Source of the DNA: an uncultured Caulobacterales bacterium | Lineage (GTDB): Bacteria; Pseudomonadota; Alphaproteobacteria; Caulobacterales; Maricaulaceae | Assembly (NCBI GenBank): GCA_937929915.1 | Contig: CALFUN010000001.1 | Coordinates: 1 to 64,000 of the forward strand | DNA length: 64,000 nt | Reading direction: 5' to 3' | Part shown: positions 1 through 64,000 of the stretch, piece after piece | Layout: every line of letters begins with the position of its first letter | How positions within the stretch are numbered: position 1 is the first letter of the stretch | Notes under the pieces: generated by a model | Database searches by the model: none | Told to the model about the DNA's origin: nothing | Seen by the model: only the letters and a program-made list of their open reading frames with translations | Translations under genes and position numbers: made by a program

Positions 1-69
1 CTCCGTAAAATTCGTAAAGTCTATGTGGCGGCAAAGCCGCGCTTTATCAAGGTTTATAGGTGATAAAAT

Positions 70-585
70 CTATCTACGTTCATATAGCCGCACCGTAAAA
101 GGAAAGTCATCCTTTTCGCCCTGCGGGTGAGATGTTTCAGAGATCATCACCCATTCATCTGCGCGGATGGCGGGGAAATGCGCATCGCCTTCAATCATGG
201 CATCAACTTCGGTAATATACATGCGGTCACAATATTTCATGAGCGACGCATAAAGCTTGGCCCCGCCAATCAGCATAATTTCATCCGCGCCCGTGAGACC
301 CGCCAGTTCATAGCCGCGCCCAATCATTGCGTAGACATCGGTGAAAACCTCGGCTTTGGGCGCTTTATAATTTGGATTGCGGGTCAATACTAAGTTGGGC
401 CGCCCCGGCAAGGGGAACGGCAAACTCTCCCATGTCACGCGGCCCATCAAGACGGGATTACCTAATGTGGTCGCCTTAAAAAACTTCAAATCCGACGATA
501 AGCGCCAAGGCAAATCGCCATCTACGCCAATTACGCCATTACGGGACTTGGCAACAATGAGAGAGAGTTTAGGATTCGTTGTCAT
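70..585 (-). CDS. folA: Dihydrofolate reductase
   Basis: Reduces dihydrofolate to tetrahydrofolate with NADPH in the cytosol, regenerating the cofactor consumed by thymidylate synthase. The 171-residue length is normal for bacterial DHFR. Visible motifs are the substrate loop GVDGDLPW (about 20-27), the acidic catalytic position Asp32 in SSDLKFFK, the NADPH-binding LMGRVTWESLP (46-56) and IGGAKLY (106-112). The start is an ATG with a divergently transcribed transporter 44 bases away. thyA lies 1.2 kb upstream on the same strand. The two genes are adjacent in many bacteria, but here they are separated by a transporter and a repeat-flanked nuclease gene. Family assignment is secure. Confidence 0.97.
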   Translation of the reverse strand: MTTNPKLSLIVAKSRNGVIGVDGDLPWRLSSDLKFFKATTLGNPVLMGRVTWESLPFPLPGRPNLVLTRNPNYKAPKAEVFTDVYAMIGRGYELAGLTGADEIMLIGGAKLYASLMKYCDRMYITEVDAMIEGDAHFPAIRADEWVMISETSHPQGEKDDFPFTVRLYERR

Positions 586-629
586 GGAAATGAGGTTACA
601 GGAACCGCTGCATTCCGTATAGGGAAACC

Positions 630-1172
630 ATGTCCACTTACGCCAAAAAAGAACCGCCTAAAACAAGTCTTAGATATTTCAAATATACGCTCGTCTATAT
701 TCTGCTCATCCCCTTTATCAATTGGAGCTTTACTTGGGCGCCAATGGTGGAACTACCGGGACTGACGGCTTGGGCGTTTAACCCTGTCACAATAGTTACA
801 GGGCTTGTGCTCGTCGTGCGAGACTTCGCCCAGCGCGAGATTGGCCATGAAGTCCTCATCGCTATGGCCATCGCGCTTTTCCTAACTTACGTGACAAGCG
901 GCGGAGCTTTAGCCCTTACTAGCGGCGCAGCCTTCCTGATTTCTGAACTTGTGGATTGGGCCATGTTCACCTTCACAAAGTATAAACTTTCAACCCGTGT
1001 TCTGCTCTCTTCGGCCATCGCCGCGCCTATTGACACCACCGCCTTTCTCTATGGCGCGAGCTTTATTCGCGACGCGCAATTCACCGTGCCCAATGTCGTT
1101 ATGTCCGTCGGCGGAAAAATGTTCGGCGCAGTCATCATTTGGTGGCTGATTAGGCGAAGGCTGGAGCAATAA
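630..1172 (+). CDS. VUT-family membrane transporter (queuosine-precursor-transporter-like)
   Basis: A 180-residue protein with about five or six hydrophobic segments, typical of the VUT family (PF02592), whose characterised member YhhQ imports queuosine precursors. The diagnostic stretch is VVRDFAQREIGHE (about 63-75), followed by a helix-rich core containing ISELVDWAMF and a late APIDTTAFLYGASF segment. The ATG is preceded by AGGGAAA at a suitable distance. It is transcribed away from folA. The substrate cannot be told from sequence: queuine or preQ precursors are the family precedent, but short VUT proteins also include uncharacterised members. No queuosine biosynthesis gene is seen in the window. 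Confidence 0.75.
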   Translation: MSTYAKKEPPKTSLRYFKYTLVYILLIPFINWSFTWAPMVELPGLTAWAFNPVTIVTGLVLVVRDFAQREIGHEVLIAMAIALFLTYVTSGGALALTSGAAFLISELVDWAMFTFTKYKLSTRVLLSSAIAAPIDTTAFLYGASFIRDAQFTVPNVVMSVGGKMFGAVIIWWLIRRRLEQ

Positions 1173-1178
1173 AGACAA

Positions 1179-1308
1179 TGTCATTCCGACACACGGCGAA
1201 GCCGTGACGGAACCCATGCCTTAAATATAGCGTCTAACGAAAAATCGTATTTAGGCGAGATAGCAAGACATGGGTACTGTCAATGCTTCGTATTGTGTCG
1301 GTATGACA
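1179..1308. repeat. REP-like palindrome pair, left of GIY-YIG gene
   Basis: Two 43-base palindromic elements in opposite orientation, at 1179-1221 and 1266-1308, with a 44-base spacer. Each folds into an inner stem (CACGGC/GCCGTG around a GAA/TTC loop, or CAATGC/GTATTG in the diverged copy) and an outer 5-bp stem (TTCCG/CGGAA or TACTG/CGGTA). Stem changes are compensated on both sides, so the structure is maintained. A matching pair lies on the other side of the nuclease gene at 1652-1788. Confidence 0.85.
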
Positions 1309-1333
1309 AGACTTATAGAGTTTTGCCAAGAAC

Positions 1334-1633
1334 CTAATCCAATGTATGATACAATTCAGACCAATTAGGATTATCTTTTTCTATCAGCTTAACGCGATAA
1401 GCTCGCGTTTTTGATTTAATCAGTTTTTCACAATCAATCGCGGTTTCAGCACTTTCAAATTGCTCAAAGTAAACGGGCCGCGTGATGTTATATTTTGCCG
1501 TATGGCTTTTGGAATGAATTTTGTTTTTATGTTCCCAAACTCGCCCCGAGAGGTCGCTCGTCAGGCCCGTGTAGATAGAGCCATTTTTATAACTGGCCAT
1601 GATATAGACGAAAAATTGCTTTTCATTTATCAT
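1334..1633 (-). CDS. GIY-YIG nuclease domain protein
   Basis: A 99-residue single-domain GIY-YIG endonuclease-like protein of the small UPF0213/YhbQ-like type. The motif appears as FVYIMASYKNGSIYTGLTSDL (N-terminal, split VYI...IYTG), followed by the conserved Arg in SGRVWEHKN and a Glu in the RPVYFEQFESAETAI region. The ATG at 1633 is chosen over an upstream in-frame start because the extra 14 codons lie inside a palindromic repeat. The gene stands alone, bracketed by REP-like pairs at 1179-1308 and 1652-1788. Its role is unknown; it may cut or mobilise the repeats, by analogy with RAYT transposases, but that is inference. Confidence 0.85.
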   Translation of the reverse strand: MINEKQFFVYIMASYKNGSIYTGLTSDLSGRVWEHKNKIHSKSHTAKYNITRPVYFEQFESAETAIDCEKLIKSKTRAYRVKLIEKDNPNWSELYHTLD

Positions 1634-1651
1634 AGAGATTTTGTCTTTCTC

Positions 1652-1788
1652 TTGATACCGACCCAATGTTTGCACGGAAACACAAGCTAGTACCCACGTC
1701 TAATTTATGCACCTTAGCACGAATTTTTATCTTGTTGAGATATCAAGGCATGGGTCCCGTCACGGCTTCGCCGTGTGTCGGGATGACA
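1652..1788. repeat. REP-like palindrome pair, right of GIY-YIG gene
   Basis: A second pair matching the left one. A diverged copy lies at about 1652-1700, with recognisable ATACCGAC and AGTACCCACGTCT ends. A well preserved 43-base copy lies at 1746-1788 and is the inverse of 1179-1221 with two mismatches. The gap between the copies is 45 bases, close to the 44 in the left pair. The segment 1738-1788 is also a direct repeat of 1258-1308, including flanking GAGATA.CAAG, so the whole unit is repeated on both sides of the gene. Confidence 0.8.
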
Positions 1789-1805
1789 TAACTTGTATTA
1801 AGTAT

Positions 1806-2600
1806 CTAAACCGCAACCTTCCCCGCAATATGCGGATGCGCCTCATAACCAAATATCTTCACATCGGCATAGGTGAAGTCATAAATGCTCTTCACATCCT
1901 TATTCAGCTTCAAGCGCGGCAGCGGCTTGGGCTCGCGCGATAGCTGCTCCTTCACCTGTTCAAAATGATTGGAGTAAATATGGGCGTCTCCAAAGGTGTG
2001 GACGAAATCTCCGACTTTTAACCCGCAAACTTGCGCAATCATATGGGTGAGCAGCGCATAGCTCGCGATGTTAAAGGGCACACCAAGGAAGATATCGGCG
2101 CTGCGTTGATAGAGCTGACAGCTAAGTTTTCCATCCGCCACAAAAAACTGAAACAGGCAATGACAAGGCGGCAGGGCCATATCATCGACATCGGCGGGAT
2201 TCCAGGCGCTGACGATATGACGGCGGGAATGAGGATTGTTTTTAATGGCATTGATGACCTTATCAACCTGGTCAATCACCGCGCCATCTGGCCCTTCCCA
2301 GCGCCGCCATTGTTTCCCATAAACAGGGCCAAGGTCGCCATTTTCATCGGCCCATTCATCCCAAATGCGAACGCCATTCTCTTTAAGGTATTTGATATTG
2401 GTATCCCCTGCGAGGAACCAGATGAGCTCATGGACGATAGATTTTTTGTGCAACTTTTTAGTCGTGACCATCGGGAAGCCTTTGGACAGGTCAAAGCGCA
2501 TTTGATAGCCAAACACCCCGCGCGTGCCAGTTCCTGTACGATCCATACGGTCCGTGCCGTTTTCCATAACATGAGAAAGAAGGTCGAGATATTGCTGCAT
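1806..2600 (-). CDS. thyA: Thymidylate synthase
   Basis: Converts dUMP and methylenetetrahydrofolate to dTMP and dihydrofolate, which folA then recycles. The 264-residue length and register match the E. coli enzyme: the phosphate-binding loop DRTGTGT is at 20-26 and the nucleophile is Cys146 in PPCHC. The folate/dUMP segment [17 protein letters not shown] (about 166-182) and the C-terminal [10 protein letters not shown] are intact. The ATG start is supported by the conserved N-terminal MQQYLDLL. It lies on the same strand as folA with the transporter/nuclease segment between them. Confidence 0.98.
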
Positions 2601-2642
2601 ACAAAGTCTCTAAACGCTTTTTAGCGATTCGGAAAACGCTGC

Positions 2643-3770
2643 TTAGAGTTCATCCACAACTGCGAGCATCGCGTCCAGCACCGCCGCACCCAAATCCGCA
2701 CTACGGTCAGGGCTCCAACCAAATTCAGCGTCGGAGGCATTGGCATTATCCTTGAACGGCATCTCTAAAGTCATAGCAAGGCAATCATAGGCATGGGCCG
2801 TATAATTGGTGCACATGGTGAGATTGGCTTTGCCGGGGGCCGTTAAAGGATAGCCGTGCTCGGTCTGAAAGTCTGGCGAGGCCGTTTTATAGGCTGACAG
2901 AAACGCCGCGAGATTATCGGCTTGTTTTTGCGTGTAACCCGGAATCCCTTCGGCACCTGCGATAAAATTATAAGGCAAGCTTTCATCGCCGTGCACATCA
3001 AGACAAAGATCAGGCTTAGCCGCATCCATCGCTTTGATGGTGTGATAAACTTCGGGCGCGGATTGTATGGTCGCCACGCCCCATTCGCGGTTCAGATTAG
3101 CCCCTGTTTCATTGGTGCGCAGGTTCCCGTTACGCCCACCATCAGGACACATATTCGGCACGATATGGAAAGTGGCTTTCTCGCGAAGCGCCATAGAGAC
3201 CTCATCTTCATCATCGAGCAGCCGCGATAAAAACCCTTCCATCCACCATTCTGCCATAGTCTCGCCGGGATGTTGACGCGCAATGACCCAGATGGTTTTT
3301 CCGCCTGTCCCAACAGAGAGGCAATCCATATCTTGGCCTTGAACGCTTTGGCCTAAAATTCGTAAAGACACATCCTTATGCATTGCGGCTTCAGCCACGA
3401 CATTAGCATGGCGATCCATTGGGTAAGGTGCAAAGTAAGCGTAATACACACTGTCATGCTCGGGCGTATGCTCAATAATGAGCTGACCTTCTACATAGCT
3501 TGTGCTATCCACCCGAAACCACGTCTCGCGGTCATAGCTGGCACAAGCGCGATAACCGTCCCACCCGCCTGTAAAAGCGGCATCTTTGGCATTTTCCAAA
3601 ACCATTTTTAACGGCTGACCTTTTGCGCCGCTAACACGGTAATAAAACCATTGGAAAAAATCAGAATTATTGTCGGGGCGAATAGCCAGCCGAATATCGG
3701 ACGGATCTTTCGCGTCGCGGACAATGATGTTTCCACCATCAAAGGCAGAGCTTATGTTTAAATTTATCAT
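2643..3770 (-). CDS. M14-family zinc carboxypeptidase (cytosolic-carboxypeptidase type)
   Basis: A 375-residue metallocarboxypeptidase with an N-terminal beta-sandwich-like domain (about 1-120) followed by the M14 catalytic domain. Zinc ligands are visible as H167 and E170 in RQHPGE and as H260 in LDVHGDE. The substrate-binding Asn-Arg is in ANLNREW and the catalytic Glu346 is in TLEMPF. This domain layout resembles the bacterial and eukaryotic cytosolic carboxypeptidases that trim C-terminal acidic residues. No signal peptide is seen, so a cytosolic place is likely. The gene lies between thyA and the arginine pair with no tight coupling to either. The natural substrate is unknown. Confidence 0.88.
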   Translation of the reverse strand: MINLNISSAFDGGNIIVRDAKDPSDIRLAIRPDNNSDFFQWFYYRVSGAKGQPLKMVLENAKDAAFTGGWDGYRACASYDRETWFRVDSTSYVEGQLIIEHTPEHDSVYYAYFAPYPMDRHANVVAEAAMHKDVSLRILGQSVQGQDMDCLSVGTGGKTIWVIARQHPGETMAEWWMEGFLSRLLDDEDEVSMALREKATFHIVPNMCPDGGRNGNLRTNETGANLNREWGVATIQSAPEVYHTIKAMDAAKPDLCLDVHGDESLPYNFIAGAEGIPGYTQKQADNLAAFLSAYKTASPDFQTEHGYPLTAPGKANLTMCTNYTAHAYDCLAMTLEMPFKDNANASDAEFGWSPDRSADLGAAVLDAMLAVVDEL

Positions 3771-3865
3771 AGGTAAGTCTGTTTTTTAAAGCCCGAATCT
3801 ACTGATTAACTCCGCTTAGTCCTGCGCCGACTCCCCGTCAACAACCTCACTCTGAAACACTATGG

Positions 3866-5008
3866 CTATATGTGTTCAAAATCATCAGGCGCAGAAGCTG
3901 CAGCTATTATCGCGCCCGGCACTTCGGGGGCGTCGAGGCCCTTCCAAAATACGCGCCATTGACCGTTAATCTGCATGCCGTCACAGCTCCCCATATACCA
4001 CTCATTAAAGGGGTTCTCCATGCGCGAGCGCCAAAAAAAGACTGGAATATCTGCGCACATCATATCCCAAATGTCGCGGGCAATGCCCTCACCTTGCGCA
4101 GCCTTGGACACCCAAAATTTTGAGAGATATGGCAAGCCTGCAAGCTGCGTAAATATAGCCCCGCCGCGATAACTTTCCTCAATGAATCCTTTATGTATTT
4201 TACTTCGTAAAAATATGGGCTTAATGGGTTTATTAAACGCCTCCTCTATCGAAGCTTTTAATCTAGCCTTATCGGTTCTCGCTAAGGTGGGTGTCGTCAT
4301 TATGGGCGCAGCGCGACGCAACATGGTTCCCGAGCCTTTTGTTGTGAAGAGTTCAGCCAAGAGGTTGAGCGGAGAAGCCATCACATAGACAGCTTGATTG
4401 CCTTTTTCTTTTGCAAGGTCTTTTACCAAGCTAATGAAACGAGATTGTCCTAGCGTCAGCTCATCAGGATTTAACGTCTCTTCCAATGTGTCAATATTAA
4501 CAAAGGATAGACGTTCATCCCCGCGGCTCAGCCCGCCAGACGGTTGCAGAAAAATAACTTTATTAGGCTTTAGCTCCGTGACTATCTTTTGCAGGCTCAT
4601 CTTGCTGCGCCGCTCAACCATTTCCAAAATAGGTATGATGCCTTTTCGGGCTTTTTGTCGAACCTCAGGAATAAGTTGATAGCTGGCTGTGTTCAGCTTA
4701 GCGGTTTTAACGGAGGCTTGCTCTAAATCTTTTGCTAGTCGCTGCGCCTGAAATTTTACGGATGTGCGGTCATCATCAAGCGCACCCACCAGCAAGACGG
4801 GCGAAAGCTCCAAATCCGACAAAATTTTCAAATTAGAAATCAACGCTTCTAGCAAAGGGTTCTTCAAACAGCGCGGATCAATCACAATCAAGGCAAAGCG
4901 TTCAGCCTCTTGCGCGGCAAAGAGTTCTGCATAAAACTTTGCCTCTTTCGTCGCGCCAATAGCTGAGAGACTGCGCAGCACTGTGTCTCTTATGGCTGGC
5001 CCGCTCAT
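3866..5008 (-). CDS. N-acetylglutamate synthase (degenerate kinase domain plus NAT domain)
   Basis: Probably makes N-acetylglutamate from glutamate and acetyl-CoA, the first step of arginine synthesis. Residues 1 to about 230 form an amino-acid-kinase fold, still recognisable from LAELFTTKGSGTML (217-230), but the usual N-terminal kinase lysine and glycine motif is replaced by LIVIDPRCL (40-48). Residues about 235-370 are a NAGS-type acetyltransferase (formerly DUF619): the CoA loop QGEG is at 305-308, followed by FFWRSRMENPFNEWY and WRVFWKG. Bifunctional synthase/kinases of this layout are known in Maricaulis and Xanthomonas; this 380-residue version looks synthase-only. It overlaps the upstream deacetylase gene by four bases, so the two are translationally coupled. 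Confidence 0.8.
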   Translation of the reverse strand: MSGPAIRDTVLRSLSAIGATKEAKFYAELFAAQEAERFALIVIDPRCLKNPLLEALISNLKILSDLELSPVLLVGALDDDRTSVKFQAQRLAKDLEQASVKTAKLNTASYQLIPEVRQKARKGIIPILEMVERRSKMSLQKIVTELKPNKVIFLQPSGGLSRGDERLSFVNIDTLEETLNPDELTLGQSRFISLVKDLAKEKGNQAVYVMASPLNLLAELFTTKGSGTMLRRAAPIMTTPTLARTDKARLKASIEEAFNKPIKPIFLRSKIHKGFIEESYRGGAIFTQLAGLPYLSKFWVSKAAQGEGIARDIWDMMCADIPVFFWRSRMENPFNEWYMGSCDGMQINGQWRVFWKGLDAPEVPGAIIAAASAPDDFEHI

Positions 5009-6102
5009 GGCATAAGTCCCGACAGGGCTCGGCCATAGGCCTTTGTAGCAGTGATAAGATGCGCCTCACTGACATATTCATTCGGCTTATGGGCCTGTTC
5101 AACATCGCCGGGCCCGTAAACCACGACATTTAAGCCCGCTTCGGACAGCATTGCCGCCTCAGTCCAATAAGGTAAATCCACGATAGGTGTATTTTCAAAA
5201 ACGGGTTTAAAACTTTGCGGGTTTTGCGAGTCAAAAGGTTCAAAGGCCACAATTGTGTCCATAACCGCCTCTGGCGTGACATCACGGGCAATACGGAGCA
5301 TATCCTCGCGCCGCGCGGCGACATTATCTCCAGGCGGCGGTCTCATAGACGCCCAAAGCTTTGAACGCGTCGGAATGACATTATAGGACCCATCATTTTC
5401 GATATCGCCAATGTTTAGACATAGGCCTTTATAAGGGGCGTTCCCAAACCCACGATGAACATCCCCATAGTCACCCCAAGCTGCGGCTAATCTCGCGGCT
5501 TGCAGTAAGGGCCGCTCCGTCACATCGGCCAATGAGCTATGCCCGCCTTTTCCTGTAAAAAGTGCATTCATCGCAAGCATTCCACGATGGCGCCGCCCAA
5601 CCTCACAACAGGTCGGCTCACAGACAATGGCCGATTTTGCGCCGCCATAATGTCCGCGTTTAATCACCGCTGGCATAACTTCGCTGCCATGTTCTTCATC
5701 GCCCGAGAAAAGAATAGCGACATCCTTGGGCTTAAGGGTTTCCATTGCGCCCAATATGCAAGCCGCAGCACCTTTAATATCGCTTGTTCCGAGGCCGATG
5801 ACGTTCCCATTGCCGCGTTTCATATGCAGCGGATCAGATATCCACCCCTCCCCGCTGGGCACTGTATCAATATGCACATTCAGCAAGATTTTGGGGTCTC
5901 CCCACCGCGCCATGACATAACCGCTTTCTGTTTTCCCGCGAGAGCGCGTAACCCGCTCAACGATAATTTCATCAGGGTTATGCGAAGCCAAAGCCCCACG
6001 CAGAAACTCGACACAGGCCATCTCATCACCTGAGCCGTTACGCGTATCAAATGCGACTAACTTTTCTAGCCATGATAAAATTTGCAGTAAGTTATGGGTA
6101 AT
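5005..6102 (-). CDS. argE: Acetylornithine deacetylase-type M20 peptidase
   Basis: A zinc hydrolase that probably removes acetyl from N-acetylornithine or a related acyl amino acid in arginine synthesis. Motifs are VHIDTVP (metal His and catalytic Asp), GTSDIKG (bridging Asp), SGDEEHGS (catalytic Glu) and CEPT. The first in-frame ATG is at 6021, but the 27 upstream codons read ILSWLEKLVAFDTRNGSGDE, exactly the expected M20 N-terminus. No ATG, GTG or TTG is found there. An ATT at 6100-6102 lies six bases after AGGAG, so ATT initiation is proposed, giving 365 residues. It overlaps the synthase gene by four bases. The specific substrate (acetylornithine versus acetylcitrulline or others) is not proven. 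Confidence 0.82.
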   Translation of the reverse strand: MTHNLLQILSWLEKLVAFDTRNGSGDEMACVEFLRGALASHNPDEIIVERVTRSRGKTESGYVMARWGDPKILLNVHIDTVPSGEGWISDPLHMKRGNGNVIGLGTSDIKGAAACILGAMETLKPKDVAILFSGDEEHGSEVMPAVIKRGHYGGAKSAIVCEPTCCEVGRRHRGMLAMNALFTGKGGHSSLADVTERPLLQAARLAAAWGDYGDVHRGFGNAPYKGLCLNIGDIENDGSYNVIPTRSKLWASMRPPPGDNVAARREDMLRIARDVTPEAVMDTIVAFEPFDSQNPQSFKPVFENTPIVDLPYWTEAAMLSEAGLNVVVYGPGDVEQAHKPNEYVSEAHLITATKAYGRALSGLMP

Positions 6103-6229
6103 CGGGAACTCCTAATAGGGAATCATTATAAACGCATTACCGTTACATCCAAGCATCACATGTTAAAAATGTGGCTACTCTTCATAAACCCTCGACATGG
6201 TTAGATAAAATTTGACCTTGAAAACAGAG

Positions 6230-6244
6230 TTAAGACAGGATTAA
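6230..6244. promoter_or_regulatory. Putative CtrA box upstream of DUF2853 gene
   Basis: TTAA-N7-TTAA (spacer GACAGGA), the consensus bound by the cell-cycle regulator CtrA in Caulobacter relatives. It ends 33 bases before the DUF2853 start, where it would overlap a promoter. Binding is inference. Confidence 0.5.
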
Positions 6245-6277
6245 GAATAGCTATTAGCTAATTGTGTGGAGGAAAGT

Positions 6278-6574
6278 ATGGCTAAAGCAGTAGACTATAT
6301 GGATGATGTAAAACGCTACGATACAGACGCAGATGAAGACGCCATCCAGAAAATTTGTAACTATCTCGGCGTTGCGCTCTTGAATAAAGATGCATCGCTT
6401 GTCTCTTGTTCAGACGAAACGGAGCGCAATCGCGTGCGTGACGGTTATTGCGCCAAAAAACTAAGCATGGACACAGCCGCAGCAGAAGCCGCTATTGAGG
6501 CTGTCTGTCAGCAAATGAAGAGCGACAAGTTTAAACAGCGTGTCACATTCTATCACCTACTAACAAAACAGTAG
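6278..6574 (+). CDS. DUF2853 family protein
   Basis: A 98-residue, small soluble protein of the DUF2853 family, common in Alphaproteobacteria and without assigned function. Recognisable features are the N-terminal DYMDDVKRYD and the helical segment KKLSMDTAAAEAAIEAVCQQM near the C-terminus. The ATG at 6278 is chosen because GGAGGAAAG precedes it at ideal spacing; an upstream GTG would cover the ribosome-binding site. It is monocistronic: a terminator follows at 6612-6640 and a putative CtrA box sits just upstream. Function cannot be inferred from context, although cell-cycle control is suggested by the box. Confidence 0.85.
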   Translation: MAKAVDYMDDVKRYDTDADEDAIQKICNYLGVALLNKDASLVSCSDETERNRVRDGYCAKKLSMDTAAAEAAIEAVCQQMKSDKFKQRVTFYHLLTKQ

Positions 6575-6611
6575 ATTCAATATTAAAATAACTGACTCCC
6601 ATCAGTTTGAG

Positions 6612-6640
6612 GGTCACGTCTTTGGAGGTGGCCTTTTTTA
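6612..6640 (+). terminator. Rho-independent terminator after DUF2853 gene
   Basis: GGTCAC (6612-6617) pairs with GTGGCC (6628-6633) with one G-T pair, followed by six T residues. It separates the DUF2853 gene from the ssrA promoter. Confidence 0.65.
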
Positions 6641-6669
6641 TTGGAATCTTAGGCGCGAGCCCCTATATA
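6641..6669 (+). promoter_or_regulatory. Putative sigma-70-type promoter of ssrA
   Basis: TTGGAA (6641-6646) and TATATA (6664-6669) are separated by 17 bases, placing the transcription start near 6676, just upstream of the tmRNA acceptor piece. Confidence 0.55.
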
Positions 6670-6675
6670 GAGTAA

Positions 6676-7000
6676 GCTAGCTTGCTAGCTATGATGATAA
6701 ACGCGCTTGTAATAAGCGGACTGGACCCGGGGGCGGTACCCGGCGGCTCCACCATAAGCACACTGATTTCGGTGTGTTTTTGATGGGGCCGAAATAGGAT
6801 CGACAGACGTCTAAAGAAGTTAGCTTTCATCCGATTTGGTATCGTTAAATGCCTAATTTTAGTAATTGCAAATGACAATTCTAATGAAGAGTTCGCTCTC
6901 GCCGCCTAAGCAGCGCGATCAACTCGCACTTTAACTCCTAGGCCGTCATACGCCTAGGCGGGCTTCGGTAGGTAGCTGGCAACAGAAACCTACCACTTTT
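6676..7000 (+). ncRNA. ssrA: tmRNA, circularly permuted two-piece form
   Basis: Rescues stalled ribosomes and tags their products for proteolysis. The gene is permuted. The acceptor piece comes first and contains a T-arm (CCGGG/CCCGG around a 7-base loop, 6727-6743), the acceptor strand CGGCTCC (6744-6750) and ACCA (6751-6754). A 30-base spacer follows, then the coding piece starting at GGGGCCG (6785-6791). The two strands form a 7-bp acceptor stem with the alanine-identity G-U at the third pair. The tag ORF begins at GCA 6868 and encodes ANDNSNEEFALAA with stop at 6907-6909, very like the Caulobacter tag. A CCTAGGC/GCCTAGG hairpin and a final GGTAGGT/ACCTACC hairpin (6967-6994) close the molecule. 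Ends are approximate. Confidence 0.95.
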
Positions 7001-7094
7001 CTTGTTATCTTTCCTTGAAACATCCAGATGTCGCCTCGAAAGCGAGGCTCGCGCTACGTTAAAATCAATCAGCGATTAATTTTGGGCACTGCAC

Positions 7095-7119
7095 GCTGGC
7101 AACAGAAACCTACCACTTT
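7095..7119 (+). repeat. Direct copy of ssrA tail (attachment-site-like)
   Basis: A 25-base exact copy of 6975-6999, beginning GCTGGCAACAGAAACC, placed 120 bases downstream. The original copy is the right half of the terminal hairpin of ssrA. tmRNA genes are classic integration targets, so this could be an att scar; no integrase is seen nearby. Confidence 0.7.
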
Positions 7120-7198
7120 AAAGCTTTGAGAGACATGTGCTACATGTTTTGTTAAAATCACTGTATAGCAATATTTAAAATGTAAATAGGTTAAAGCC

Positions 7199-7537
7199 AT
7201 GCGCAGATCAAAATCTGAAATTTCTGATGAAAGTGATGCGCTAAAACAAAATCCATTACTTTCAGACATCACAAGAACAGTGCAGCTAAATGACATAGCA
7301 AAACCGCTATCCGAGCTTATCCAATCCATAGAAGGTATAGATGCGTTCGATATTCTGATTAAAACTGATGATAACGACATTGCTGCAGTTGTTATCGATG
7401 CTGCAGCTTATAATTTTCTATTGAAAAAAACCGAAGAAGCAGAAGATAAGCATTACGAAAGTCAGGATTATGAGAACTACACAGGCGAAGAAATATCCCT
7501 AGAAGACTTACTAAAAGATACAAAGGAAGAAAAATAA
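7199..7537 (+). CDS. Phd/YefM-like antitoxin candidate
   Basis: A 112-residue acidic protein. The centre (about 25-75), with VQLNDIAKPLSELIQ and DILIKTDDNDIAAVVIDAAAY, resembles the N-terminal DNA-binding fold of Phd/YefM antitoxins; the C-terminal 40 residues are strongly acidic (SLEDLLKDTKEEK), as expected of a toxin-binding tail. It is the first of three closely spaced frames, the last of which is a broken RelE-type toxin. Its stop codon overlaps the inferred start of the second frame. The region is AT-rich compared with its neighbours, consistent with recent acquisition. The family call rests on pattern recognition only. Confidence 0.55.
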   Translation: MRRSKSEISDESDALKQNPLLSDITRTVQLNDIAKPLSELIQSIEGIDAFDILIKTDDNDIAAVVIDAAAYNFLLKKTEEAEDKHYESQDYENYTGEEISLEDLLKDTKEEK

Positions 7538-7683
7538 CGAATAAGAACCCACTTATATCAGATAACAGTTCATTCGAAACAGACGAAAAACTTATCAAAG
7601 AAGCTAGAAAAGAGAAGATAAAGCTTAGGCAAACGGGTCGTAATGGTCTTAAGTCTTTAGATGAACTCAAGAAAAATGTATGA
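7534..7683 (+). pseudogene. Small second frame of toxin-antitoxin operon, start codon lost
   Basis: A 49-codon frame that reads cleanly from 7534 to a TGA that overlaps the toxin ATG (7676), ending SLDELKKNV. It has no ATG, GTG or TTG. At the expected place the sequence is ATAACG. Restoring one G would give ATGA, overlapping the first gene's stop in the usual coupled manner, and would turn that stop from TAA to TGA. So a single G-to-A change at 7536 appears to have removed its start; initiation at ATA is the alternative. It is acidic and basic in turns, consistent with an antitoxin, but not recognised. Confidence 0.45.
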
Positions 7684-7933
7684 AGTAAAGTTTTCTAAGA
7701 AATCTGAAAAGCAATTAAGAAAGTTAACAAAAAACAAAGCTGACTTGATTTACAAAAAGTTAGGTTTTCTGAAAAACTAACCTCGCAATGGGCCAAACAT
7801 AAAAGCTATGAAAGGCATGCAGAATACCTACAGGTTAAGAGTGCAAGGCTATCGGGTTGTTTATGAAATAATAGAGTCTGAACTTGTCGTTTTAATTGTT
7901 GAGGTCGCCCACCGTAAAAACATATACCGTTAA
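7676..7933 (+). pseudogene. RelE/ParE-type toxin with in-frame stop
   Basis: An 85-codon frame reading MYEVKFSKKSEKQLRKL at the start, and NTYRLRVQGYRVVYEI followed by LVVLIVEVAHRKNIYR at the end, the classic layout of a RelE-superfamily mRNA interferase or gyrase toxin. Codon 35 is TAA (7778-7780), at a position where the family usually has a residue between LKN and PRNGPNIKAMKG. The frame is the same on both sides, so it is a nonsense mutation, not a frameshift. The ATG overlaps the stop of the preceding frame. The gene converges on the P450 gene and their stop codons overlap. Probably inactive unless the stop is read through. Confidence 0.8.
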
Positions 7934-9297
7934 ACGCGCCGAACCAACCGTGCAGGCACACCCCCTTCTGGCCGCAGTGTTACCGTCATAAGCGGTCTTG
8001 GGTAGCAATCCTCTGGCACCTCTATATCGTAATCTCGTATCAAAGTGCCCAGTGCCATCACCGCTTCCATGATAGCAAATGCCATGCCGACACAAATGCG
8101 CGGCCCTGCGCCAAATGGCATGAAAGGCGCGCCTTTAGCCCGTAATTCTGGCTGACGTATAAACCGGTCAGGGTCAAATGCGAGCGGGGTCTCCCAGAGC
8201 CGTTCCGTGCGGTGCATAATATAATTACACAGCAAAAATGTATCGCCGGCTTTAATCTGACGGCCAAGTATTTCCGTATCCTCTTGGCATTCACGATTCA
8301 GCATAGGCGCGGGCGGATAGAGCCGCATAGTTTCATCTAAAACCGCTCGGGTGAATATAAGCTTATCTATATCATCATATTGAACATCGCCTTGGCCGCA
8401 AACCTGCAAAACTTCCTCGCGAATTCGTTGCGCCGTTGGTTGATGCATGCCGCAAAGATAAAGCGCCCATGTCAGTGTTAGCGCTGTTGTCTCATGGCCC
8501 GCGATAAAGAACCCGATTAGATTATCGCGCTGCTCTCGCGCTGTTAATCTGCGCCCCGTATGCGGGTCTTGCGCTGAGATGAGCAGGCTTACCAGATCAT
8601 CACTTTCAGGCTCAAGCCCACGCGCAGCAATCAACGCATCTGCCGCGTTTTTGAGTTTACGCAGCGCCCGCATGCCTTTTGGCGAGATTGGCCGCGGCAC
8701 CCATCTTGGCCATGGCAATAAATCATCAGGACGCAGCGTCCCTGCCCCTGTGACCACATTACGTGTGGCAAATTTTAAATTATCTTTATCCAAACCTTGC
8801 GGGTCACCCAGTAGTGCCTTGGCAAGGACATCAAAGGTTAGCTCTGCCATCGCCGCGTTTAACTCTATGTCAGGGGCTTTATCTATCCGCGCGCAGAAAT
8901 CCTGCATAACCTCTGTGATAAGCGGAGCAAGATCACGCATATGGCGCTTGGCAAACATTGGCGCAACAGATTTACGTTGCCGCTTCCATTGCTCGCCATG
9001 CACAGAGAGCAAGCCTTCTTTTGTCGCAGGGCCAAGAATACGCGCATCAATCGGGGCTTTTGTAAATTTCCCAGATTGCGTACCTAAAACATCCATCATG
9101 CCTTTGGGGTCTGAAATGACATGAAGTTTCTTGCCAAAGGCCGGAACACTGACAATAGGTTGATTATACGCCATTGGGCCAAACCCCTCTATCGGGTTAC
9201 GCAAAAATATCCATGTCCCTTTCAAAAACCCTTCATCCCCTTTTAAAGGTTTGGCGTGGGGCGGATAAAAGACGCCAGATTGCGAAGAGCTGTTCAT
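7930..9297 (-). CDS. Cytochrome P450
   Basis: A soluble heme monooxygenase of 455 residues from the chosen start. Key elements (numbered from that start) are the I-helix AGHETT (266-271), the K-helix ETMR (322-325) and the heme loop FGAGPRICVG (395-404) with Cys402 as axial ligand. There is no membrane anchor. A TTG further upstream would add 12 residues; the ATG at 9297 is chosen, though neither has a strong ribosome-binding site. No dedicated ferredoxin or reductase gene is adjacent, so the redox partner must be elsewhere. Alphaproteobacterial relatives hydroxylate fatty acids, terpenes or alkanes, but the substrate cannot be inferred. Confidence 0.93.
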   Translation of the reverse strand: MNSSSQSGVFYPPHAKPLKGDEGFLKGTWIFLRNPIEGFGPMAYNQPIVSVPAFGKKLHVISDPKGMMDVLGTQSGKFTKAPIDARILGPATKEGLLSVHGEQWKRQRKSVAPMFAKRHMRDLAPLITEVMQDFCARIDKAPDIELNAAMAELTFDVLAKALLGDPQGLDKDNLKFATRNVVTGAGTLRPDDLLPWPRWVPRPISPKGMRALRKLKNAADALIAARGLEPESDDLVSLLISAQDPHTGRRLTAREQRDNLIGFFIAGHETTALTLTWALYLCGMHQPTAQRIREEVLQVCGQGDVQYDDIDKLIFTRAVLDETMRLYPPAPMLNRECQEDTEILGRQIKAGDTFLLCNYIMHRTERLWETPLAFDPDRFIRQPELRAKGAPFMPFGAGPRICVGMAFAIMEAVMALGTLIRDYDIEVPEDCYPRPLMTVTLRPEGGVPARLVRRV

Positions 9298-9431
9298 ATC
9301 ACAGATTAACAACCGCCCTGCGACCAAATGCAAGCTTTAATGACGCGGCGAATTGTCTTTCATATGAAAGATTTATGCGAATTGAGGCACCAAGCCTGTT
9401 GACGCGCCAGACAAGACAGCTAGGGTAAGGT

Positions 9432-10031
9432 ATGAGCCAAGATTTGATGAATTACGAACAAATGACGCAACTCGCGCTACGCGGGGTTGTAAGAGATGCT
9501 ATTCGTCGTGTTATCCGCGAGGACGGCCTGCCTGGCGCGCATCATTTCTACATCACATTCTTGACGCGCTACCCGGGTGTTGAGATTGATGATAGCCTTG
9601 CGGGAAAATATCCCGAAGAAATCACAATCGTCTTGGAACATCAATTTTGGGATCTCAATGCTCATGCTGATGAATTTGAAGTCACGTTGAAATTTGGCGG
9701 CATACCGAAATATCTCAAAGTCCCTTATCATGCCGTCACGCGGTTCCATGACCCAAGCGTTGGCTTTGCTTTGCAATTTGATACACCCGTAGAGATGGAC
9801 ACCGAAGACACATCAACAGTTGCGCAAATTACGCCCAAGCCTTCAACAAAGCCAGCTTTAAAAACAAAAAACACAACCAAACCGACGGCTATTGGGGAGG
9901 CAAAAACCAAACCTGCCGATAGTGCAGTCTCTAAGTCTGGTAAAGATAAAGTCGATAAAACACCCGCTGATGAGGGCGAAAAAGACAGTACAGAAAAGGT
10001 TGTGAGCTTAGATTCGTTTCGCAAGAAGTAA
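9432..10031 (+). CDS. sspB: ClpXP adaptor SspB, alpha type
   Basis: Delivers ssrA-tagged proteins to ClpXP. The 199-residue protein has a folded core (1 to about 120) with the characteristic FYITFLTRYPGVEI and FWDLNAHADEFEVTL segments. A long Lys/Thr/Pro-rich linker follows, then a conserved C-terminal ClpX-binding tail, VVSLDSFRKK. This matches the divergent SspB described in Caulobacter. Its target, the tmRNA, is encoded 2.4 kb upstream, and the intervening P450 and toxin-antitoxin genes look unrelated. The ATG start lies after AGGGTAAGGT. Confidence in the family is high. Confidence 0.93.
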   Translation: MSQDLMNYEQMTQLALRGVVRDAIRRVIREDGLPGAHHFYITFLTRYPGVEIDDSLAGKYPEEITIVLEHQFWDLNAHADEFEVTLKFGGIPKYLKVPYHAVTRFHDPSVGFALQFDTPVEMDTEDTSTVAQITPKPSTKPALKTKNTTKPTAIGEAKTKPADSAVSKSGKDKVDKTPADEGEKDSTEKVVSLDSFRKK

Positions 10032-10073
10032 GCCCGCTTATTTTGGGTCAAACATAGCCGTGACTACACGCCG

Positions 10074-10448
10074 CTACTCAGAGCGTAAAATCTTTTCCAT
10101 TTTGCGGCCTCGTGCCAATTCCTCAACTAATTTATCTAGATACCTACATTGCCGCGTTAGGGCATTATCAATGTCTTCAACCCTATAGCCGCAGATAACC
10201 CCTTTAATAAGATGCGCATTAGGATGTAGATTGGCCCGTTCAAAGAATGTTTTAAACGTCACCTTTTCGTCGATAAGCTCTTGCAAAGTATCATCACAGA
10301 ACCCTGTGAGCCAATGAATCACTTGATCTAGCTCGGCTTTTGTCCGTCCTTTCTTTTCCACCTTATCAACATAAAGCGGATAGACAGACGCAAATATCAT
10401 TTTGGCCACGCGCTCATTATGTTTATCTGTAACTTTCACAATCACCAT
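10074..10448 (-). CDS. DUF2200 family protein
   Basis: A 124-residue protein matching the DUF2200 family: MIFASVYPLYVDKVEKKGRT near the N-terminus, followed by IHWLTGF and FERANLHPNAHLIKGVICGYRVE. It has no signal peptide or membrane segment and is predicted to be a mainly helical cytosolic protein. No function is established. It converges on sspB with 42 bases between stop codons and is separated from fumC by a 237-base gap in which I see no gene. The ATG at 10448 is retained. Confidence 0.85.
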   Translation of the reverse strand: MVIVKVTDKHNERVAKMIFASVYPLYVDKVEKKGRTKAELDQVIHWLTGFCDDTLQELIDEKVTFKTFFERANLHPNAHLIKGVICGYRVEDIDNALTRQCRYLDKLVEELARGRKMEKILRSE

Positions 10449-10685
10449 TTACAGCGTCTTTAATATCAATGCAAATATGCCTGACGATATAATTGCCAGA
10501 AATCACAAAACCTCTAAGTCAGGCAAAACAGAGCTTTCACGCTTCACCGCTCTCAAATAATATCTCACAAGATTCTGACTAGGCATCACAGCATTTTACG
10601 GCTAGGTCTGCGCGAGATATTTTGCGATAATGGCCGAAAATAAATGGCCCGAAAGTCACGCCTTAGAGTCAACGGAGTATGCGTC

Positions 10686-12074
10686 ATGAAAACCAGAACT
10701 GAAACGGATAGCTTTGGCCCGCTCAAAGTGCCTGCCGATAAATATTACGGCGCGCAAACCGCTCGCAGCCTAATTAACTTCCCTATTGGGATAGAGACTA
10801 TGCCGCCCGCCCTTATCCGTGCCCTCGGTATTATCAAGCGCTCCGCAGCTCTGGCTAATAAAAAAGCCAAGAACCTTGATGCGAAAACCTGCAAGGCCAT
10901 TGTCTCTGCCGCATCCGAAGTGGCCGAAGGTAAGCTTGATGATAATTTTCCGCTCTCCGTCTGGCAAACAGGGTCAGGCACGCAGTCTAACATGAATGCC
11001 AATGAAGTTATTTCCAATCGCGCGATAGATATTATGGGCGGCCAGATTGGCTCCAAAGACCCCGTTCATCCCAATGACCATGTTAATCGCAGCCAATCTT
11101 CCAATGATACTTTCCCGACAGCCATGCATATTTCTGCGGCTGAGGAAATCCATCACAAGCTCTTGCCCGCACTGACATATCTGCGCAATGCGCTTAATGA
11201 TAAATCGCAGGAATTTAAGAAAATCATCAAGATTGGCCGCACCCATACCCAAGACGCAACACCTGTCACGCTGGGCCAAGAGTTTTCTGGGTATGTCGCA
11301 CAACTTGATTATGGCATTAAACGCGTCGAGCGCGGCCTCAAAGAACTCTACCCGCTCGCGCAAGGCGGCACCGCCGTTGGCACAGGTCTGAACGCCAAAC
11401 CCGGTTTTGCCAAATCTTTTGCCGAGGAAGTCGCCGCTTATACGAAGCTCCCTTTTAAAACAGCACCAAATAAATTTGAGGCCCTCGCCGCCCATGATGC
11501 TTTTGTATCCGCCCATGGCGCCTTGAATACAGTCGCGATGTCTTTATTTAAAATCGCTAATGATATTCGGTTTTTAGGCTCTGGCCCGCGCTCTGGCCTT
11601 GGCGAAATTTCCCTACCCGCCAATGAACCGGGCAGCTCTATCATGCCCGGCAAAGTCAATCCGACCCAATGCGAAGCGCTCACCATGGTTTGCACCCAAG
11701 TCGCGGGCAATAACACAACCATGAGCATGGCAGGCTCCCAAGGCCATTTCGAACTCAATGTCTATAAACCTGTTATGGCTTATAATATGCTGCAATCCAT
11801 CACCCTTTTATCAGATAGCTGCATGGCCTTTGCGGATAAATGCGTCGCGGGCATCACCGCAAATGAAGCGCGCATTGCCGACCTTATGGGCCGCTCTCTC
11901 ATGCTCGTCACCGCGCTCGCACCGACGATAGGCTATGACAACGCCACCACAGTCGCCAAGACAGCGCATAAGAACGGCACAACACTCCGCGAAGAAGCAG
12001 TTGCCCTTGGTTTTGTAACAGAAAAAGAATTCGACAAAGTCGTGCGGCCAGAGCTGATGATTAAACCGCGATAG
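10686..12074 (+). CDS. fumC: Fumarate hydratase, class II
   Basis: Interconverts fumarate and malate in the TCA cycle, as a tetramer without an iron-sulfur cluster. From the chosen ATG the protein has 462 residues. Diagnostic segments are [33 protein letters not shown] (substrate site), and the superfamily signature [15 protein letters not shown]. The upstream in-frame ATG at 10644 is not chosen because the ATG at 10686 follows ACGGAGT and begins with the conserved [18 protein letters not shown]4169 gene follows 13 bases downstream, probably in the same transcript, as in many Alphaproteobacteria. Confidence 0.97.
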
Positions 12075-12087
12075 GCTCCCTTCTTTA

Positions 12088-12294
12088 ATGCCCAATAATA
12101 TCATAAAATTCGGGAAAGCGAAAAAATCCCTCGCACGCAAAGCCAAAGAGAAAACAGCGGCGGAGAACCGTGTGCGCTTTGGTCAGAAGAAAACGGCCAA
12201 GAAAAAACGTAAAGCTTTGACGGAGCAGCTACAATCAAAATTGGACGGGCATAAGCTAGATAAACCCAAACCCGACGATCCTGCAGTAGATTAA
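12088..12294 (+). CDS. DUF4169 family protein
   Basis: A 68-residue, very basic protein (rich in Lys and Arg, especially residues 7-50), matching the small DUF4169 family that begins NIIKFGKAKK. Such proteins are frequently encoded directly after fumC in Alphaproteobacteria, followed by a ribbon-helix-helix gene, exactly as here. The function is unknown; the charge suggests nucleic acid binding, but no fold is evident. It starts 13 bases after the fumC stop and ends 10 bases before the next start. Confidence 0.8.
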   Translation: MPNNIIKFGKAKKSLARKAKEKTAAENRVRFGQKKTAKKKRKALTEQLQSKLDGHKLDKPKPDDPAVD

Positions 12295-12304
12295 TGGACA
12301 GGCC

Positions 12305-12544
12305 GTGATTAAACGATCCATCTCGATTTATGGTCATTCCACCTCCCTCGCATTAGAAGCTGAGTTTTGGGCCGTGATAGATGCAGCGGTTTTGCAACAT
12401 GATATGAGCTTTTCAGCCTTTATCCGCGCCCGTGATGATGAACGCATGGCCGCAGGCGGGGGCCAAAATCTGGCAAGTTATCTTCGCGTTTGGGCGCTCG
12501 CTCATGTGCAGCAAACCCAAGCGTTAAAACCTTCGGACATTTAG
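12305..12544 (+). CDS. Ribbon-helix-helix domain protein
   Basis: A 79-residue protein of the RHH_4 type (PF13467-like). The N-terminal ISIYGHSTSLALEAEFWAVI, followed by a second helix MSFSAFIRARDDE and the ASYLRVWAL tail, is the typical layout. Members are predicted DNA-binding or antitoxin-like proteins, but no partner toxin is present here. The start is GTG; there is no closer ATG in frame. It is the last gene of the fumC transcript, and a minus-strand gene converges on it 19 bases downstream. Confidence 0.75.
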   Translation: MIKRSISIYGHSTSLALEAEFWAVIDAAVLQHDMSFSAFIRARDDERMAAGGGQNLASYLRVWALAHVQQTQALKPSDI

Positions 12545-12563
12545 AGATATAGAGATAACCACA

Positions 12564-12875
12564 TCACGCAATAGGCGTTTGCTCGCGTTCAATTTGAGGG
12601 ATGCAGCGTCCGCCCTTTTTAATCTTGTCTTCAGTTTTTTCAAACAGTAAATCTAAAGCATCTGGTTTAGGGGCAGCCGTTTTCGGATCTGTCTTTGTTG
12701 TTTTATCAGTAGTAGGTGTTTGCACAGCTTGTTTGGCGGCGCTTTTCTTCTGTGAACGCTTTTCCTGTGAACTATTTTGGTTTTGCTCTTGGTTTTGACC
12801 ATAAGCCATTGATGACAGCGCAAGGGTTAACCCTGCCGCCGCGGCCCATATCATACGTCTCAACTGATGTTTCAT
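12564..12875 (-). CDS. Small secreted or periplasmic protein, unknown
   Basis: A 103-residue protein with a clear signal peptide (MKHQLRRMIWAAAAGLTLAL, then SSMAYG), probably cleaved before QNQEQNQ. The mature part is low-complexity, rich in Gln, Lys and Thr, and ends with a short region (LDLLFEKTEDKIKKGGRCIPQIE) that holds its single cysteine. No family is recognised. The ATG at 12875 is preferred over an upstream GTG because it places a typical positively charged signal-peptide start first. It is divergent from uvrD and convergent with the ribbon-helix-helix gene. Confidence 0.6.
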   Translation of the reverse strand: MKHQLRRMIWAAAAGLTLALSSMAYGQNQEQNQNSSQEKRSQKKSAAKQAVQTPTTDKTTKTDPKTAAPKPDALDLLFEKTEDKIKKGGRCIPQIEREQTPIA

Positions 12876-12997
12876 ACCTACCCATAACACAAAATCGGTA
12901 CAAAATTAAGGCATAGAGCCTTTTAATCAGAGGCGAGACATTTTAGGCCGCCATTAGTCCTAGCGAAGAGGCTCTGTTTTCCTTATGTTCTAGCATT

Positions 12998-15358
12998 ATG
13001 TCAGCCGCTGATTCTTTCATACCCGCCCCGCCGCGACCGCATAAAGATGGCCCGTCCCTATCGCAGCAAGCTATGCCAAATCGCGGGCCGCATGATAATC
13101 TGAAATCCGATTATCTTGAAGGCTTAAATCCTGAACAAAAAGACGCGGTTCTTACCATTGACGGGCCATTACTGGTTTTGGCAGGAGCAGGCACAGGGAA
13201 AACCCGGGTGCTAACCTGCCGCCTAGCCCATATACTGGGCACAGGCCGGGCTTATCCAAGCCAAATCCTATCCGTGACATTTACCAATAAAGCCGCACGA
13301 GAAATGCGTGAACGCGTTGGCAAACTTTTGGGCAATACGGTCGAAGGTTTGCCATGGCTTGGAACCTTCCATTCGATTGCCGCAAAAATTCTGCGGATTC
13401 ATGCTGAACTTGTGGGATTGAAATCAAGTTTCACGATTTTGGACACAGATGATCAAATCCGCCTACTTAAACAGATTATCAAATCTGAAAATATTGATGA
13501 AAAGCGCTGGACGGGGCGGTATCTGGCCTCGCTTATTGATGGGTGGAAGAATAAAGGCCTCACGCCAGATAAGCTCAATCACAAACAATCTTTTAAATTT
13601 GCCGATGGCAAGGGACAGAAACTTTATGAAATTTATCAAGCCCGCTTAAAAGTTTTAAACGCCGTCGATTTTGGCGATTTATTGCTGCATAATCTAACGA
13701 TATTTCTGGAACACCCAGATGTCTTAAAACGCTATCACGAGAAATTTCGCTATCTTCTGGTCGATGAGTATCAGGATACTAATGTCTGTCAGTATTTATG
13801 GCTCAGATTACTCGCACAAGGCTCACATAATATCTGCGTGGTCGGGGATGATGACCAATCCATTTATGGCTGGCGCGGGGCTGAAGTCGATAATATCTTG
13901 AAATTTGAAAGTGACTTCCCTGGCGCAAAAGTCGTCAAGTTAGAGCGGAATTACCGCTCAACAGAACATATTCTCGGCGCTGCATCAGGCTTAATCACAG
14001 CTAATGAAAGCCGCCTTGGGAAAACCCTATGGACAGAAGATATGGGCGGGCACCGTGTCACAGTCTCTGGCGTTTGGGACGCCCCTGCCGAAGCCCGTAT
14101 CATTGCTGGCGAGATCGAGAATTGGCGCAGTCACGGGCGTAAATATAATGATGTCGCCATTTTGGTGCGCGCCTCTCGACAAATGCGCAGCTTTGAAGAA
14201 CGCTTTATTCAGCTTGGCCTGCCCTACCGCGTTATTGGCGGCCCGCGCTTTTTCGAACGCGCTGAAATCCGAGATGCCCATGCGTATTTGCGCGTATTAC
14301 GCTCTGATACCGACGATCTTGCCTTTGAGCGTATTGTCAATGTCCCCAAGCGCGGTATTGGCGCAACCACGATACAAAAACTGCAAACAGCTGCGCGAAT
14401 GATGGGCGTTAGTCTTGAAGCCGCAACACGAGAATTGACCAAAACCGATGAGATACGCGGCAAAGCCCGCAGCGCTTTACGGGCCTTTATTCTAGATGTC
14501 GACCGTTGGCGCAGAGATGCTAAAGATATGCCGCATACGGAAATGGCCGAGCGTATTCTCGACGAGTCAGGTTACACGCAAATGTGGCGCGATAATAAGG
14601 ACGCTAAATCAGCGGGACGTCTTGAAAACCTCAAAGAGCTTATTCAGGCTATGGGCGAATTTGATACGCTCGATGCCTATATGGAACATGTTAGCTTGGT
14701 TTTAGATGTGGATCGCGGGCCGCAAGACGATGAAATATCGCTGATGACCCTGCATTCTGCCAAAGGGTTAGAATTCCCGCTTGTGTTTCTGCCTGGCTGG
14801 GAAGACGGTATGTTTCCTAGCCAAAAATCTATGGATGAGAACGGACTGGCAGGCCTCGAAGAAGAACGCCGTCTTGCCTATGTCGGGATAACCCGCGCGC
14901 GCGAGCAGGCTAAAATTTACTTCGCGGCGAACCGCCAAGTTTATGGCTCATGGCAATCCTCCTTACCCTCGCGCTTTATTGACGAGCTACCACCGCAACA
15001 TGTCGATGCAGGAAGCGAAACAGGATATTATGACACCCAAGCCGTAACAGAGCGCGCCGCGCAAAGCTTTACAAGCAGTTTTGAAAGCCCCCGCCGCGCA
15101 TCACCAGGCTGGACACGCTACCAAGACAATAAGAGCAAATCTTATACAAGCGGGCCTATGCAAATCGAAGGCCGTGCCACTCGGCGCGTCTCTCAAGCGC
15201 CAAAGAAAGCCGTCAGCGCTTTCAAGGTCAGCGACCGGGTATTTCATCAGAAATTTGGCTATGGCCATGTAACTATGGCAGATGGTAATAAGCTCACAGT
15301 TGAATTTGACAAAGCGGGCGAAAAAAAGGTCTTGGACGGATTTTTAGAAAAGGCTTAA
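12998..15358 (+). CDS. uvrD: ATP-dependent DNA helicase UvrD/PcrA
   Basis: A superfamily 1A helicase of 786 residues that unwinds DNA in excision and mismatch repair. Walker A is GAGTGKT (63-69), Walker B is LLVDEYQDTN, followed by GDDDQSIYGWRGAE and the late motifs LMTLHSAKGLEF and RLAYVGITRARE. The last 50 residues (VSAFKVSDRVFHQKFGYGHV onward) form the PcrA-like Tudor C-terminus that contacts RNA polymerase. The first 40 residues are a variable Pro-rich extension, so a later start at M26 is possible. I saw no SOS-type box in the 120 bases upstream. The downstream lipoprotein gene is 12 bases away. Confidence 0.95.
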   Translation: MSAADSFIPAPPRPHKDGPSLSQQAMPNRGPHDNLKSDYLEGLNPEQKDAVLTIDGPLLVLAGAGTGKTRVLTCRLAHILGTGRAYPSQILSVTFTNKAAREMRERVGKLLGNTVEGLPWLGTFHSIAAKILRIHAELVGLKSSFTILDTDDQIRLLKQIIKSENIDEKRWTGRYLASLIDGWKNKGLTPDKLNHKQSFKFADGKGQKLYEIYQARLKVLNAVDFGDLLLHNLTIFLEHPDVLKRYHEKFRYLLVDEYQDTNVCQYLWLRLLAQGSHNICVVGDDDQSIYGWRGAEVDNILKFESDFPGAKVVKLERNYRSTEHILGAASGLITANESRLGKTLWTEDMGGHRVTVSGVWDAPAEARIIAGEIENWRSHGRKYNDVAILVRASRQMRSFEERFIQLGLPYRVIGGPRFFERAEIRDAHAYLRVLRSDTDDLAFERIVNVPKRGIGATTIQKLQTAARMMGVSLEAATRELTKTDEIRGKARSALRAFILDVDRWRRDAKDMPHTEMAERILDESGYTQMWRDNKDAKSAGRLENLKELIQAMGEFDTLDAYMEHVSLVLDVDRGPQDDEISLMTLHSAKGLEFPLVFLPGWEDGMFPSQKSMDENGLAGLEEERRLAYVGITRAREQAKIYFAANRQVYGSWQSSLPSRFIDELPPQHVDAGSETGYYDTQAVTERAAQSFTSSFESPRRASPGWTRYQDNKSKSYTSGPMQIEGRATRRVSQAPKKAVSAFKVSDRVFHQKFGYGHVTMADGNKLTVEFDKAGEKKVLDGFLEKA

Positions 15359-15370
15359 GCCTCTGTTATT

Positions 15371-16792
15371 ATGATATTACGCACCCTTATATTTATATGC
15401 CTGAGTTTGACTTTAACCGCATGTGCGACGAGTAAAACGCCGCTGTCTGTATTGCAAATCAATTCACTTGATACAACTGAGCGCAATACAGGCAGTTTTA
15501 AAGGGCTTGAATTTCTCGCGGATCCTATTCCGGGGCAAGTCAAAAACCGTGTTAACATCCTTTACCTGCACGGCATTGGCTATACCGAAGACAGTACAGC
15601 CAAACAGCTCGGCGGGGAATTCTTGCAAGGCATTGCTAAAGCCTATGATCTTGAACCTGAAGACGGGCTTGTGACAACATTATGTGGCCAAAATGCCATT
15701 ACAGAGATGGATCGTGCGAAATCTCATATTTACGTACGGGCGGATACGCCGCGCATTTATGAAACCGTTATTCCGGGGTCACAATTAAAACTAAACGACC
15801 TTGTTTGTATGGACAAGCAAACCTTAAATATCGACGAGACGCTTGAATTTGTTCTTTACCGTATATTTTGGGATAATATTTTCTGGGATGATCTGCAATT
15901 CCCGCATGTCGGCCAAGATGATAATCGCGGCTCGTCCCAAGCTATCGCGCAGCAACGCCGCAAATATAATCGTATATTAAAAGATGATTTAGTAAATTAC
16001 GGCTTCTCCGATGCTGTGATGTATCTTGGCAATGCGGGGGTGGAAATCCGCAATGCCGTCAAAGGTGCCATGTGCAGCGCCGCGCTTGATGCCTCTGGTT
16101 ATTCTTTTGAAAAACAAGGTGATAAGAAAAAACGTCTTGCCGTTGGCAGGGCTTGCGACAGGGCCACAAATACGCAGCTTGACATGAATCAATTTGCCTT
16201 TGTTACAGAAAGCCTTGGTAGCAAAATTATGTTTGATGTGATGCGTGATGCGATGACCGATAATAAAACGACCATCCATGATGATATGATCCGAAATAGC
16301 GAGACTTATATGCTGGCAAATCAACTGGCCCTTTTATCCCTTTCGGATATAAGCACTACACCTGCCAAAAAAGCTAATCTTTACGCAGACTCCGTGCGGC
16401 CTAGAATTATTGCCATGTCAGAAATCAACGATTTTTTGAGCTATGAATTGATCCCCTTTTACGAGCAGCTCTATAAGCGCAGCCAACGCGCCGATGCAAC
16501 TTATGGCACAGACCTAACGCTAGACCGGCGCCGACGTTTGATTGACGAAATTGGCTTTAATGTGGTAGATATGCGACTTGAATTTGCAGATAAAATCATC
16601 CCATTTGTTGATAGTTTCATAGACCCTAAAGACGCCCATAGCGGTCATGCGGGTGAGCCTGAATTGATGAAATATATTCTATGCGGGGCGCAAAATGGAC
16701 AACGCCGCGACGGGGAATGTCTTGCGCTTGATAAAGTCACCACGACACCTTCATTTTTATCTAACCTTTTTGTATCGTCAGACACGGAATAG
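15371..16792 (+). CDS. Lipoprotein with alpha/beta-hydrolase-like motifs, unknown
   Basis: A 473-residue protein beginning with a lipoprotein signal peptide and the lipobox LTAC (about 15-18), so it is probably membrane-anchored in the periplasm. Two stretches resemble an alpha/beta hydrolase: ILYLHGIGYTEDS (oxyanion-type strand) and FVTESLGSKIMFD, where Ser in TESLGS would be the nucleophile of a modified elbow. A His and acidic partner cannot be assigned with confidence. It lies between uvrD and prmA with gaps of 12 and 5 bases, implying cotranscription. No named family is recognised. Esterase, lipase or a non-catalytic role all remain possible. Confidence 0.6.
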   Translation: MILRTLIFICLSLTLTACATSKTPLSVLQINSLDTTERNTGSFKGLEFLADPIPGQVKNRVNILYLHGIGYTEDSTAKQLGGEFLQGIAKAYDLEPEDGLVTTLCGQNAITEMDRAKSHIYVRADTPRIYETVIPGSQLKLNDLVCMDKQTLNIDETLEFVLYRIFWDNIFWDDLQFPHVGQDDNRGSSQAIAQQRRKYNRILKDDLVNYGFSDAVMYLGNAGVEIRNAVKGAMCSAALDASGYSFEKQGDKKKRLAVGRACDRATNTQLDMNQFAFVTESLGSKIMFDVMRDAMTDNKTTIHDDMIRNSETYMLANQLALLSLSDISTTPAKKANLYADSVRPRIIAMSEINDFLSYELIPFYEQLYKRSQRADATYGTDLTLDRRRRLIDEIGFNVVDMRLEFADKIIPFVDSFIDPKDAHSGHAGEPELMKYILCGAQNGQRRDGECLALDKVTTTPSFLSNLFVSSDTE

Positions 16793-16797
16793 CCAAG

Positions 16798-17694
16798 ATG
16801 CCCTCTCATAAATCAGAGCCGCCATTTGCGCTGTTTATCCGCAGCCATAAATCTGATGCTTTTGACATAGCCGACTTACTTGGTTTTGACACGGATATGG
16901 ACGCCCTCGCCGTATCAATTTTTGAAGACAGCCCAGACACAATGGCCATCCAAGCTTTGTTTGAAACAGAAGACCAAGCCATGGCCTGCTTTAATGCGCG
17001 TGAATTTGACAAGGCCATGAAAACAAAGACGATGGAGAGTTTTATCGCGCAACTCCCCGATGAAGACTGGGTTAGCCTCTCTCAAGCGGGACTGCCGCCT
17101 GTACCTGCGGGACGGTTTTTCGTTTATGGCTCCCATGATGCCGATAAAATTCCAGACGATGTTCAATTCCCGATAGAAATAAACGCAGGACTAGCCTTTG
17201 GCACAGGCCATCATGGTACAACACGAGGCTGCTTATTGATATTTGATGCGCTGTTACAACAAGAGCTTACGCCTGCGCGAGTTTTAGATCTTGGCTGCGG
17301 GGCCGGTATTTTAGCGATTGCGGCGGCCAAAGCCATTGGACACAAGATTCTTGCGACAGATATTGACCCTGATGCGAAAATGGTAACGCAGCAAAACGCT
17401 GCATTAAATGACGTGACGCCTTTAATAGAGGCCCATGTCGCAGATGGTTTTAACGCGCCCATTTTGAAAGATAAGACATTTGACCTCATATTTGCTAATA
17501 TTCTAGCAGGCCCGCTAACTCAGCTCGCGCCAGACATCAGCGCCGCTTTAGCGCCAAAAGGTCATGTCATCTTATCAGGTATATTGGATGAGCAGGCAGA
17601 TTGGGTTGCCAAGGCCTTCACAGATCAAGGCTTAAATATAATCCCCCAAAATAGTCTAAAGGGCTGGACATCATTATTAGGTCAAAAAACTTAA
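16798..17694 (+). CDS. prmA: Ribosomal protein L11 methyltransferase
   Basis: Trimethylates ribosomal protein L11 using S-adenosylmethionine. The 298-residue protein has the two-part PrmA layout: an N-terminal substrate-recognition domain (1 to about 110) and a Rossmann methyltransferase. The motifs are AFGTGHHGTTRGCL, VLDLGCGAGILAIAAAK (motif I), LATDIDPDA, and IFANILAGPL, the NILA-type active-site loop of this family. It begins five bases after the lipoprotein stop, as the last gene of the uvrD transcript. A bidirectional terminator stands at 17778-17812. Confidence 0.94.
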   Translation: MPSHKSEPPFALFIRSHKSDAFDIADLLGFDTDMDALAVSIFEDSPDTMAIQALFETEDQAMACFNAREFDKAMKTKTMESFIAQLPDEDWVSLSQAGLPPVPAGRFFVYGSHDADKIPDDVQFPIEINAGLAFGTGHHGTTRGCLLIFDALLQQELTPARVLDLGCGAGILAIAAAKAIGHKILATDIDPDAKMVTQQNAALNDVTPLIEAHVADGFNAPILKDKTFDLIFANILAGPLTQLAPDISAALAPKGHVILSGILDEQADWVAKAFTDQGLNIIPQNSLKGWTSLLGQKT

Positions 17695-17777
17695 CCCAAA
17701 ATCACGCCGTTCAAGAGCATGGCGTTTAGGGGCATGGGCGTTCAAGGGCATGAACATAAACATAGACATTTAGGCAT

Positions 17778-17812
17778 AAAAAAACCCGCAATCAAATGGT
17801 GCGGGTTTTAAA
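17778..17812. terminator. Bidirectional terminator
   Basis: AAAACCCGCA (17781-17790) pairs perfectly with TGCGGGTTTT (17800-17809) around a 9-base loop, with A-runs and T-runs on the two sides. It can serve prmA from the left and the small minus-strand ORFs from the right. Just before it, 17706-17755 holds three imperfect copies of a roughly 16-base GTTCAAG-GCATG unit. Confidence 0.8.
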
Positions 17813-17831
17813 ATTAATTGTTCACGCGTTA

Positions 17832-17951
17832 TTAAAGTGCGCGGTTGGCTCTACGCGTACGGCGGGCTGCACGGCGATAGATCAAACTTGTCGGCGTATC
17901 TTTATCAAGCTGCGTTAAAACTGTGTTTTGTGGTGTTGTAAGTGTGTTCAT
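17832..17951 (-). CDS. Small Arg-rich peptide, copy 1
   Basis: A 39-residue ORF, MNTLTTPQNTV at the start and SLIYRRAARRTRRANRAL at the end. It is too short for usual gene calling, but its C-terminal 18 residues closely match those of the next upstream ORF (18003-18161), while the N-termini differ. This paralogy argues that both are translated. AGAG lies a short way before the ATG (within AAGAGATTTTAAA). A terminator sits 20 bases beyond its stop. There is no signal peptide or membrane segment. I do not recognise the family; an Arg-rich tail suggests nucleic acid, ribosome or membrane contact, without proof. Confidence 0.6.
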   Translation of the reverse strand: MNTLTTPQNTVLTQLDKDTPTSLIYRRAARRTRRANRAL

Positions 17952-18002
17952 TTTAAAATCTCTTATGTCTTGTTCAAGGTTCGAAGAAAAAATTTGATTG
18001 AA

Positions 18003-18161
18003 TTAAATCGCGCGGTTCGCTCTGCGCGTATGGCGTGCAGCGCGGCGTGAAATAAGCGCACCGACTTTATCTTTGCGCTGGGCCGTTTCACCGATAAACG
18101 CTGAGTTAAAGCGAGAGGCTTGCGCCGTAACAAACTCTGTTCCAAATAATTCGGTCGTCAT
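18003..18161 (-). CDS. Small Arg-rich peptide, copy 2
   Basis: A 52-residue ORF, MTTELFGTEFVTAQASRF at the start and ALISRRAARHTRRANRAI at the end. It shares the LI-x-RRAAR-x-TRRANRA-L/I C-terminus with the 39-residue ORF 51 bases downstream on the same strand. An AAAGAGAA sequence lies 7-8 bases before the ATG, as for its partner. The variable N-terminus and nearly invariant basic tail suggest a small protein family whose C-terminus is the functional part. The remaining 276 bases up to the aminopeptidase gene show no further gene. Function unknown. Confidence 0.6.
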   Translation of the reverse strand: MTTELFGTEFVTAQASRFNSAFIGETAQRKDKVGALISRRAARHTRRANRAI

Positions 18162-18437
18162 GTCAAATTCTCTTTTTCAATTTCGCCAATAGGTCTTGGC
18201 TGTTGATGAGCACTATGTAGATTTTATTTTTCACCATGAGAACATATAAGAAATCGTAAGAGCCTTGCATAAATGCATAGCTCGGCAAGTTTTTGTTAAG
18301 GGATCAGACGATTATGGCAATATGTCTCTGGCCGCCTTTCACATGATATTACTTATCCCAGAAAATAACATTATAGTCGCAAAGGCCGCGGGACTGGGTT
18401 AATACATATCTGAACTCTGTTTTAGAAGGACAACATA

Positions 18438-20267
18438 ATGGGCCACGACTTCAAGACCTTGCAAACATTTGACGTAAAGGGCGGGCCGCAATTCGGTCGC
18501 GATAATCTGCCAAAACTCCGCGCAGCTCTTAAAACCGATAGGCTTGATGGTTTTTTAATCCCGCATGAAGACGAATATCAAAATGAATATCTACCAGAGT
18601 GCAATGAACGCTTGATGTGGGTGAGCGGCTTTACAGGCTCTGCGGGCGCAGCGATTGTCACCACAGCGAAAGCCATTATGTTCGTTGATGGGCGCTACAC
18701 GCTACAAGTTCGTCAGCAAGTCGACACCGCCTTGTTTGAATTTGTCTCTTTAGAAAATGGCGGCATGGCCAAATGGCTCCGCGAATATGCCGCGCAAGAC
18801 GAAGTTTATGGCTATGATGCACGGCTACATAGCCCCAACGCCTTAAAACGCTTAAAAGAGGCCGCCGCATTACGCGGGGCAAAGCTTGTTGAAGTTCAAA
18901 CAAACCCGATTGATAGCGCATGGACAAACCGCCCGCCCGCGCCGCTTTCAGCGATCACTGTGCAGCCATTAAAATATGCAGGCATGCCGCATAGCGAAAA
19001 ACGCGCACAAATCGCAAAATCTATCGCAGAGCAAGGCGCGGATGCTGCGGTGATTACTGCCCCTGCTTCTATTGCATGGCTGCTCAATATTCGCGGCGCA
19101 GATGTGCAATGCACGCCCTTGCCGCTATCGAGCGCCATTATCGACACAAAAGGTCATGTCAATTTTTACGTTGCGCCCGAAAAACTATCCGACGAGCTAC
19201 GCGCGCATCTTGGCAATGAAGTCAGCATTGCGGGCGAAGATGATCTGCAAAACGGCATAAAAGCGCTCAAAGGCAAAACCGTTATTGCCGACCCGAACAC
19301 ATCATCCGCATGGATTTTCGACAGGTTCACCCAAGCTGGCGCACAGGTAAAATCCGCCGCCGATCCTGTTGCTATGCCTAAGGCCTGTAAATCAGAGGCT
19401 GAGATTAACGGGACAATCGCCGCCCATATTCGCGACGGAGCTGCCCTCATCAAATTCCTACATTGGCTCGATACAGAGGCACAATCAGGCGATTATGACG
19501 AAATCGAAGCCGCGGTAAAATTAGAGAGTTTCCGCCATGCAACGGGCATACTCGAAGATCTATCCTTTGAAAGCATCTCAGGGGCAGGTTCTAACGGTGC
19601 CGTCGTGCATTACCGTGTCAATCAAGCAACAACCCAAAAGCTTGAGCGCGGCTCACTTTTTCTCATTGATAGCGGCGGACAATATCGCGACGGAACAACC
19701 GATGTGACCCGCACTGTGCCTATCGGCAACGCCTCACGCGAAATGGCGGAGCGCTTTACGCTTGTCCTCAAAGGCCACATCGCTTTGGCTGTTGTGCGCT
19801 TCCCCGAAGGAACAACAGGCAGTAATCTTGACGCGCTCGCTCGTATGCCGCTTTGGTCGGCGGGGCTAGATTATGACCACGGCACTGGCCACGGCGTTGG
19901 CGTATTTCTCGGCGTTCACGAAGGCCCGCAACGTATTTCCAAAGCCCCGAACACTATCGCCTTGCGCCCGGGTATGATTGTCTCAAATGAACCCGGTTAT
20001 TACAAAACGGGCGAATATGGCATTCGCATTGAGAACCTACAATATGTGACGCAAGCCGAAGACATTAGCGGCGGAGAGCGTAAAATGCTCGGCTTTAAAA
20101 ACTTAACCCTTGCTCCAATTCATAGAGATTTGATCGTGACAGATATGCTATCTCCCGCCGAACGCGCCTATATGGATGCCTATCATGCAGGCGTTTGGGA
20201 CACGCTCAGCCCGCTTGTAGACGCAGATGTGAGAGATTGGCTTAAAGCGGCCTGCGCGCCGCTTTAA
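18438..20267 (+). CDS. Xaa-Pro aminopeptidase (M24B family)
   Basis: Cleaves the N-terminal residue from peptides with proline at position two. This is the long, 609-residue form with two creatinase-like N-terminal domains (about 1-310), an M24 metallopeptidase domain (about 320-545) and the C-terminal extension. Dinuclear metal-site motifs are visible: DSGGQYRDGTTDVTRT (two Asp), GTGHGVG and VHEGPQ (His), SNEPGYY (Glu) and GIRIEN (Glu). No signal peptide is present, so it is cytosolic. It is monocistronic; ligA converges on it four bases downstream. The ATG follows GAAGGACA at good spacing. Confidence 0.93.
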   Translation: MGHDFKTLQTFDVKGGPQFGRDNLPKLRAALKTDRLDGFLIPHEDEYQNEYLPECNERLMWVSGFTGSAGAAIVTTAKAIMFVDGRYTLQVRQQVDTALFEFVSLENGGMAKWLREYAAQDEVYGYDARLHSPNALKRLKEAAALRGAKLVEVQTNPIDSAWTNRPPAPLSAITVQPLKYAGMPHSEKRAQIAKSIAEQGADAAVITAPASIAWLLNIRGADVQCTPLPLSSAIIDTKGHVNFYVAPEKLSDELRAHLGNEVSIAGEDDLQNGIKALKGKTVIADPNTSSAWIFDRFTQAGAQVKSAADPVAMPKACKSEAEINGTIAAHIRDGAALIKFLHWLDTEAQSGDYDEIEAAVKLESFRHATGILEDLSFESISGAGSNGAVVHYRVNQATTQKLERGSLFLIDSGGQYRDGTTDVTRTVPIGNASREMAERFTLVLKGHIALAVVRFPEGTTGSNLDALARMPLWSAGLDYDHGTGHGVGVFLGVHEGPQRISKAPNTIALRPGMIVSNEPGYYKTGEYGIRIENLQYVTQAEDISGGERKMLGFKNLTLAPIHRDLIVTDMLSPAERAYMDAYHAGVWDTLSPLVDADVRDWLKAACAPL

Positions 20268-20271
20268 GCTG

Positions 20272-24020
<3,749 letters not shown>

Positions 24021-24067
24021 GCGACCCTCCTTTATGTTTTAAACCCTAAACTGCTACAATAATCGTC

Positions 24068-24913
24068 TTAGAATAAACGCTCGCGCAACCGTCTCCAATA
24101 GCCCGTTTTACGAGGTTTCTTGATTTCTTCATCAAGATTGACGCCAAGATCCGTCAATAGCTCATAGCTATCTGCATACCATTCACTTTCAGGGTGGTTA
24201 TAACCTAAAACTGATCCGACAAGCGTGGCTTCGCTCACAATTCCTAATGAGACATAGCTTTCGACAAGGCGATGAAGCGCCTCCTCAACTTGCGAAGTTT
24301 GCTCATATTCACGAACAACATTTTTAAAGCGGCCAATGGCTGCAAGTTGTTGGTTTTCTTTTTGATAAAACCGGCCAACAGCAAGCTCCTTACCTGCCAA
24401 ATGATCTTCGGTCAGTTGGAGTTTAAGGCGAGCATCACTAGCGTAATCACTTTCAGGGTAACGCCGAATAACTTGCTGCAAAGCTGCTTCGGCAGACACA
24501 GTTGTCGCTTGATCTCGGCCAACATCATAAATTTGGTCATAATAATTGATAGCGATGAGATAATAGGCATAAGGCGCGCTATCATTACCAGGATTAAGAC
24601 TGATAAAGCGCTGTGCTGTTGCAATGCTTTCCTCATAATCCGCCGAACGGTAAGAGGCATAAGCACTCATCAAAATCGCACGGCGCGCCCATTTAGAGAA
24701 TGGATGCTGGCGCTCTACTTCTTCGAAAAGCAACTTTGCATTGTCCCAGTCGCTACGTTCAACCTGCTCAAAAGCCTGATTATAAATCAACTCGGCGGGC
24801 CGTTCGATATAGGCCAATTCTTCTTTTTTCTTACCGCCCAGTCCAAGCGTGGAGCAACCAGACAATAGAACAATCAAAGACACACCGACGAAACGATTAG
24901 CTATTTTTTTCAT
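24068..24913 (-). CDS. bamD: Outer-membrane assembly lipoprotein BamD
   Basis: A TPR lipoprotein of the BAM complex that inserts beta-barrel proteins into the outer membrane. From the ATG at 24913 it has 281 residues, with a signal peptide and lipobox LLSGC (the Cys is about residue 20). Several tetratricopeptide-like repeats follow, recognisable from PAELIYNQAF, DWDNAKLLFEEVERQHPFSKWA, YYLIAINYYDQI and IGRFKNVVREYEQT. An upstream in-frame start would add ten residues; the downstream ATG gives the better signal peptide. It lies between lpxC and recN on the same strand. Confidence 0.95.
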   Translation of the reverse strand: MKKIANRFVGVSLIVLLSGCSTLGLGGKKKEELAYIERPAELIYNQAFEQVERSDWDNAKLLFEEVERQHPFSKWARRAILMSAYASYRSADYEESIATAQRFISLNPGNDSAPYAYYLIAINYYDQIYDVGRDQATTVSAEAALQQVIRRYPESDYASDARLKLQLTEDHLAGKELAVGRFYQKENQQLAAIGRFKNVVREYEQTSQVEEALHRLVESYVSLGIVSEATLVGSVLGYNHPESEWYADSYELLTDLGVNLDEEIKKPRKTGYWRRLRERLF

Positions 24914-25069
24914 TTGTCCATTTTTTTGCAAAAATACTGTCATAACCCATCCATGAACATGATATATCGCGAATCCAAGACTACACGCATGTTTTCCATT
25001 ATGTTTAGAGCAAGCTGGCGAAAAGGCAAAGTGAGAAAAGCGTTAGTTATGCGATAGATTGCAGAAAAA

Positions 25070-26017
25070 TTAAGCGATCAAAATCTCTGGCAGAGCTTCG
25101 CGCACTTCATCTGGCATAAGCTCATCCAAAGGCTTTTGCTGGGCCTGCATATAACACCAATTTTCAGGGTTTTGGAATAGAGCCGTCAACAAATCATGAT
25201 TTAAACCGTGACCTGATTTTTGCGTGATAACGCGGCCTAAAATTGGCCCTGCAATGTAAAGGTCTCCAAGTAAATCAATCGCTTTATGCGCAACAAATTC
25301 ATTTTCAAACCGCAGACCACCTGGGTTTAAAATATCAGCCCCGTCAACAACGATCGCATTTTCATAAGATCCGCCTTTTGACAGACCCGCCGCCTTCAAA
25401 GCCTCAACTTCATGTAAGCGCGCAAATGTCCTTGCTGACGCCAGACGTTCTCTGAAAGCGCGCACATTAGGGACAATTTCAACACGCTGCTGACCAATCG
25501 CCGCATCATCAAAATCAATAGAGACGTCCAATTCCAAACGCTCGCACGGCTCAATACGCGCGAACGCATCTCCCGTTCTGACCTCAATCGGTCTTAACAC
25601 TTTCACATATTGGCGCGGCATAGGTTGTCGGCAAATACCAACTTGTTCAATGAGCTTCAAGAAAGGTTCCGCAGAACCGTCTAAGGCTGGCAGCTCTTTG
25701 CCATCTATTTCCATAATTAAATTATCTATACCTGACGCAGCCAAAGCCGCCATCAAATGTTCAATCGTAGACACTTCTACGCCAGCTTGATTACTTAATG
25801 TCGTGCAGTTTCTAACACCTGCAACCGCATCAGGAGAGACAGTTATATGGTTATTACGGTCTGTAACATCTGTGCGGACAAATATAAGGCCCGTATTTAC
25901 GGGCGCAGGCCGCATGACCAGACGCGTGTAATTACCCCCATGAAGCTCTATACCAGAGGTCATGACAAGCGCACAAAGGCTTGATTGCCAAGCTACATTC
26001 ACGTTCTTACCCCACAC
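25070..26017 (-). CDS. lpxC: UDP-3-O-acyl-N-acetylglucosamine deacetylase
   Basis: Catalyses the committed step of lipid A synthesis. The 315-residue protein has the zinc ligands in place: His in STIEHLMAAL, and His and Asp in EFVAHKAIDLLGD. The catalytic His is in SGHGLNHDL. The N-terminal substrate loop SGIELHGG is also conserved. The start given is a GTG; another GTG five codons later is possible and neither has a strong ribosome-binding site. It follows ftsZ after a terminator, the order seen in most proteobacterial dcw regions. Confidence 0.97.
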   Translation of the reverse strand: MWGKNVNVAWQSSLCALVMTSGIELHGGNYTRLVMRPAPVNTGLIFVRTDVTDRNNHITVSPDAVAGVRNCTTLSNQAGVEVSTIEHLMAALAASGIDNLIMEIDGKELPALDGSAEPFLKLIEQVGICRQPMPRQYVKVLRPIEVRTGDAFARIEPCERLELDVSIDFDDAAIGQQRVEIVPNVRAFRERLASARTFARLHEVEALKAAGLSKGGSYENAIVVDGADILNPGGLRFENEFVAHKAIDLLGDLYIAGPILGRVITQKSGHGLNHDLLTALFQNPENWCYMQAQQKPLDELMPDEVREALPEILIA

Positions 26018-26200
26018 ATCGTAAACTTCCCCACATTCATTTTCACTCCCTCAACATTCCCCCAAGCCCTCTTATTTCTATCCATAAACATTAAATCTGG
26101 GAGATTGCAAGAAACTTACACTGACTTTATGTTACATATTGTAATTATGTTGATAATAAGCTCAATATCTGTGATGGCCGTCATGATTTCGCATAAAGTT

Positions 26201-26236
26201 AAGGCATTTTTGTTATTTAAAACAAAAATGCCTTTT
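26201..26236. terminator. Terminator between ftsZ and lpxC
   Basis: A 14-bp perfect stem, AAGGCATTTTTGTT (26201-26214) with AACAAAAATGCCTT (26221-26234), and a 6-base loop. It lies 44 bases past the ftsZ stop and probably ends the dcw transcript. The remaining 180 bases up to lpxC show no gene. Confidence 0.75.
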
Positions 26237-26279
26237 AATATTAAACCTTTAGATAGGCGATTCAGTAAATTATAGAGAT

Positions 26280-27722
26280 TTATTGATTTTGACGACGCAA
26301 GAAACTAGGGATTTCTAACTCGTCCGAATAATCTCCATCAAATAAATCTCCTGATGCCGTTTGACGTGGCTGGGCAACGCGCGGCGCTGCAGCGGCCTTT
26401 GGCTTATTGCGGCGACCAAAAAAACCAAATGGATTTTTTAGAGCCGGCTCATGCGGTGTTTCAGGAATGGGCGCAGGCGCAGGACGCGGAGCCGCCTGAG
26501 GAGCGGGCGCGTAAGATCGTTCTGGCTCGACTTTTGGCGGATAAGGTTTTGGCGCCACATAAGCTGGCGCAGCATTAACAGCCACAGCCTCTTCTTCAAC
26601 TTGCAATTCTTCATAGGCCGCACGGGCCTCGGCATCTCTAGCAATCGCTGTCGCCGCAGCAGCTTCTGCAGCGCGTTCATGCACGCCTAACTCCACAACA
26701 TTTGCAACACTTTCAACTTTTGGCTTAAAGGCTAAAGGCGGGCTGTCTTGACGGGCTTCAGCATCAACACCTGTGGCCACAACAGACACACGCACAATGC
26801 CTTGCAAATCATCATCAAGCGCTGTTCCGACTATGATATTTGCATTTTCATCAACTTGCCCGCGAATAAGATTGGCTGCTTCGTCAACTTCGTAAAGTGT
26901 TAAATCCTTACCGCCTGTAATATTAATCAACACACCTTTAGCGCCCTTCAACGACACATCATCAAGTAATGGGTTATTGATAGCTGCCTCTGCCGCTTCA
27001 ACAGCGCGGCGCTCACCCGTAGCCTCGCCTGTGCCCATCATCGCTTTGCCCATCTCATCCATGACAGTTTTCACATCATTGAAATCAAGATTAATCAGGC
27101 CTGGCACAACCATCAAATCTGTCACACCGCGCACGCCGCTATGCAGAACCTCATCCGCCATAGCAAAAGCGTCAGACATTGTTGTTTGTTCCGTTGCGAC
27201 GCGGAATAGATTTTGGTTCGGAATAGTAATCATAGTATCAACAGAAGCATAAAGGTTTTCAATACCTTGCTCGGCCAACTTCATGCGACGAGACCCTTCA
27301 AACATGAAAGGTTTTGTGACAATACCGATTGTCAAAACACCTCGCTCACGCGCCGCGCGCGCAATAACTGGTGCTGCGCCAGTACCTGTACCGCCGCCCA
27401 TGCCCGCAGCCACAAATAACATATGCGCGCCATCAATATGTTCCATAATCTCATGCAGGCTTTCTTCCGCTGATTGCTCACCAACTTCAGGACGCATACC
27501 TGCGCCAAGACCTTCGGTGACACCGCCGCCCATTTGCACGCGGCGATCCGCTTTTGATAAAGCCAAGGCTTGTGCATCAGTATTAGCAACAACAAATTCA
27601 ACACCATCTAATCCAGCGTCGATCATATTGTTAACAGCGTTCCCGCCTGCCCCGCCAACACCGATAACGACGATGCGTGGCTTAAGTTCAACAGCTTGTG
27701 GAAGAGATAGATTAATTGGCAT
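26280..27722 (-). CDS. ftsZ: Cell division protein FtsZ
   Basis: The tubulin-like GTPase that forms the Z-ring. The 480-residue protein has the GTP-binding core with [13 protein letters not shown] near the N-terminus, the tubulin signature [12 protein letters not shown] (about 107-118) and the T7-loop [11 protein letters not shown] with its catalytic Asp. A long alphaproteobacterial linker rich in Ala, Pro and Glu (about 330-460) follows. The extreme C-terminus [12 protein letters not shown] is the conserved peptide that binds FtsA and other tethers. A 145-base gap to ftsA contains a CtrA-like box, suggesting its own promoter. Confidence 0.99.
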
Positions 27723-27777
27723 GTGGCTACCCGATGTTTATGGTCAATGATTCATAAATGAAATTGCGCCAAAACAA

Positions 27778-27792
27778 TTAAGAGGCCGTTAA
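27778..27792. promoter_or_regulatory. Putative CtrA box in ftsZ promoter region
   Basis: TTAA-N7-TTAA (spacer GAGGCCG), 56-70 bases upstream of the ftsZ ATG. CtrA represses ftsZ transcription in Caulobacter from an equivalent position, so conserved cell-cycle control is plausible. Several further TTAA half-sites lie between 27806 and 27830. Confidence 0.65.
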
Positions 27793-27867
27793 CCAAAATC
27801 AAAAATTAACCTTTTCGCCAGATTAATTTAAACCAAATGCAGTTTCATTTACGCCAGGCAAAAATTA

Positions 27868-29139
27868 TTAAAAGTTTTCTTTAAGCCACTGCAATGATCG
27901 GCCAACAGCATTGCCCGAATAGCGTCTTTCCCGAAAGCGGCGGCCTGATAAATCTGGCGGGCCAGAAATAGCCTCACCTGAATCTTCAAATGCACGCTTA
28001 AGCAATCCTGTTGCCACAGCAAAATCAGGCTGCCCTAATTCATCTGACAATCCAAAAACGCCGTGCGATTGCCCAATACGCACCCGTTTCCCCATAACAA
28101 CCTCAGCCAACTCGCGCACGCCATTAAGCTGCGCGCCGCCGCCAGTTAAAACAATTCTGCGCCCCGCATAATCTTCCATACCAGCTTTATAAATACGATC
28201 CCGCAAAATCTCGAAGCTTTCTTCAATACGCGAGCGGACAATATTTGTAACCTCAGAGCGCAAGGCATGACGCAATTCATCTTGCGCAGCAATGGGCGGA
28301 CATGGCACGGTTTGCATATCATCATCTATGCCGTGTAAGCACGAACCGTAAATTTTCTTGATACGTTCAGCCGCCTCAAAAGGCGTTGATAATCCGCGCG
28401 CAAGATCCATCGTCACATTACGCCCGCCAACTGATAAGGCATCTACATGCACAAGCGTATTATCACGAAAAATCGCCGCAGATGTAATCCCCGCCCCCAT
28501 ATCAATAAGCGTCACACCCAAATCACGCTCATCTTCAGTTAAAACCGCGATAGCGGCCGCATAAGGCGAAACCGTCACCGACCGAATTTGTAGATGACAG
28601 CGCTCTATGCAATGTGCGAGATTACGCAAAGGGCCAATACCGCCCATAACAAAATGCATATCCACACCAAGGCGCTTTCCGTACATACCGCGCGGATCTT
28701 TAATCCCGTCCTCGCCGTCTACCTGCCAGTTAAGCGGAATAGCATGTAAAATTGCATAATCGGGCTGAGATAATTCTGACAAGGATGAATTCATCACACG
28801 CTTTAAATCGCGGTCTGCGACAGCGCCGCTTGCAAATTCTGTCTGCACCGTCATGTGTTTTGAACGTAATGAGCGCAAGGCAACATTTACGGATACATCC
28901 TGAATAGTCACCCCTGCCGCGCGTTCCGCCTTTTCCACAGCCGTGCGAATACCCGCTTCTGCCGCCTCAAGATCAATAACCGCGCCGCCTTTCAAACCTG
29001 CAGAGACGCCAAAACCAGAGCCAATAAGACGAACGCCCAGCCCCGGCTCTTCGCTGCCAATTAGGCAAACAACTTTATTAGAGCCAATATCCAAAATACA
29101 AACGATTTCGGGCTTTCTTATGCTAGAGGGGTTAAACAT
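27868..29139 (-). CDS. ftsA: Cell division protein FtsA
   Basis: An actin-like protein that tethers FtsZ to the membrane. The 423-residue protein starts its first phosphate loop at CILDIGSNKVVCLIG and has the second at TLIDMGAGITSAAIF. The 1C domain (typical of FtsA) lies between, and the adenosine motif RRIVLTGGGAQL is near the C-terminus. The last residues, SLQWLKENF, form the amphipathic membrane-targeting helix. It follows ftsQ by six bases. Confidence 0.97.
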   Translation of the reverse strand: MFNPSSIRKPEIVCILDIGSNKVVCLIGSEEPGLGVRLIGSGFGVSAGLKGGAVIDLEAAEAGIRTAVEKAERAAGVTIQDVSVNVALRSLRSKHMTVQTEFASGAVADRDLKRVMNSSLSELSQPDYAILHAIPLNWQVDGEDGIKDPRGMYGKRLGVDMHFVMGGIGPLRNLAHCIERCHLQIRSVTVSPYAAAIAVLTEDERDLGVTLIDMGAGITSAAIFRDNTLVHVDALSVGGRNVTMDLARGLSTPFEAAERIKKIYGSCLHGIDDDMQTVPCPPIAAQDELRHALRSEVTNIVRSRIEESFEILRDRIYKAGMEDYAGRRIVLTGGGAQLNGVRELAEVVMGKRVRIGQSHGVFGLSDELGQPDFAVATGLLKRAFEDSGEAISGPPDLSGRRFRERRYSGNAVGRSLQWLKENF

Positions 29140-29145
29140 ATAGGT

Positions 29146-30036
29146 TTAAGCTTGATCATCCTTAGGCTTAGAGATCGGCGTAAAGCTCACACGATCCGGT
29201 AAGCGTAAATCAATCGCCGCTAAGTCCCGATCCAGAATTTGTGTGCGTTGCTGTAAGTCAGCCAATCGCTGCAAGGCTGCATCAATATGTATCTCAGGTA
29301 ATTTTACCTTAACACCGCCGCTTAAATATAAATCCCAGCGCCCGCTGCGCATATGCACAAGGCTTTGCGTACGCGCCCAAATATCAGGATAAACCTCAAG
29401 AAAGGCCTCTATAGAAGCGGCATATTCAGGTGCATTTGGTCCAATAAGTGTTTTTAAACCTTGAGGTAGAGACTGCACATCTTCAAGCTTAACAATCTCT
29501 TCGCCTTTTGCGCTCACCAGTGAGAATTGTCCATTTTTTTGCCATAGCGCATAAGGCTGCGTTTCAACAAGCTGCACAACAATGCGATTGGGCCATAGGC
29601 GCCGAACAACCGCGCGGTCAACCCAAGGCAGGCTTTCTGTGCGTAGCTGGGCGCGCTCTAGGTCAGCGCCGAAAAAATACTCACCTGGATATATGCCTAT
29701 CGCGGCGCGTACATCGGCTTCGTTCAAACGGCCCTCGCCCATAACATCAACTTGTTTGACAACAAAGCCCATCGCCATAAGCCTGTTAACTTTGAAATCA
29801 TGCGCGCTCTGGCGAATATGCGGCATAAACCCGCCAAGCCAAAGTGCTAAAAATATAAGCCCGCAAAACATCAAGAACAAAGATGCTGTAAAGCGTATCA
29901 TCCCTTTGCGTGTGTGATGCGCAGCCCGCATTTGCGCAGATGCCCAATTTCGCGCCCCGCGCAGACCCGGTTTTAATGGGCTAACCCGATGAACGGGGCC
30001 AGATTTAATCATTTTACGTTTTTTTACCGCGGCCAT
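29146..30036 (-). CDS. ftsQ: Cell division protein FtsQ
   Basis: A bitopic membrane protein that links the FtsBL subcomplex to the divisome. The 296-residue protein has a basic cytoplasmic N-terminus (1 to about 45), one membrane segment ([19 protein letters not shown]) and a periplasmic POTRA domain beginning near [22 protein letters not shown] beta domain follows ([21 protein letters not shown] onward). Its start overlaps the end of ddl by 13 bases. The order ddl-ftsQ-ftsA-ftsZ is canonical. Confidence 0.95.
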
Positions 30037-30947
30037 GAAGCGTCCTCAACCATCCAGCGACAAAGCTGGTCAAAATCCATTCCAACATATCCTGCCTGTT
30101 CGGGGACAAGCGAGGTTGGAGTCATTCCAGGTTGAGTATTGAGTTCAAGCATTACGATTTTATTTACTATATTCGTTTTTTTCAAATTTTTTGCATCAAA
30201 TCTGAAATCAGACCGCGTCACACCTTTACAGCCAAGCGTTTCATGCGCCAAAAGCGCCCAAGTTTTACATAATTGCGCCGCCTCGTCTGAAATCTGCGCG
30301 GGAATCACATGACGCGAGCCGCCATCGGCATATTTGGCCTCATAATCATACCACTCGGTATTTGGGATAATCTCTGTGACCGCAAGGGCTTTGCCGTCCA
30401 TAACAGCGACCGTTAATTCGCGCCCTGGAATAAAAGCTTCGACTAAGACCAACTCGCCCATATCTTTGTTCTCCGCCATTTGCGTAGCAGGATGACCGCC
30501 CTGCCGAACGATATAGACACCCACGCTGGAGCCTTGAGCATTAGGTTTGACGACATATGGCGGCTCTATCGGGTGGGCGCGAGCGGCGTCTTCGCGCGGG
30601 ACAAGCATGCCGTCTGGCACGGTAATGCCGACATCTCGTAAAACCGCTTTGGCGCGGTGCTTATCCATTGCCAATGCCGAGGCCATCACGCCCGAATGCG
30701 AATATGGCGCGCCAAATAAATCAAGCACGCCCTGCACACGGCCATCTTCGCCCCATTCTCCGTGCAAGCCATTAATCACCACATCAGGGTCAGCGGCATG
30801 GAGCTGTTCCCACAGATTGACCGCAACATCGATTTCCGTGACATCAAAGCCTTGCTCGCGCAAAGACTTTGCCATGGCTGCGCCTGTGACCAAGGATACA
30901 TCACGCTCTGGCGACATACCACCTTTTAGCACCGCCACACGTTTCAT
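30024..30947 (-). CDS. ddl: D-alanine--D-alanine ligase
   Basis: An ATP-grasp enzyme that makes the D-Ala-D-Ala dipeptide for MurF. The 307-residue protein shows the N-terminal [11 protein letters not shown] with its catalytic Glu, the Tyr/Ser segment [18 protein letters not shown], the ATP loop [13 protein letters not shown], the DFRFDAKN region, and [14 protein letters not shown] with metal ligands and catalytic Arg/Ser neighbours. It overlaps murB by four bases and ftsQ by 13 bases, so the three are translationally coupled. Confidence 0.97.
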
Positions 30948-31855
30948 GCTCGCTCCCCTATGCGCCGAATTTCCCAGTCCAGATCAACGCCTTGGCTTTG
31001 CTTAACTTTGGCGCGAATATCTTCGCCTAACGCCTCAAGATCAGCCGCCGTGGCATTGCCTGTGTTAATCATGAAATTACAATGCTTTTCGCTCATCTGC
31101 GCGCCGCCCACGCGGTAGCCTCGACCGCCTGCCGCATCAATGACCTGCCATGCGCCTCGGCCATTTGATTGAATCTGATCAGGGTTTTTGAACGTCGAGC
31201 CGCCTGTTTTCTCACGGATAGGCTGGCTGTCCTCGCGCCGCGCTGTAATCGCCGCCATACGGGCCATGATCGCATCAGGGCTGTCGGGCCTACCCTCAAA
31301 CACAGCTTCAACGAAAATCAAATCATCTGGCGCGCCGCTATGACGGTAGCTATAATCCATTTCAGAGAGCGGCATAAGGCAGCGCCGCCCGCGCCTGTCA
31401 ATCGCGACAACTTCGCGCAAAACATCCTTTGTCTCGCCCCCATAACAGCCCGCATTCATACGCAAAGCTCCGCCTATTGTGCCTGGGATACCTGCGTAAA
31501 ATTCAAGACCTGCGATGCCAGCTTGGGCAGCGAGCTTGGCGACTTTATTATCAAGCGCCGCCGCGCCTGCTCGCACACACAAACCGTCCGTTGCGACCTG
31601 AGCAAATGACGTGCTAAGGCGAATAACAACGCCTTTAACCCCGCCATCGCGCACGAGCGTATTACTGGCCACACCTAACACATGAATAGGAATATCAGGC
31701 GGGGTTGAAGATAAAAAATGTGCCAAATCCGCTTCATCCTTGGGAATGAAAAAAGCTTCAGCCATCCCTCCAACGCGCAGCCACGTATAAGGCGCGAGCG
31801 CAACATTGGCCTTTAAAGACCCGCGCACATCAGGAAGACGAGAGAGCAGGCTCAC
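30944..31855 (-). CDS. murB: UDP-N-acetylenolpyruvoylglucosamine reductase
   Basis: An FAD and NADPH enzyme that reduces the enolpyruvyl group to give UDP-MurNAc. The 303-residue protein has the FAD-binding segments [13 protein letters not shown] and [18 protein letters not shown]. The later GGSTFKNP and [14 protein letters not shown] with the catalytic Ser and Glu environment are those of the short MurB type found in most alphaproteobacteria. It overlaps both murC and ddl by four bases. Confidence 0.97.
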
Positions 31856-33282
31856 AAGCTTGCCAAATTATCAGCTAAATCTGCCGCCCAATAGGTAATA
31901 TCACCCGCGCCTAAGCAGACAATCAAATCACCTTTTTGCAGATCGTCTTTTATATCTTTGGCCAAAGTGTTCTTAGAGGTCAGCCCAACATTGCGGTGGC
32001 CATGTGACTGAATAGAGGCCACTAAAGACGGGGCGCTAACACCCTCAATCGGCAGCTCGCCCGCCGCAAAAACATCCGCGATATAGACAAAATCAGCATC
32101 ATTGAAGCAAGTCGAGAAGTCTTCGAATAGGTCTTGCAAACGTGAATATCTATGCGGCTGCATCACGGCATGAACGCGGCCTGCTGTCACTTGGCGAGCG
32201 GCTTGGAGGACAGCGGCAATTTCAACGGGGTGATGGCCGTAATCATCAATGATATTAACGCCGCTCCACGCACCCACATGGGTAAAGCGGCGCTTAACCC
32301 CGCCAAAACTATCTAGCCCCGCGCGTACTTGTTCTTGGGACAGGCCCAATTCTTTGGACACAGCAATCGCAGAGAGAACATTTTGTGCATTATGTTTACC
32401 CGCCATAGGCAGAAACAAATCCGCCCAGATTTCATCATCGCCGTCTTGATTGCGAAACACAACATCAAAGCGTGATCCGCCTGTTTCAAGGCGTAGGTTT
32501 TCCGCGCGCACATCGGCTTGCGGGTTAAATCCATATGTCACTATGCGGCGGTCAGATACGCGCGACACAAGGTTTTGCACTTCAGGGTGATCGATACATA
32601 AAACAGCAAAGCCGTAAAATGGTAAGTTTTGTACAAAACTATCAAAAGCAGCGCGCAATGTATCAAACTCGCCGTAATGTTCCATATGCTCAGGATCGAT
32701 ATTCGTCACCACAGCGACAGTCGGCAAAAGCTTTAAGAACGAACCATCCGATTCATCCGCCTCAACAACCATCCATTTACCAAGGCCAAGCTTGGCATTT
32801 GACCCATAAGCATTAATAATGCCGCCATTGATAACAGTCGGGTCAAGTCCGCCGCCCTCCAGCAATGCAGCTATCATTGTTGTCGTTGTTGTCTTACCAT
32901 GGGTCCCGCCAACCGCGACCGTCCATTTTAAACGCATCAACTCTGCGAGCATTTCAGCCCGGCGCACAACGGGAATAGACCGCGCGCGTGCTTCAGTGAG
33001 TTCAGGATTATCCGCTTTAATCGCAGAGGACATAACAATCGCGCCTGCGCCGATGACTTGCTCGGATTTTTGGCCAATAAATATAGTGGCACCGAGTTTT
33101 TTCAACCGCTCCGTAATCGCACTCTCGCGCATATCAGAGCCTTGCACTTGATAGCCAAGATTTATCATAACTTCGGCAATACCGCTCATGCCGATACCGC
33201 CAATGCCGACAAAATGTATCGGGCCAAGATCAAAAGGCACTTTGGTCGCGAGGGCTTTTTGCTTTAATTTTGTATCAGCCAT
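31852..33282 (-). CDS. murC: UDP-N-acetylmuramate--L-alanine ligase
   Basis: Adds L-alanine to UDP-MurNAc using ATP. From the ATG at 33282 the protein has 476 residues. It shows the UDP-binding [16 protein letters not shown], the P-loop [15 protein letters not shown], the [12 protein letters not shown] segment, and the C-terminal [14 protein letters not shown]. An upstream in-frame start at 33411 is rejected: its extra 43 residues lie across the end of murG and do not resemble MurC. The ATG lies 26 bases after the murG stop. Confidence 0.97.
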
Positions 33283-33307
33283 TTTTGCAGCATCCAGAGA
33301 TATAACC

Positions 33308-34384
33308 TCAGACAGAGGTGTTGATGACCAACGCGGCAAGATCTTGGGCTGCATTGGGACGCCCTGCGGAACGGGCGGCTGCGGCAGCGGTATTAAGCCA
33401 GTGCGAATCATTTAAACGTGCCTCCAAGATAGATTTGACACGCTCAGAGGTAAACTCGAATTCTGTCAAAATATCGGCAGCATCACGGCGCTCAAGTGAC
33501 CTTGCATTGGCGGTTTGATGGTCATCCATCGCTATGGCCAGCGGGACAAGTAATGACGGTTTTCCCATAACGGCAATTTCGCTCACCGACCCCGCTCCCG
33601 CGCGGCCAACAACATAATGCGCCGCCGCCAAATGCGTTTCGATATTTGCAAAAAATGTCTCGCATATTGCGCTCACGCCCGCCGCTTTATAAATATCGCG
33701 CGCTGTGTCTTGATATTCAGGGCGTGTTTGCTGAACAACATGAAGCTTTGCGCGTAATGTCTGGGGCAACATCGCAATCGCAGCTGGCAAGGTTTCCGAT
33801 ATAATTTTTGCGCCAAGACTACCGCCGACAATCAGCAGGTTAATCTTATCGCTTGGCGTGATATATTTTGGCGGCACAGCTTCAATGATTTGCGCGCGCA
33901 TGGGATTACCAAGACAGATATGATTTGCACCCTTGGGTAGACGCTCAAGCTGTTCAAAGCCTGACACAACATGATTGGCGCTCTTGGCAAAAATGCGATT
34001 GACGCGGCCCAGCACAGCATTTTGCTCATGGATAATCCGCGGCACACCAAGGCTTTGCGCAGCGCGCATAGCAGGAAAAGCTGGATAACCGCCAAAGCCG
34101 ACAACAATATCCGCTTGCCAGTCTTTAATAAACCGCTTGGCCTGCGTTGTACCTTTGATGAGTTTTAACACACCTTTCACAGCCGCAATCGGTTTGCGCG
34201 GGGAAATACTAGCCGCCTGCACTTCGATGACCGGGTCAGCTGGAATATTGCCTGCATGGGCCTTGCCGCGCACATCTGTCATCATCGCAATCTCCCAGCC
34301 CTGGGCCTTAAGCGTTTCGGCGAGCGCTTGCGCGGGAAACATATGCCCGCCCGTACCGCCAGCCGCTAAAAGGAGTTTACGCAT
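33308..34384 (-). CDS. murG: UDP-GlcNAc:undecaprenyl-PP-MurNAc-pentapeptide GlcNAc transferase
   Basis: A GT28 glycosyltransferase that converts lipid I to lipid II at the inner face of the membrane. From the ATG at 34384 the protein has 358 residues and begins [18 protein letters not shown], with the GGTGGH loop of the family. [15 protein letters not shown] is the second glycine loop, and [23 protein letters not shown] forms the UDP-GlcNAc pocket. The longer start adds six residues overlapping ftsW and is not chosen. Confidence 0.97.
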
Positions 34385-34385
34385 A

Positions 34386-35525
34386 CTACTTGCCATAAGC
34401 ATAAGCGCCGGGGCGGCGGCGCGTGAAAGCCAGAATTAACCCCGCCGCAAAACAAAGTGCGAGCATGGAGGACCCGCCAGCGCTAATAAATGGCAAGGTC
34501 ATGCCTTTAGATGGTGCCATATTCAAATTCACATAAAGATTAATCACAGTCTGCATACCGATGAGAGTTGCAAGTCCTGCCGTAGCGAGCTGACAGAAAT
34601 AATCATTAAGCTTAAGTGCATTGCGAAAGGCACGTATCACAAAGGCTGCGAGCAAGATAATCAAAATGGCCGAGATTAAAAACCCAAACTCTTCCACCGC
34701 AACCGCAAAAATAAAATCTGTATGTCCGTCAGGTAAGCTATATTTAACAACCCCCTCACCCGGACCGCGGCCAAAAAAACCACCGCTCGAAATCGCTTCA
34801 AGCGCTTTATCGGTTTGGTAGCTATCCGACGTATTCGGACTCAGAAAGGTTTGCACCCGCGCCCGAACATGCGGCAGGGCGGCATAGGCCGCGACAGCAC
34901 CTAGCACAGATACGCCGAGCATAAACAGCACCCACCCTAGCGATAATCCTGCAAAGAAAAACACGGCAGCAAAACTAAGCGTCAAAAGAAAAGATTGGCC
35001 GAAATCAGGTTGCGAGATCAACATCATAATCAACGCCAGATAAACGCCAAAGACAATCAAAATCGCTGGCACATTTGGCTCACGTTTCTTGACCGAGAAC
35101 ATCCAAGCAGCAAAGACAATAAAAGCTGGTTTTGCAAATTCGGATGGCTGTAAGGATAACGGCCCAATTTTAATCCACCGAACTGCGCCTTTCACTTCAT
35201 TGCCTATAATCGGCAAAGCCAGAAGTGTTAATATAGCGCCGAGCAAAGCGACACAGGCAAGACGCCTGGCATTTATTGTATCAAATAGCGAGACTATAAA
35301 AGCTCCGATAAGCCCTGCCCCGACAAATAGCATATGTTTATATAAAAAGAAAAAAGCATTATTATAATCAAGCCGCACTGTTGCGGCTGGTGACGCCGCC
35401 ATTGAGAGGATAAGCCCTGCGCCAAGCAAGCATATTAAAAGACTTAATGTCATTTGATCGACGCTACGCCACCACTCACCAATAAGGCTGCGGCGAGAGC
35501 GAGATGACATTATGTGCATGACCAT
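34386..35525 (-). CDS. ftsW: Lipid II polymerase FtsW
   Basis: A SEDS-family septal peptidoglycan glycosyltransferase working with the transpeptidase FtsI. The 379-residue protein has about ten membrane helices and the family stretches NEVKGAVRWIKIGPLSLQPSE and ISQPDFGQSFLL (catalytic Asp region). GPGEGVVKYSLPDGHTDFIFAV and the C-terminal GMTLPFISAGGSSML also match. The ATG at 35525 overlaps the murD stop; a later in-frame ATG at 35510 is equally possible. Confidence 0.97.
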   Translation of the reverse strand: MVMHIMSSRSRRSLIGEWWRSVDQMTLSLLICLLGAGLILSMAASPAATVRLDYNNAFFFLYKHMLFVGAGLIGAFIVSLFDTINARRLACVALLGAILTLLALPIIGNEVKGAVRWIKIGPLSLQPSEFAKPAFIVFAAWMFSVKKREPNVPAILIVFGVYLALIMMLISQPDFGQSFLLTLSFAAVFFFAGLSLGWVLFMLGVSVLGAVAAYAALPHVRARVQTFLSPNTSDSYQTDKALEAISSGGFFGRGPGEGVVKYSLPDGHTDFIFAVAVEEFGFLISAILIILLAAFVIRAFRNALKLNDYFCQLATAGLATLIGMQTVINLYVNLNMAPSKGMTLPFISAGGSSMLALCFAAGLILAFTRRRPGAYAYGK

Positions 35526-36979
35526 TAGGCAGAGCTTTCAAAAGAATCAGGCGGCGTTGACGTCCCTACATCTTTCGAAAAAAGGTTAATGAGGTCTTTC
35601 ACATTTGACCGAAAAGCATCTCCGCGCACTTCAAAATCCTTAAATTGATCGAAACTAGCACAGGCTGGCGCGAGTAAAACGATCGGATTTTTTGCATCGG
35701 ATTGCAACGCATCTTTAGTGGCGCAAACTAAAGCCATCTCAAGCGTGCCTGAGACTTTATTCTCCACCTCGGCTTTATTGAGAACTTTATGAAACTTCGG
35801 CGCAGCTTTGCCGATAAGATAAGCTTTTGACACATTTGGCATTAAATCCAGCAAAGGCTTTATCCCGCCCGTTTTGGGCTCTCCCCCTGCAATCCAATAA
35901 ATCTTATCGTAACTTGCGAGTGCTTGGCGCGCAGCATCAGCATTGGTAGCTTTACTATCATTGACAAAGCGCACTTTACGCAGCTTACCAATCGTTTCCA
36001 TACGGTGCGCCAGCCCCGGGAAGCTCAATATAGCCTTGCCGATAAGCTTAGGATTAACCCCAACAGATTGAACCGCCGCATAAGCCGCCGCTGCATTTTG
36101 CCAATTATGCCGCCCTTCCAGCGCGAGCGCTTTAGTCATATCGCAAATTTGCACACCTTTTTTATGAGCCTTGCAAAATAGCTTTCCGCCTAGAACCGCG
36201 ACGCCGTGCCCTAATGAACGGCGCGCCGAAATGGGCAGCACACGGCGGCCATTTTTAACCTTTAATTGCGAGCAAAGCGCTTTGCCATAATCATCATCAA
36301 CGCCAATAACAGCCGTATCCTCTGCGGTTTGATTTGTGAATATTCTTTGTTTGGCCAAGCCATAATCTTCCAGAGTTCCATGACGCTCTAAATGATCTGG
36401 CGACAAATTAAGAAACACAGCGGCATTGGCACGCAAACTTTGCGTACGCTCGAGCTGATAAGATGATAACTCTATGACATAATGTGTGCCCGCATGCATA
36501 CGGTCCAGATCAAGAACACCGCGCCCAATATTGCCGCCAATCTGCGCATCTTTATTAACGGATTTTAAAATATGACCAATCAGCGCCGTTGTTGTGGATT
36601 TGCCATTTGTCCCTGTAATGGCAATAATTTTAGGACGGTCATGTTCGGGTCGAGCATTGACCTCACGTGCAAAAATTTCAATATCACAAATAATCTCAAC
36701 ACCCGCCTCGCCTGCGCGCAAAGCCGTCCAATGCGGCTTAGGGAGCCTGTCAGGCACGCCGGGGGACAAGACCAACGCGTTAAATTGCGACCAATCCGCC
36801 GTTGTCAGATCTTTTAAACTCACACCCAGTTCAGCGGCTTGGTCACGTGTGACTTTTCGATCATCCCAAGCCCACACATCCGCCCCGCCAGCCGCCAGAG
36901 ACAAGGCCGCACTGACGCCCGTTCGGCCTAAACCAAACACAGCGACTGTCTGTCCTTTAAATGTCCCCGCCTTTATCAT
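35525..36979 (-). CDS. murD: UDP-N-acetylmuramoylalanine--D-glutamate ligase
   Basis: Adds D-glutamate to UDP-MurNAc-L-Ala. The 484-residue Mur ligase shows an N-terminal Rossmann loop VAVFGLGRTGVSAALSLA, the ATP loop ITGTNGKSTTTALIGH, the ELSSYQLE segment, the FLNLSPDHLERH segment and the C-terminal FVNDSKATNADAA that is specific to MurD. It lies eight bases after mraY and overlaps ftsW at the stop. Confidence 0.97.
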   Translation of the reverse strand: MIKAGTFKGQTVAVFGLGRTGVSAALSLAAGGADVWAWDDRKVTRDQAAELGVSLKDLTTADWSQFNALVLSPGVPDRLPKPHWTALRAGEAGVEIICDIEIFAREVNARPEHDRPKIIAITGTNGKSTTTALIGHILKSVNKDAQIGGNIGRGVLDLDRMHAGTHYVIELSSYQLERTQSLRANAAVFLNLSPDHLERHGTLEDYGLAKQRIFTNQTAEDTAVIGVDDDYGKALCSQLKVKNGRRVLPISARRSLGHGVAVLGGKLFCKAHKKGVQICDMTKALALEGRHNWQNAAAAYAAVQSVGVNPKLIGKAILSFPGLAHRMETIGKLRKVRFVNDSKATNADAARQALASYDKIYWIAGGEPKTGGIKPLLDLMPNVSKAYLIGKAAPKFHKVLNKAEVENKVSGTLEMALVCATKDALQSDAKNPIVLLAPACASFDQFKDFEVRGDAFRSNVKDLINLFSKDVGTSTPPDSFESSA

Positions 36980-36987
36980 AGCGCCCC

Positions 36988-38085
36988 CTAACGCAATTTA
37001 AGTGTTGATAATCCAATGAGTGCCAAGATGATGGCAATAATCCAGAAACGAATAACGATAGTCGGCTCAGCCCAGCCCTTCTTTTCATAATGATGATGAA
37101 TGGGAGCCATACGGAACACCCGCTTACCTGTAAGCTTAAATGACGCCACTTGCACAATCACAGAGACAGCCTCTAAAACGAACAATCCGCCAATAATGGC
37201 CAGAACAATTTCATGTTTCACAGCTACAGCCGTAGAGCCGAGCGCCCCGCCCAATGCCAATGACCCTGTATCGCCCATAAACACCATGGCTGGCGGTGCA
37301 TTATACCAAAGAAAACCAAGGCTTGCGCCAATAATGGCACCGAGAAATATCGTCACTTCGGCGCTGCCCGGCACATATGGAACACCGAGATAGTCAGAGA
37401 AAATCGCATTACCAACCAGATAGGCAATAAACGCAAAACTCATCGCAGCTATCATGACAGGCACAATCGCAAGCCCATCCAAACCATCCGTCAAATTAAC
37501 CGCATTTGACGCGCCGACAATCACAAGGCAGCCAAAGGGGATAAAAAACACCCCTAAATTAATAGTGAAATTCTTAAGCAGCGGTATCGCAAGCCCTGTC
37601 TCAAACCCGTCTGGGCTTTGCGGGAAGGCAGTGGTTAAAATATAAACCGCAATAGCGGCAATGGTAAATTCTAAGACTATTTTGATCTTCCCTGAGAAGC
37701 CTTTGGGGTTCTGCCGAGAGACTTTGAGATAATCATCATAGAAGCCAATCACGCCAAAACTAACTGTGACAAAGAAAACAACCCAAAGGAATTTATTATG
37801 CAAATCCCCCCATAAAAGCGTCGAAATCACAACGGAGAGTAAGATAAGCAACCCGCCCATGGTCGGTGTGCCCGCTTTTTTGATAATATGCCCTTCTGGC
37901 CCATCTTCGCGAATAGGCTGGCCTTTGCCTTGTTTAGCACGCAGCATATTTATCATGCGCGGCCCAAGTATAAAGGCAATAATCATAGAGGTCATCAACG
38001 CTCCGCCAACGCGGAAAGTGATGTAATTAAATAGATTAAAGAGCTGGAATTGATCCGCTAGCGGCGCAAGCCATTCATATAACAT
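36988..38085 (-). CDS. mraY: Phospho-N-acetylmuramoyl-pentapeptide transferase
   Basis: An integral membrane enzyme that transfers phospho-MurNAc-pentapeptide to undecaprenyl phosphate, making lipid I. The 365-residue protein has about ten helices. The catalytic motifs are GFYDDYLKV (Asp pair), [13 protein letters not shown] (Asp-rich loop) and the histidine loop [17 protein letters not shown]. It begins directly after the murF stop and is followed by murD in the standard cluster order. Confidence 0.98.
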
Positions 38086-39483
38086 TTAACCTATCCCCTT
38101 TAACGCAGTTTTGATTTTATCTGCATTTTTTAGCTGCTTTGCCAATGCCCCAAGCCCCATAGAATTAGATCCCTTAATCAAGAGAACATCCCCGTCTTGA
38201 ACCTCAGCTGCTAACGCCTCAAGCGCTTGGCCAGCGTCATCAACACAGCCGCCGCGGATTTCTTGTGGCAAAGCGCCCCGCAAGGCCCGCATAGTTTCTC
38301 CAACAACGATGACACGCGCAAAACCAGTCTCCATTAAAGGCTGCGCCAGAGCGGCATGTAAATCCAATTCATCAGGGCCAAGCTCTCCCATATCACCAAG
38401 AATAGCGATTTTACGCCCTGGCTTTAGCGACGCCACCGCAAAGGCAGCCCGCATACTGGCAGGGTTGGCGTTATAGCTCTCATCAATGAGTGTGAAACTT
38501 TTTCCGTCAAGATTAACCATCGACACATCACCGCGTCCCGTTGGCGCCGTCACTTTGCGTAACGCCATCGCCGCCTTACGCAGATCAACACCAGCGGCAT
38601 AAGCAGCCGCCATACAGGCGGCAGCATTCATAAACCAATGCTCGCCAGGCACCATAAGCGTGACATCTATTTGCTGGGCAGCAATACGTAAGCGCACATT
38701 CCCGCCCATTGCATGCGAGTTCGTTGACACAATCGTCACATCATGATCGTCAGAGTGCCCAAATGTTAGCACACGTAAATTCTTGGCTTTCGCTATATCT
38801 TGGATAAGCGGTGTTTGGTCATTATCTCCGTTGAGGATAATCGTCCCGCCAAATGCCACACCGTCCATGATTTCAGCTTTAGCGCGCGCAATCGCTTCCA
38901 CATTTTCAAAATTGGCTAAATGCACCATTTCTACATTTGTGATGAGCGCAATATGCGGCTGCACCAAACCCGATAGATCCGTTAACTCACCCGCATGGTT
39001 CATCCCAAGCTCAAAAATCCCGTAATTCGTATCTTGCGGCATAGAGGCCAATGTAATTGGAGCCCCTAGGTGATTATTAAATGATTTCTGTGACTTATGA
39101 GCGTTACCGAAAGCAGAAAATAGCGTAAAGAGCGCGTCTTTCACGCTTGTTTTACCCACACTACCCGTCACGCCGATGCGGATAGCTTGGCAGCGCGCTC
39201 GCGCCGCTTGCGCCATATCACGTAAGGCTTGCAGCGTATCATCTACCATCACGCCGCGCGGAGCTTCATTATCTTGCGAGGCTAAAACCCCTGCTGCGCC
39301 TGCTGTGAAGGCGGCTTTGATGAAATCATGACCATCACGCACATCTTTGATAGCAACGAATAAATCTCCAGTTTTCAGGTTCCTTGTGTCTATCGAGATC
39401 CCCGTAGCTTCGAACGACCCCTTAACATGGCCGCTGACCGCTTTTGCAATATCATCTGATGTCCAAAGATTAGACATGTCCAC
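38086..39483 (-). CDS. murF: UDP-MurNAc-tripeptide--D-Ala-D-Ala ligase
   Basis: Completes the pentapeptide by adding the dipeptide made by Ddl. The 465-residue Mur ligase shows the P-loop VTGSVGKTSVKDAL, the FELGMNHAGELTDLSG segment and DESYNANPASMRAAF, which is typical of MurF, then GDMGELG. It overlaps murE by 14 bases at its start, and its stop lies directly before the mraY start, indicating tight coupling. Confidence 0.97.
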   Translation of the reverse strand: MDMSNLWTSDDIAKAVSGHVKGSFEATGISIDTRNLKTGDLFVAIKDVRDGHDFIKAAFTAGAAGVLASQDNEAPRGVMVDDTLQALRDMAQAARARCQAIRIGVTGSVGKTSVKDALFTLFSAFGNAHKSQKSFNNHLGAPITLASMPQDTNYGIFELGMNHAGELTDLSGLVQPHIALITNVEMVHLANFENVEAIARAKAEIMDGVAFGGTIILNGDNDQTPLIQDIAKAKNLRVLTFGHSDDHDVTIVSTNSHAMGGNVRLRIAAQQIDVTLMVPGEHWFMNAAACMAAAYAAGVDLRKAAMALRKVTAPTGRGDVSMVNLDGKSFTLIDESYNANPASMRAAFAVASLKPGRKIAILGDMGELGPDELDLHAALAQPLMETGFARVIVVGETMRALRGALPQEIRGGCVDDAGQALEALAAEVQDGDVLLIKGSNSMGLGALAKQLKNADKIKTALKGIG

Positions 39484-40903
39484 CTACCTGTAATGCTTTT
39501 TGCACTTCTTCAACGTCATTAAATGGAATAATTTGGGTGCCGACAATCTGGCCTTGCTCATGACCTTTACCCGCAACCACCAAACCATCACGCGGGCCAA
39601 GCCGAGATATACCTCGCGCTATTGCCGCAGCCCGATCTCCTATATTTGTCGCCTCAGGGCAACCTTGCATGACAGCTTCGCGGATAGATTTTGCGTCTTC
39701 TGTACGCGGATTATCATCCGTGACAATTACCTCATCGGCCAGACGCGCCGCTGCCGCGCCCATTTTTGGGCGCTTATCAGGGTCACGATCCCCGCCGCAG
39801 CCAAACACAATCACAAGCTTACCCATCACATGTGGACGCAAGCCGCGCAGCAGCTTATCAAGCCCGTCTTCGGTATGGGCGAAATCCACAAATATCGACG
39901 CACCGTCCTTGGTTTGCCCTGCCCGCTCCATACGGCCAGCAACACCCGTAAGTTTTTGCAAACCGCCTAGCCCTGCCTCTAAAGACACACCTGTTTGCAG
40001 CGCAAGCCCCAAAGCCGCAATCGCATTTAAAACCTGAAACTCTCCCGCCAGAGGTAATTCAATTTTATGACGCTCCTCCATAGCTATGAGCGTTAAAAGC
40101 TGGCTTGCACCATGCGGCATAAGTTCATCTATGCGGATATGCTCACCACTCCAGCCAACTTGCATAACATCTTGCCCGCGCGACTCGCATATCTTAACAA
40201 GCTTGCGGCCATACTCATCATTCGTGTTAATCACAACAGGCGCGCCATTGGGGGTTAGCTCAGTAAAGAGCCGCGCTTTGGCATCAAAATAATCGGCCAT
40301 ATCGGGGTGATAATCAAAATGATCTTGCGTGAGATTTGAAAACCCTGCCGCTGTCACTTTCACAGCATCTAGACGATATTGCTTCAATCCATGCGAGCTG
40401 GCTTCCATCGCCGCATGTGTCACACCAGAGCGCGTTAACGCATCCAAGGTTTGATGCAAAGACACAGCATCAGGCGTTGTATGCGTTAACGGCCGATAGC
40501 CCGTATGAGACTTAACCCCTAAAGTTCCAAAGCATGCCGATTTGTGGCCTGCATGCGCCCATAGTTGGCGCAAAAACTCCACAGTTGAGCTTTTACCATT
40601 CGTTCCCGTCATCGCCACAAGGGTTTCGGGTTGTTTTGGGTAAAACGCACTCGCAAGATGGGCATAATCAAGACGCGGCTCGGCGCTATGAATGACAGGC
40701 ACATCCGCCGTAACACCATTTGTTGTTAAAATCGCAACAGCGCCATTTTCAATCGCAGAGCCAATGAATTGGCGGCCATCAGCGGCTATGCCGGGCAGAG
40801 CCGCAAAAATCATCCCCGCTTTGACAGCGCGGCTATCGCAAGTCACACCTGTAACTGGCATATCATTATCTATATTGAATAATGTGCGTAAAGTCAGACT
40901 CAT
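39470..40903 (-). CDS. murE: UDP-MurNAc-L-Ala-D-Glu--meso-diaminopimelate ligase
   Basis: Adds the third residue of the stem peptide. The 477-residue ligase has the P-loop MTGTNGKSSTVEFL and MEASSHGLKQYRLD. The C-terminal TDDNPRTED contains the DNPR motif that marks meso-diaminopimelate specificity (lysine enzymes differ here), so the wall is inferred to be the Gram-negative DAP type. It overlaps ftsI by four bases and murF by 14 bases. Confidence 0.97.
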   Translation of the reverse strand: MSLTLRTLFNIDNDMPVTGVTCDSRAVKAGMIFAALPGIAADGRQFIGSAIENGAVAILTTNGVTADVPVIHSAEPRLDYAHLASAFYPKQPETLVAMTGTNGKSSTVEFLRQLWAHAGHKSACFGTLGVKSHTGYRPLTHTTPDAVSLHQTLDALTRSGVTHAAMEASSHGLKQYRLDAVKVTAAGFSNLTQDHFDYHPDMADYFDAKARLFTELTPNGAPVVINTNDEYGRKLVKICESRGQDVMQVGWSGEHIRIDELMPHGASQLLTLIAMEERHKIELPLAGEFQVLNAIAALGLALQTGVSLEAGLGGLQKLTGVAGRMERAGQTKDGASIFVDFAHTEDGLDKLLRGLRPHVMGKLVIVFGCGGDRDPDKRPKMGAAAARLADEVIVTDDNPRTEDAKSIREAVMQGCPEATNIGDRAAAIARGISRLGPRDGLVVAGKGHEQGQIVGTQIIPFNDVEEVQKALQVGGHV

Positions 40904-42597
40904 CTTTGCCCGCCTTGCTGCACGCCCGCGTTCGAAGCAAAGCTTTCAACATGACGCGCATTTGGCAGCATTGGCCCAATACGCGCAATGACATTCCCCG
41001 CAGTCGGCGCGGCATTCCACCCGGCCGTGGCATATCCATATGTCCCCTCCACCGCTTTAGGCTCATCAAGCGTCACAATCATCGCATAGGTCGGGTCTGA
41101 ATATGGAAAGGCTGCCACAAAAGATGTCACCAGACGTTTTTGATCATAACCGCCTAAGGCCGGCTTTTCGGCCGTACCCGTTTTTCCCATAACGCCGTAA
41201 CCTTTAATATTGGCCTTTTTGCCAGTCCCAACAGTGACAACACCACGCATCATATCGCGAACATCGCGGGAAACGTCAGAGCGAAACACGCGCCGCATAT
41301 CTACTTTTGATGCCGCATCTCTGCGTAAAACCGTCGGCGCTATATACACACCATCATTCAGCGCCGCACCTATCGCAGCTGTCAGCGCTAGCGGCGTCAC
41401 GGACAACCCATGCCCGTATGAGATTGTGACAGTCGCAAGCTCGCCCCAATTACTTTGCACTTGCGGATGCGCGCTTTCGGCAAGCTCATATGGCACGCGG
41501 TCAAGCAAACCAAGATGACGCAAATGCGTTCTTTGCTTATCTGCACCAATACGTTGGGCGAGCATCGCTGTACCTCGATTGGAGCTTTCTGCTAAAATAC
41601 CCGCCATATTTAACGGCACATCAGATGGATGATCATCACGGATATATTTATATCTGACCTTATAAGGCTTATGCACATCAAATAACTCCATCTTATTAGC
41701 AACACCATCTTCGAGCGCCATCGCCATTGTTAAAGGTTTAAACACCGACCCTAAATCATAGGTCGACATTGCGGCATGATTAAAGCGGGTTTCAGGCAAT
41801 GTTGCGCCCGGGTTATTAGGATCAAAATTCGGTAAGGATGCCATAGCGATAATCTCGCCTGTCTTTATATTCATCACGACACCAGAGGCCGATGCAGCAT
41901 CAAATTTCTCACGCGAGGCGTTTAGCTCATCAGCCAGCGCATATTGAACTCGCATATCAAGTGAAAGCGCTACGCTTGGCGCATTATTTTGAACCAGCCG
42001 ATCATTTAGCGCACGCTCCGCCCCTGCCACACCGTCCAGGTCAAGATTTGTAAATCCGACAAAGTGCGAGGCTAACTTACCGCGCGGATAGACACGCTTA
42101 GATTCTGTCCGAAACCCAATCCCAGGCAAACCCAGCTCAAACACAGTTTGACGCTCCTTCGGCGTTAAGCCGCGCTCAAGCCAAACAAAAGCGCGATCAG
42201 ATTCGAGTTTCTCGCGCACATCTTTGAGGTTTAAATCTGTGCGGGTTTTTACAATTTCCTGCGCGCTATGCTGCGGGTTCCAGATACGGCGCGGTTCAGC
42301 ATAGAGCGAATATGTTTCAAGCGTTGTTGCCAAAAGCTCGCCATGACGATCAACTAAATTAGAACGCTCCGTTGTTAGAGCTTGCGGTAAGATGCGCTGA
42401 TGCGCTCCGCCTGATAAAAGCGAAACTTCCGCAAGACGAATAATGGCAATAGCCAGCATAAATAGAAATGCAAATGCACCAATACGAATACGAATACGCC
42501 CTTCAGAGACAGCTAAATACTCATCATCTTCCACAACCATACTGCGCATTGGCGCAAAATTTTGACTCGAGCTGCTCACCTGATCACGCATATTCAT
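40900..42597 (-). CDS. ftsI: Septal peptidoglycan transpeptidase (PBP3)
   Basis: Cross-links septal peptidoglycan with FtsW. The 565-residue protein has one N-terminal membrane anchor (FAFLFMLAIAIIRLAEVSLL), a pedestal domain (about 60-240) and a penicillin-binding transpeptidase domain. The active-site motifs are GSVFK (SxxK, catalytic Ser), ESSNRG (SxN) and GKTGTAEKP (KTG). It overlaps ftsL and murE by four bases each. Confidence 0.97.
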   Translation of the reverse strand: MNMRDQVSSSSQNFAPMRSMVVEDDEYLAVSEGRIRIRIGAFAFLFMLAIAIIRLAEVSLLSGGAHQRILPQALTTERSNLVDRHGELLATTLETYSLYAEPRRIWNPQHSAQEIVKTRTDLNLKDVREKLESDRAFVWLERGLTPKERQTVFELGLPGIGFRTESKRVYPRGKLASHFVGFTNLDLDGVAGAERALNDRLVQNNAPSVALSLDMRVQYALADELNASREKFDAASASGVVMNIKTGEIIAMASLPNFDPNNPGATLPETRFNHAAMSTYDLGSVFKPLTMAMALEDGVANKMELFDVHKPYKVRYKYIRDDHPSDVPLNMAGILAESSNRGTAMLAQRIGADKQRTHLRHLGLLDRVPYELAESAHPQVQSNWGELATVTISYGHGLSVTPLALTAAIGAALNDGVYIAPTVLRRDAASKVDMRRVFRSDVSRDVRDMMRGVVTVGTGKKANIKGYGVMGKTGTAEKPALGGYDQKRLVTSFVAAFPYSDPTYAMIVTLDEPKAVEGTYGYATAGWNAAPTAGNVIARIGPMLPNARHVESFASNAGVQQGGQR

Positions 42598-42944
42598 GGC
42601 TGCACCTGCTCGGCCGGCACGTCTTCACGTAAAGGGAATGCCGTAATGACATCATCAACCCCTATCACTTGCTCTGGCAATACAGGCACAAGCTGCAAAT
42701 GGGTTTTTGCAAGGTTCGACAGACGTGCAGGATTTTTTAAAACCGCCAATTCCGCCCCCAAAACTTGAATTGCAGCGCGCTCTTGCGCGATGGCAGCCTC
42801 AAGACGGACAACCTCTTTACGTGCCGTTTGGGATTGCGTTTTGACGAAATACAGCACCACCATCAGCGTTACACCGATCAAAAATAAAATAAACCAACTC
42901 AGGCGCTTTGCCGCTTCGCGCCGGCCCGTATAGACAACACTCAT
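42594..42944 (-). CDS. ftsL: Cell division protein FtsL
   Basis: A small bitopic protein of 116 residues in the position always held by ftsL, between rsmH and ftsI. It has a short cytoplasmic N-terminus, one membrane helix (LSWFILFLIGVTLMVVLYFV) and a periplasmic coiled coil (about 40-80) that would pair with FtsB. Sequence is poorly conserved in this family, so the call rests on topology and position. It overlaps both neighbours by four bases. Confidence 0.88.
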   Translation of the reverse strand: MSVVYTGRREAAKRLSWFILFLIGVTLMVVLYFVKTQSQTARKEVVRLEAAIAQERAAIQVLGAELAVLKNPARLSNLAKTHLQLVPVLPEQVIGVDDVITAFPLREDVPAEQVQP

Positions 42945-43924
42945 AACCGCGCCTCCAAATCAGAGAGCTGCGGCACACGCGGCGGGAGCAATCTATCATC
43001 ACGCGGCATAGACGGCGCATCTGTGCGCACAGCCAAACGTAGCTTCGCCGAGCGCGAACGCGGATTTTCATCAATTTCGCTTGCACGAGGTTTTGTTACA
43101 GAGCGCTTAGGCAGCACAAAACTCGCCTGCGGGCCGTCACGCTTGACTTCTGGCGCGTAGCGTGAACCACCCTGCACCTCTGCGGCGCGGCGGCGTAGAT
43201 ATGACTTTACAATACGATCTTCCAAAGAGTGAAACGTCACAACCACTAAACGCCCATCTGGTTTAAGAATATCTTCGGCTGCGCAAAGCCCACGATAAAG
43301 CTCACCCAGCTCATCATTGATAAAAATACGCAAGGCTTGAAAAATACGCGTCGCAGGGTGGATTTTTCCGCGGCGCCCCAAAGCATTTTCTAAAATATCC
43401 GCCAGTGCCAATGTCGTATCTATACGGCCCTGCGCGCGTGCCTCAACAATCTTTGCAGCCGCGAATTTCGCGCGCTTTTCTTCGCCATAACTGCGAAAGA
43501 TGTGCGTTAACTCATCCGCACTTAAAGACATCACTGCATCAGCTGCGCTCGGCCCATGACCGCCCATACGCATATCAAGCGGGCCGTTGCGCATGAAAGA
43601 AAATCCGCGATCCGCCTCATCAAGCTGCATAGAGGACACACCAATATCGAGCACAACAGCATCAACCTTTGGCAAGTCTAACATATCCATTTTGGAAAAG
43701 GGCGTTTCAATCCAGCGAAACCGAGCCGCATATTTACCTGACAACTCGCGCGCGCGCGGCTGCACATTTTTATCGCGATCAAGCCCAATGACAGAACAGT
43801 TTGCGTGATTGAGTATCGCCTCGCTATAGCCGCCATTACCAAATGTACCGTCCACACAAATTTGGTCATCTTGCATATCGAGCGCAGCAAGAACCTCTGG
43901 GAGCATAACGGGGTAATGCTTCAC
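42941..43924 (-). CDS. rsmH: 16S rRNA (cytosine-1402 N4) methyltransferase
   Basis: Methylates C1402 in the ribosomal decoding centre. The 327-residue protein shows HYPVMLPEVLAAL at the N-terminus, the SAM loop DGTFGNGGYSEAIL, the DAVVLDIGVSSMQLDEADRGFSF segment, and KIHPATRIFQALRIFINDEL, all diagnostic of RsmH (formerly MraW). It overlaps mraZ and ftsL by four bases each and is the second gene of the dcw cluster. Confidence 0.98.
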   Translation of the reverse strand: MKHYPVMLPEVLAALDMQDDQICVDGTFGNGGYSEAILNHANCSVIGLDRDKNVQPRARELSGKYAARFRWIETPFSKMDMLDLPKVDAVVLDIGVSSMQLDEADRGFSFMRNGPLDMRMGGHGPSAADAVMSLSADELTHIFRSYGEEKRAKFAAAKIVEARAQGRIDTTLALADILENALGRRGKIHPATRIFQALRIFINDELGELYRGLCAAEDILKPDGRLVVVTFHSLEDRIVKSYLRRRAAEVQGGSRYAPEVKRDGPQASFVLPKRSVTKPRASEIDENPRSRSAKLRLAVRTDAPSMPRDDRLLPPRVPQLSDLEARL

Positions 43925-44397
43925 AGCGTACCTCCCTGCGCATCGCGCGGGACAGGCTTAAGACGGTGGCGATTTTCACGCGCGAGTTTGCGCACATTTT
44001 CCGACCGCTCCGCATAAGCGGCTGGGCTCCAAATCTCAAACCGCCGCCCTAACCCCACAAATGTTATCTTACCATTTAACCCCGCATATTCATGCAAGTC
44101 CTTTGGGAGTGAGACACGCCCGCCGCCATCAAATGGTAAGCGGCGACTTTCCGCAAATATAGCCCGCTGTAAGGCAATGCGTCCCTCATCATAATAATCA
44201 AGTGTTTCGAGCGAGCGCTGATAATCTTGCAGCAACGCAATGCCGCCGCCCTCAAGATAAGCCCCATCAAAACTTGGCCAGACAATAATGCCGTCAAATG
44301 CGCTCTGCGCCACAACCGCGCGGAAATCCGCAGGCACGCTCACGCGTCCCTTTGCATCCAGCGTATTTGTCGCGCTCGACAAGAACATATGCAGCAA
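43921..44397 (-). CDS. mraZ: Transcriptional regulator MraZ
   Basis: An AbrB/SpoVT-like DNA-binding protein that controls the dcw operon. The 158-residue protein has two copies of the fold: NTLDAKGRVSVPADFRA in the first and DGGGRVSLPKDLHEYAGL in the second, each containing the GRVS(V/L)P core. It is the first gene of the cluster. In E. coli MraZ binds TGGG direct repeats in its own promoter; matching repeats occur here at 44417-44460, so autoregulation is inferred. Confidence 0.97.
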   Translation of the reverse strand: MLHMFLSSATNTLDAKGRVSVPADFRAVVAQSAFDGIIVWPSFDGAYLEGGGIALLQDYQRSLETLDYYDEGRIALQRAIFAESRRLPFDGGGRVSLPKDLHEYAGLNGKITFVGLGRRFEIWSPAAYAERSENVRKLARENRHRLKPVPRDAQGGTL

Positions 44398-44416
44398 TCC
44401 CCCTAAAGCCCTTTAC

Positions 44417-44460
44417 TGGGTAAATCATCTATAACTGGGATAGCATGGGATTTTATGGGA
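44417..44460. promoter_or_regulatory. Putative MraZ operator (TGGG direct repeats)
   Basis: TGGGT at 44417 and TGGGA at 44436, 44446 and 44456. The last three have exact 5-base spacers, the arrangement bound by MraZ rings in E. coli and Mycoplasma. They lie 20-63 bases upstream of mraZ. As written they read on the strand opposite to mraZ. Confidence 0.65.
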
Positions 44461-44570
44461 TACAATGCCAATTTAAGGAATAATTAGCTATAATTTATAG
44501 TTTTTGTTACCAATTCGCCCCCAAATTACAAAATCTTGCGCCCACTAAAGAACCTAAGTAGAACAAAGGG

Positions 44571-44585
44571 TTAAGCAGTTATTAA
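44571..44585. promoter_or_regulatory. Putative CtrA box upstream of the dcw cluster
   Basis: TTAA-N7-TTAA (spacer GCAGTTA), about 175 bases upstream of mraZ and 100 bases beyond the 3' end of rnpB. A one-mismatch site, TTAA-N7-TTAG, lies at 44473-44487, closer to the MraZ repeats. Confidence 0.5.
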
Positions 44586-44684
44586 CACTGCGGCTCTCGG
44601 CAGCATTATCGTAAAGCTAAGACAAAAAGATTCATAAACACCTAAAGCAGGCTCAAAACACAAAACTACGCATAAAAGGAAATA

Positions 44685-45036
44685 TCAGAGGGCCGATAAG
44701 CCGGGTTCTGTACCCATATAAATATGAGTGACGACCATTCATCTTGGACTTACCTCACGATAAGCCTCTAGCAACCAACCCGAACGATGGCGGCGTAACG
44801 CGCAATATCGTTCCTATTTGGTTTTGCTCCGGATGGGGTTTACCTTGCCGCCTGAGTTGCCCTCGGCGCGGTGCGCTCTTACCGCACCCTTTCAGCTTTT
44901 CCCCTATATAGAGGTAGTCTTCTCTCTGTGGCACTTTCCCTAGGGTCACCCCCGCCAGACGTTATCTGGCATCCTATTACGCTGGAGCCCGGACTTTCCT
45001 CGCGCCTTGCAGCCCGCGGCCGTCTGGCCCTCTGAT
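44685..45036 (-). ncRNA. rnpB: RNase P RNA, class A
   Basis: The catalytic RNA that matures tRNA 5' ends. On the minus strand the universal segments appear in order: the 5' strand GAGGGCCAGACGGCCGC, the core GAGGAAAGTCCGGGCTCC, the GGGTGCGGTAAGAGCGCACCG domain, and the 3' part ACAGAACCCGGCTTATCGGC, which pairs back with the 5' region. Length of about 350 bases is normal. No protein is encoded here: short ORFs in this interval are incidental. A promoter lies just upstream at 45043-45071. Ends are estimated to within a few bases. Confidence 0.96.
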
Positions 45037-45042
45037 AGAAAC

Positions 45043-45071
45043 TTAGAAGCTTAAATCGGGCCAAAGGTCAA
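45043..45071 (-). promoter_or_regulatory. Putative sigma-70-type promoter of rnpB
   Basis: On the minus strand TTGACC (45071-45066) and TTCTAA (45048-45043) are separated by 17 bases, placing the start near 45036 where the RNA begins. Confidence 0.6.
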
Positions 45072-45214
45072 GCTTTACCCGCATTTCATGGCTCTCACAA
45101 AGCCGTGTAAATCCCATCACAAAAGGTCGCCGCGATGTGAATCGGCTTGATTGGATATGCAAATGGAATTGCGGCATAAAAAATGCATTAAAAAAAGAGA
45201 TGAAAGGAAACATT

Positions 45215-45394
45215 ATGCTAGCTCTGTTAAATCGTCGCCGCTGTATGTCAAACAACCTTACACTTCGTCACCTTGAGCGTAAATTAAACAATTTCGACAA
45301 GCGCATCCAAAAAGATACGGCTACAGAAACTGATTATATCACCCGAGATCGTCTTGCCCATCAACTCGTCGAGGCGCGTACATATCTATGTTAA
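45215..45394 (+). CDS. Small basic protein, unknown
   Basis: A 59-residue protein, divergent from rnpB. The ATG at 45215 is chosen over an upstream start because AAAGGAAA precedes it at good spacing. The sequence is basic and helical: NRRRCMSNN, then LTLRHLERKLNNFDKRIQKD with a heptad-like pattern, and DRLAHQLVEARTYLC at the C-terminus with a terminal cysteine. There is no signal peptide or membrane segment. No family is recognised. The ribosome-binding site and amphipathic pattern suggest a genuine gene. The 200 bases that follow hold two hairpins and no ORF. Confidence 0.55.
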   Translation: MLALLNRRRCMSNNLTLRHLERKLNNFDKRIQKDTATETDYITRDRLAHQLVEARTYLC

Positions 45395-45508
45395 CAATCA
45401 GCTTAATAGCGCTTTTAACATTATCATTACGCTAAAGAGATTTTCAAATGTTACGCATGACTTTAAACCCATAGTATAGAGCCCCCTCTCCAGTACGCTC
45501 TAGCTTAA

Positions 45509-45566
45509 GGTGTGCTTACACACCGCGTGCTGTCATATTCCCCCACCCTACATAATATGGCAGCAC
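45509..45566. other. Tandem strong hairpins, possible structured RNA
   Basis: GGTGTG/CACACC around CTTA (45509-45524) is followed at once by a 13-bp stem (45527-45539 with 45554-45566, one G-T) around a C-rich 14-base loop. No T-run follows on either strand, so this is not a normal terminator. It lies between the small basic protein gene and ampD. Confidence 0.5.
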
Positions 45567-45595
45567 ATTTCATAATCACCGCACAATATGAAACT

Positions 45596-46342
45596 CTAAC
45601 TTTCAGGATGTAGATTCTGCATCACAGCCTGTAATATATCCATAGTTTGAATATCGACAATACCATCAATTTGATCAGGCCTATAATGACGCTGAAAGGC
45701 TGTCACAATAAGCTGTGTGTCTTCATCCAAAACGCCTGTGACACGCGCGCCATAACCAATATGTGCCAAGCCGCGCTGAACAATCGCAACACCTCTATCG
45801 CGGCTTCCAAACTCAAATAAAATCCGGCGATCATCCGTCTGCACATTCGGCCAAAAACCTAGCCCTGCTGCCGCAAGGCCTGCCCATGGAAAATGCTCTC
45901 CAGGGTCGATTTTACGTGCCGGTGCAATGTCGCTATGGCCTAAAACCTCCAGAGAGCCGTGACGGCTAAAAATATCTTTACACAAAGCAATCACTGCATT
46001 TATCTGCACATCAGGATAGGCTGGTAAATTGCCCGTTTCATTCGGGAAGTCATGCCCCCCATTCACGATTTCCACGCCAATACTGGCAGAATTTATATCG
46101 CTCTGCCCTTGCCATTCTGACACGCCCGCATGCCATGCACGTTTATCCTCATCTACAAGCTGGTAAATACGCCCATCATCTTCGACCATGTAATGCGCGC
46201 TGACTTTAGCGGCTGGGTTGCACATGCGCTCTAGCGCCTTCGCGCCGCTTTCCATGCCTGTATAATGCAGGATAAGCAGCGAAATCGGCAAGCTGCGCTC
46301 ATCAAAATTGGGGCTGGGAGATGATATAAGCTTCATAGACAA
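45596..46342 (-). CDS. ampD: N-acetylmuramoyl-L-alanine amidase, AmpD type
   Basis: Cleaves the amide bond between N-acetylmuramic acid and the stem peptide in muropeptide recycling. The 248-residue protein has an Amidase_2 domain (about 10-165) with the zinc ligand His in LILHYTGM, a later His and Asp pair in GHSDIAPARKIDPGEHFPW, and the substrate segment SAHYMVEDDGRIYQLVDE. A C-terminal peptidoglycan-binding repeat follows (about 180-245). No signal peptide is seen, which favours the cytosolic recycling enzyme over a secreted autolysin. Confidence 0.93.
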   Translation of the reverse strand: MSMKLISSPSPNFDERSLPISLLILHYTGMESGAKALERMCNPAAKVSAHYMVEDDGRIYQLVDEDKRAWHAGVSEWQGQSDINSASIGVEIVNGGHDFPNETGNLPAYPDVQINAVIALCKDIFSRHGSLEVLGHSDIAPARKIDPGEHFPWAGLAAAGLGFWPNVQTDDRRILFEFGSRDRGVAIVQRGLAHIGYGARVTGVLDEDTQLIVTAFQRHYRPDQIDGIVDIQTMDILQAVMQNLHPES

Positions 46343-46352
46343 TAGAGCCTTT

Positions 46353-46790
46353 TCATACGGGATAGAGCTTTGCCATTATATCCAAACCCTTTTTCATAAT
46401 CTCGCGCAATACAGCTTCATCAACATCCGACAGGCGTTTGATATATAAACAAGATTTACCTATTTTATGCTGACCTAGCCGTGCCAATTCTTCGGAAAAA
46501 TCCTGATAACCTGGCATGATATAAATGCTAATATTCTGCGCGCGAGAGCTAAAACCAAGACGAAAGAAATCGCCCTCACGGCCACTGTCATATTTATAAT
46601 GGTAATCCCCAAAACCGACAATGCCCGTTGCCAGTTTTGCTCCCCAAATACGCGGTTCCCATCCCGTTATCTCGGACATCATATCCAAGATCTTCTGGCA
46701 ATCCTCACGCCGTGCATCATCGGCAATATGATTGATATAATCTGTTACTTTCAGGCCTTCAGGGACAGTTTTATTTTTTGATTGTGCCAT
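46353..46790 (-). CDS. DUF1801 domain protein
   Basis: A 145-residue protein of the DUF1801 (YdhG/YjbR-like) family. It has VTDYINHIADDARREDCQKIL at the N-terminus (interrupted here only for description) and a central MMSEITGWEPRIWG. GIVGFGDYHYKYDSGREGDFF and ISIYIMPGY follow. The fold is a small alpha/beta domain of unknown biochemical function. It is cytosolic. It stands four bases after the EamA transporter gene and ten before ampD, so the three may be cotranscribed. Confidence 0.85.
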   Translation of the reverse strand: MAQSKNKTVPEGLKVTDYINHIADDARREDCQKILDMMSEITGWEPRIWGAKLATGIVGFGDYHYKYDSGREGDFFRLGFSSRAQNISIYIMPGYQDFSEELARLGQHKIGKSCLYIKRLSDVDEAVLREIMKKGLDIMAKLYPV

Positions 46791-46793
46791 AAT

Positions 46794-47705
46794 TCACCCC
46801 TCTTGCACTGGCGCGACAGATTTATCGCCTCTCCCTCTTTTCACAATTAAATAGACACATGGCAAGATCAAGGCCGCGCCGACATAATAGCGTAAGAAAA
46901 TCGTTTCTTTCAAAAACACGACTCCTAAAACAGAGGCAAAAACAGGCACCATTAATGTGAGCGGCACAACAAGGGACACATCATAGCGCTTAATCATGTT
47001 AAAATATTGGCCATGGGCGATGATACTGACACAGATCGCCGCATAGGTTGCAGCGATTAAAAGCGGCCAGCGCGAGAGCGTCCAAACCTCAGTCTGGGCG
47101 CTTTCAAATAATAGGCTGGCCATGCCCATGACTGGTAAAACCATAGCCGCCATCCATACTACATATTGCCGCCAATCCACATCACCTACGCCCTTCATGA
47201 GGACAGACCCAACTGCTAGTGAGAAATAAGCCGCGATGACATAAAGCAATCCAACATCAAGCGCAAAGCCGCCTGGCTCGTAAATCATAATAATCGTACC
47301 AATAAACGCGCCCGTTATGCCCGCCAGACGTATCCACCCTATGCTTTCTCGCAAAAATATCACAGATAAAATCGTTGCAAAAGGAATCATCATTTGCGAA
47401 ACAATCGAACTGCCAGAGGCTGAAGCTGTCATAAGTCCCGTATATAAAAAACCTAAATGTATCGGGCCGACACAGGCGCATACCATAAGCAGGCGCATCC
47501 ATGCCTCTGGGCGTTTGATCCGAAAAAACGGAAACATAAAGAGCAAGACAATCGCAGCCCGTGTTGCGGCCAGCATAAAGGGCGGAATGGCGATAGCACC
47601 CGGGAAAAGCGTATTATTGCCGCCCAGCACCCACGCACTTATCACAAAATTCCCTGCCCAACCCAAACAGCAAATCATGAGAATCCAAAAATGAGATATT
47701 TTCAT
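46794..47705 (-). CDS. EamA/DMT-family transporter
   Basis: A 303-residue inner-membrane protein with about ten helices arranged as two EamA repeats, typical of drug/metabolite exporters. The first repeat ends near GFLYTGLMTASASGSSIVSQ and LRESIGWIRLAGITGAFIG; the second is recognisable from GVVFLKETIFLRYYVGAALI. The substrate cannot be predicted: members export amino acids, purines or other metabolites. It lies upstream of the DUF1801 and ampD genes on the same strand. Confidence 0.9.
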   Translation of the reverse strand: MKISHFWILMICCLGWAGNFVISAWVLGGNNTLFPGAIAIPPFMLAATRAAIVLLFMFPFFRIKRPEAWMRLLMVCACVGPIHLGFLYTGLMTASASGSSIVSQMMIPFATILSVIFLRESIGWIRLAGITGAFIGTIIMIYEPGGFALDVGLLYVIAAYFSLAVGSVLMKGVGDVDWRQYVVWMAAMVLPVMGMASLLFESAQTEVWTLSRWPLLIAATYAAICVSIIAHGQYFNMIKRYDVSLVVPLTLMVPVFASVLGVVFLKETIFLRYYVGAALILPCVYLIVKRGRGDKSVAPVQEG

Positions 47706-47781
47706 AGCTCAAGGCTTAGTCAAGGCCGCAATAAAGGCAATATTTTAATTGAAGTTTTTAAATCACAGCAAAACCCGAAGA

Positions 47782-48159
47782 TTAGCTATCAACACTCCAG
47801 CCCTCTGGCGTCTCATGCGCGTCAATAACAGGGCCGTCATGCGCGGCGTTTTGATCTGCAGAATTATGATGAGGACGCATCGTTTCAAATTGCCCGCGCA
47901 TATCGCGCTCCATATCGCGGCGCATATGCTCAAATTGTGCTTTTGGCCCAAAAGGCTTCCCTAAAATTTTAGCACGCACCCAAAAAACAGCCACAGCAAT
48001 CAACGCTATAACAGCGACTCCTGCGAGAAGGAATAAAACGAAGGCTGCTGAGAAGAACAACATAAATAATCCGCCAATAGCGGTTAATGTTAAAAAAGCC
48101 GCGCGTAATATTTGGCTAAAAAAGCCTGTTTGCCCAGAAAGTCGAAACGTATTGCTCAT
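47782..48159 (-). CDS. Small membrane protein, unknown
   Basis: A 125-residue protein with two adjacent hydrophobic segments (about 17-60: FLTLTAIGGLFMLFFSAAFV and LFLLAGVAVIALIAVAVFWV). A hydrophilic, His/Asp-rich C-terminal half follows with MRRDMERDMRGQFETMRPHH. It is probably an inner-membrane hairpin with both ends in the cytoplasm. No family is recognised. It lies between the transporter and the TerB/DnaJ gene on the same strand, with gaps of 76 and over 80 bases. Confidence 0.6.
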   Translation of the reverse strand: MSNTFRLSGQTGFFSQILRAAFLTLTAIGGLFMLFFSAAFVLFLLAGVAVIALIAVAVFWVRAKILGKPFGPKAQFEHMRRDMERDMRGQFETMRPHHNSADQNAAHDGPVIDAHETPEGWSVDS

Positions 48160-48247
48160 GCTATCAATGTCGTAATTTTTATCCGTTTCGTCAAGGGCGC
48201 AACACTTTCATTTTCGTAACAGTTGTGCCATTTCAGTCACAGTTAAG

Positions 48248-48961
48248 TTAAAGCGCAGTTATTTTACCTGTTTTCTGTGAATTTTCGGCCTCGCGATCTG
48301 CGCAAATTTGCGCATATGCACGGTTAATAATCGCCATTTTATGATTCGCCAGCCCCATAAGTTCTTTTGGCAAGCCTCGGGCAATCAACTTATCAGGATG
48401 ATTTGCAGAAGCTTGCCGCCGATAAGCGCGCTTTAAATCTTGATCAGAAATCGATTCATCAACCCCTAAAATCAAGTAAGGGTCATCCGCATCACGACCT
48501 AAATGCGCCGCTTTAATCCGTGCAAATTCCCGGTCTGAAAAGCCGAAAACATCACTCACCCGGCGCAGAAATTCCATTTCATCATCTGTAACAATCCCGT
48601 CTGCAAGCGCGATATGGAACAAGCCGTCCATCACATCTTCTAACGCAGCAGGGCGAGCGCGAAAGCGCTTGGCGATAATCCGTGCATAGCGCTCATATCC
48701 CAATGTCGTTTGCCGCGCGAGATCAAAGAACCGCGCGATACTATCTTCTGTTTCAGGATCAGATTTGAAAACTTGCTTGAAAGCCTGAACATCCTCGGCG
48801 CGTACAAACCCGTCAGCCTTGGCCATTTTCGCGCCCAATGCCACCAGCGCAGCCACTAGACCAGCCTGATGAATCGGCCCCGGCATACCGTGCGGGTCAG
48901 GGCTAACAGGCGGCCCCAAAAGACGCGCGCCCGCTGATAATATTGAATACCAGAGACTCAT
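48248..48961 (-). CDS. TerB/DnaJ-domain protein (DjlA-like co-chaperone)
   Basis: A 237-residue protein from the chosen ATG, with a TerB-like helical domain (about 30-150: VALGAKMAKADGFVRAEDV and FHIALADGIVTDDEMEFL) and a C-terminal J domain (about 165-225: DPYLILGVDES onward). The HPD tripeptide that stimulates DnaK is intact in ASANHPDKL. E. coli DjlA has the same order of domains but an N-terminal membrane anchor; here the N-terminus is only weakly hydrophobic. An alternative start three codons upstream gives a longer N-terminus. Confidence 0.88.
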   Translation of the reverse strand: MSLWYSILSAGARLLGPPVSPDPHGMPGPIHQAGLVAALVALGAKMAKADGFVRAEDVQAFKQVFKSDPETEDSIARFFDLARQTTLGYERYARIIAKRFRARPAALEDVMDGLFHIALADGIVTDDEMEFLRRVSDVFGFSDREFARIKAAHLGRDADDPYLILGVDESISDQDLKRAYRRQASANHPDKLIARGLPKELMGLANHKMAIINRAYAQICADREAENSQKTGKITAL

Positions 48962-49083
48962 AAAGCGCAATTAGACGACTCGCCCGCCCATAGCAATCAA
49001 CCTTATGATTTAAGACATCAATTCTGTGACAGGTCTCACCGATGAAAAAACAGTCAATCCATATGGTGCATTATATCGTCAAA

Positions 49084-49695
49084 CTAAGGTTTAGATGTAC
49101 TCGGCTTAGTGGCAATTCTTCTGAGTTTTGGCCGCTCATTTGTTTTATGTAGCTCTGCGTTTTTGACCTTTTTATATCTAACACCCACTCTATAATTTGG
49201 CGTGGCCATTATCTGAGCAAGCGCGTCTCCCTGATGCGATTTTGATTGCCCGCAAACAGATACCGCCTCTGATGTCCCGTCCAAAATAGCCTCAAGGCGT
49301 TTATCTGATAATTTGTAATCTTTCTGAATAGTCTCAATTTTTTCAAGATAACTCGTATAAAACTGCAGAGATTCTGTAGCTTCCTTGCCTTTCAACATGG
49401 CTTTGCTAGCTTCTAATTTCACATTAAGCATCGCAGAATAGCTTTTGAATTCATCAGGCGCGACCTGTGTTGCCGCATGTTTAGCAATACAAGCACAGGC
49501 TTTGTTTTTCTTCGCTCCGCCTGCAAATTTAATTTCATAGCGCGACATAGCCGCTCGGCAGCTTGTTGCTACAGGCGCTTGCATGTCTGTAATCTGATAT
49601 AAATCCAGCGCCTTTTGGTCACTTTTTTGGCCCGCAATAATTACAATAGGCGCAATAACAACCGCAGCCACCACCTTAAAAAGAAAATTATTCAT
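49084..49695 (-). CDS. Envelope protein with conserved cysteines, unknown
   Basis: A 203-residue protein with an N-terminal hydrophobic segment (FKVVAAVVIAPIVIIAG, about 6-22) that acts as signal or anchor. A mainly helical region follows, with cysteines in SCRAAM, KACACIAKH and VSVCGQ that could form disulfides in the periplasm. The C-terminal 40 residues are basic and Lys/Arg/Thr-rich. No family is recognised. A putative CtrA box lies 69-83 bases upstream of its ATG. It follows the NTF2-like protein gene on the same strand. Confidence 0.6.
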   Translation of the reverse strand: MNNFLFKVVAAVVIAPIVIIAGQKSDQKALDLYQITDMQAPVATSCRAAMSRYEIKFAGGAKKNKACACIAKHAATQVAPDEFKSYSAMLNVKLEASKAMLKGKEATESLQFYTSYLEKIETIQKDYKLSDKRLEAILDGTSEAVSVCGQSKSHQGDALAQIMATPNYRVGVRYKKVKNAELHKTNERPKLRRIATKPSTSKP

Positions 49696-49763
49696 TGTGT
49701 CTCTCCCTCACCATGAAGGGTAAAACTAACAAATAAGACTTAAAGTCGCTGTAACTTACAGCC

Positions 49764-49778
49764 TTAAAGTTATATTAA
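49764..49778. promoter_or_regulatory. Putative CtrA box upstream of the cysteine-containing protein
   Basis: TTAA-N7-TTAA (spacer AGTTATA), in the 105-base gap before the gene ending at 49084. An imperfect second site, TTAA-N7-GTAA, lies at 49740-49754. Confidence 0.5.
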
Positions 49779-49800
49779 GCTGCACACGTCAAAACAGATT

Positions 49801-50301
49801 TTAATTAGCCGATGATGTATGGTCGCTGATGATAAACCAGCCTTTGCCTTGCTTTTGCATATGCAGAGTAAATAATCCCGTTGGGCGATCATTATCACGA
49901 ATTAACGTCCAACGACCAAAAACAAGCGCGTTATCAGGGCTTAGAATTTGAACTTCGCGATCAGAAAATTCGAGACGTCCCATAGTCGCGCGGTCAGGAT
50001 AACGTTGCTGATAACGCGCTAGCGTCGCCGCCCACCCCATTTCAACAGTCCCGCCCGATGCAAAGCGCAAAGCATCGCTTTGTAAATAATCTTGCATAAA
50101 GCCTTCTATATCGCCGCGATTCCAAGCCAAAATTTGTGTATCAAGTGTCTGCAATATAGCCGTTTTTTTAGCCTCAATATCCTCTGCTGCAACATGCGCA
50201 GTCTTGGAGCCTCCCAGCATAGTCATGACAAGCCCAGAGGCTACGCATCCTAAAACAAATCCAATAATCAAAGTTGGAATAAGGTTTTTAGCAGATCTCA
50301 T
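49801..50301 (-). CDS. Membrane-anchored NTF2/SnoaL-like protein
   Basis: A 166-residue protein with an N-terminal membrane segment (LIPTLIIGFVLGCVASGLVM) followed by an NTF2-like, DUF4440-type domain: ILQTLDTQILAWNRGDIEGFM, then ALRFASGGTVEMGWAATLARY, and the strand pattern ALVFGRWTLIRD and GLFTLHMQKQGKGWFIISDH. Such domains bind small ligands or have no known activity. The gene is downstream of metF by 26 bases and may be in its transcript. The function is unknown. Confidence 0.8.
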   Translation of the reverse strand: MRSAKNLIPTLIIGFVLGCVASGLVMTMLGGSKTAHVAAEDIEAKKTAILQTLDTQILAWNRGDIEGFMQDYLQSDALRFASGGTVEMGWAATLARYQQRYPDRATMGRLEFSDREVQILSPDNALVFGRWTLIRDNDRPTGLFTLHMQKQGKGWFIISDHTSSAN

Positions 50302-50326
50302 ATAGGCCCCTAAATGTTACGTAAGG

Positions 50327-51286
50327 CTATAGGCTGCTCTTGCGCCTACCTCGGTGATGTAGCCCTAACACACGACTCACGCTAGACGCAATCTCGGCGC
50401 GGTTAAGCGTATATAAGTGGAAGTCCCGCACACCGCGATCATGTAATTCTGCAATTAATTCTGACACTAAAGACGCTGTGAGCAAAGTACGCGTAGCCGC
50501 ATCTTTATTAAGGCCTTCAAATAATTCGGCATACCAATCCGGCACGCATACACCACACATATCTGCCATGCGCTTTAAACCTTTAAAGTTAGGCTGCAGC
50601 ATCAAGCCTGGCACTATGGGAATATCAATCCCTGCATCTAAAACGCGGTCTTGGAAGCGCCAAAAAACATCAGGCGAGAAGAAAAATTGCGTAATGGCAC
50701 GCGTAGCACCTGCATCGACTTTGCGTTTGAGATTATCAATTTCGGTCTGCCAATCACCGCTTTCTGGATGGCGTTCGGGGTAGGCACTGACGGAAATCTC
50801 AAAATCAGCAATTTTTTTCAAGCCTTCAACCAAATCAGATGAATATGCATAGCCGTTGGCAGCTGGCACATAAGCTTGTCCAATACCTGCGGCAGGATCC
50901 CCTCGCAGTGCAACAATATGCCGAACGCCAACATCCCAAAAATCTTGTGCAATCTTATCAATTTCACTGCGCGTAGCGTCAACACATGTTAAATGTGCAG
51001 CAGGCTTAAAACCGCTCTCTTTGACCATGCGTTCAACCGTGCGGTGCGTGCGCGTTCGTGTCGAGCCGCCTGCTCCGTAAGTCACAGAGACAAAGTCAGG
51101 GCTAAGGGGTTCAAGTTTTTGGATAGACTCCCAAAGGCGCTGCTCTGAGGCATCATCTTTTGGCGGGAAAAACTCAAAGCTAACATTGACCTTATCGCTC
51201 GCAGCGCGGTCGCCATGTTGCGCCGCAGCGCGCGCTATCGCGCCGATCGGCGCATTCGGGTCACGATGAGGAAGCCGAGCATTCAT
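50327..51286 (-). CDS. metF: 5,10-methylenetetrahydrofolate reductase
   Basis: An FAD-dependent TIM-barrel enzyme that makes methyltetrahydrofolate for methionine synthesis. The 319-residue protein shows VSFEFFPPKDD with the catalytic Glu, VTYGAGGSTR, AHLTCVDATR, IVALRGDPAAG, ISVSAYPERHPE and the FFFSPDVFWRF segment. It overlaps the upstream ArsR-methyltransferase gene by four bases, so the two are translationally coupled. This pairing recurs in Alphaproteobacteria and suggests control of methionine or one-carbon metabolism. Confidence 0.97.
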   Translation of the reverse strand: MNARLPHRDPNAPIGAIARAAAQHGDRAASDKVNVSFEFFPPKDDASEQRLWESIQKLEPLSPDFVSVTYGAGGSTRTRTHRTVERMVKESGFKPAAHLTCVDATRSEIDKIAQDFWDVGVRHIVALRGDPAAGIGQAYVPAANGYAYSSDLVEGLKKIADFEISVSAYPERHPESGDWQTEIDNLKRKVDAGATRAITQFFFSPDVFWRFQDRVLDAGIDIPIVPGLMLQPNFKGLKRMADMCGVCVPDWYAELFEGLNKDAATRTLLTASLVSELIAELHDRGVRDFHLYTLNRAEIASSVSRVLGLHHRGRRKSSL

Positions 51287-52284
51287 GAGGTTTGTCTTTC
51301 TTGAATAAGAGTGCTTAAGCGAGCTTTACGCTCTGCACGCCAAATTTTTACAGCAGGGAGGTTTTCATCTTCGCGCCCAATATTTCGCACAGATGTTAAG
51401 CTCATATCTGTAGCATCAAGCCATGTGGTGATTTCGTCATCAGAAAAGCCAAGACGGCGATGCGCATATTTATCGCGAAAGCCCTCAAATTGATGCGCCT
51501 CAAAATCTACAATTAAAAACGTCCCGCCAGTCATTAATAACCGCGACGCCTCCCGAACAGCTTCTTGCGGATCATCCAGATAATGTAGCACTTGATGTAT
51601 AGTCACAAGGTCAGCAATCCCCGTACCTAGCGGCGTCGCGTTCAAATCGCCTTGCTGTACGGACATATGCGAAAATTCCGTCGAGGCAAGTTTATGCCGT
51701 GCCACGGTGAGCATATCGACATTCGTATCAATGCCCGTTCCGCCTTTGGCATGCGTTGAGAATAATTCGAGCATTCGGCCCGTCCCAGTCCCCAAATCCA
51801 CCATATAATCATAGGCTTTATCGCCATCTTGACCTTTGGCAGTCTCTAAAAGCGCTTTTTCAATATCACTTTGCGGCAAATATTCATTGCCAAGTTGTCC
51901 TCGGTCATTGGCAACATCTGCAAAAAAGGCTTCGACGATCTTAGAGCGTTCAGCACGCACATCATTTAAGCGGCGCTGATCGGCAAGCAAAATAGGATCA
52001 TCTTGCGGCAAGGCCGCTAATGTCGTCGATACAAGTGCTGAGATACTGATATTGCCACGTTTCAGACGTGAAAACACCCAACTGCCTTCGCGCAGGCGCT
52101 CTAATATACCCGCCGCCTCAAGTGATTTAATATATTGCGTAACGCGCGGCTGTGATAGATTCAGTATCTGTACAAGCTCACTCACAGTTAACTCACCATG
52201 AGATAGAAGCGCTAAAATCCGTAATCTGTCTATGTGGCCAAGGGCTTTTAAAGCTATTGCAAATCGTTCCATGTGATGACACAT
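51283..52284 (-). CDS. ArsR-type regulator fused to a SAM methyltransferase
   Basis: A 333-residue fusion. Residues 1 to about 95 are a winged-helix ArsR domain (LKALGHIDRLRILALLSHGE, SELVQILNLSQPRVTQYIKSL) without obvious metal-binding cysteines. Residues about 140-310 are a class I methyltransferase with MVDLGTGTGRMLELF (motif I) and DLVTIHQVLHYLDDPQEAV. It overlaps metF, so it probably controls that gene. The methyltransferase domain may sense S-adenosylmethionine, which is inference. A later in-frame ATG at 52272 is an alternative start. The 95-base upstream gap shows no known riboswitch. Confidence 0.88.
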   Translation of the reverse strand: MCHHMERFAIALKALGHIDRLRILALLSHGELTVSELVQILNLSQPRVTQYIKSLEAAGILERLREGSWVFSRLKRGNISISALVSTTLAALPQDDPILLADQRRLNDVRAERSKIVEAFFADVANDRGQLGNEYLPQSDIEKALLETAKGQDGDKAYDYMVDLGTGTGRMLELFSTHAKGGTGIDTNVDMLTVARHKLASTEFSHMSVQQGDLNATPLGTGIADLVTIHQVLHYLDDPQEAVREASRLLMTGGTFLIVDFEAHQFEGFRDKYAHRRLGFSDDEITTWLDATDMSLTSVRNIGREDENLPAVKIWRAERKARLSTLIQERQTS

Positions 52285-52379
52285 AACACAGGAAAATAAA
52301 AAGTATATAAAAAAATCTTTATATCTTTATGCAGACAGTTTTACAGAGTAGCTTTTGTACAGCGCTAGTGGCTTATGAC

Positions 52380-54359
52380 TTACCGCGCAAATTTTGACAA
52401 TAACCGAATATATGCCACTTGGTAAGAATTACTATTCTCAGTTATAGACCAGCTATTGAGCGGCCAGCCCGTATTAAAATCTGCATAGGTCTTGGCAGGC
52501 GGTTGATTGGTCAGCCTTTGCAAAATGGGGGCGCGGCATAAGCTGTTATTTTTTGCACTGCCGCATGTTTTACGCTTACAGCAGCTATCGGGCTCATAGC
52601 TATCATTTGGCCCGCCCACTAAAAAGCCAGATGCAGGGCCATAGCGCGACAAACGCACATCGTCATAATTGGCATCGCCATCTTCAAACCACGCATGAAA
52701 GAAACTATTGACCGAATTCTCTGCCCCATAGGACGCCATATTTGAGAGATAGGCTTTCCCGTTCGGGTTTACGCCGTGCAAATAATGCAAATAATGACTT
52801 GCCGCATTTAAATAAGCTTGTTTTGGCTGAGGGCCAATATCTGCCAAAACGGCCTGCGTAAACACAGAGCCGCGCCGGGCTTTGGTTGCATTACTCCCCC
52901 ACCAATAGCCATCCGTATATGCCCCGTACGCATCTTGGCCATCAATAATCACAGGCCACGCATTGTACCCCCCTAAGATTTGCTGCTTATAATCGCGTAA
53001 AATACGTTGACGAAATTGCGGCTTCACATTGGGTTGCCGCGCAAAATACAGCAATGTGAAAGCCATATCGCCCTCAAATCCGTTCGGGGTATCTGCCGCC
53101 ATAGGCTTGACGCGCCCATAAGCCTGTTCAGCCGCTAGGCCATATTGCGGATCTTGCGTGGCTGCATAGAGGTAGCTCGCTGCGATGAGACGTTTCTTAC
53201 CGTAGCGCTGCGCGCCGACCTCTTGCTGGCCAGCCCCCAAGCCTTCGGAGTTTGAGCTTTTATCATTATTTTTGAAAATGACACGCGGGTATTTTTCAGC
53301 CCAAGCCCAAGCCTGCTGCGCGCGGCGTTCATAGCGTAATGCGGCGCTTCTAGAGCCGTCATCTGCGCGGTAAACTTTTGCCGCCAATGCAAATGCTCCA
53401 GCCGCCGTCATTGTTGCCGAAGAATTGGCAGGCCCGTAATAGCTCGGCCCTTTGGCCGCTGACGGCGGAGAGGCGCTATCGCGGCCCAAAATTGAGAGCA
53501 TAGACCCATCAGCATTTTGCATCCGCTCTAGCCAATCTAGTCCCCATCTTACCTCATCAAGAATGTCAGGCACGCCATTCCCAGATTCAGGGATACCAAA
53601 ATCATCCGTCCAGACATTCGGGTTTTCAAGATAGCTATTCAAAAGGCTGGTAATATATTCCGCCGTCCAACTCGTATATTGATTATAATCACCCGCATCA
53701 TACCAGCCTCCCCGTAAATCGCGCGCTGTGGTCGCATCTCTTTTACGGAAAAACAAACGCGCCTGACTGTCTTGCCCTCTCCCAAGGTGACTGGCTTTGT
53801 CGGTAAAGCCTGGCTGCGCAAATGGCGCGCGTTTTTCAAAGCCTGCGCGCTGCAAGTAAAAAGTCTTAAAAGCGGTCTTAAGAATGGGCGTATAAATATC
53901 ACCTCGGATTTCAAACGGATAGCTATCAACGCGGCGCTCAACATCTCGCACGACATAGCGGCCTTGGCGGGTTACAGCCGTAAAATCAAACACCCAAATT
54001 TTATCGCCTGAGGCTTCATCGACACGGCCATTTTTCCATGCCCTTGGCGTGCCTTGATACACCGCCTGCCCTGTGGCTGTATCAATGATGGCATAGCGGT
54101 TTGAGGGCGTGAATATGCGTCCTAATTTCGGATCTGCATCACGGCCAATTTGCGCAGAGCGGATAATGGCGCGTTTTTCAAGCCCTGGTAAATATCCAAA
54201 CTGGTCGATAAGGATAGGCGGCGGAGCCGTATCCAATGAGACAGTATCAGACGAATTTGTGTTAGGCAGATGATGGTTATCAGACTGTGCCTGTGAGTTA
54301 CATCCGCCGAAGAAAGCGAACGCCAATATCGAATAAATAGAAAAGAGTCGGTTCCACAT
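52380..54359 (-). CDS. GH9-family glycosidase lipoprotein (cellulase-like)
   Basis: A 659-residue secreted enzyme. It has a signal peptide with lipobox FFGGC (the Cys is about residue 20), an N-terminal Ig-like CelD_N domain (about 45-155: ILIDQFGYLPGLEKRAII) and the GH9 catalytic domain (about 160-655). Catalytic residues are the Asp in GGWYDAGDYNQY and the Glu in SWSITENSNSYQ. The fold core is confirmed by GVPDILDEVRWGLDWLERM and by YLHGVNPNG. The Cys-rich PDSCCKRKTCGS loop near residue 590 resembles marine bacterial GH9 enzymes. It probably cleaves beta-glucan or cello-oligosaccharides at the cell surface; the substrate is inferred. Confidence 0.9.
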   Translation of the reverse strand: MWNRLFSIYSILAFAFFGGCNSQAQSDNHHLPNTNSSDTVSLDTAPPPILIDQFGYLPGLEKRAIIRSAQIGRDADPKLGRIFTPSNRYAIIDTATGQAVYQGTPRAWKNGRVDEASGDKIWVFDFTAVTRQGRYVVRDVERRVDSYPFEIRGDIYTPILKTAFKTFYLQRAGFEKRAPFAQPGFTDKASHLGRGQDSQARLFFRKRDATTARDLRGGWYDAGDYNQYTSWTAEYITSLLNSYLENPNVWTDDFGIPESGNGVPDILDEVRWGLDWLERMQNADGSMLSILGRDSASPPSAAKGPSYYGPANSSATMTAAGAFALAAKVYRADDGSRSAALRYERRAQQAWAWAEKYPRVIFKNNDKSSNSEGLGAGQQEVGAQRYGKKRLIAASYLYAATQDPQYGLAAEQAYGRVKPMAADTPNGFEGDMAFTLLYFARQPNVKPQFRQRILRDYKQQILGGYNAWPVIIDGQDAYGAYTDGYWWGSNATKARRGSVFTQAVLADIGPQPKQAYLNAASHYLHYLHGVNPNGKAYLSNMASYGAENSVNSFFHAWFEDGDANYDDVRLSRYGPASGFLVGGPNDSYEPDSCCKRKTCGSAKNNSLCRAPILQRLTNQPPAKTYADFNTGWPLNSWSITENSNSYQVAYIRLLSKFAR

Positions 54360-54433
54360 GAGACGGTTATGCCAGATTGCAAGCCCTTCGTCTTTTAATA
54401 TTTAGACACAAAGTTCTTCTTAAATATGATGGT

Positions 54434-54745
54434 TTAAAACGTTTCATAATGTGCGCAGACTTTATCCCAGCGCGTAAAGAGTTTTTGCGCCGCTGCAGGT
54501 ATATGCGCCCGCACATAATCCTCGCCCATAAAGTTTTTCACGGATGCGAGCTTATCAAAGCGAATGATTGTCGCAAATTCAACCTCGCCTTCTAACTCGG
54601 CTTCGTTTCGGCGTAGCGTTTGCACATCCACAAGCCCGTCTATGCCGCGTGCAAGAATATCGGGAATAATCACCCCCGAGAGCAATGCTGCGTATTCATC
54701 TGCATCTTCGGGCCGAGTCCAGCCGCGCCAAAACCGTAATATCAT
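54434..54745 (-). CDS. ABM-like (dimeric alpha-beta barrel) protein
   Basis: A 103-residue protein with the beta-alpha-beta-beta pattern of antibiotic-biosynthesis-monooxygenase-like dimers. MILRFWRGWTRPEDADEYAA is strand and helix, and GLVDVQTLRRN, EFATIIRFDKLASVKNFMG and the C-terminal HIPAAAQKLFTRWDKVCAHYE follow. Such proteins often degrade or bind small molecules, but the catalytic residues of true monooxygenases cannot be assigned. It is separate from both neighbours. No cofactor motif is present. The function is unknown. Confidence 0.7.
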   Translation of the reverse strand: MILRFWRGWTRPEDADEYAALLSGVIIPDILARGIDGLVDVQTLRRNEAELEGEVEFATIIRFDKLASVKNFMGEDYVRAHIPAAAQKLFTRWDKVCAHYETF

Positions 54746-54825
54746 GGATTTTCCTCTTACCCGTTTTTAATTTGCTATAATATTTTCAGGCCCCCATAGA
54801 TTTTGATATGTTATGGGAGATTATT

Positions 54826-55497
54826 ATGCGAGCGCTCAAATTTTTTTCATGTTTAATAGCTCTTTCATTTAGTTTCGCAACATTGTCGCACGCACAACCA
54901 TCTGCATATCATATATTGCCTGATGCTATTAAAACAGACATGCAAAAATGCGATATAGACATAGCTGAATTTAACCGGCTTATGGCACTGTCACAAAAAG
55001 ATTTTGATCAAGACTTTTATGGCGGCTGGCGAGCCGTTGATTATAAAGACGGATGCAGCAATGCGGCTGCGGAAATTATCAAAGCCTATATGCTTTATTC
55101 CGTCCCCCACGCGCCTCAATCCCTTGGAATTTTAAGATGGCACGCTGGCCAATCCAAAGCAGGCGCAGGCAAAACATCCGAAGCCATAGCGCTTTTTGCG
55201 GGAACCTATAAATCTGACGCCAAACATCAGTCAGCTTGGAATCTTTATGTTGATGCAACGATAGCTTTTTTACAGCAAGACAAAGCCGCATTACAGCGCG
55301 CACATGACACACTTGCCGCTATGCCCCTATCCGAAGATGAAAAAGCGGGCCGCCGTAAGTTTCTGGCAGATAATCCAGAGATTACAATGCCGCCCGGATT
55401 TATAGATGAACCTCAAAACCTTCCTGTTGTGCGTGGGTTTTTAAATTGCTTTGACCGCTCTTATTCAGACGCCTATCGCGGCTGTAATTCCAAATAA
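54826..55497 (+). CDS. Secreted protein, unknown
   Basis: A 223-residue exported protein with a signal peptide, MRALKFFSCLIALSFSFATL followed by SHAQ, probably cleaved after AHA-Q or close to it. The mature part is mainly helical with repeated Ala-rich segments that resemble tetratricopeptide-like helices: AAAEIIKAYMLYS, ILRWHAGQSKAGAGKTSEAIALF and SAWNLYVDATIAFLQQDKAA. Four cysteines are scattered (QKCDID, DGCSN, LNCFDR, RGCNSK). GGGAGA precedes this ATG at correct spacing, so an earlier in-frame start is rejected. ettA converges on it with no gap. No family is named with confidence. Confidence 0.65.
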   Translation: MRALKFFSCLIALSFSFATLSHAQPSAYHILPDAIKTDMQKCDIDIAEFNRLMALSQKDFDQDFYGGWRAVDYKDGCSNAAAEIIKAYMLYSVPHAPQSLGILRWHAGQSKAGAGKTSEAIALFAGTYKSDAKHQSAWNLYVDATIAFLQQDKAALQRAHDTLAAMPLSEDEKAGRRKFLADNPEITMPPGFIDEPQNLPVVRGFLNCFDRSYSDAYRGCNSK

Positions 55498-57156
55498 CTA
55501 CCTATCAAACTTCACAAATTTAAGTTTCTTTGGCATATCGGCATCATCACCAAGGCGGCGTTTTTTGTCAGCTATGTAATCGGCAAAGTTCCCTTCAAAC
55601 CACTCCACATGGCTGTCGCCCTCATAGGCGAGAATATGCGTTGCAACACGATCCAAAAAGAAGCGATCATGCGAGATGACCACGGCACAGCCTGGGAACT
55701 TCTCTAGCGCCACTTCGAGTGAAGCAAGTGTTTCTCTATCCAAATCATTGGTCGGTTCATCGAGCAGTAGCAAATTCGCAGGGCGCGTGAGCATCTTTGC
55801 AAGGTTAACACGGTTACGTTCACCGCCTGATAATTGTCCGACATTTTTCTGCTGATCTGTACCTTTGAAGTTAAACGCCCCCAGATAGGCTCGCGAGGGC
55901 ACTTCGCGTTTCCCCAGCATGAGAATATCGAGCTTATCCGACACAGCTTCCCAGACATTCAGGCTATTATCCAACGCATCACGATTTTGATCAACATAGC
56001 CAAGCTCGACCGTTTCGCCGACTTTAAACGTGCCTTCATCAGGCTGCTCTTGACCTGTAATCATTTTAAATAATGTCGTTTTACCTGCGCCGTTAGGCCC
56101 GATAACACCGACGATACCACCGCGCGGTAATTTGAAAGATAAGTCTTTAATCAAGAGCTTATCGCCAAATCCTTTTGTAACATTTTCACATTCGACAACA
56201 ACATTACCAAGACGATTACCCATCGGAATACGAATGTCGGCATGAGACACAACTTCCGCATCCGCTTCATCACGCAGCTTTTCATAGGCTGAAATCCGTG
56301 CTTTTGATTTTGTCTGGCGCGCTTTGGGATTAGAGCGTATCCATTCAAGTTCGCGTTTCAGGGCTTTCGATTTACTATCACCTTCGCGGCCCTCTTGCTC
56401 ATTACGCTTGGCTTTAGCAGCAAGCCATGAGGAGTAATTACCTTCATGTGGATAAGCTCGCCCGCGATCAATTTCCAGCGTCCAGTTGGTGATATTATCA
56501 AGGAAATAGCGATCATGGGTAATCAAGATAATCGCGCCCGTATATTTCACCAGATAATTCTCCAGCCAATTCACCGTCTCCGCATCCAAATGGTTGGTCG
56601 GTTCATCAAGCAAAAGCAAATCAGGTTTGGACAATAGCAAACGACATAGCGCAACACGGCGCGCTTCACCGCCAGAGAGATTATTGACAGGGCTGTCTTT
56701 GGGCGGACAGCGCAAAGCCTGCATCGCCATTTCGATTTTCGAATCAATATCCCACGCATCACGGCCATCCACCTCATCTTGAAGCTTGGTCATTTCTTCC
56801 ATGATTTCGTCAGAATAATCTTCCGCCATTTTCATGGCGACTTCATTATAGCGGTCAAAGATTTGCTTATCCTCACAGCCTTCAATGACATTGCCCCAAA
56901 CATCTTTGTCATTATCAAGCTTAGGCTCTTGCGGCAGATAGCCAACGCGCGTGCCCTCAGCGGCCCAATGCTCGCCCGTGACCTCTGAGTCCAATCCCGC
57001 CATGACTTTCATCAATGTCGACTTACCCGCGCCATTAACCCCAATCAGGCCAATTTTAGCGTCTGGGTAAAAAGATAAATGAACATTATCAAGAATAGTC
57101 TTATTACCAAATTTCTTGGTAAGACCTTGCATATGATAGCAGAATTGACGGGCCAC
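55498..57156 (-). CDS. ettA: ABC-F protein EttA (energy-dependent translational throttle)
   Basis: A ribosome-associated ATPase with two ABC domains that gates the first elongation step according to ATP level. From the GTG at 57156 it has 552 residues. Walker A motifs are GVNGAGKST and GPNGAGKTT; the signatures are NLSGGEARRVAL and QLSGGERNRVNL. The EttA-specific arm and linker regions (KAKRNEQEGRE and NPKARQTKSKARISAYE) are present. GTG is chosen because AGGAG lies six bases before it and it gives the expected N-terminus ARQFCYHMQGLTK; an ATG ten codons upstream is rejected. The 118 bases beyond its start region hold a terminator of the next gene. Confidence 0.96.
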   Translation of the reverse strand: MARQFCYHMQGLTKKFGNKTILDNVHLSFYPDAKIGLIGVNGAGKSTLMKVMAGLDSEVTGEHWAAEGTRVGYLPQEPKLDNDKDVWGNVIEGCEDKQIFDRYNEVAMKMAEDYSDEIMEEMTKLQDEVDGRDAWDIDSKIEMAMQALRCPPKDSPVNNLSGGEARRVALCRLLLSKPDLLLLDEPTNHLDAETVNWLENYLVKYTGAIILITHDRYFLDNITNWTLEIDRGRAYPHEGNYSSWLAAKAKRNEQEGREGDSKSKALKRELEWIRSNPKARQTKSKARISAYEKLRDEADAEVVSHADIRIPMGNRLGNVVVECENVTKGFGDKLLIKDLSFKLPRGGIVGVIGPNGAGKTTLFKMITGQEQPDEGTFKVGETVELGYVDQNRDALDNSLNVWEAVSDKLDILMLGKREVPSRAYLGAFNFKGTDQQKNVGQLSGGERNRVNLAKMLTRPANLLLLDEPTNDLDRETLASLEVALEKFPGCAVVISHDRFFLDRVATHILAYEGDSHVEWFEGNFADYIADKKRRLGDDADMPKKLKFVKFDR

Positions 57157-57243
57157 GGGGCGCTCCTGAATTGAGATAGATTTCAAGAGCGCGATATGCG
57201 GCGCTACGGCTTATTTTGCAAGACCCAATCCTGTTTCGCGAAT

Positions 57244-57275
57244 CAAAAAACACGCCCAAATGACATTAGGCGCGT
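57244..57275 (-). terminator. Rho-independent terminator of the Pro-rich lipoprotein gene
   Basis: On the minus strand ACGCGCC (57275-57269) pairs with GGCGTGT (57256-57250), followed by a run of T (57250-57245). It lies just past the stop of the lipoprotein gene. Confidence 0.65.
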
Positions 57276-57304
57276 TATCGTTGAAACCTTAGACTAGGGC
57301 AGCT

Positions 57305-57829
57305 TTATTTACGCAGCGGCACAATCGGAATGCAGCCCTGCCCGCCATAGGCTGGGATTTGTCCTTCTGGACAGCTAGGCGCTGGCGGCGGTGTGTAAAC
57401 GGGCGCTGGCGCAGGTTCGTAAACCCGCGGCGGCGGCGTATAAACAGGTGCAGGCTCTGGCGCGGGTGTTGATACAATCGCAGGCGGCGGCGTAACGACA
57501 GGCGCTGGCGCTGGCTGCTCATGCACATATTCGATAATTGGCGCTGGCGCAGGCGCTGGCACTTCGACAACATTGACGACTTCAATTACAGGGCGCTGCA
57601 CAGCAGGCTGGCAGCATATGACAGGCTGACAGCATTCATTATTTTCAACAATATATTGCCCGCCATAACGTGTCTTAGGCAGTTTGACCTTTGGCACATT
57701 ATACGCGTTAGAATTCAAGCCATTATTGAAATAACGATTGGCATTATTGGACGCGCAAGCCGATAAAGTTAACGCTGCGCCAATGGCTATAAGAGGTAAA
57801 GCCCGCATTTTTATAGATAATCCCGACAT
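57305..57829 (-). CDS. Pro-rich lipoprotein, unknown
   Basis: A 174-residue lipoprotein from the ATG at 57829, which is preceded by AGGGAAG. The lipobox is LSAC (the Cys is about residue 26). After it come about 60 ordinary residues with two Cys-Cys pairs (NNECCQP and PVICCQP). A long low-complexity stretch (about 85-150) of Pro, Ala, Val and Thr follows, such as EVPAPAPAPIIEYVHE. The short C-terminal module PSCPEGQIPAYGGQGCIPI has two cysteines. The extended segment could reach from outer membrane to peptidoglycan. No family is recognised. An upstream start would add 12 residues and is not chosen. Confidence 0.7.
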   Translation of the reverse strand: MSGLSIKMRALPLIAIGAALTLSACASNNANRYFNNGLNSNAYNVPKVKLPKTRYGGQYIVENNECCQPVICCQPAVQRPVIEVVNVVEVPAPAPAPIIEYVHEQPAPAPVVTPPPAIVSTPAPEPAPVYTPPPRVYEPAPAPVYTPPPAPSCPEGQIPAYGGQGCIPIVPLRK

Positions 57830-57985
57830 AATCTTCCCTACATATTCCCACATCCACATGTCCATTATGGGACAATTACGGCATAATTTTGTCTTAATTG
57901 CACATAACGTACCAAATGAAGGCTAACGCTCCTCTAAAAAATAAGGTTAATAACGGGCTTTATTTAGAATTATTTAGAAAATGCC

Positions 57986-58615
57986 TTAGCCTGTGAAACC
58001 ACGGCTAAAACCTTCCATGAACGGCCCGATAATAAAGGGCAGGATTAAGAAAACAAAGACAAAGATGCAGGCGACAATTTTATACCACTTATCTGTAGCG
58101 TTTCTGGCAGGCTGACCACTCATTTCGTCGATCTCTAAAGGCTGCATCAAACTGGCGGCAAAGAAAGTCTGCAAACAAATGGCCGTCAGAAGAAAACAGC
58201 CTAATATGTAATATAGAACGTCATTCACATTCAAATTTACCAAGCTCAGTCCGAAAGCCTTTTCCAAAACAACAAAGCCAATAAACCCTCCAAATATACT
58301 TATCATCAACCATTTATACGTCTTATAAGCACTAATATGTTTGGTTCGAATTTCACTCTCGTCTAAATATTTATTCGGCACCCATAAGCGGTTCCCTGCC
58401 CGCGACATTGCGGCATACCCAAAACCTATCAGTGTGAATAAGGTGAAAATCATCATTACATCTAAAAGAAGCCCAGACACACCAGAAACATCAATCAAAA
58501 CCACCATGGGCATTAAAAACATTCCTAAAAATGATGCAAATTTTAATCGCCCAATGGCTTTTGTCGTTAACTGCTCTTCGGTGGCGTTAAAAATATCAAA
58601 ATATGCTTTCAGCAT
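57986..58615 (-). CDS. Polytopic membrane protein of duplicated locus, copy 2
   Basis: A 209-residue protein with about five membrane segments and a short cytoplasmic N-terminus (MLKAYFDIFNATEEQLTTKA). Its first 35 codons and ribosome-binding region are nearly identical to a truncated copy at 59376-59492, so it is the surviving member of a tandem duplication. It ends with a Gly/Phe-rich tail, FMEGFSRGFTG. No known family is recognised. It lies downstream of another membrane protein gene (58625-59245), nine bases apart, and in the same orientation as the XRE regulator further upstream. Confidence 0.7.
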   Translation of the reverse strand: MLKAYFDIFNATEEQLTTKAIGRLKFASFLGMFLMPMVVLIDVSGVSGLLLDVMMIFTLFTLIGFGYAAMSRAGNRLWVPNKYLDESEIRTKHISAYKTYKWLMISIFGGFIGFVVLEKAFGLSLVNLNVNDVLYYILGCFLLTAICLQTFFAASLMQPLEIDEMSGQPARNATDKWYKIVACIFVFVFLILPFIIGPFMEGFSRGFTG

Positions 58616-58624
58616 TTTATTCTC

Positions 58625-59245
58625 CTATTTTATGGCATGTTTCGTTATGAGGCCTAATCTGGGCTCTGGCTCATCATTTAACGGTTTTTGTTGCCACGCC
58701 CATAATGTGCACCCGCCAATCATACCAATGAGAAAGATTGCCACTAAGATTATTATGACACTGGGCATAGGCATAGAATATGGCCCGCCAAAAAACCATT
58801 TTGTTAACATTACAAACATAGCGTAACCTATTGTTCCTAATGCAAAACGAGCTGAATAATGACTAATTTTAAGACTTTGCGAAGTTTCCCATTCATCAAG
58901 TTTTTTCAAAGAGCTTTCTGTGAGTCGCGTTAGGCTGCGTGAAGCCCCTAACCTTATCGCTGCAAAAAGCACAATTAGATGAATTAGCATTGTGATTAAA
59001 AGTAGAGCAATAAGTAACGTTTGGCTATACTGATATATAGACGATAGAATTACTCTAAGCGCATCAAGATTTGGAATAAAGATAATCGCCGTCAACCCAA
59101 CATATACCCAAAGACAGACTATAGCTCCTGCCCACTTTATTTTGCGAAGTTCGGCCTTTGACAAGTCTTGATCAACCAATGGCTTTGGATTGAGTACATT
59201 GGCTAAGTTTTCGCTAAATTGCATATAATCTTTAAATATACCCAC
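58625..59245 (-). CDS. Polytopic membrane protein, unknown
   Basis: A 206-residue protein with about four membrane segments (AIVCLWVYVGLTAIIFI, LLIALLLITMLIHLIVLFA, ALGTIGYAMFVML and SVIIILVAIFLIGMIGG) and a cytoplasmic N-terminal helix rich in charged residues. The central loop LTRLTESSLKKLDEWETSQSL is amphipathic. It is immediately followed by the 209-residue membrane protein gene, so both are probably made together. Upstream of it is the tail of a regulator gene remnant, suggesting it was once preceded by its own regulator. Confidence 0.65.
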   Translation of the reverse strand: MGIFKDYMQFSENLANVLNPKPLVDQDLSKAELRKIKWAGAIVCLWVYVGLTAIIFIPNLDALRVILSSIYQYSQTLLIALLLITMLIHLIVLFAAIRLGASRSLTRLTESSLKKLDEWETSQSLKISHYSARFALGTIGYAMFVMLTKWFFGGPYSMPMPSVIIILVAIFLIGMIGGCTLWAWQQKPLNDEPEPRLGLITKHAIK

Positions 59246-59253
59246 AATTCTCT

Positions 59254-59492
59254 CCTACTCTGCCGCTTTCATGGCGGCTAATTCTTCAGCTAATGTTTTG
59301 AACGGCCGTGGTGAAAAAGCCATGTCCAGCGGGACTTCGAAAAACTCGGCGAGTTTAAACGCCAGCACCAATGAGGCATTAAAAACATCCCTAAGAATGA
59401 TGCAAATTTTAAACGCCCAATCGCTTTTGGCGTTAGCTGCTCTTCTGTAGCGTTAAAAATATCAAAATATGCTTTCAGCATTTTATTCTCCT
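59254..59492 (-). pseudogene. Deletion scar: membrane-protein 5' end joined to XRE-gene 3' end
   Basis: Positions 59376-59492 copy the start of the 209-residue membrane protein gene (offset 866 bases). Positions 59254-59380 copy the 3' part of the XRE regulator gene at 59991-60117 (offset 737 bases). The two overlap at GCATT, a 5-base microhomology present in both parents. The resulting frame runs out of phase after about 35 residues and ends at 59290. Read on the minus strand, this is what remains after a deletion between two tandem copies of a regulator/membrane-protein module. Both halves are diverged by a few percent from the intact copies. Confidence 0.85.
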
Positions 59493-59500
59493 CTTTAATC

Positions 59501-59983
59501 TTACTCATCCGAAATTTCCACAAGCGGCATACGCCATGCAAGTATTGCCGCTGGCAAAACCAGAATAAGATGAAACATAATCCAAAATAAAAATTGTCGT
59601 GTACTGGACTCTTCGGGGAAGCTCCATGATGCGCCCGTCAGTAAGAATACGCAGCCAAGCATGAGAATACCCCCGCCTAATATCTGATAAGACAAAGCTT
59701 GCGCTTTTTGTCTTTCAATCTGTTCAATATCATCCAAGTTATATTGCCCTGCCGCAATTCTGTAGACACCTGTTGACAATAGGGCCGCCAACGCAACAGC
59801 CGCGATAAATAAAAATAATCCTGCAAGTACATTTACAATATAGTATTTTTCAATTTGATGTTGGATGAGAATAAAAAATGTCGCCGCCGTAATGCAAACT
59901 AGATTTATGGTACTAGCGTAACGTGCACGCCTGACTTTCATAGGCAGGTAGGATATTGTTTTTGAATGTGCAGATAGTCTCAT
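59501..59983 (-). CDS. Membrane protein of duplicated locus, unknown
   Basis: A 160-residue protein with about four membrane segments (TINLVCITAATFFILI, YIVNVLAGLFLFIAAVALAALL, GGGILMLGCVFLLTGAS and FLFWIMFHLILVLPAAILAW) and an acidic loop, YNLDDIEQIERQKAQ, in the middle. It follows the XRE regulator gene by eight bases. It probably forms a two-gene or three-gene unit with that regulator, as small membrane proteins with an adjacent XRE regulator often do. The membrane protein is not recognised as a named family. Confidence 0.65.
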   Translation of the reverse strand: MRLSAHSKTISYLPMKVRRARYASTINLVCITAATFFILIQHQIEKYYIVNVLAGLFLFIAAVALAALLSTGVYRIAAGQYNLDDIEQIERQKAQALSYQILGGGILMLGCVFLLTGASWSFPEESSTRQFLFWIMFHLILVLPAAILAWRMPLVEISDE

Positions 59984-59991
59984 TGCATCCC

Positions 59992-60234
59992 CTACTCCGC
60001 CGCTTTCATGGCGGCTAATTCTTCAGCTAATGTTTTGAACGGCCGTGGTGAAAAAGCCATGTCCAGCGGGACTTCGAAAAACTCGGCCAGCTTGAACGCG
60101 AGTTCCAAAGACGCATTGTAATCCCCGCGTTCCAAATAACCGATCGTTTGAAAGTTCACCCCCACAGCCTCAGCCAGATCTTTGCGGGATAACCCCTTCT
60201 CTGTTCTTAACATTTTAATACGATTATAAATCAT
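59992..60234 (-). CDS. XRE-family transcriptional regulator
   Basis: An 80-residue helix-turn-helix protein (HTH_3 type). The DNA-binding region is RTEKGLSRKDLAEAVGVNFQ followed by TIGYLERGDYNASL. The C-terminal part, LAEFFEVPLDMAFSP and TLAEELAAMKAAE, is typical of short regulators paired with small membrane proteins. The ATG at 60234 is chosen; an upstream TTG would add seven codons inside an operator-like palindrome. The 3' part of the gene is copied in the scar at 59254-59380. It is the first gene of the minus-strand unit and probably represses itself. Confidence 0.85.
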   Translation of the reverse strand: MIYNRIKMLRTEKGLSRKDLAEAVGVNFQTIGYLERGDYNASLELAFKLAEFFEVPLDMAFSPRPFKTLAEELAAMKAAE

Positions 60235-60236
60235 AA

Positions 60237-60254
60237 TGTTGTATATACACAACA
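60237..60254. promoter_or_regulatory. Putative operator of XRE regulator
   Basis: TGTTGTATATACACAACA is an inverted repeat with one mismatch, directly before the regulator ATG. A half-site with AACAAC follows at 60267-60272. The position suggests autoregulation. Confidence 0.55.
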
Positions 60255-60361
60255 AAAATTAATAAGTCAACAACATTGATATTTTCTCATATTCACACTC
60301 ATCCACGGGAGTTTACGGCTAGGCTCTTGACTTTATATGCGCCCTGCCCGAGCAAACCTTT

Positions 60362-61156
60362 ATGAAAATTGCCACATGGAACATCAATTCAATTAAAGCC
60401 CGCATGCATGCGCTCACTGCATGGTTAGAATCGGCCAAACCTGACATTGTCTGCCTGCAAGAGATTAAAACCGTCAATGAGGGCTTCCCGCATATGGAGA
60501 TTGAGGCACTCGGTTACAATGTCGCCGTGCATGGCCAAAAGAGCTATAATGGTGTTGCGATATTGTCGAAATTACCATTTGACGAAGTAAATATGCGCTT
60601 GCCCGGCGACGACACGGACGAACAGGCCCGCTATATCGAAGCTGTCGTCAGCACTGATAATGGCGCGCTGCGGGTCGCCTCAATATATTTGCCCAATGGC
60701 AATCCTGTCGGGGATCATGGCGATAGCGAAAAGTACCAATATAAGCTGGCTTGGATGCGGCGGTTGCGTGAGCGGGCAAAAACCTTGCTCACCTATGAAG
60801 AAAACCTCGTCTTGACGGGTGATTATAATGTCATTCCGCGCGATGGCGATACGCATAACCCAGAAGGCTGGCGCGGAGACGCAGCCTTCCGTCCTGAAAC
60901 CCATGCCGAGTGGAACGCGCTCAAATTCATAGGTCTATATGATCTATTCGATCATTTTGACGGACGAGATGAGCAATATACGTTTTGGGATTATCAGGCG
61001 GGCGCATGGCAAAATAATAATGGCATTCGCATTGACCACCTGCTCTGCTCGGCTCAAGCCATAGACAAAGCTCGCGGCATTAAAATTGACCGTGACGTGC
61101 GCAACGGCGTGAAGCCATCTGACCATGTCCCTGTCATTGGTGAATTTGCGTTTTAG
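60362..61156 (+). CDS. xthA: Exodeoxyribonuclease III
   Basis: An AP endonuclease and 3'-5' exonuclease for base excision repair. The 264-residue protein shows MKIATWNINSIKARMHAL, then CLQEIKTVNEGFP with the metal-binding Glu, LTGDYNVIPRDGD with Asp and Asn, and TFWDYQAGAWQNNNGIRIDHLL. The final SDHVPVIGEF carries the catalytic Asp-His pair. The start ATG follows GAGCAAACCTTT with no strong ribosome-binding site. It converges on the DUF3137 gene with six bases between stops. Confidence 0.97.
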   Translation: MKIATWNINSIKARMHALTAWLESAKPDIVCLQEIKTVNEGFPHMEIEALGYNVAVHGQKSYNGVAILSKLPFDEVNMRLPGDDTDEQARYIEAVVSTDNGALRVASIYLPNGNPVGDHGDSEKYQYKLAWMRRLRERAKTLLTYEENLVLTGDYNVIPRDGDTHNPEGWRGDAAFRPETHAEWNALKFIGLYDLFDHFDGRDEQYTFWDYQAGAWQNNNGIRIDHLLCSAQAIDKARGIKIDRDVRNGVKPSDHVPVIGEFAF

Positions 61157-61162
61157 GGCAAT

Positions 61163-62092
61163 TTAGGGTTTATTTACCCCATCCCGTAACGGACTTAACG
61201 GGCTATAAATGGGTTTCACCATTTGTCCTAAATACCCATCAAACAAGAAATGTGAGTATCGCAGGTTCGGGTCGATTTTGGGAAATTTTTGCCACGCTTC
61301 TGGCGGAACATCCAACGCAGTTATAACCTGTTGAAGTTGGTCTGCGTAATACACGCCGCGCTGCGCGTCCATTGTATCATCTGTTTGCACGCCAATAGTC
61401 TTTTGCAAACGCTGACCTAATTCCAACACAGTCAACACCGCTGCAAGTTCATGCAAAACAATAGAGCGAATGGCTTTGTAATTATCGGCAATATGCAGGC
61501 GGTTAAAATCAAAACGGTCATCAATCTCAAGACAGATATGCAGCTTATGGCCCAGAAAACCACATTGGATATTTCGGCCTAAATACTCATCATCAAATTG
61601 CATGAGCCGTTCCATAAAATCTGGCGTAATCAGCGCACGCGCTTCGGTTTGATCACTGCTATAAACCTCAAAACGGCGCTCAAATTCACGATCAACAAGA
61701 CCAACCCGCTGCATCTCTTGAACAGTTTTAGGATTCAAAAGCCCGCGGTCACGGCAAATTATTGTACGCGTGTCAAAACTGGCTTTATGATCAAGACTTA
61801 AGATAACTCCGCCAAAACCCTGATAACTCCCATCTGGCATGGGCGGCGCGGTGACATCAGCGAGCGAAAACCCTTGCTGCCCATAGGCCATTCCGCTGAC
61901 AGAACCATGACTAACAAATTGGCCCGAGCGTGAATAAAGCATATCATAAGCCCGCAAAGCCGTTAAAGCCTGCGGGGCAATGCCCGGGCTTTGATATGTC
62001 CACCCTAACGTCCTATATGCCTGCAAACGCAGCATAAATATCTGCTCGCATAAAGCTTCAATATCTTTTGGTGGACGTTGATATATATTCAT
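61163..62092 (-). CDS. DUF3137-like protein
   Basis: A 309-residue protein whose middle resembles DUF3137: GGVILSLDHKASFDTRTIICRDRG with PKTVQEMQRVGLVDREFE (separated by GLLN), then FEVYSSDQTEARALITPDFM and ERLMQFDDEY. Family members often have membrane segments near the N-terminus; none is evident here. It is probably soluble. The role is unknown. It is isolated between xthA and valS, both of which lie more than a few bases away on the other side or strand. The 180 bases before valS contain no gene. Confidence 0.6.
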   Translation of the reverse strand: MNIYQRPPKDIEALCEQIFMLRLQAYRTLGWTYQSPGIAPQALTALRAYDMLYSRSGQFVSHGSVSGMAYGQQGFSLADVTAPPMPDGSYQGFGGVILSLDHKASFDTRTIICRDRGLLNPKTVQEMQRVGLVDREFERRFEVYSSDQTEARALITPDFMERLMQFDDEYLGRNIQCGFLGHKLHICLEIDDRFDFNRLHIADNYKAIRSIVLHELAAVLTVLELGQRLQKTIGVQTDDTMDAQRGVYYADQLQQVITALDVPPEAWQKFPKIDPNLRYSHFLFDGYLGQMVKPIYSPLSPLRDGVNKP

Positions 62093-62272
62093 TTAAACCC
62101 TGATTATAAGATAGCAAATCAACCCAATTCATCAGATTCAACTGGCCAGTTTTGATATATTTATGTGCTAAAACCTCTATAAAATGACATCCGCATATTT
62201 GGATATTCGTACGGTTTATTGAGACAGAATTAAACGAAATGAGTTGATTTTTTATAAACCGTTATCATACGC

Positions 62273-64000
62273 CTATTCCAACCCCGCCAGCGCTTCATTG
62301 AGCTTTGTAAGCTCGGCGCTATAGGCGTTTCGGCGTTCATTTTGCAAGGCGACGACCTTTTCAGGTGCTTTGGCCATAAAAGCTTCATTGCCGAGCTTTT
62401 TATCGATTTTCTCAATCTCGGCGTTCACCTTAGCAATTTCTTTGGAGAGGCGTGCTTTCTCTGCGTCCAAATCAATCAGGCCGTCAAGCGGTATAGCGAA
62501 ACTCACCCCGTCCACGACAGTTTGCAGCGCGCCTTTAGGAACCTCGCTGGCGACTTCAACGCCGTCAATACGGGCCATACGCTCTAGGTTATCTGTAAAT
62601 TTCAAGAGGCGCGGATCAAGAGTATCCGCCAGCATCAGCAGCGGCGCCTTCTTGCTTGGCGGAACATTCATTTCCGCACGCACAGACCGAATGGCAGTGA
62701 TTAAACGCACCAACCAATTAATATCTTCGGCAGCCTCTGCATTAATCAAGGCCTCCTCTAAGTCTGGCCATGCCGTAATAATGAGCTTATCTGCGCGAGA
62801 CGGCGCCGTATTGGCCCATAATTCTTCGGTGATAAATGGCATAAATGGGTGCAAGAGCTTGAGAATTTGATCGAGCGCCCATGCGGCTGTGGCTTGCGTT
62901 TCAATCTTGGCCGCACCATCACCGCTCATAATTGGCTTAATCAGTTCCAAATACCAATCGCAATATGTACCCCACGCGAATTTATAGGCTGCATCCGCGG
63001 CGGCATCAAAGCGGTAATCTTCGATAAATTTAGTCACGTCTTTGGCGGTTTTAACAGCCTCGGACACAATCCACTGATTGACAGATTGCGTGCAAGATTT
63101 AGGGTCAAAACCACTTTGTGAAACACAGCCATTCATCTCCGCGAAGCGCGCTGCATTCCAAAGCTTTGTGCCAAAGTTTCTATACCCTTCAATACGTTGC
63201 GTGGATAACCTGACGTTACGCCCCTGCGCCGCCATCGCCGCCATGGTAAAGCGCAGCGCATCCGCGCCGTAAGTCTCAATCAGCTCTAGCGGGTTGACAA
63301 CATTGCCTTTGGACTTGGACATTTTCGCGCCCTTTTCATCCAAAACTAGCGCATGGATATAGACATCTTTAAACGGCACTTCGCCCATAAAATGAATGCC
63401 CTGCATCATCATCCGCGCCACCCAGAAAAAGATAATATCAAAGGCGGTGACAAGGACAGAGCCAGGGTAAAACCGCTCAAGCGCCTCGGTATTATTAGGC
63501 CAACCGAGCGTGGAAAACGGCCAAAGGCCAGAGGAGAACCATGTGTCTAGGACGTCGGAATCCTGTGCAAGCGTAACTTTTATTTTAGTTGCGCGTTCAC
63601 CAACAGGCCCAGAGGCCACATAACTTACAACTCCAGCATTCAAATCAACTTCAACATCATCCCCATAGATTTTTTTAGCATTAAGTATGACATTTTCATT
63701 AGTTGCCCCGACAATAATTTGTCTGGGTTTACTAATATCATCATAGCCATTTTCATCTAACGCAGGCCCATACCAAGCCGGTATCCGATGACCCCACCAA
63801 AGCTGTCTTGAAATACACCACGGCTGAATATCGTGCATCCAGTTATCATAGGTCTTTTTCCAATTTGCAGGAATGAAACGGGTCGAGCCTTTGCCGTTGT
63901 TCGCAGTAGTGGTCCTCGGCACAGGGGCCGAGGATGACGCAGTATTAGCCGCGGATGACATATGATTTGACGCTCCCTCCTCGCCGTCACCCTCGGGCAT
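62273..64000 (-). CDS. valS: Valyl-tRNA synthetase, C-terminal part (runs off the window)
   Basis: Charges tRNA-Val; the window holds the last 575 codons and the start lies beyond the right edge. Visible are the catalytic-domain segment [31 protein letters not shown], the [13 protein letters not shown] strand and the second class I signature KMSKSKGN. The anticodon-binding domain follows ([13 protein letters not shown]), and a C-terminal coiled coil rich in Lys/Glu ends LNEALAGLE. The first 38 visible residues, up to NNGKG, are not conserved valS sequence and lie in an in-frame repeat-like insertion. Otherwise the enzyme looks functional. Confidence 0.95.
63887..64000 (-). repeat. Palindromic-repeat insertion in frame within valS
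   Basis: At least 114 bases inside valS that read [16 protein letters not shown]... and not conserved synthetase. The core is a palindrome, CCTCGGC (63914-63920) with GCCGAGG (63927-63933), preceded on the minus strand by GTCAT. A second GTCATCC start lies upstream at about 63954-63960. Such GTCATCCTCGG palindromes are common intergenic repeats in Alphaproteobacteria. The left end of the insertion is outside the window. Confidence 0.7.

Follow-up and report, generated by a model that had tools for sequence, protein, structure and literature searches.

What the locus studied here asks is whether a lone, small GIY-YIG nuclease gene and the palindromic repeats that frame it merely lie side by side or belong to one system. 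Throughout, the window denotes the whole stretch of 64,000 nucleotides that was analysed, and the features on which the question turns are listed below.

630..1172, + strand: putative Vut-family transporter gene (PF02592, E 1.1e-4, under the curated cut-off)
1180..1218, + strand: repeat A, whose TGTC tag starts at 1179; the outer stem has 5 bp and the inner one 6 bp, separated by a bulge, and a CCA tail follows
1269..1307, - strand: repeat B, the inverted partner of A, 30/38 identical to it
1334..1675, - strand: GIY-YIG nuclease open reading frame with a GTG start at 1675; the likelier start, ATG 1633, gives 99 amino acids
about 1651..1700, + strand: repeat C, a decayed copy whose closest copy is B
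1749..1787, - strand: repeat D, an inverted copy of A
1806..2600, - strand: thyA, thymidylate synthase (PF00303, E 7e-130), the neighbour by which the locus was recognised in relatives

The nuclease gene and the repeats beside it

The open reading frame between B and C/D is intact and encodes a protein with a GIY-YIG domain (PF01541, E 4.9e-12), in agreement with an earlier note on this DNA that had placed such a gene between palindromes. The protein has the invariant positions common to 13 relatives, and its relatives of solved structure are UPF0213 and UvrC only. Counted from ATG 1633, the start that we chose, the gene lies 17 bp from C and 26 bp from the end of B at 1307. An intron homing endonuclease was considered and rejected, as positions 900-2000 had no Rfam match at an E of 1 or below and TIGR01453 scored 18.3 bits against a cut-off of 56.05. 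As to the neighbourhood, a Vut-family gene, by reading, also adjoins the nuclease gene in one relative (G018), and a tmRNA gene with the tag ANDNSNEEFALAA is found at window 6662-7000.

Window-type repeats fold into a hairpin of two stems with an internal loop between them and a 3-nt terminal loop, and they end in a CCA tail; TGTC forms an unpaired tag at A, B and D. On both sides of the gene they make up an inverted pair with the tags pointing outward, and the gap between A and B, taken from CCAT end to CCAT end, is 52 nt. The outer copies, 1179-1222 (+) and 1745-1788 (-), are 42/44 identical as an inverted repeat, and B has the same skeleton as A and D, with 30/38 identities to either outer copy. 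Four palindrome copies had originally been claimed. Three of them, A, B and D, are clear hairpins of about 39 nt, whereas the fourth, C, is decayed, longer than the others and folds no better than its own shuffles; its likeness to B is beyond chance (local alignment; 0/1000 shuffles reach the score). For A and D, few shuffled versions fold as well (2 to 6 of 200), and the hairpin of B is no better than shuffles (57/200 and 45/200 as good on the two strands).

That the nested stems are maintained by compensating changes was likewise proposed in the earlier note, and this is borne out by five relatives, in which we compared 23 copies of 39 nt; these comprise all 39-nt matches to the pattern given below, and 22 of them lie away from the nuclease gene. 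Their outer stem has 5 bp and their inner stem 7 bp, and 93.5% of cells pair, with double-sided changes at 9 of the 12 stem pairs; pairing in slid controls drops to 28-39%. Across ten copies that come from the window or from three further thyA loci, 98% of the cells of the outer stem pair. The further claim, that the whole unit is repeated directly, fits only one of two readings. The stretches 1258-1308 and 1738-1788 are indeed 41/51 identical in direct orientation, but the flanks aligned in their entirety agree at 113/131 positions when inverted and at 101/130 when direct. The spacer alone fits the direct arrangement better (shuffles as good in 10/2000 cases direct vs 578/2000 inverted). Since the flanks align both ways and the spacer by itself favours the direct one, we do not choose between direct duplication and inverted symmetry. 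Elsewhere in the window, at 63910-63938, a plain-type hairpin with a GTC tag and a CCA tail lies within a long open reading frame; it may be there by chance.

Gene and repeat across loci

Relatives of the nuclease occur in 48 of the 60 genomes searched (124 matches, E up to 1e-5). We compared the flanks of two sets of loci, 110 of the 124 same-order matches and 73 loci from named genomes, among which 104 and 64, respectively, had full flanks of 350 nt. A test for repeats shared between the left and the right flank, which is blind to sequence type, detected a repeat common to both at 80/104 same-order and 48/64 named-genome loci. The corresponding control about 1 kb away gave 0/95 and 0/57, and flanks drawn from different loci shared a repeat in 9/400 (same order) and 34/400 (named) comparisons, the second figure probably being raised by related species. 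A strict detector, demanding GTC, followed by a hairpin with 7 or more Watson-Crick pairs if uninterrupted or 9 or more if interrupted, and then CCA, recovered repeats in both flanks at 26/104 same-order and 24/64 named loci, in one flank at 10/104 and 14/64, and in neither at 68/104 and 26/64. About 1 kb away it found repeats on both sides at 0/95 and 0/57 loci and on one side at 1 and 2, and with shuffled flanks on both sides at 0/104 and 0/64 and on one side at 1 and 0. The strict repeat nearest to the edge of the GIY-YIG match lies at a median distance of 40 nt (124 flanks).

The repeat on one side of a gene is, moreover, of the same kind as that on the other. Where both sides have a repeat (50 loci), the left and right 5' arms are on average 96% identical within a locus, against 51% between loci, and the 24 named both-sided loci fall into 14 from Pseudomonadota, 6 from Bacteroidota, 1 each from Ignavibacteriota and Chloroflexota, and 2 unplaced. 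The evidence for this anatomy and for the association of gene and repeat is strong. Many related nuclease genes of other bacteria have the same kind of frame, each made of its particular version of the repeat, and the nuclease and its repeats therefore probably act as a pair.

Repeat shape, too, clusters with the nuclease clade. On a nuclease tree of 92 columns and 73 rows (the loci with a strict repeat, one stop-containing row having been dropped), the label plain or bulged changes 5 times, as against a mean of about 15.5 after shuffling, with 0/500 shuffles as low; with this number of columns, and with 36 of the 70 inner branches open, details of the tree are unsure. The four rows nearest to the window (L009, L011, L013, L010) are all bulged, and since three of these nucleases (L009, L011, L013) sit at the same thyA locus as the window, part of the clustering reflects inheritance of the locus.

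The plain type of repeat, searched with up to two mismatches, has matches in 14 of the 60 genomes (control matches 0), and in 8 of the 14 a copy adjoins a GIY-YIG gene (G001, G007, G009, G016, G020, G028, G034, G041). The only two plain-type copies of G028 both lie beside the nuclease gene, and 13 of the 15 copies in G020 lie elsewhere. The remaining six genomes (G010, G018, G037, G049, G053, G057) have 1 to 11 copies and no adjoining GIY-YIG gene, and G049 and G057 have plain-type copies with no GIY-YIG match whatsoever at E up to 1e-5. Among the 12 genomes without a GIY-YIG match, the plain type was thus found in two and window-type repeats in none.

Dispersal of the repeats and history of the loci

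When the 60 genomes were searched with the window-type pattern GTCAYNCCGWCN{13,20}CRGNNVCCAT (control matches 0), matches were obtained in 11: 17 in G009, 15 in G018, 6 in G012, 4 in G016, 3 each in G006, G028 and the window's own assembly (G000), 2 in G010, and 1 each in G003, G011 and G037. We judge the single matches in G037, G011 and G006:C96, where no hairpin is seen by eye, to be chance, which leaves nine convincing genomes. Four of the nine (G000, G006, G010, G018) combine window-type copies with a GIY-YIG gene flanked by them; within the loci fetched, G003, G009, G012, G016 and G028 have no GIY-YIG gene flanked by the window type. Viewed from the repeats, 30 match loci, each extended by at most 1.5 kb in both directions, contain a GIY-YIG match in eight cases, three of them from the window, two from G010, two from G006 and one, about 1 kb off, from G028.

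Spacing was measured in 20 chosen stretches around window-type matches, with two substitutions allowed and gaps below 100 nt. These yielded 18 inverted pairs with outward tags, 17 of them spaced 50-55 nt and one 89 nt, and in L184 (113 nt), L186 (192 nt) and L192 (100 nt) all pairs are wider. One stretch of G009 (L183, G009:C3:372054-373839) harbors two window-type pairs with similar spacers about 745 bp apart, with another gene-sized open reading frame between them, for which no GIY-YIG match was reported.

The palindrome is therefore present in relatives and the gene-repeat association recurs at many loci, so that the proposal of the earlier note survives on both counts. As regards dispersal itself, copies are scattered in the relatives, but the window's own assembly matches at this site only, and a search of that assembly found no copy outside the window site. 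Its record lists 39 contigs, 91.68% completeness and 1.72% contamination. Contig C17, at about 219983-227041 (L068, L069), carries a diverged copy of window 1-7000 in pieces 66-82% identical, a block with DHFR, Vut-like, thyA, peptidase and tmRNA genes that brings a second thyA into the assembly. Either C1 or C17 may be misbinned, or the C17 block may be an old duplication; the FtsA of the window, which is single in this assembly and 81-83% identical to that of ten same-genus genomes, does not settle misbinning. Given the diverged copy on C17, the second thyA and the possible misbinning, the failure to find the repeat elsewhere in the assembly is weak evidence.

The locus could be followed across relatives by means of its neighbour thyA. 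Among the best 30 thyA matches, the nuclease gene is present at four loci (the window, G010, G006, G018), and window-type repeats accompany it at 4/4 of these and occur at 0/26 of those without it, one of which (L054) extends only about 150 bases past thyA. Hence the unit is missing at this locus in some relatives, a comparison that had been called for at the outset. A repeat scan allowing four substitutions at the thyA loci returned noise and was set aside. No clean empty site was found at the loci compared. On the 3' side of thyA, L039-L056 have differing sequences and apparent open reading frames between relatives, resembling an insertion hotspot.

Other groups present a mixed picture. Eleven of the 16 Bradyrhizobium-group loci occupy one site (L072, L074, L075, L081, L084, L087, L093, L095, L114, L121, L143) and four a second one (L082, L085, L096, L140), with L077 matching none. 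Among 11 Flavobacteriaceae loci, L115, L118, L122 and L131 share one site, L125 and L126 another, and L111 and L124 have common sequence on opposite sides of the gene; in 13 locus pairs of this family the genes are more than 80% identical along 239-258 nt and the outer flanks are unshared. In these two groups, then, the gene often stays at its inherited site and at times turns up at another one.

Explanations and known systems

We consider it fairly probable that the GIY-YIG nuclease and a repeat family recognised by it constitute one system. The repeat consists of an unpaired (C/T)GTC tag, a hairpin (bulged in the present case) and a CCA tail, often arranged in inverted pairs with the tags outward. 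The nuclease would most likely recognise the tag and hairpin of its own repeat type in single-stranded DNA, such as may be exposed on the lagging strand or in incoming transforming DNA, and would cut there; the copies beside the gene would be its nearest targets and might also mark or regulate the gene. The explanation rests on the anatomy, the compensating changes, the association across loci and phyla, the clustering of repeat shape, the joint presence and absence at thyA and the dispersal in relatives. Recognition, single-strand cutting and any part that the nuclease may play in copying the repeats are what we infer from them. Against the pairing we count that 5/9 genomes with the window type are without a flanked gene, G009 among them with its 17 copies, that in 6/14 genomes with the plain type no copy adjoins a GIY-YIG gene, that the window's own assembly has the repeat at this site only, and that the strict detector left both flanks empty at 68/104 and 26/64 loci.

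Three other explanations deserve weighing. The gene and its flanking repeats could be a mobile cassette, which would cut at the repeats and so move, or home, from one intergenic site to another, and their joint presence at 4/30 thyA loci, together with the 13 Flavobacteriaceae pairs of similar genes in unshared surroundings, would suit it. However, the 16 Bradyrhizobium-group loci, 11 at one site and 4 at another, look like vertical inheritance, a clean empty site was not found, and the region 3' of thyA holds other genes in relatives, so that we regard a cassette as rather unlikely. It is also conceivable that another enzyme spreads the repeats and that the gene merely settles or survives near them, as might be read from the genomes that have repeats and no flanked gene; the 2013 survey (PMC3733652) raised the possibility that transposases of other kinds mobilise repeats of this sort. 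A passenger would hardly account for a repeat type that is matched left and right of a given gene and varies from gene to gene, for the clustering of repeat shape with nuclease clade, or for the only two plain-type copies of G028 adjoining the gene, and we hold this explanation to be unlikely. Finally, the repeats could be terminators or attenuators serving the nuclease gene only, in keeping with the short median distance of 40 nt over 124 flanks; yet repeats of these types also occur scattered at sites away from the gene, where pairs mostly keep a fixed spacing, which renders a purely regulatory role very unlikely.

The pairing of nuclease and repeats that we prefer has counterparts among known systems. 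In REPIN-RAYT systems the enzyme gene is flanked by its own repeats and the repeats are dispersed as inverted pairs, both of which hold here, but the enzyme there is an HUH tyrosine transposase and the tag is GTAG, whereas here the enzyme is of the GIY-YIG type and the tag is GTC. The likeness to RAYT transposases and REP elements drawn in the earlier note extends to anatomy, with nuclease genes of several phyla commonly lying between repeats of their own type and repeats dispersed in relatives, and stops at the enzyme, which is GIY-YIG and not HUH.

GIY-YIG nucleases named Ssn were reportedly described in about 2025 as site-specific and single-strand-specific enzymes that cut cognate genomic repeats. 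As is said of Ssn, a small GIY-YIG protein here has a genomic repeat nearby, and the window nuclease probably works like Ssn. The window system is most likely a variant of one already described; the newness of a repeat-mobilising or repeat-maintaining nuclease, which had been put forward earlier, is doubtful, and in view of the Ssn report we do not claim the nuclease-repeat link as new. Among the titles and abstract openings of the matches listed, no literature link between GIY-YIG genes and these repeats was found, and PMC9465073, in its consulted part, mentions both terms apart without linking them.

The repeats themselves recall the CGTC-tagged REPs which, in the survey by Di Nocera et al. 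2013 (PMC3733652), are mostly tag-outward dimers, have CGTC, TGTC or CCTC as unpaired tag, are numerous in alphaproteobacteria, include the Neisseria dRS3 repeats as CGTC-1 and form four families with stems of 8-9 bp and loops of 4-5 nt, apparently without a dedicated transposase. Window repeats are like them in the unpaired CGTC/TGTC tag, the CCA tail and the tag-outward dimers. They differ from the single 8-9 bp stem and 4-5 nt loop of that account in having two stems separated by a bulge and a 3-nt loop, on which ground we place them outside the four families as given there. The CGTC-tagged REPs are moreover interspersed, as is the window type in relatives, while in its own, possibly misbinned assembly it occurs at this site only; and where those REPs are described as apparently lacking a transposase of their own, the window type has a GIY-YIG gene as its partner. 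It is possible, albeit tentative, that the dedicated enzyme which the CGTC-REP superfamily seems to lack is the GIY-YIG nuclease, and that this nuclease drives the copying of repeats as tag-outward dimers, which would make it REPIN-RAYT-like, of independent origin, with an unrelated nuclease and in several phyla.

The 2013 survey (PMC3733652) did not settle whether the widespread CGTC REPs are served by an enzyme and, if so, by which one. The loci presented here tie small GIY-YIG genes to CGTC-like repeats by position, by type and by clade, and they do so in several phyla. If this pairing is already in print as Ssn, what is added is a bulged repeat family, a near-fixed spacing of its dimers and a test by presence and absence at thyA.
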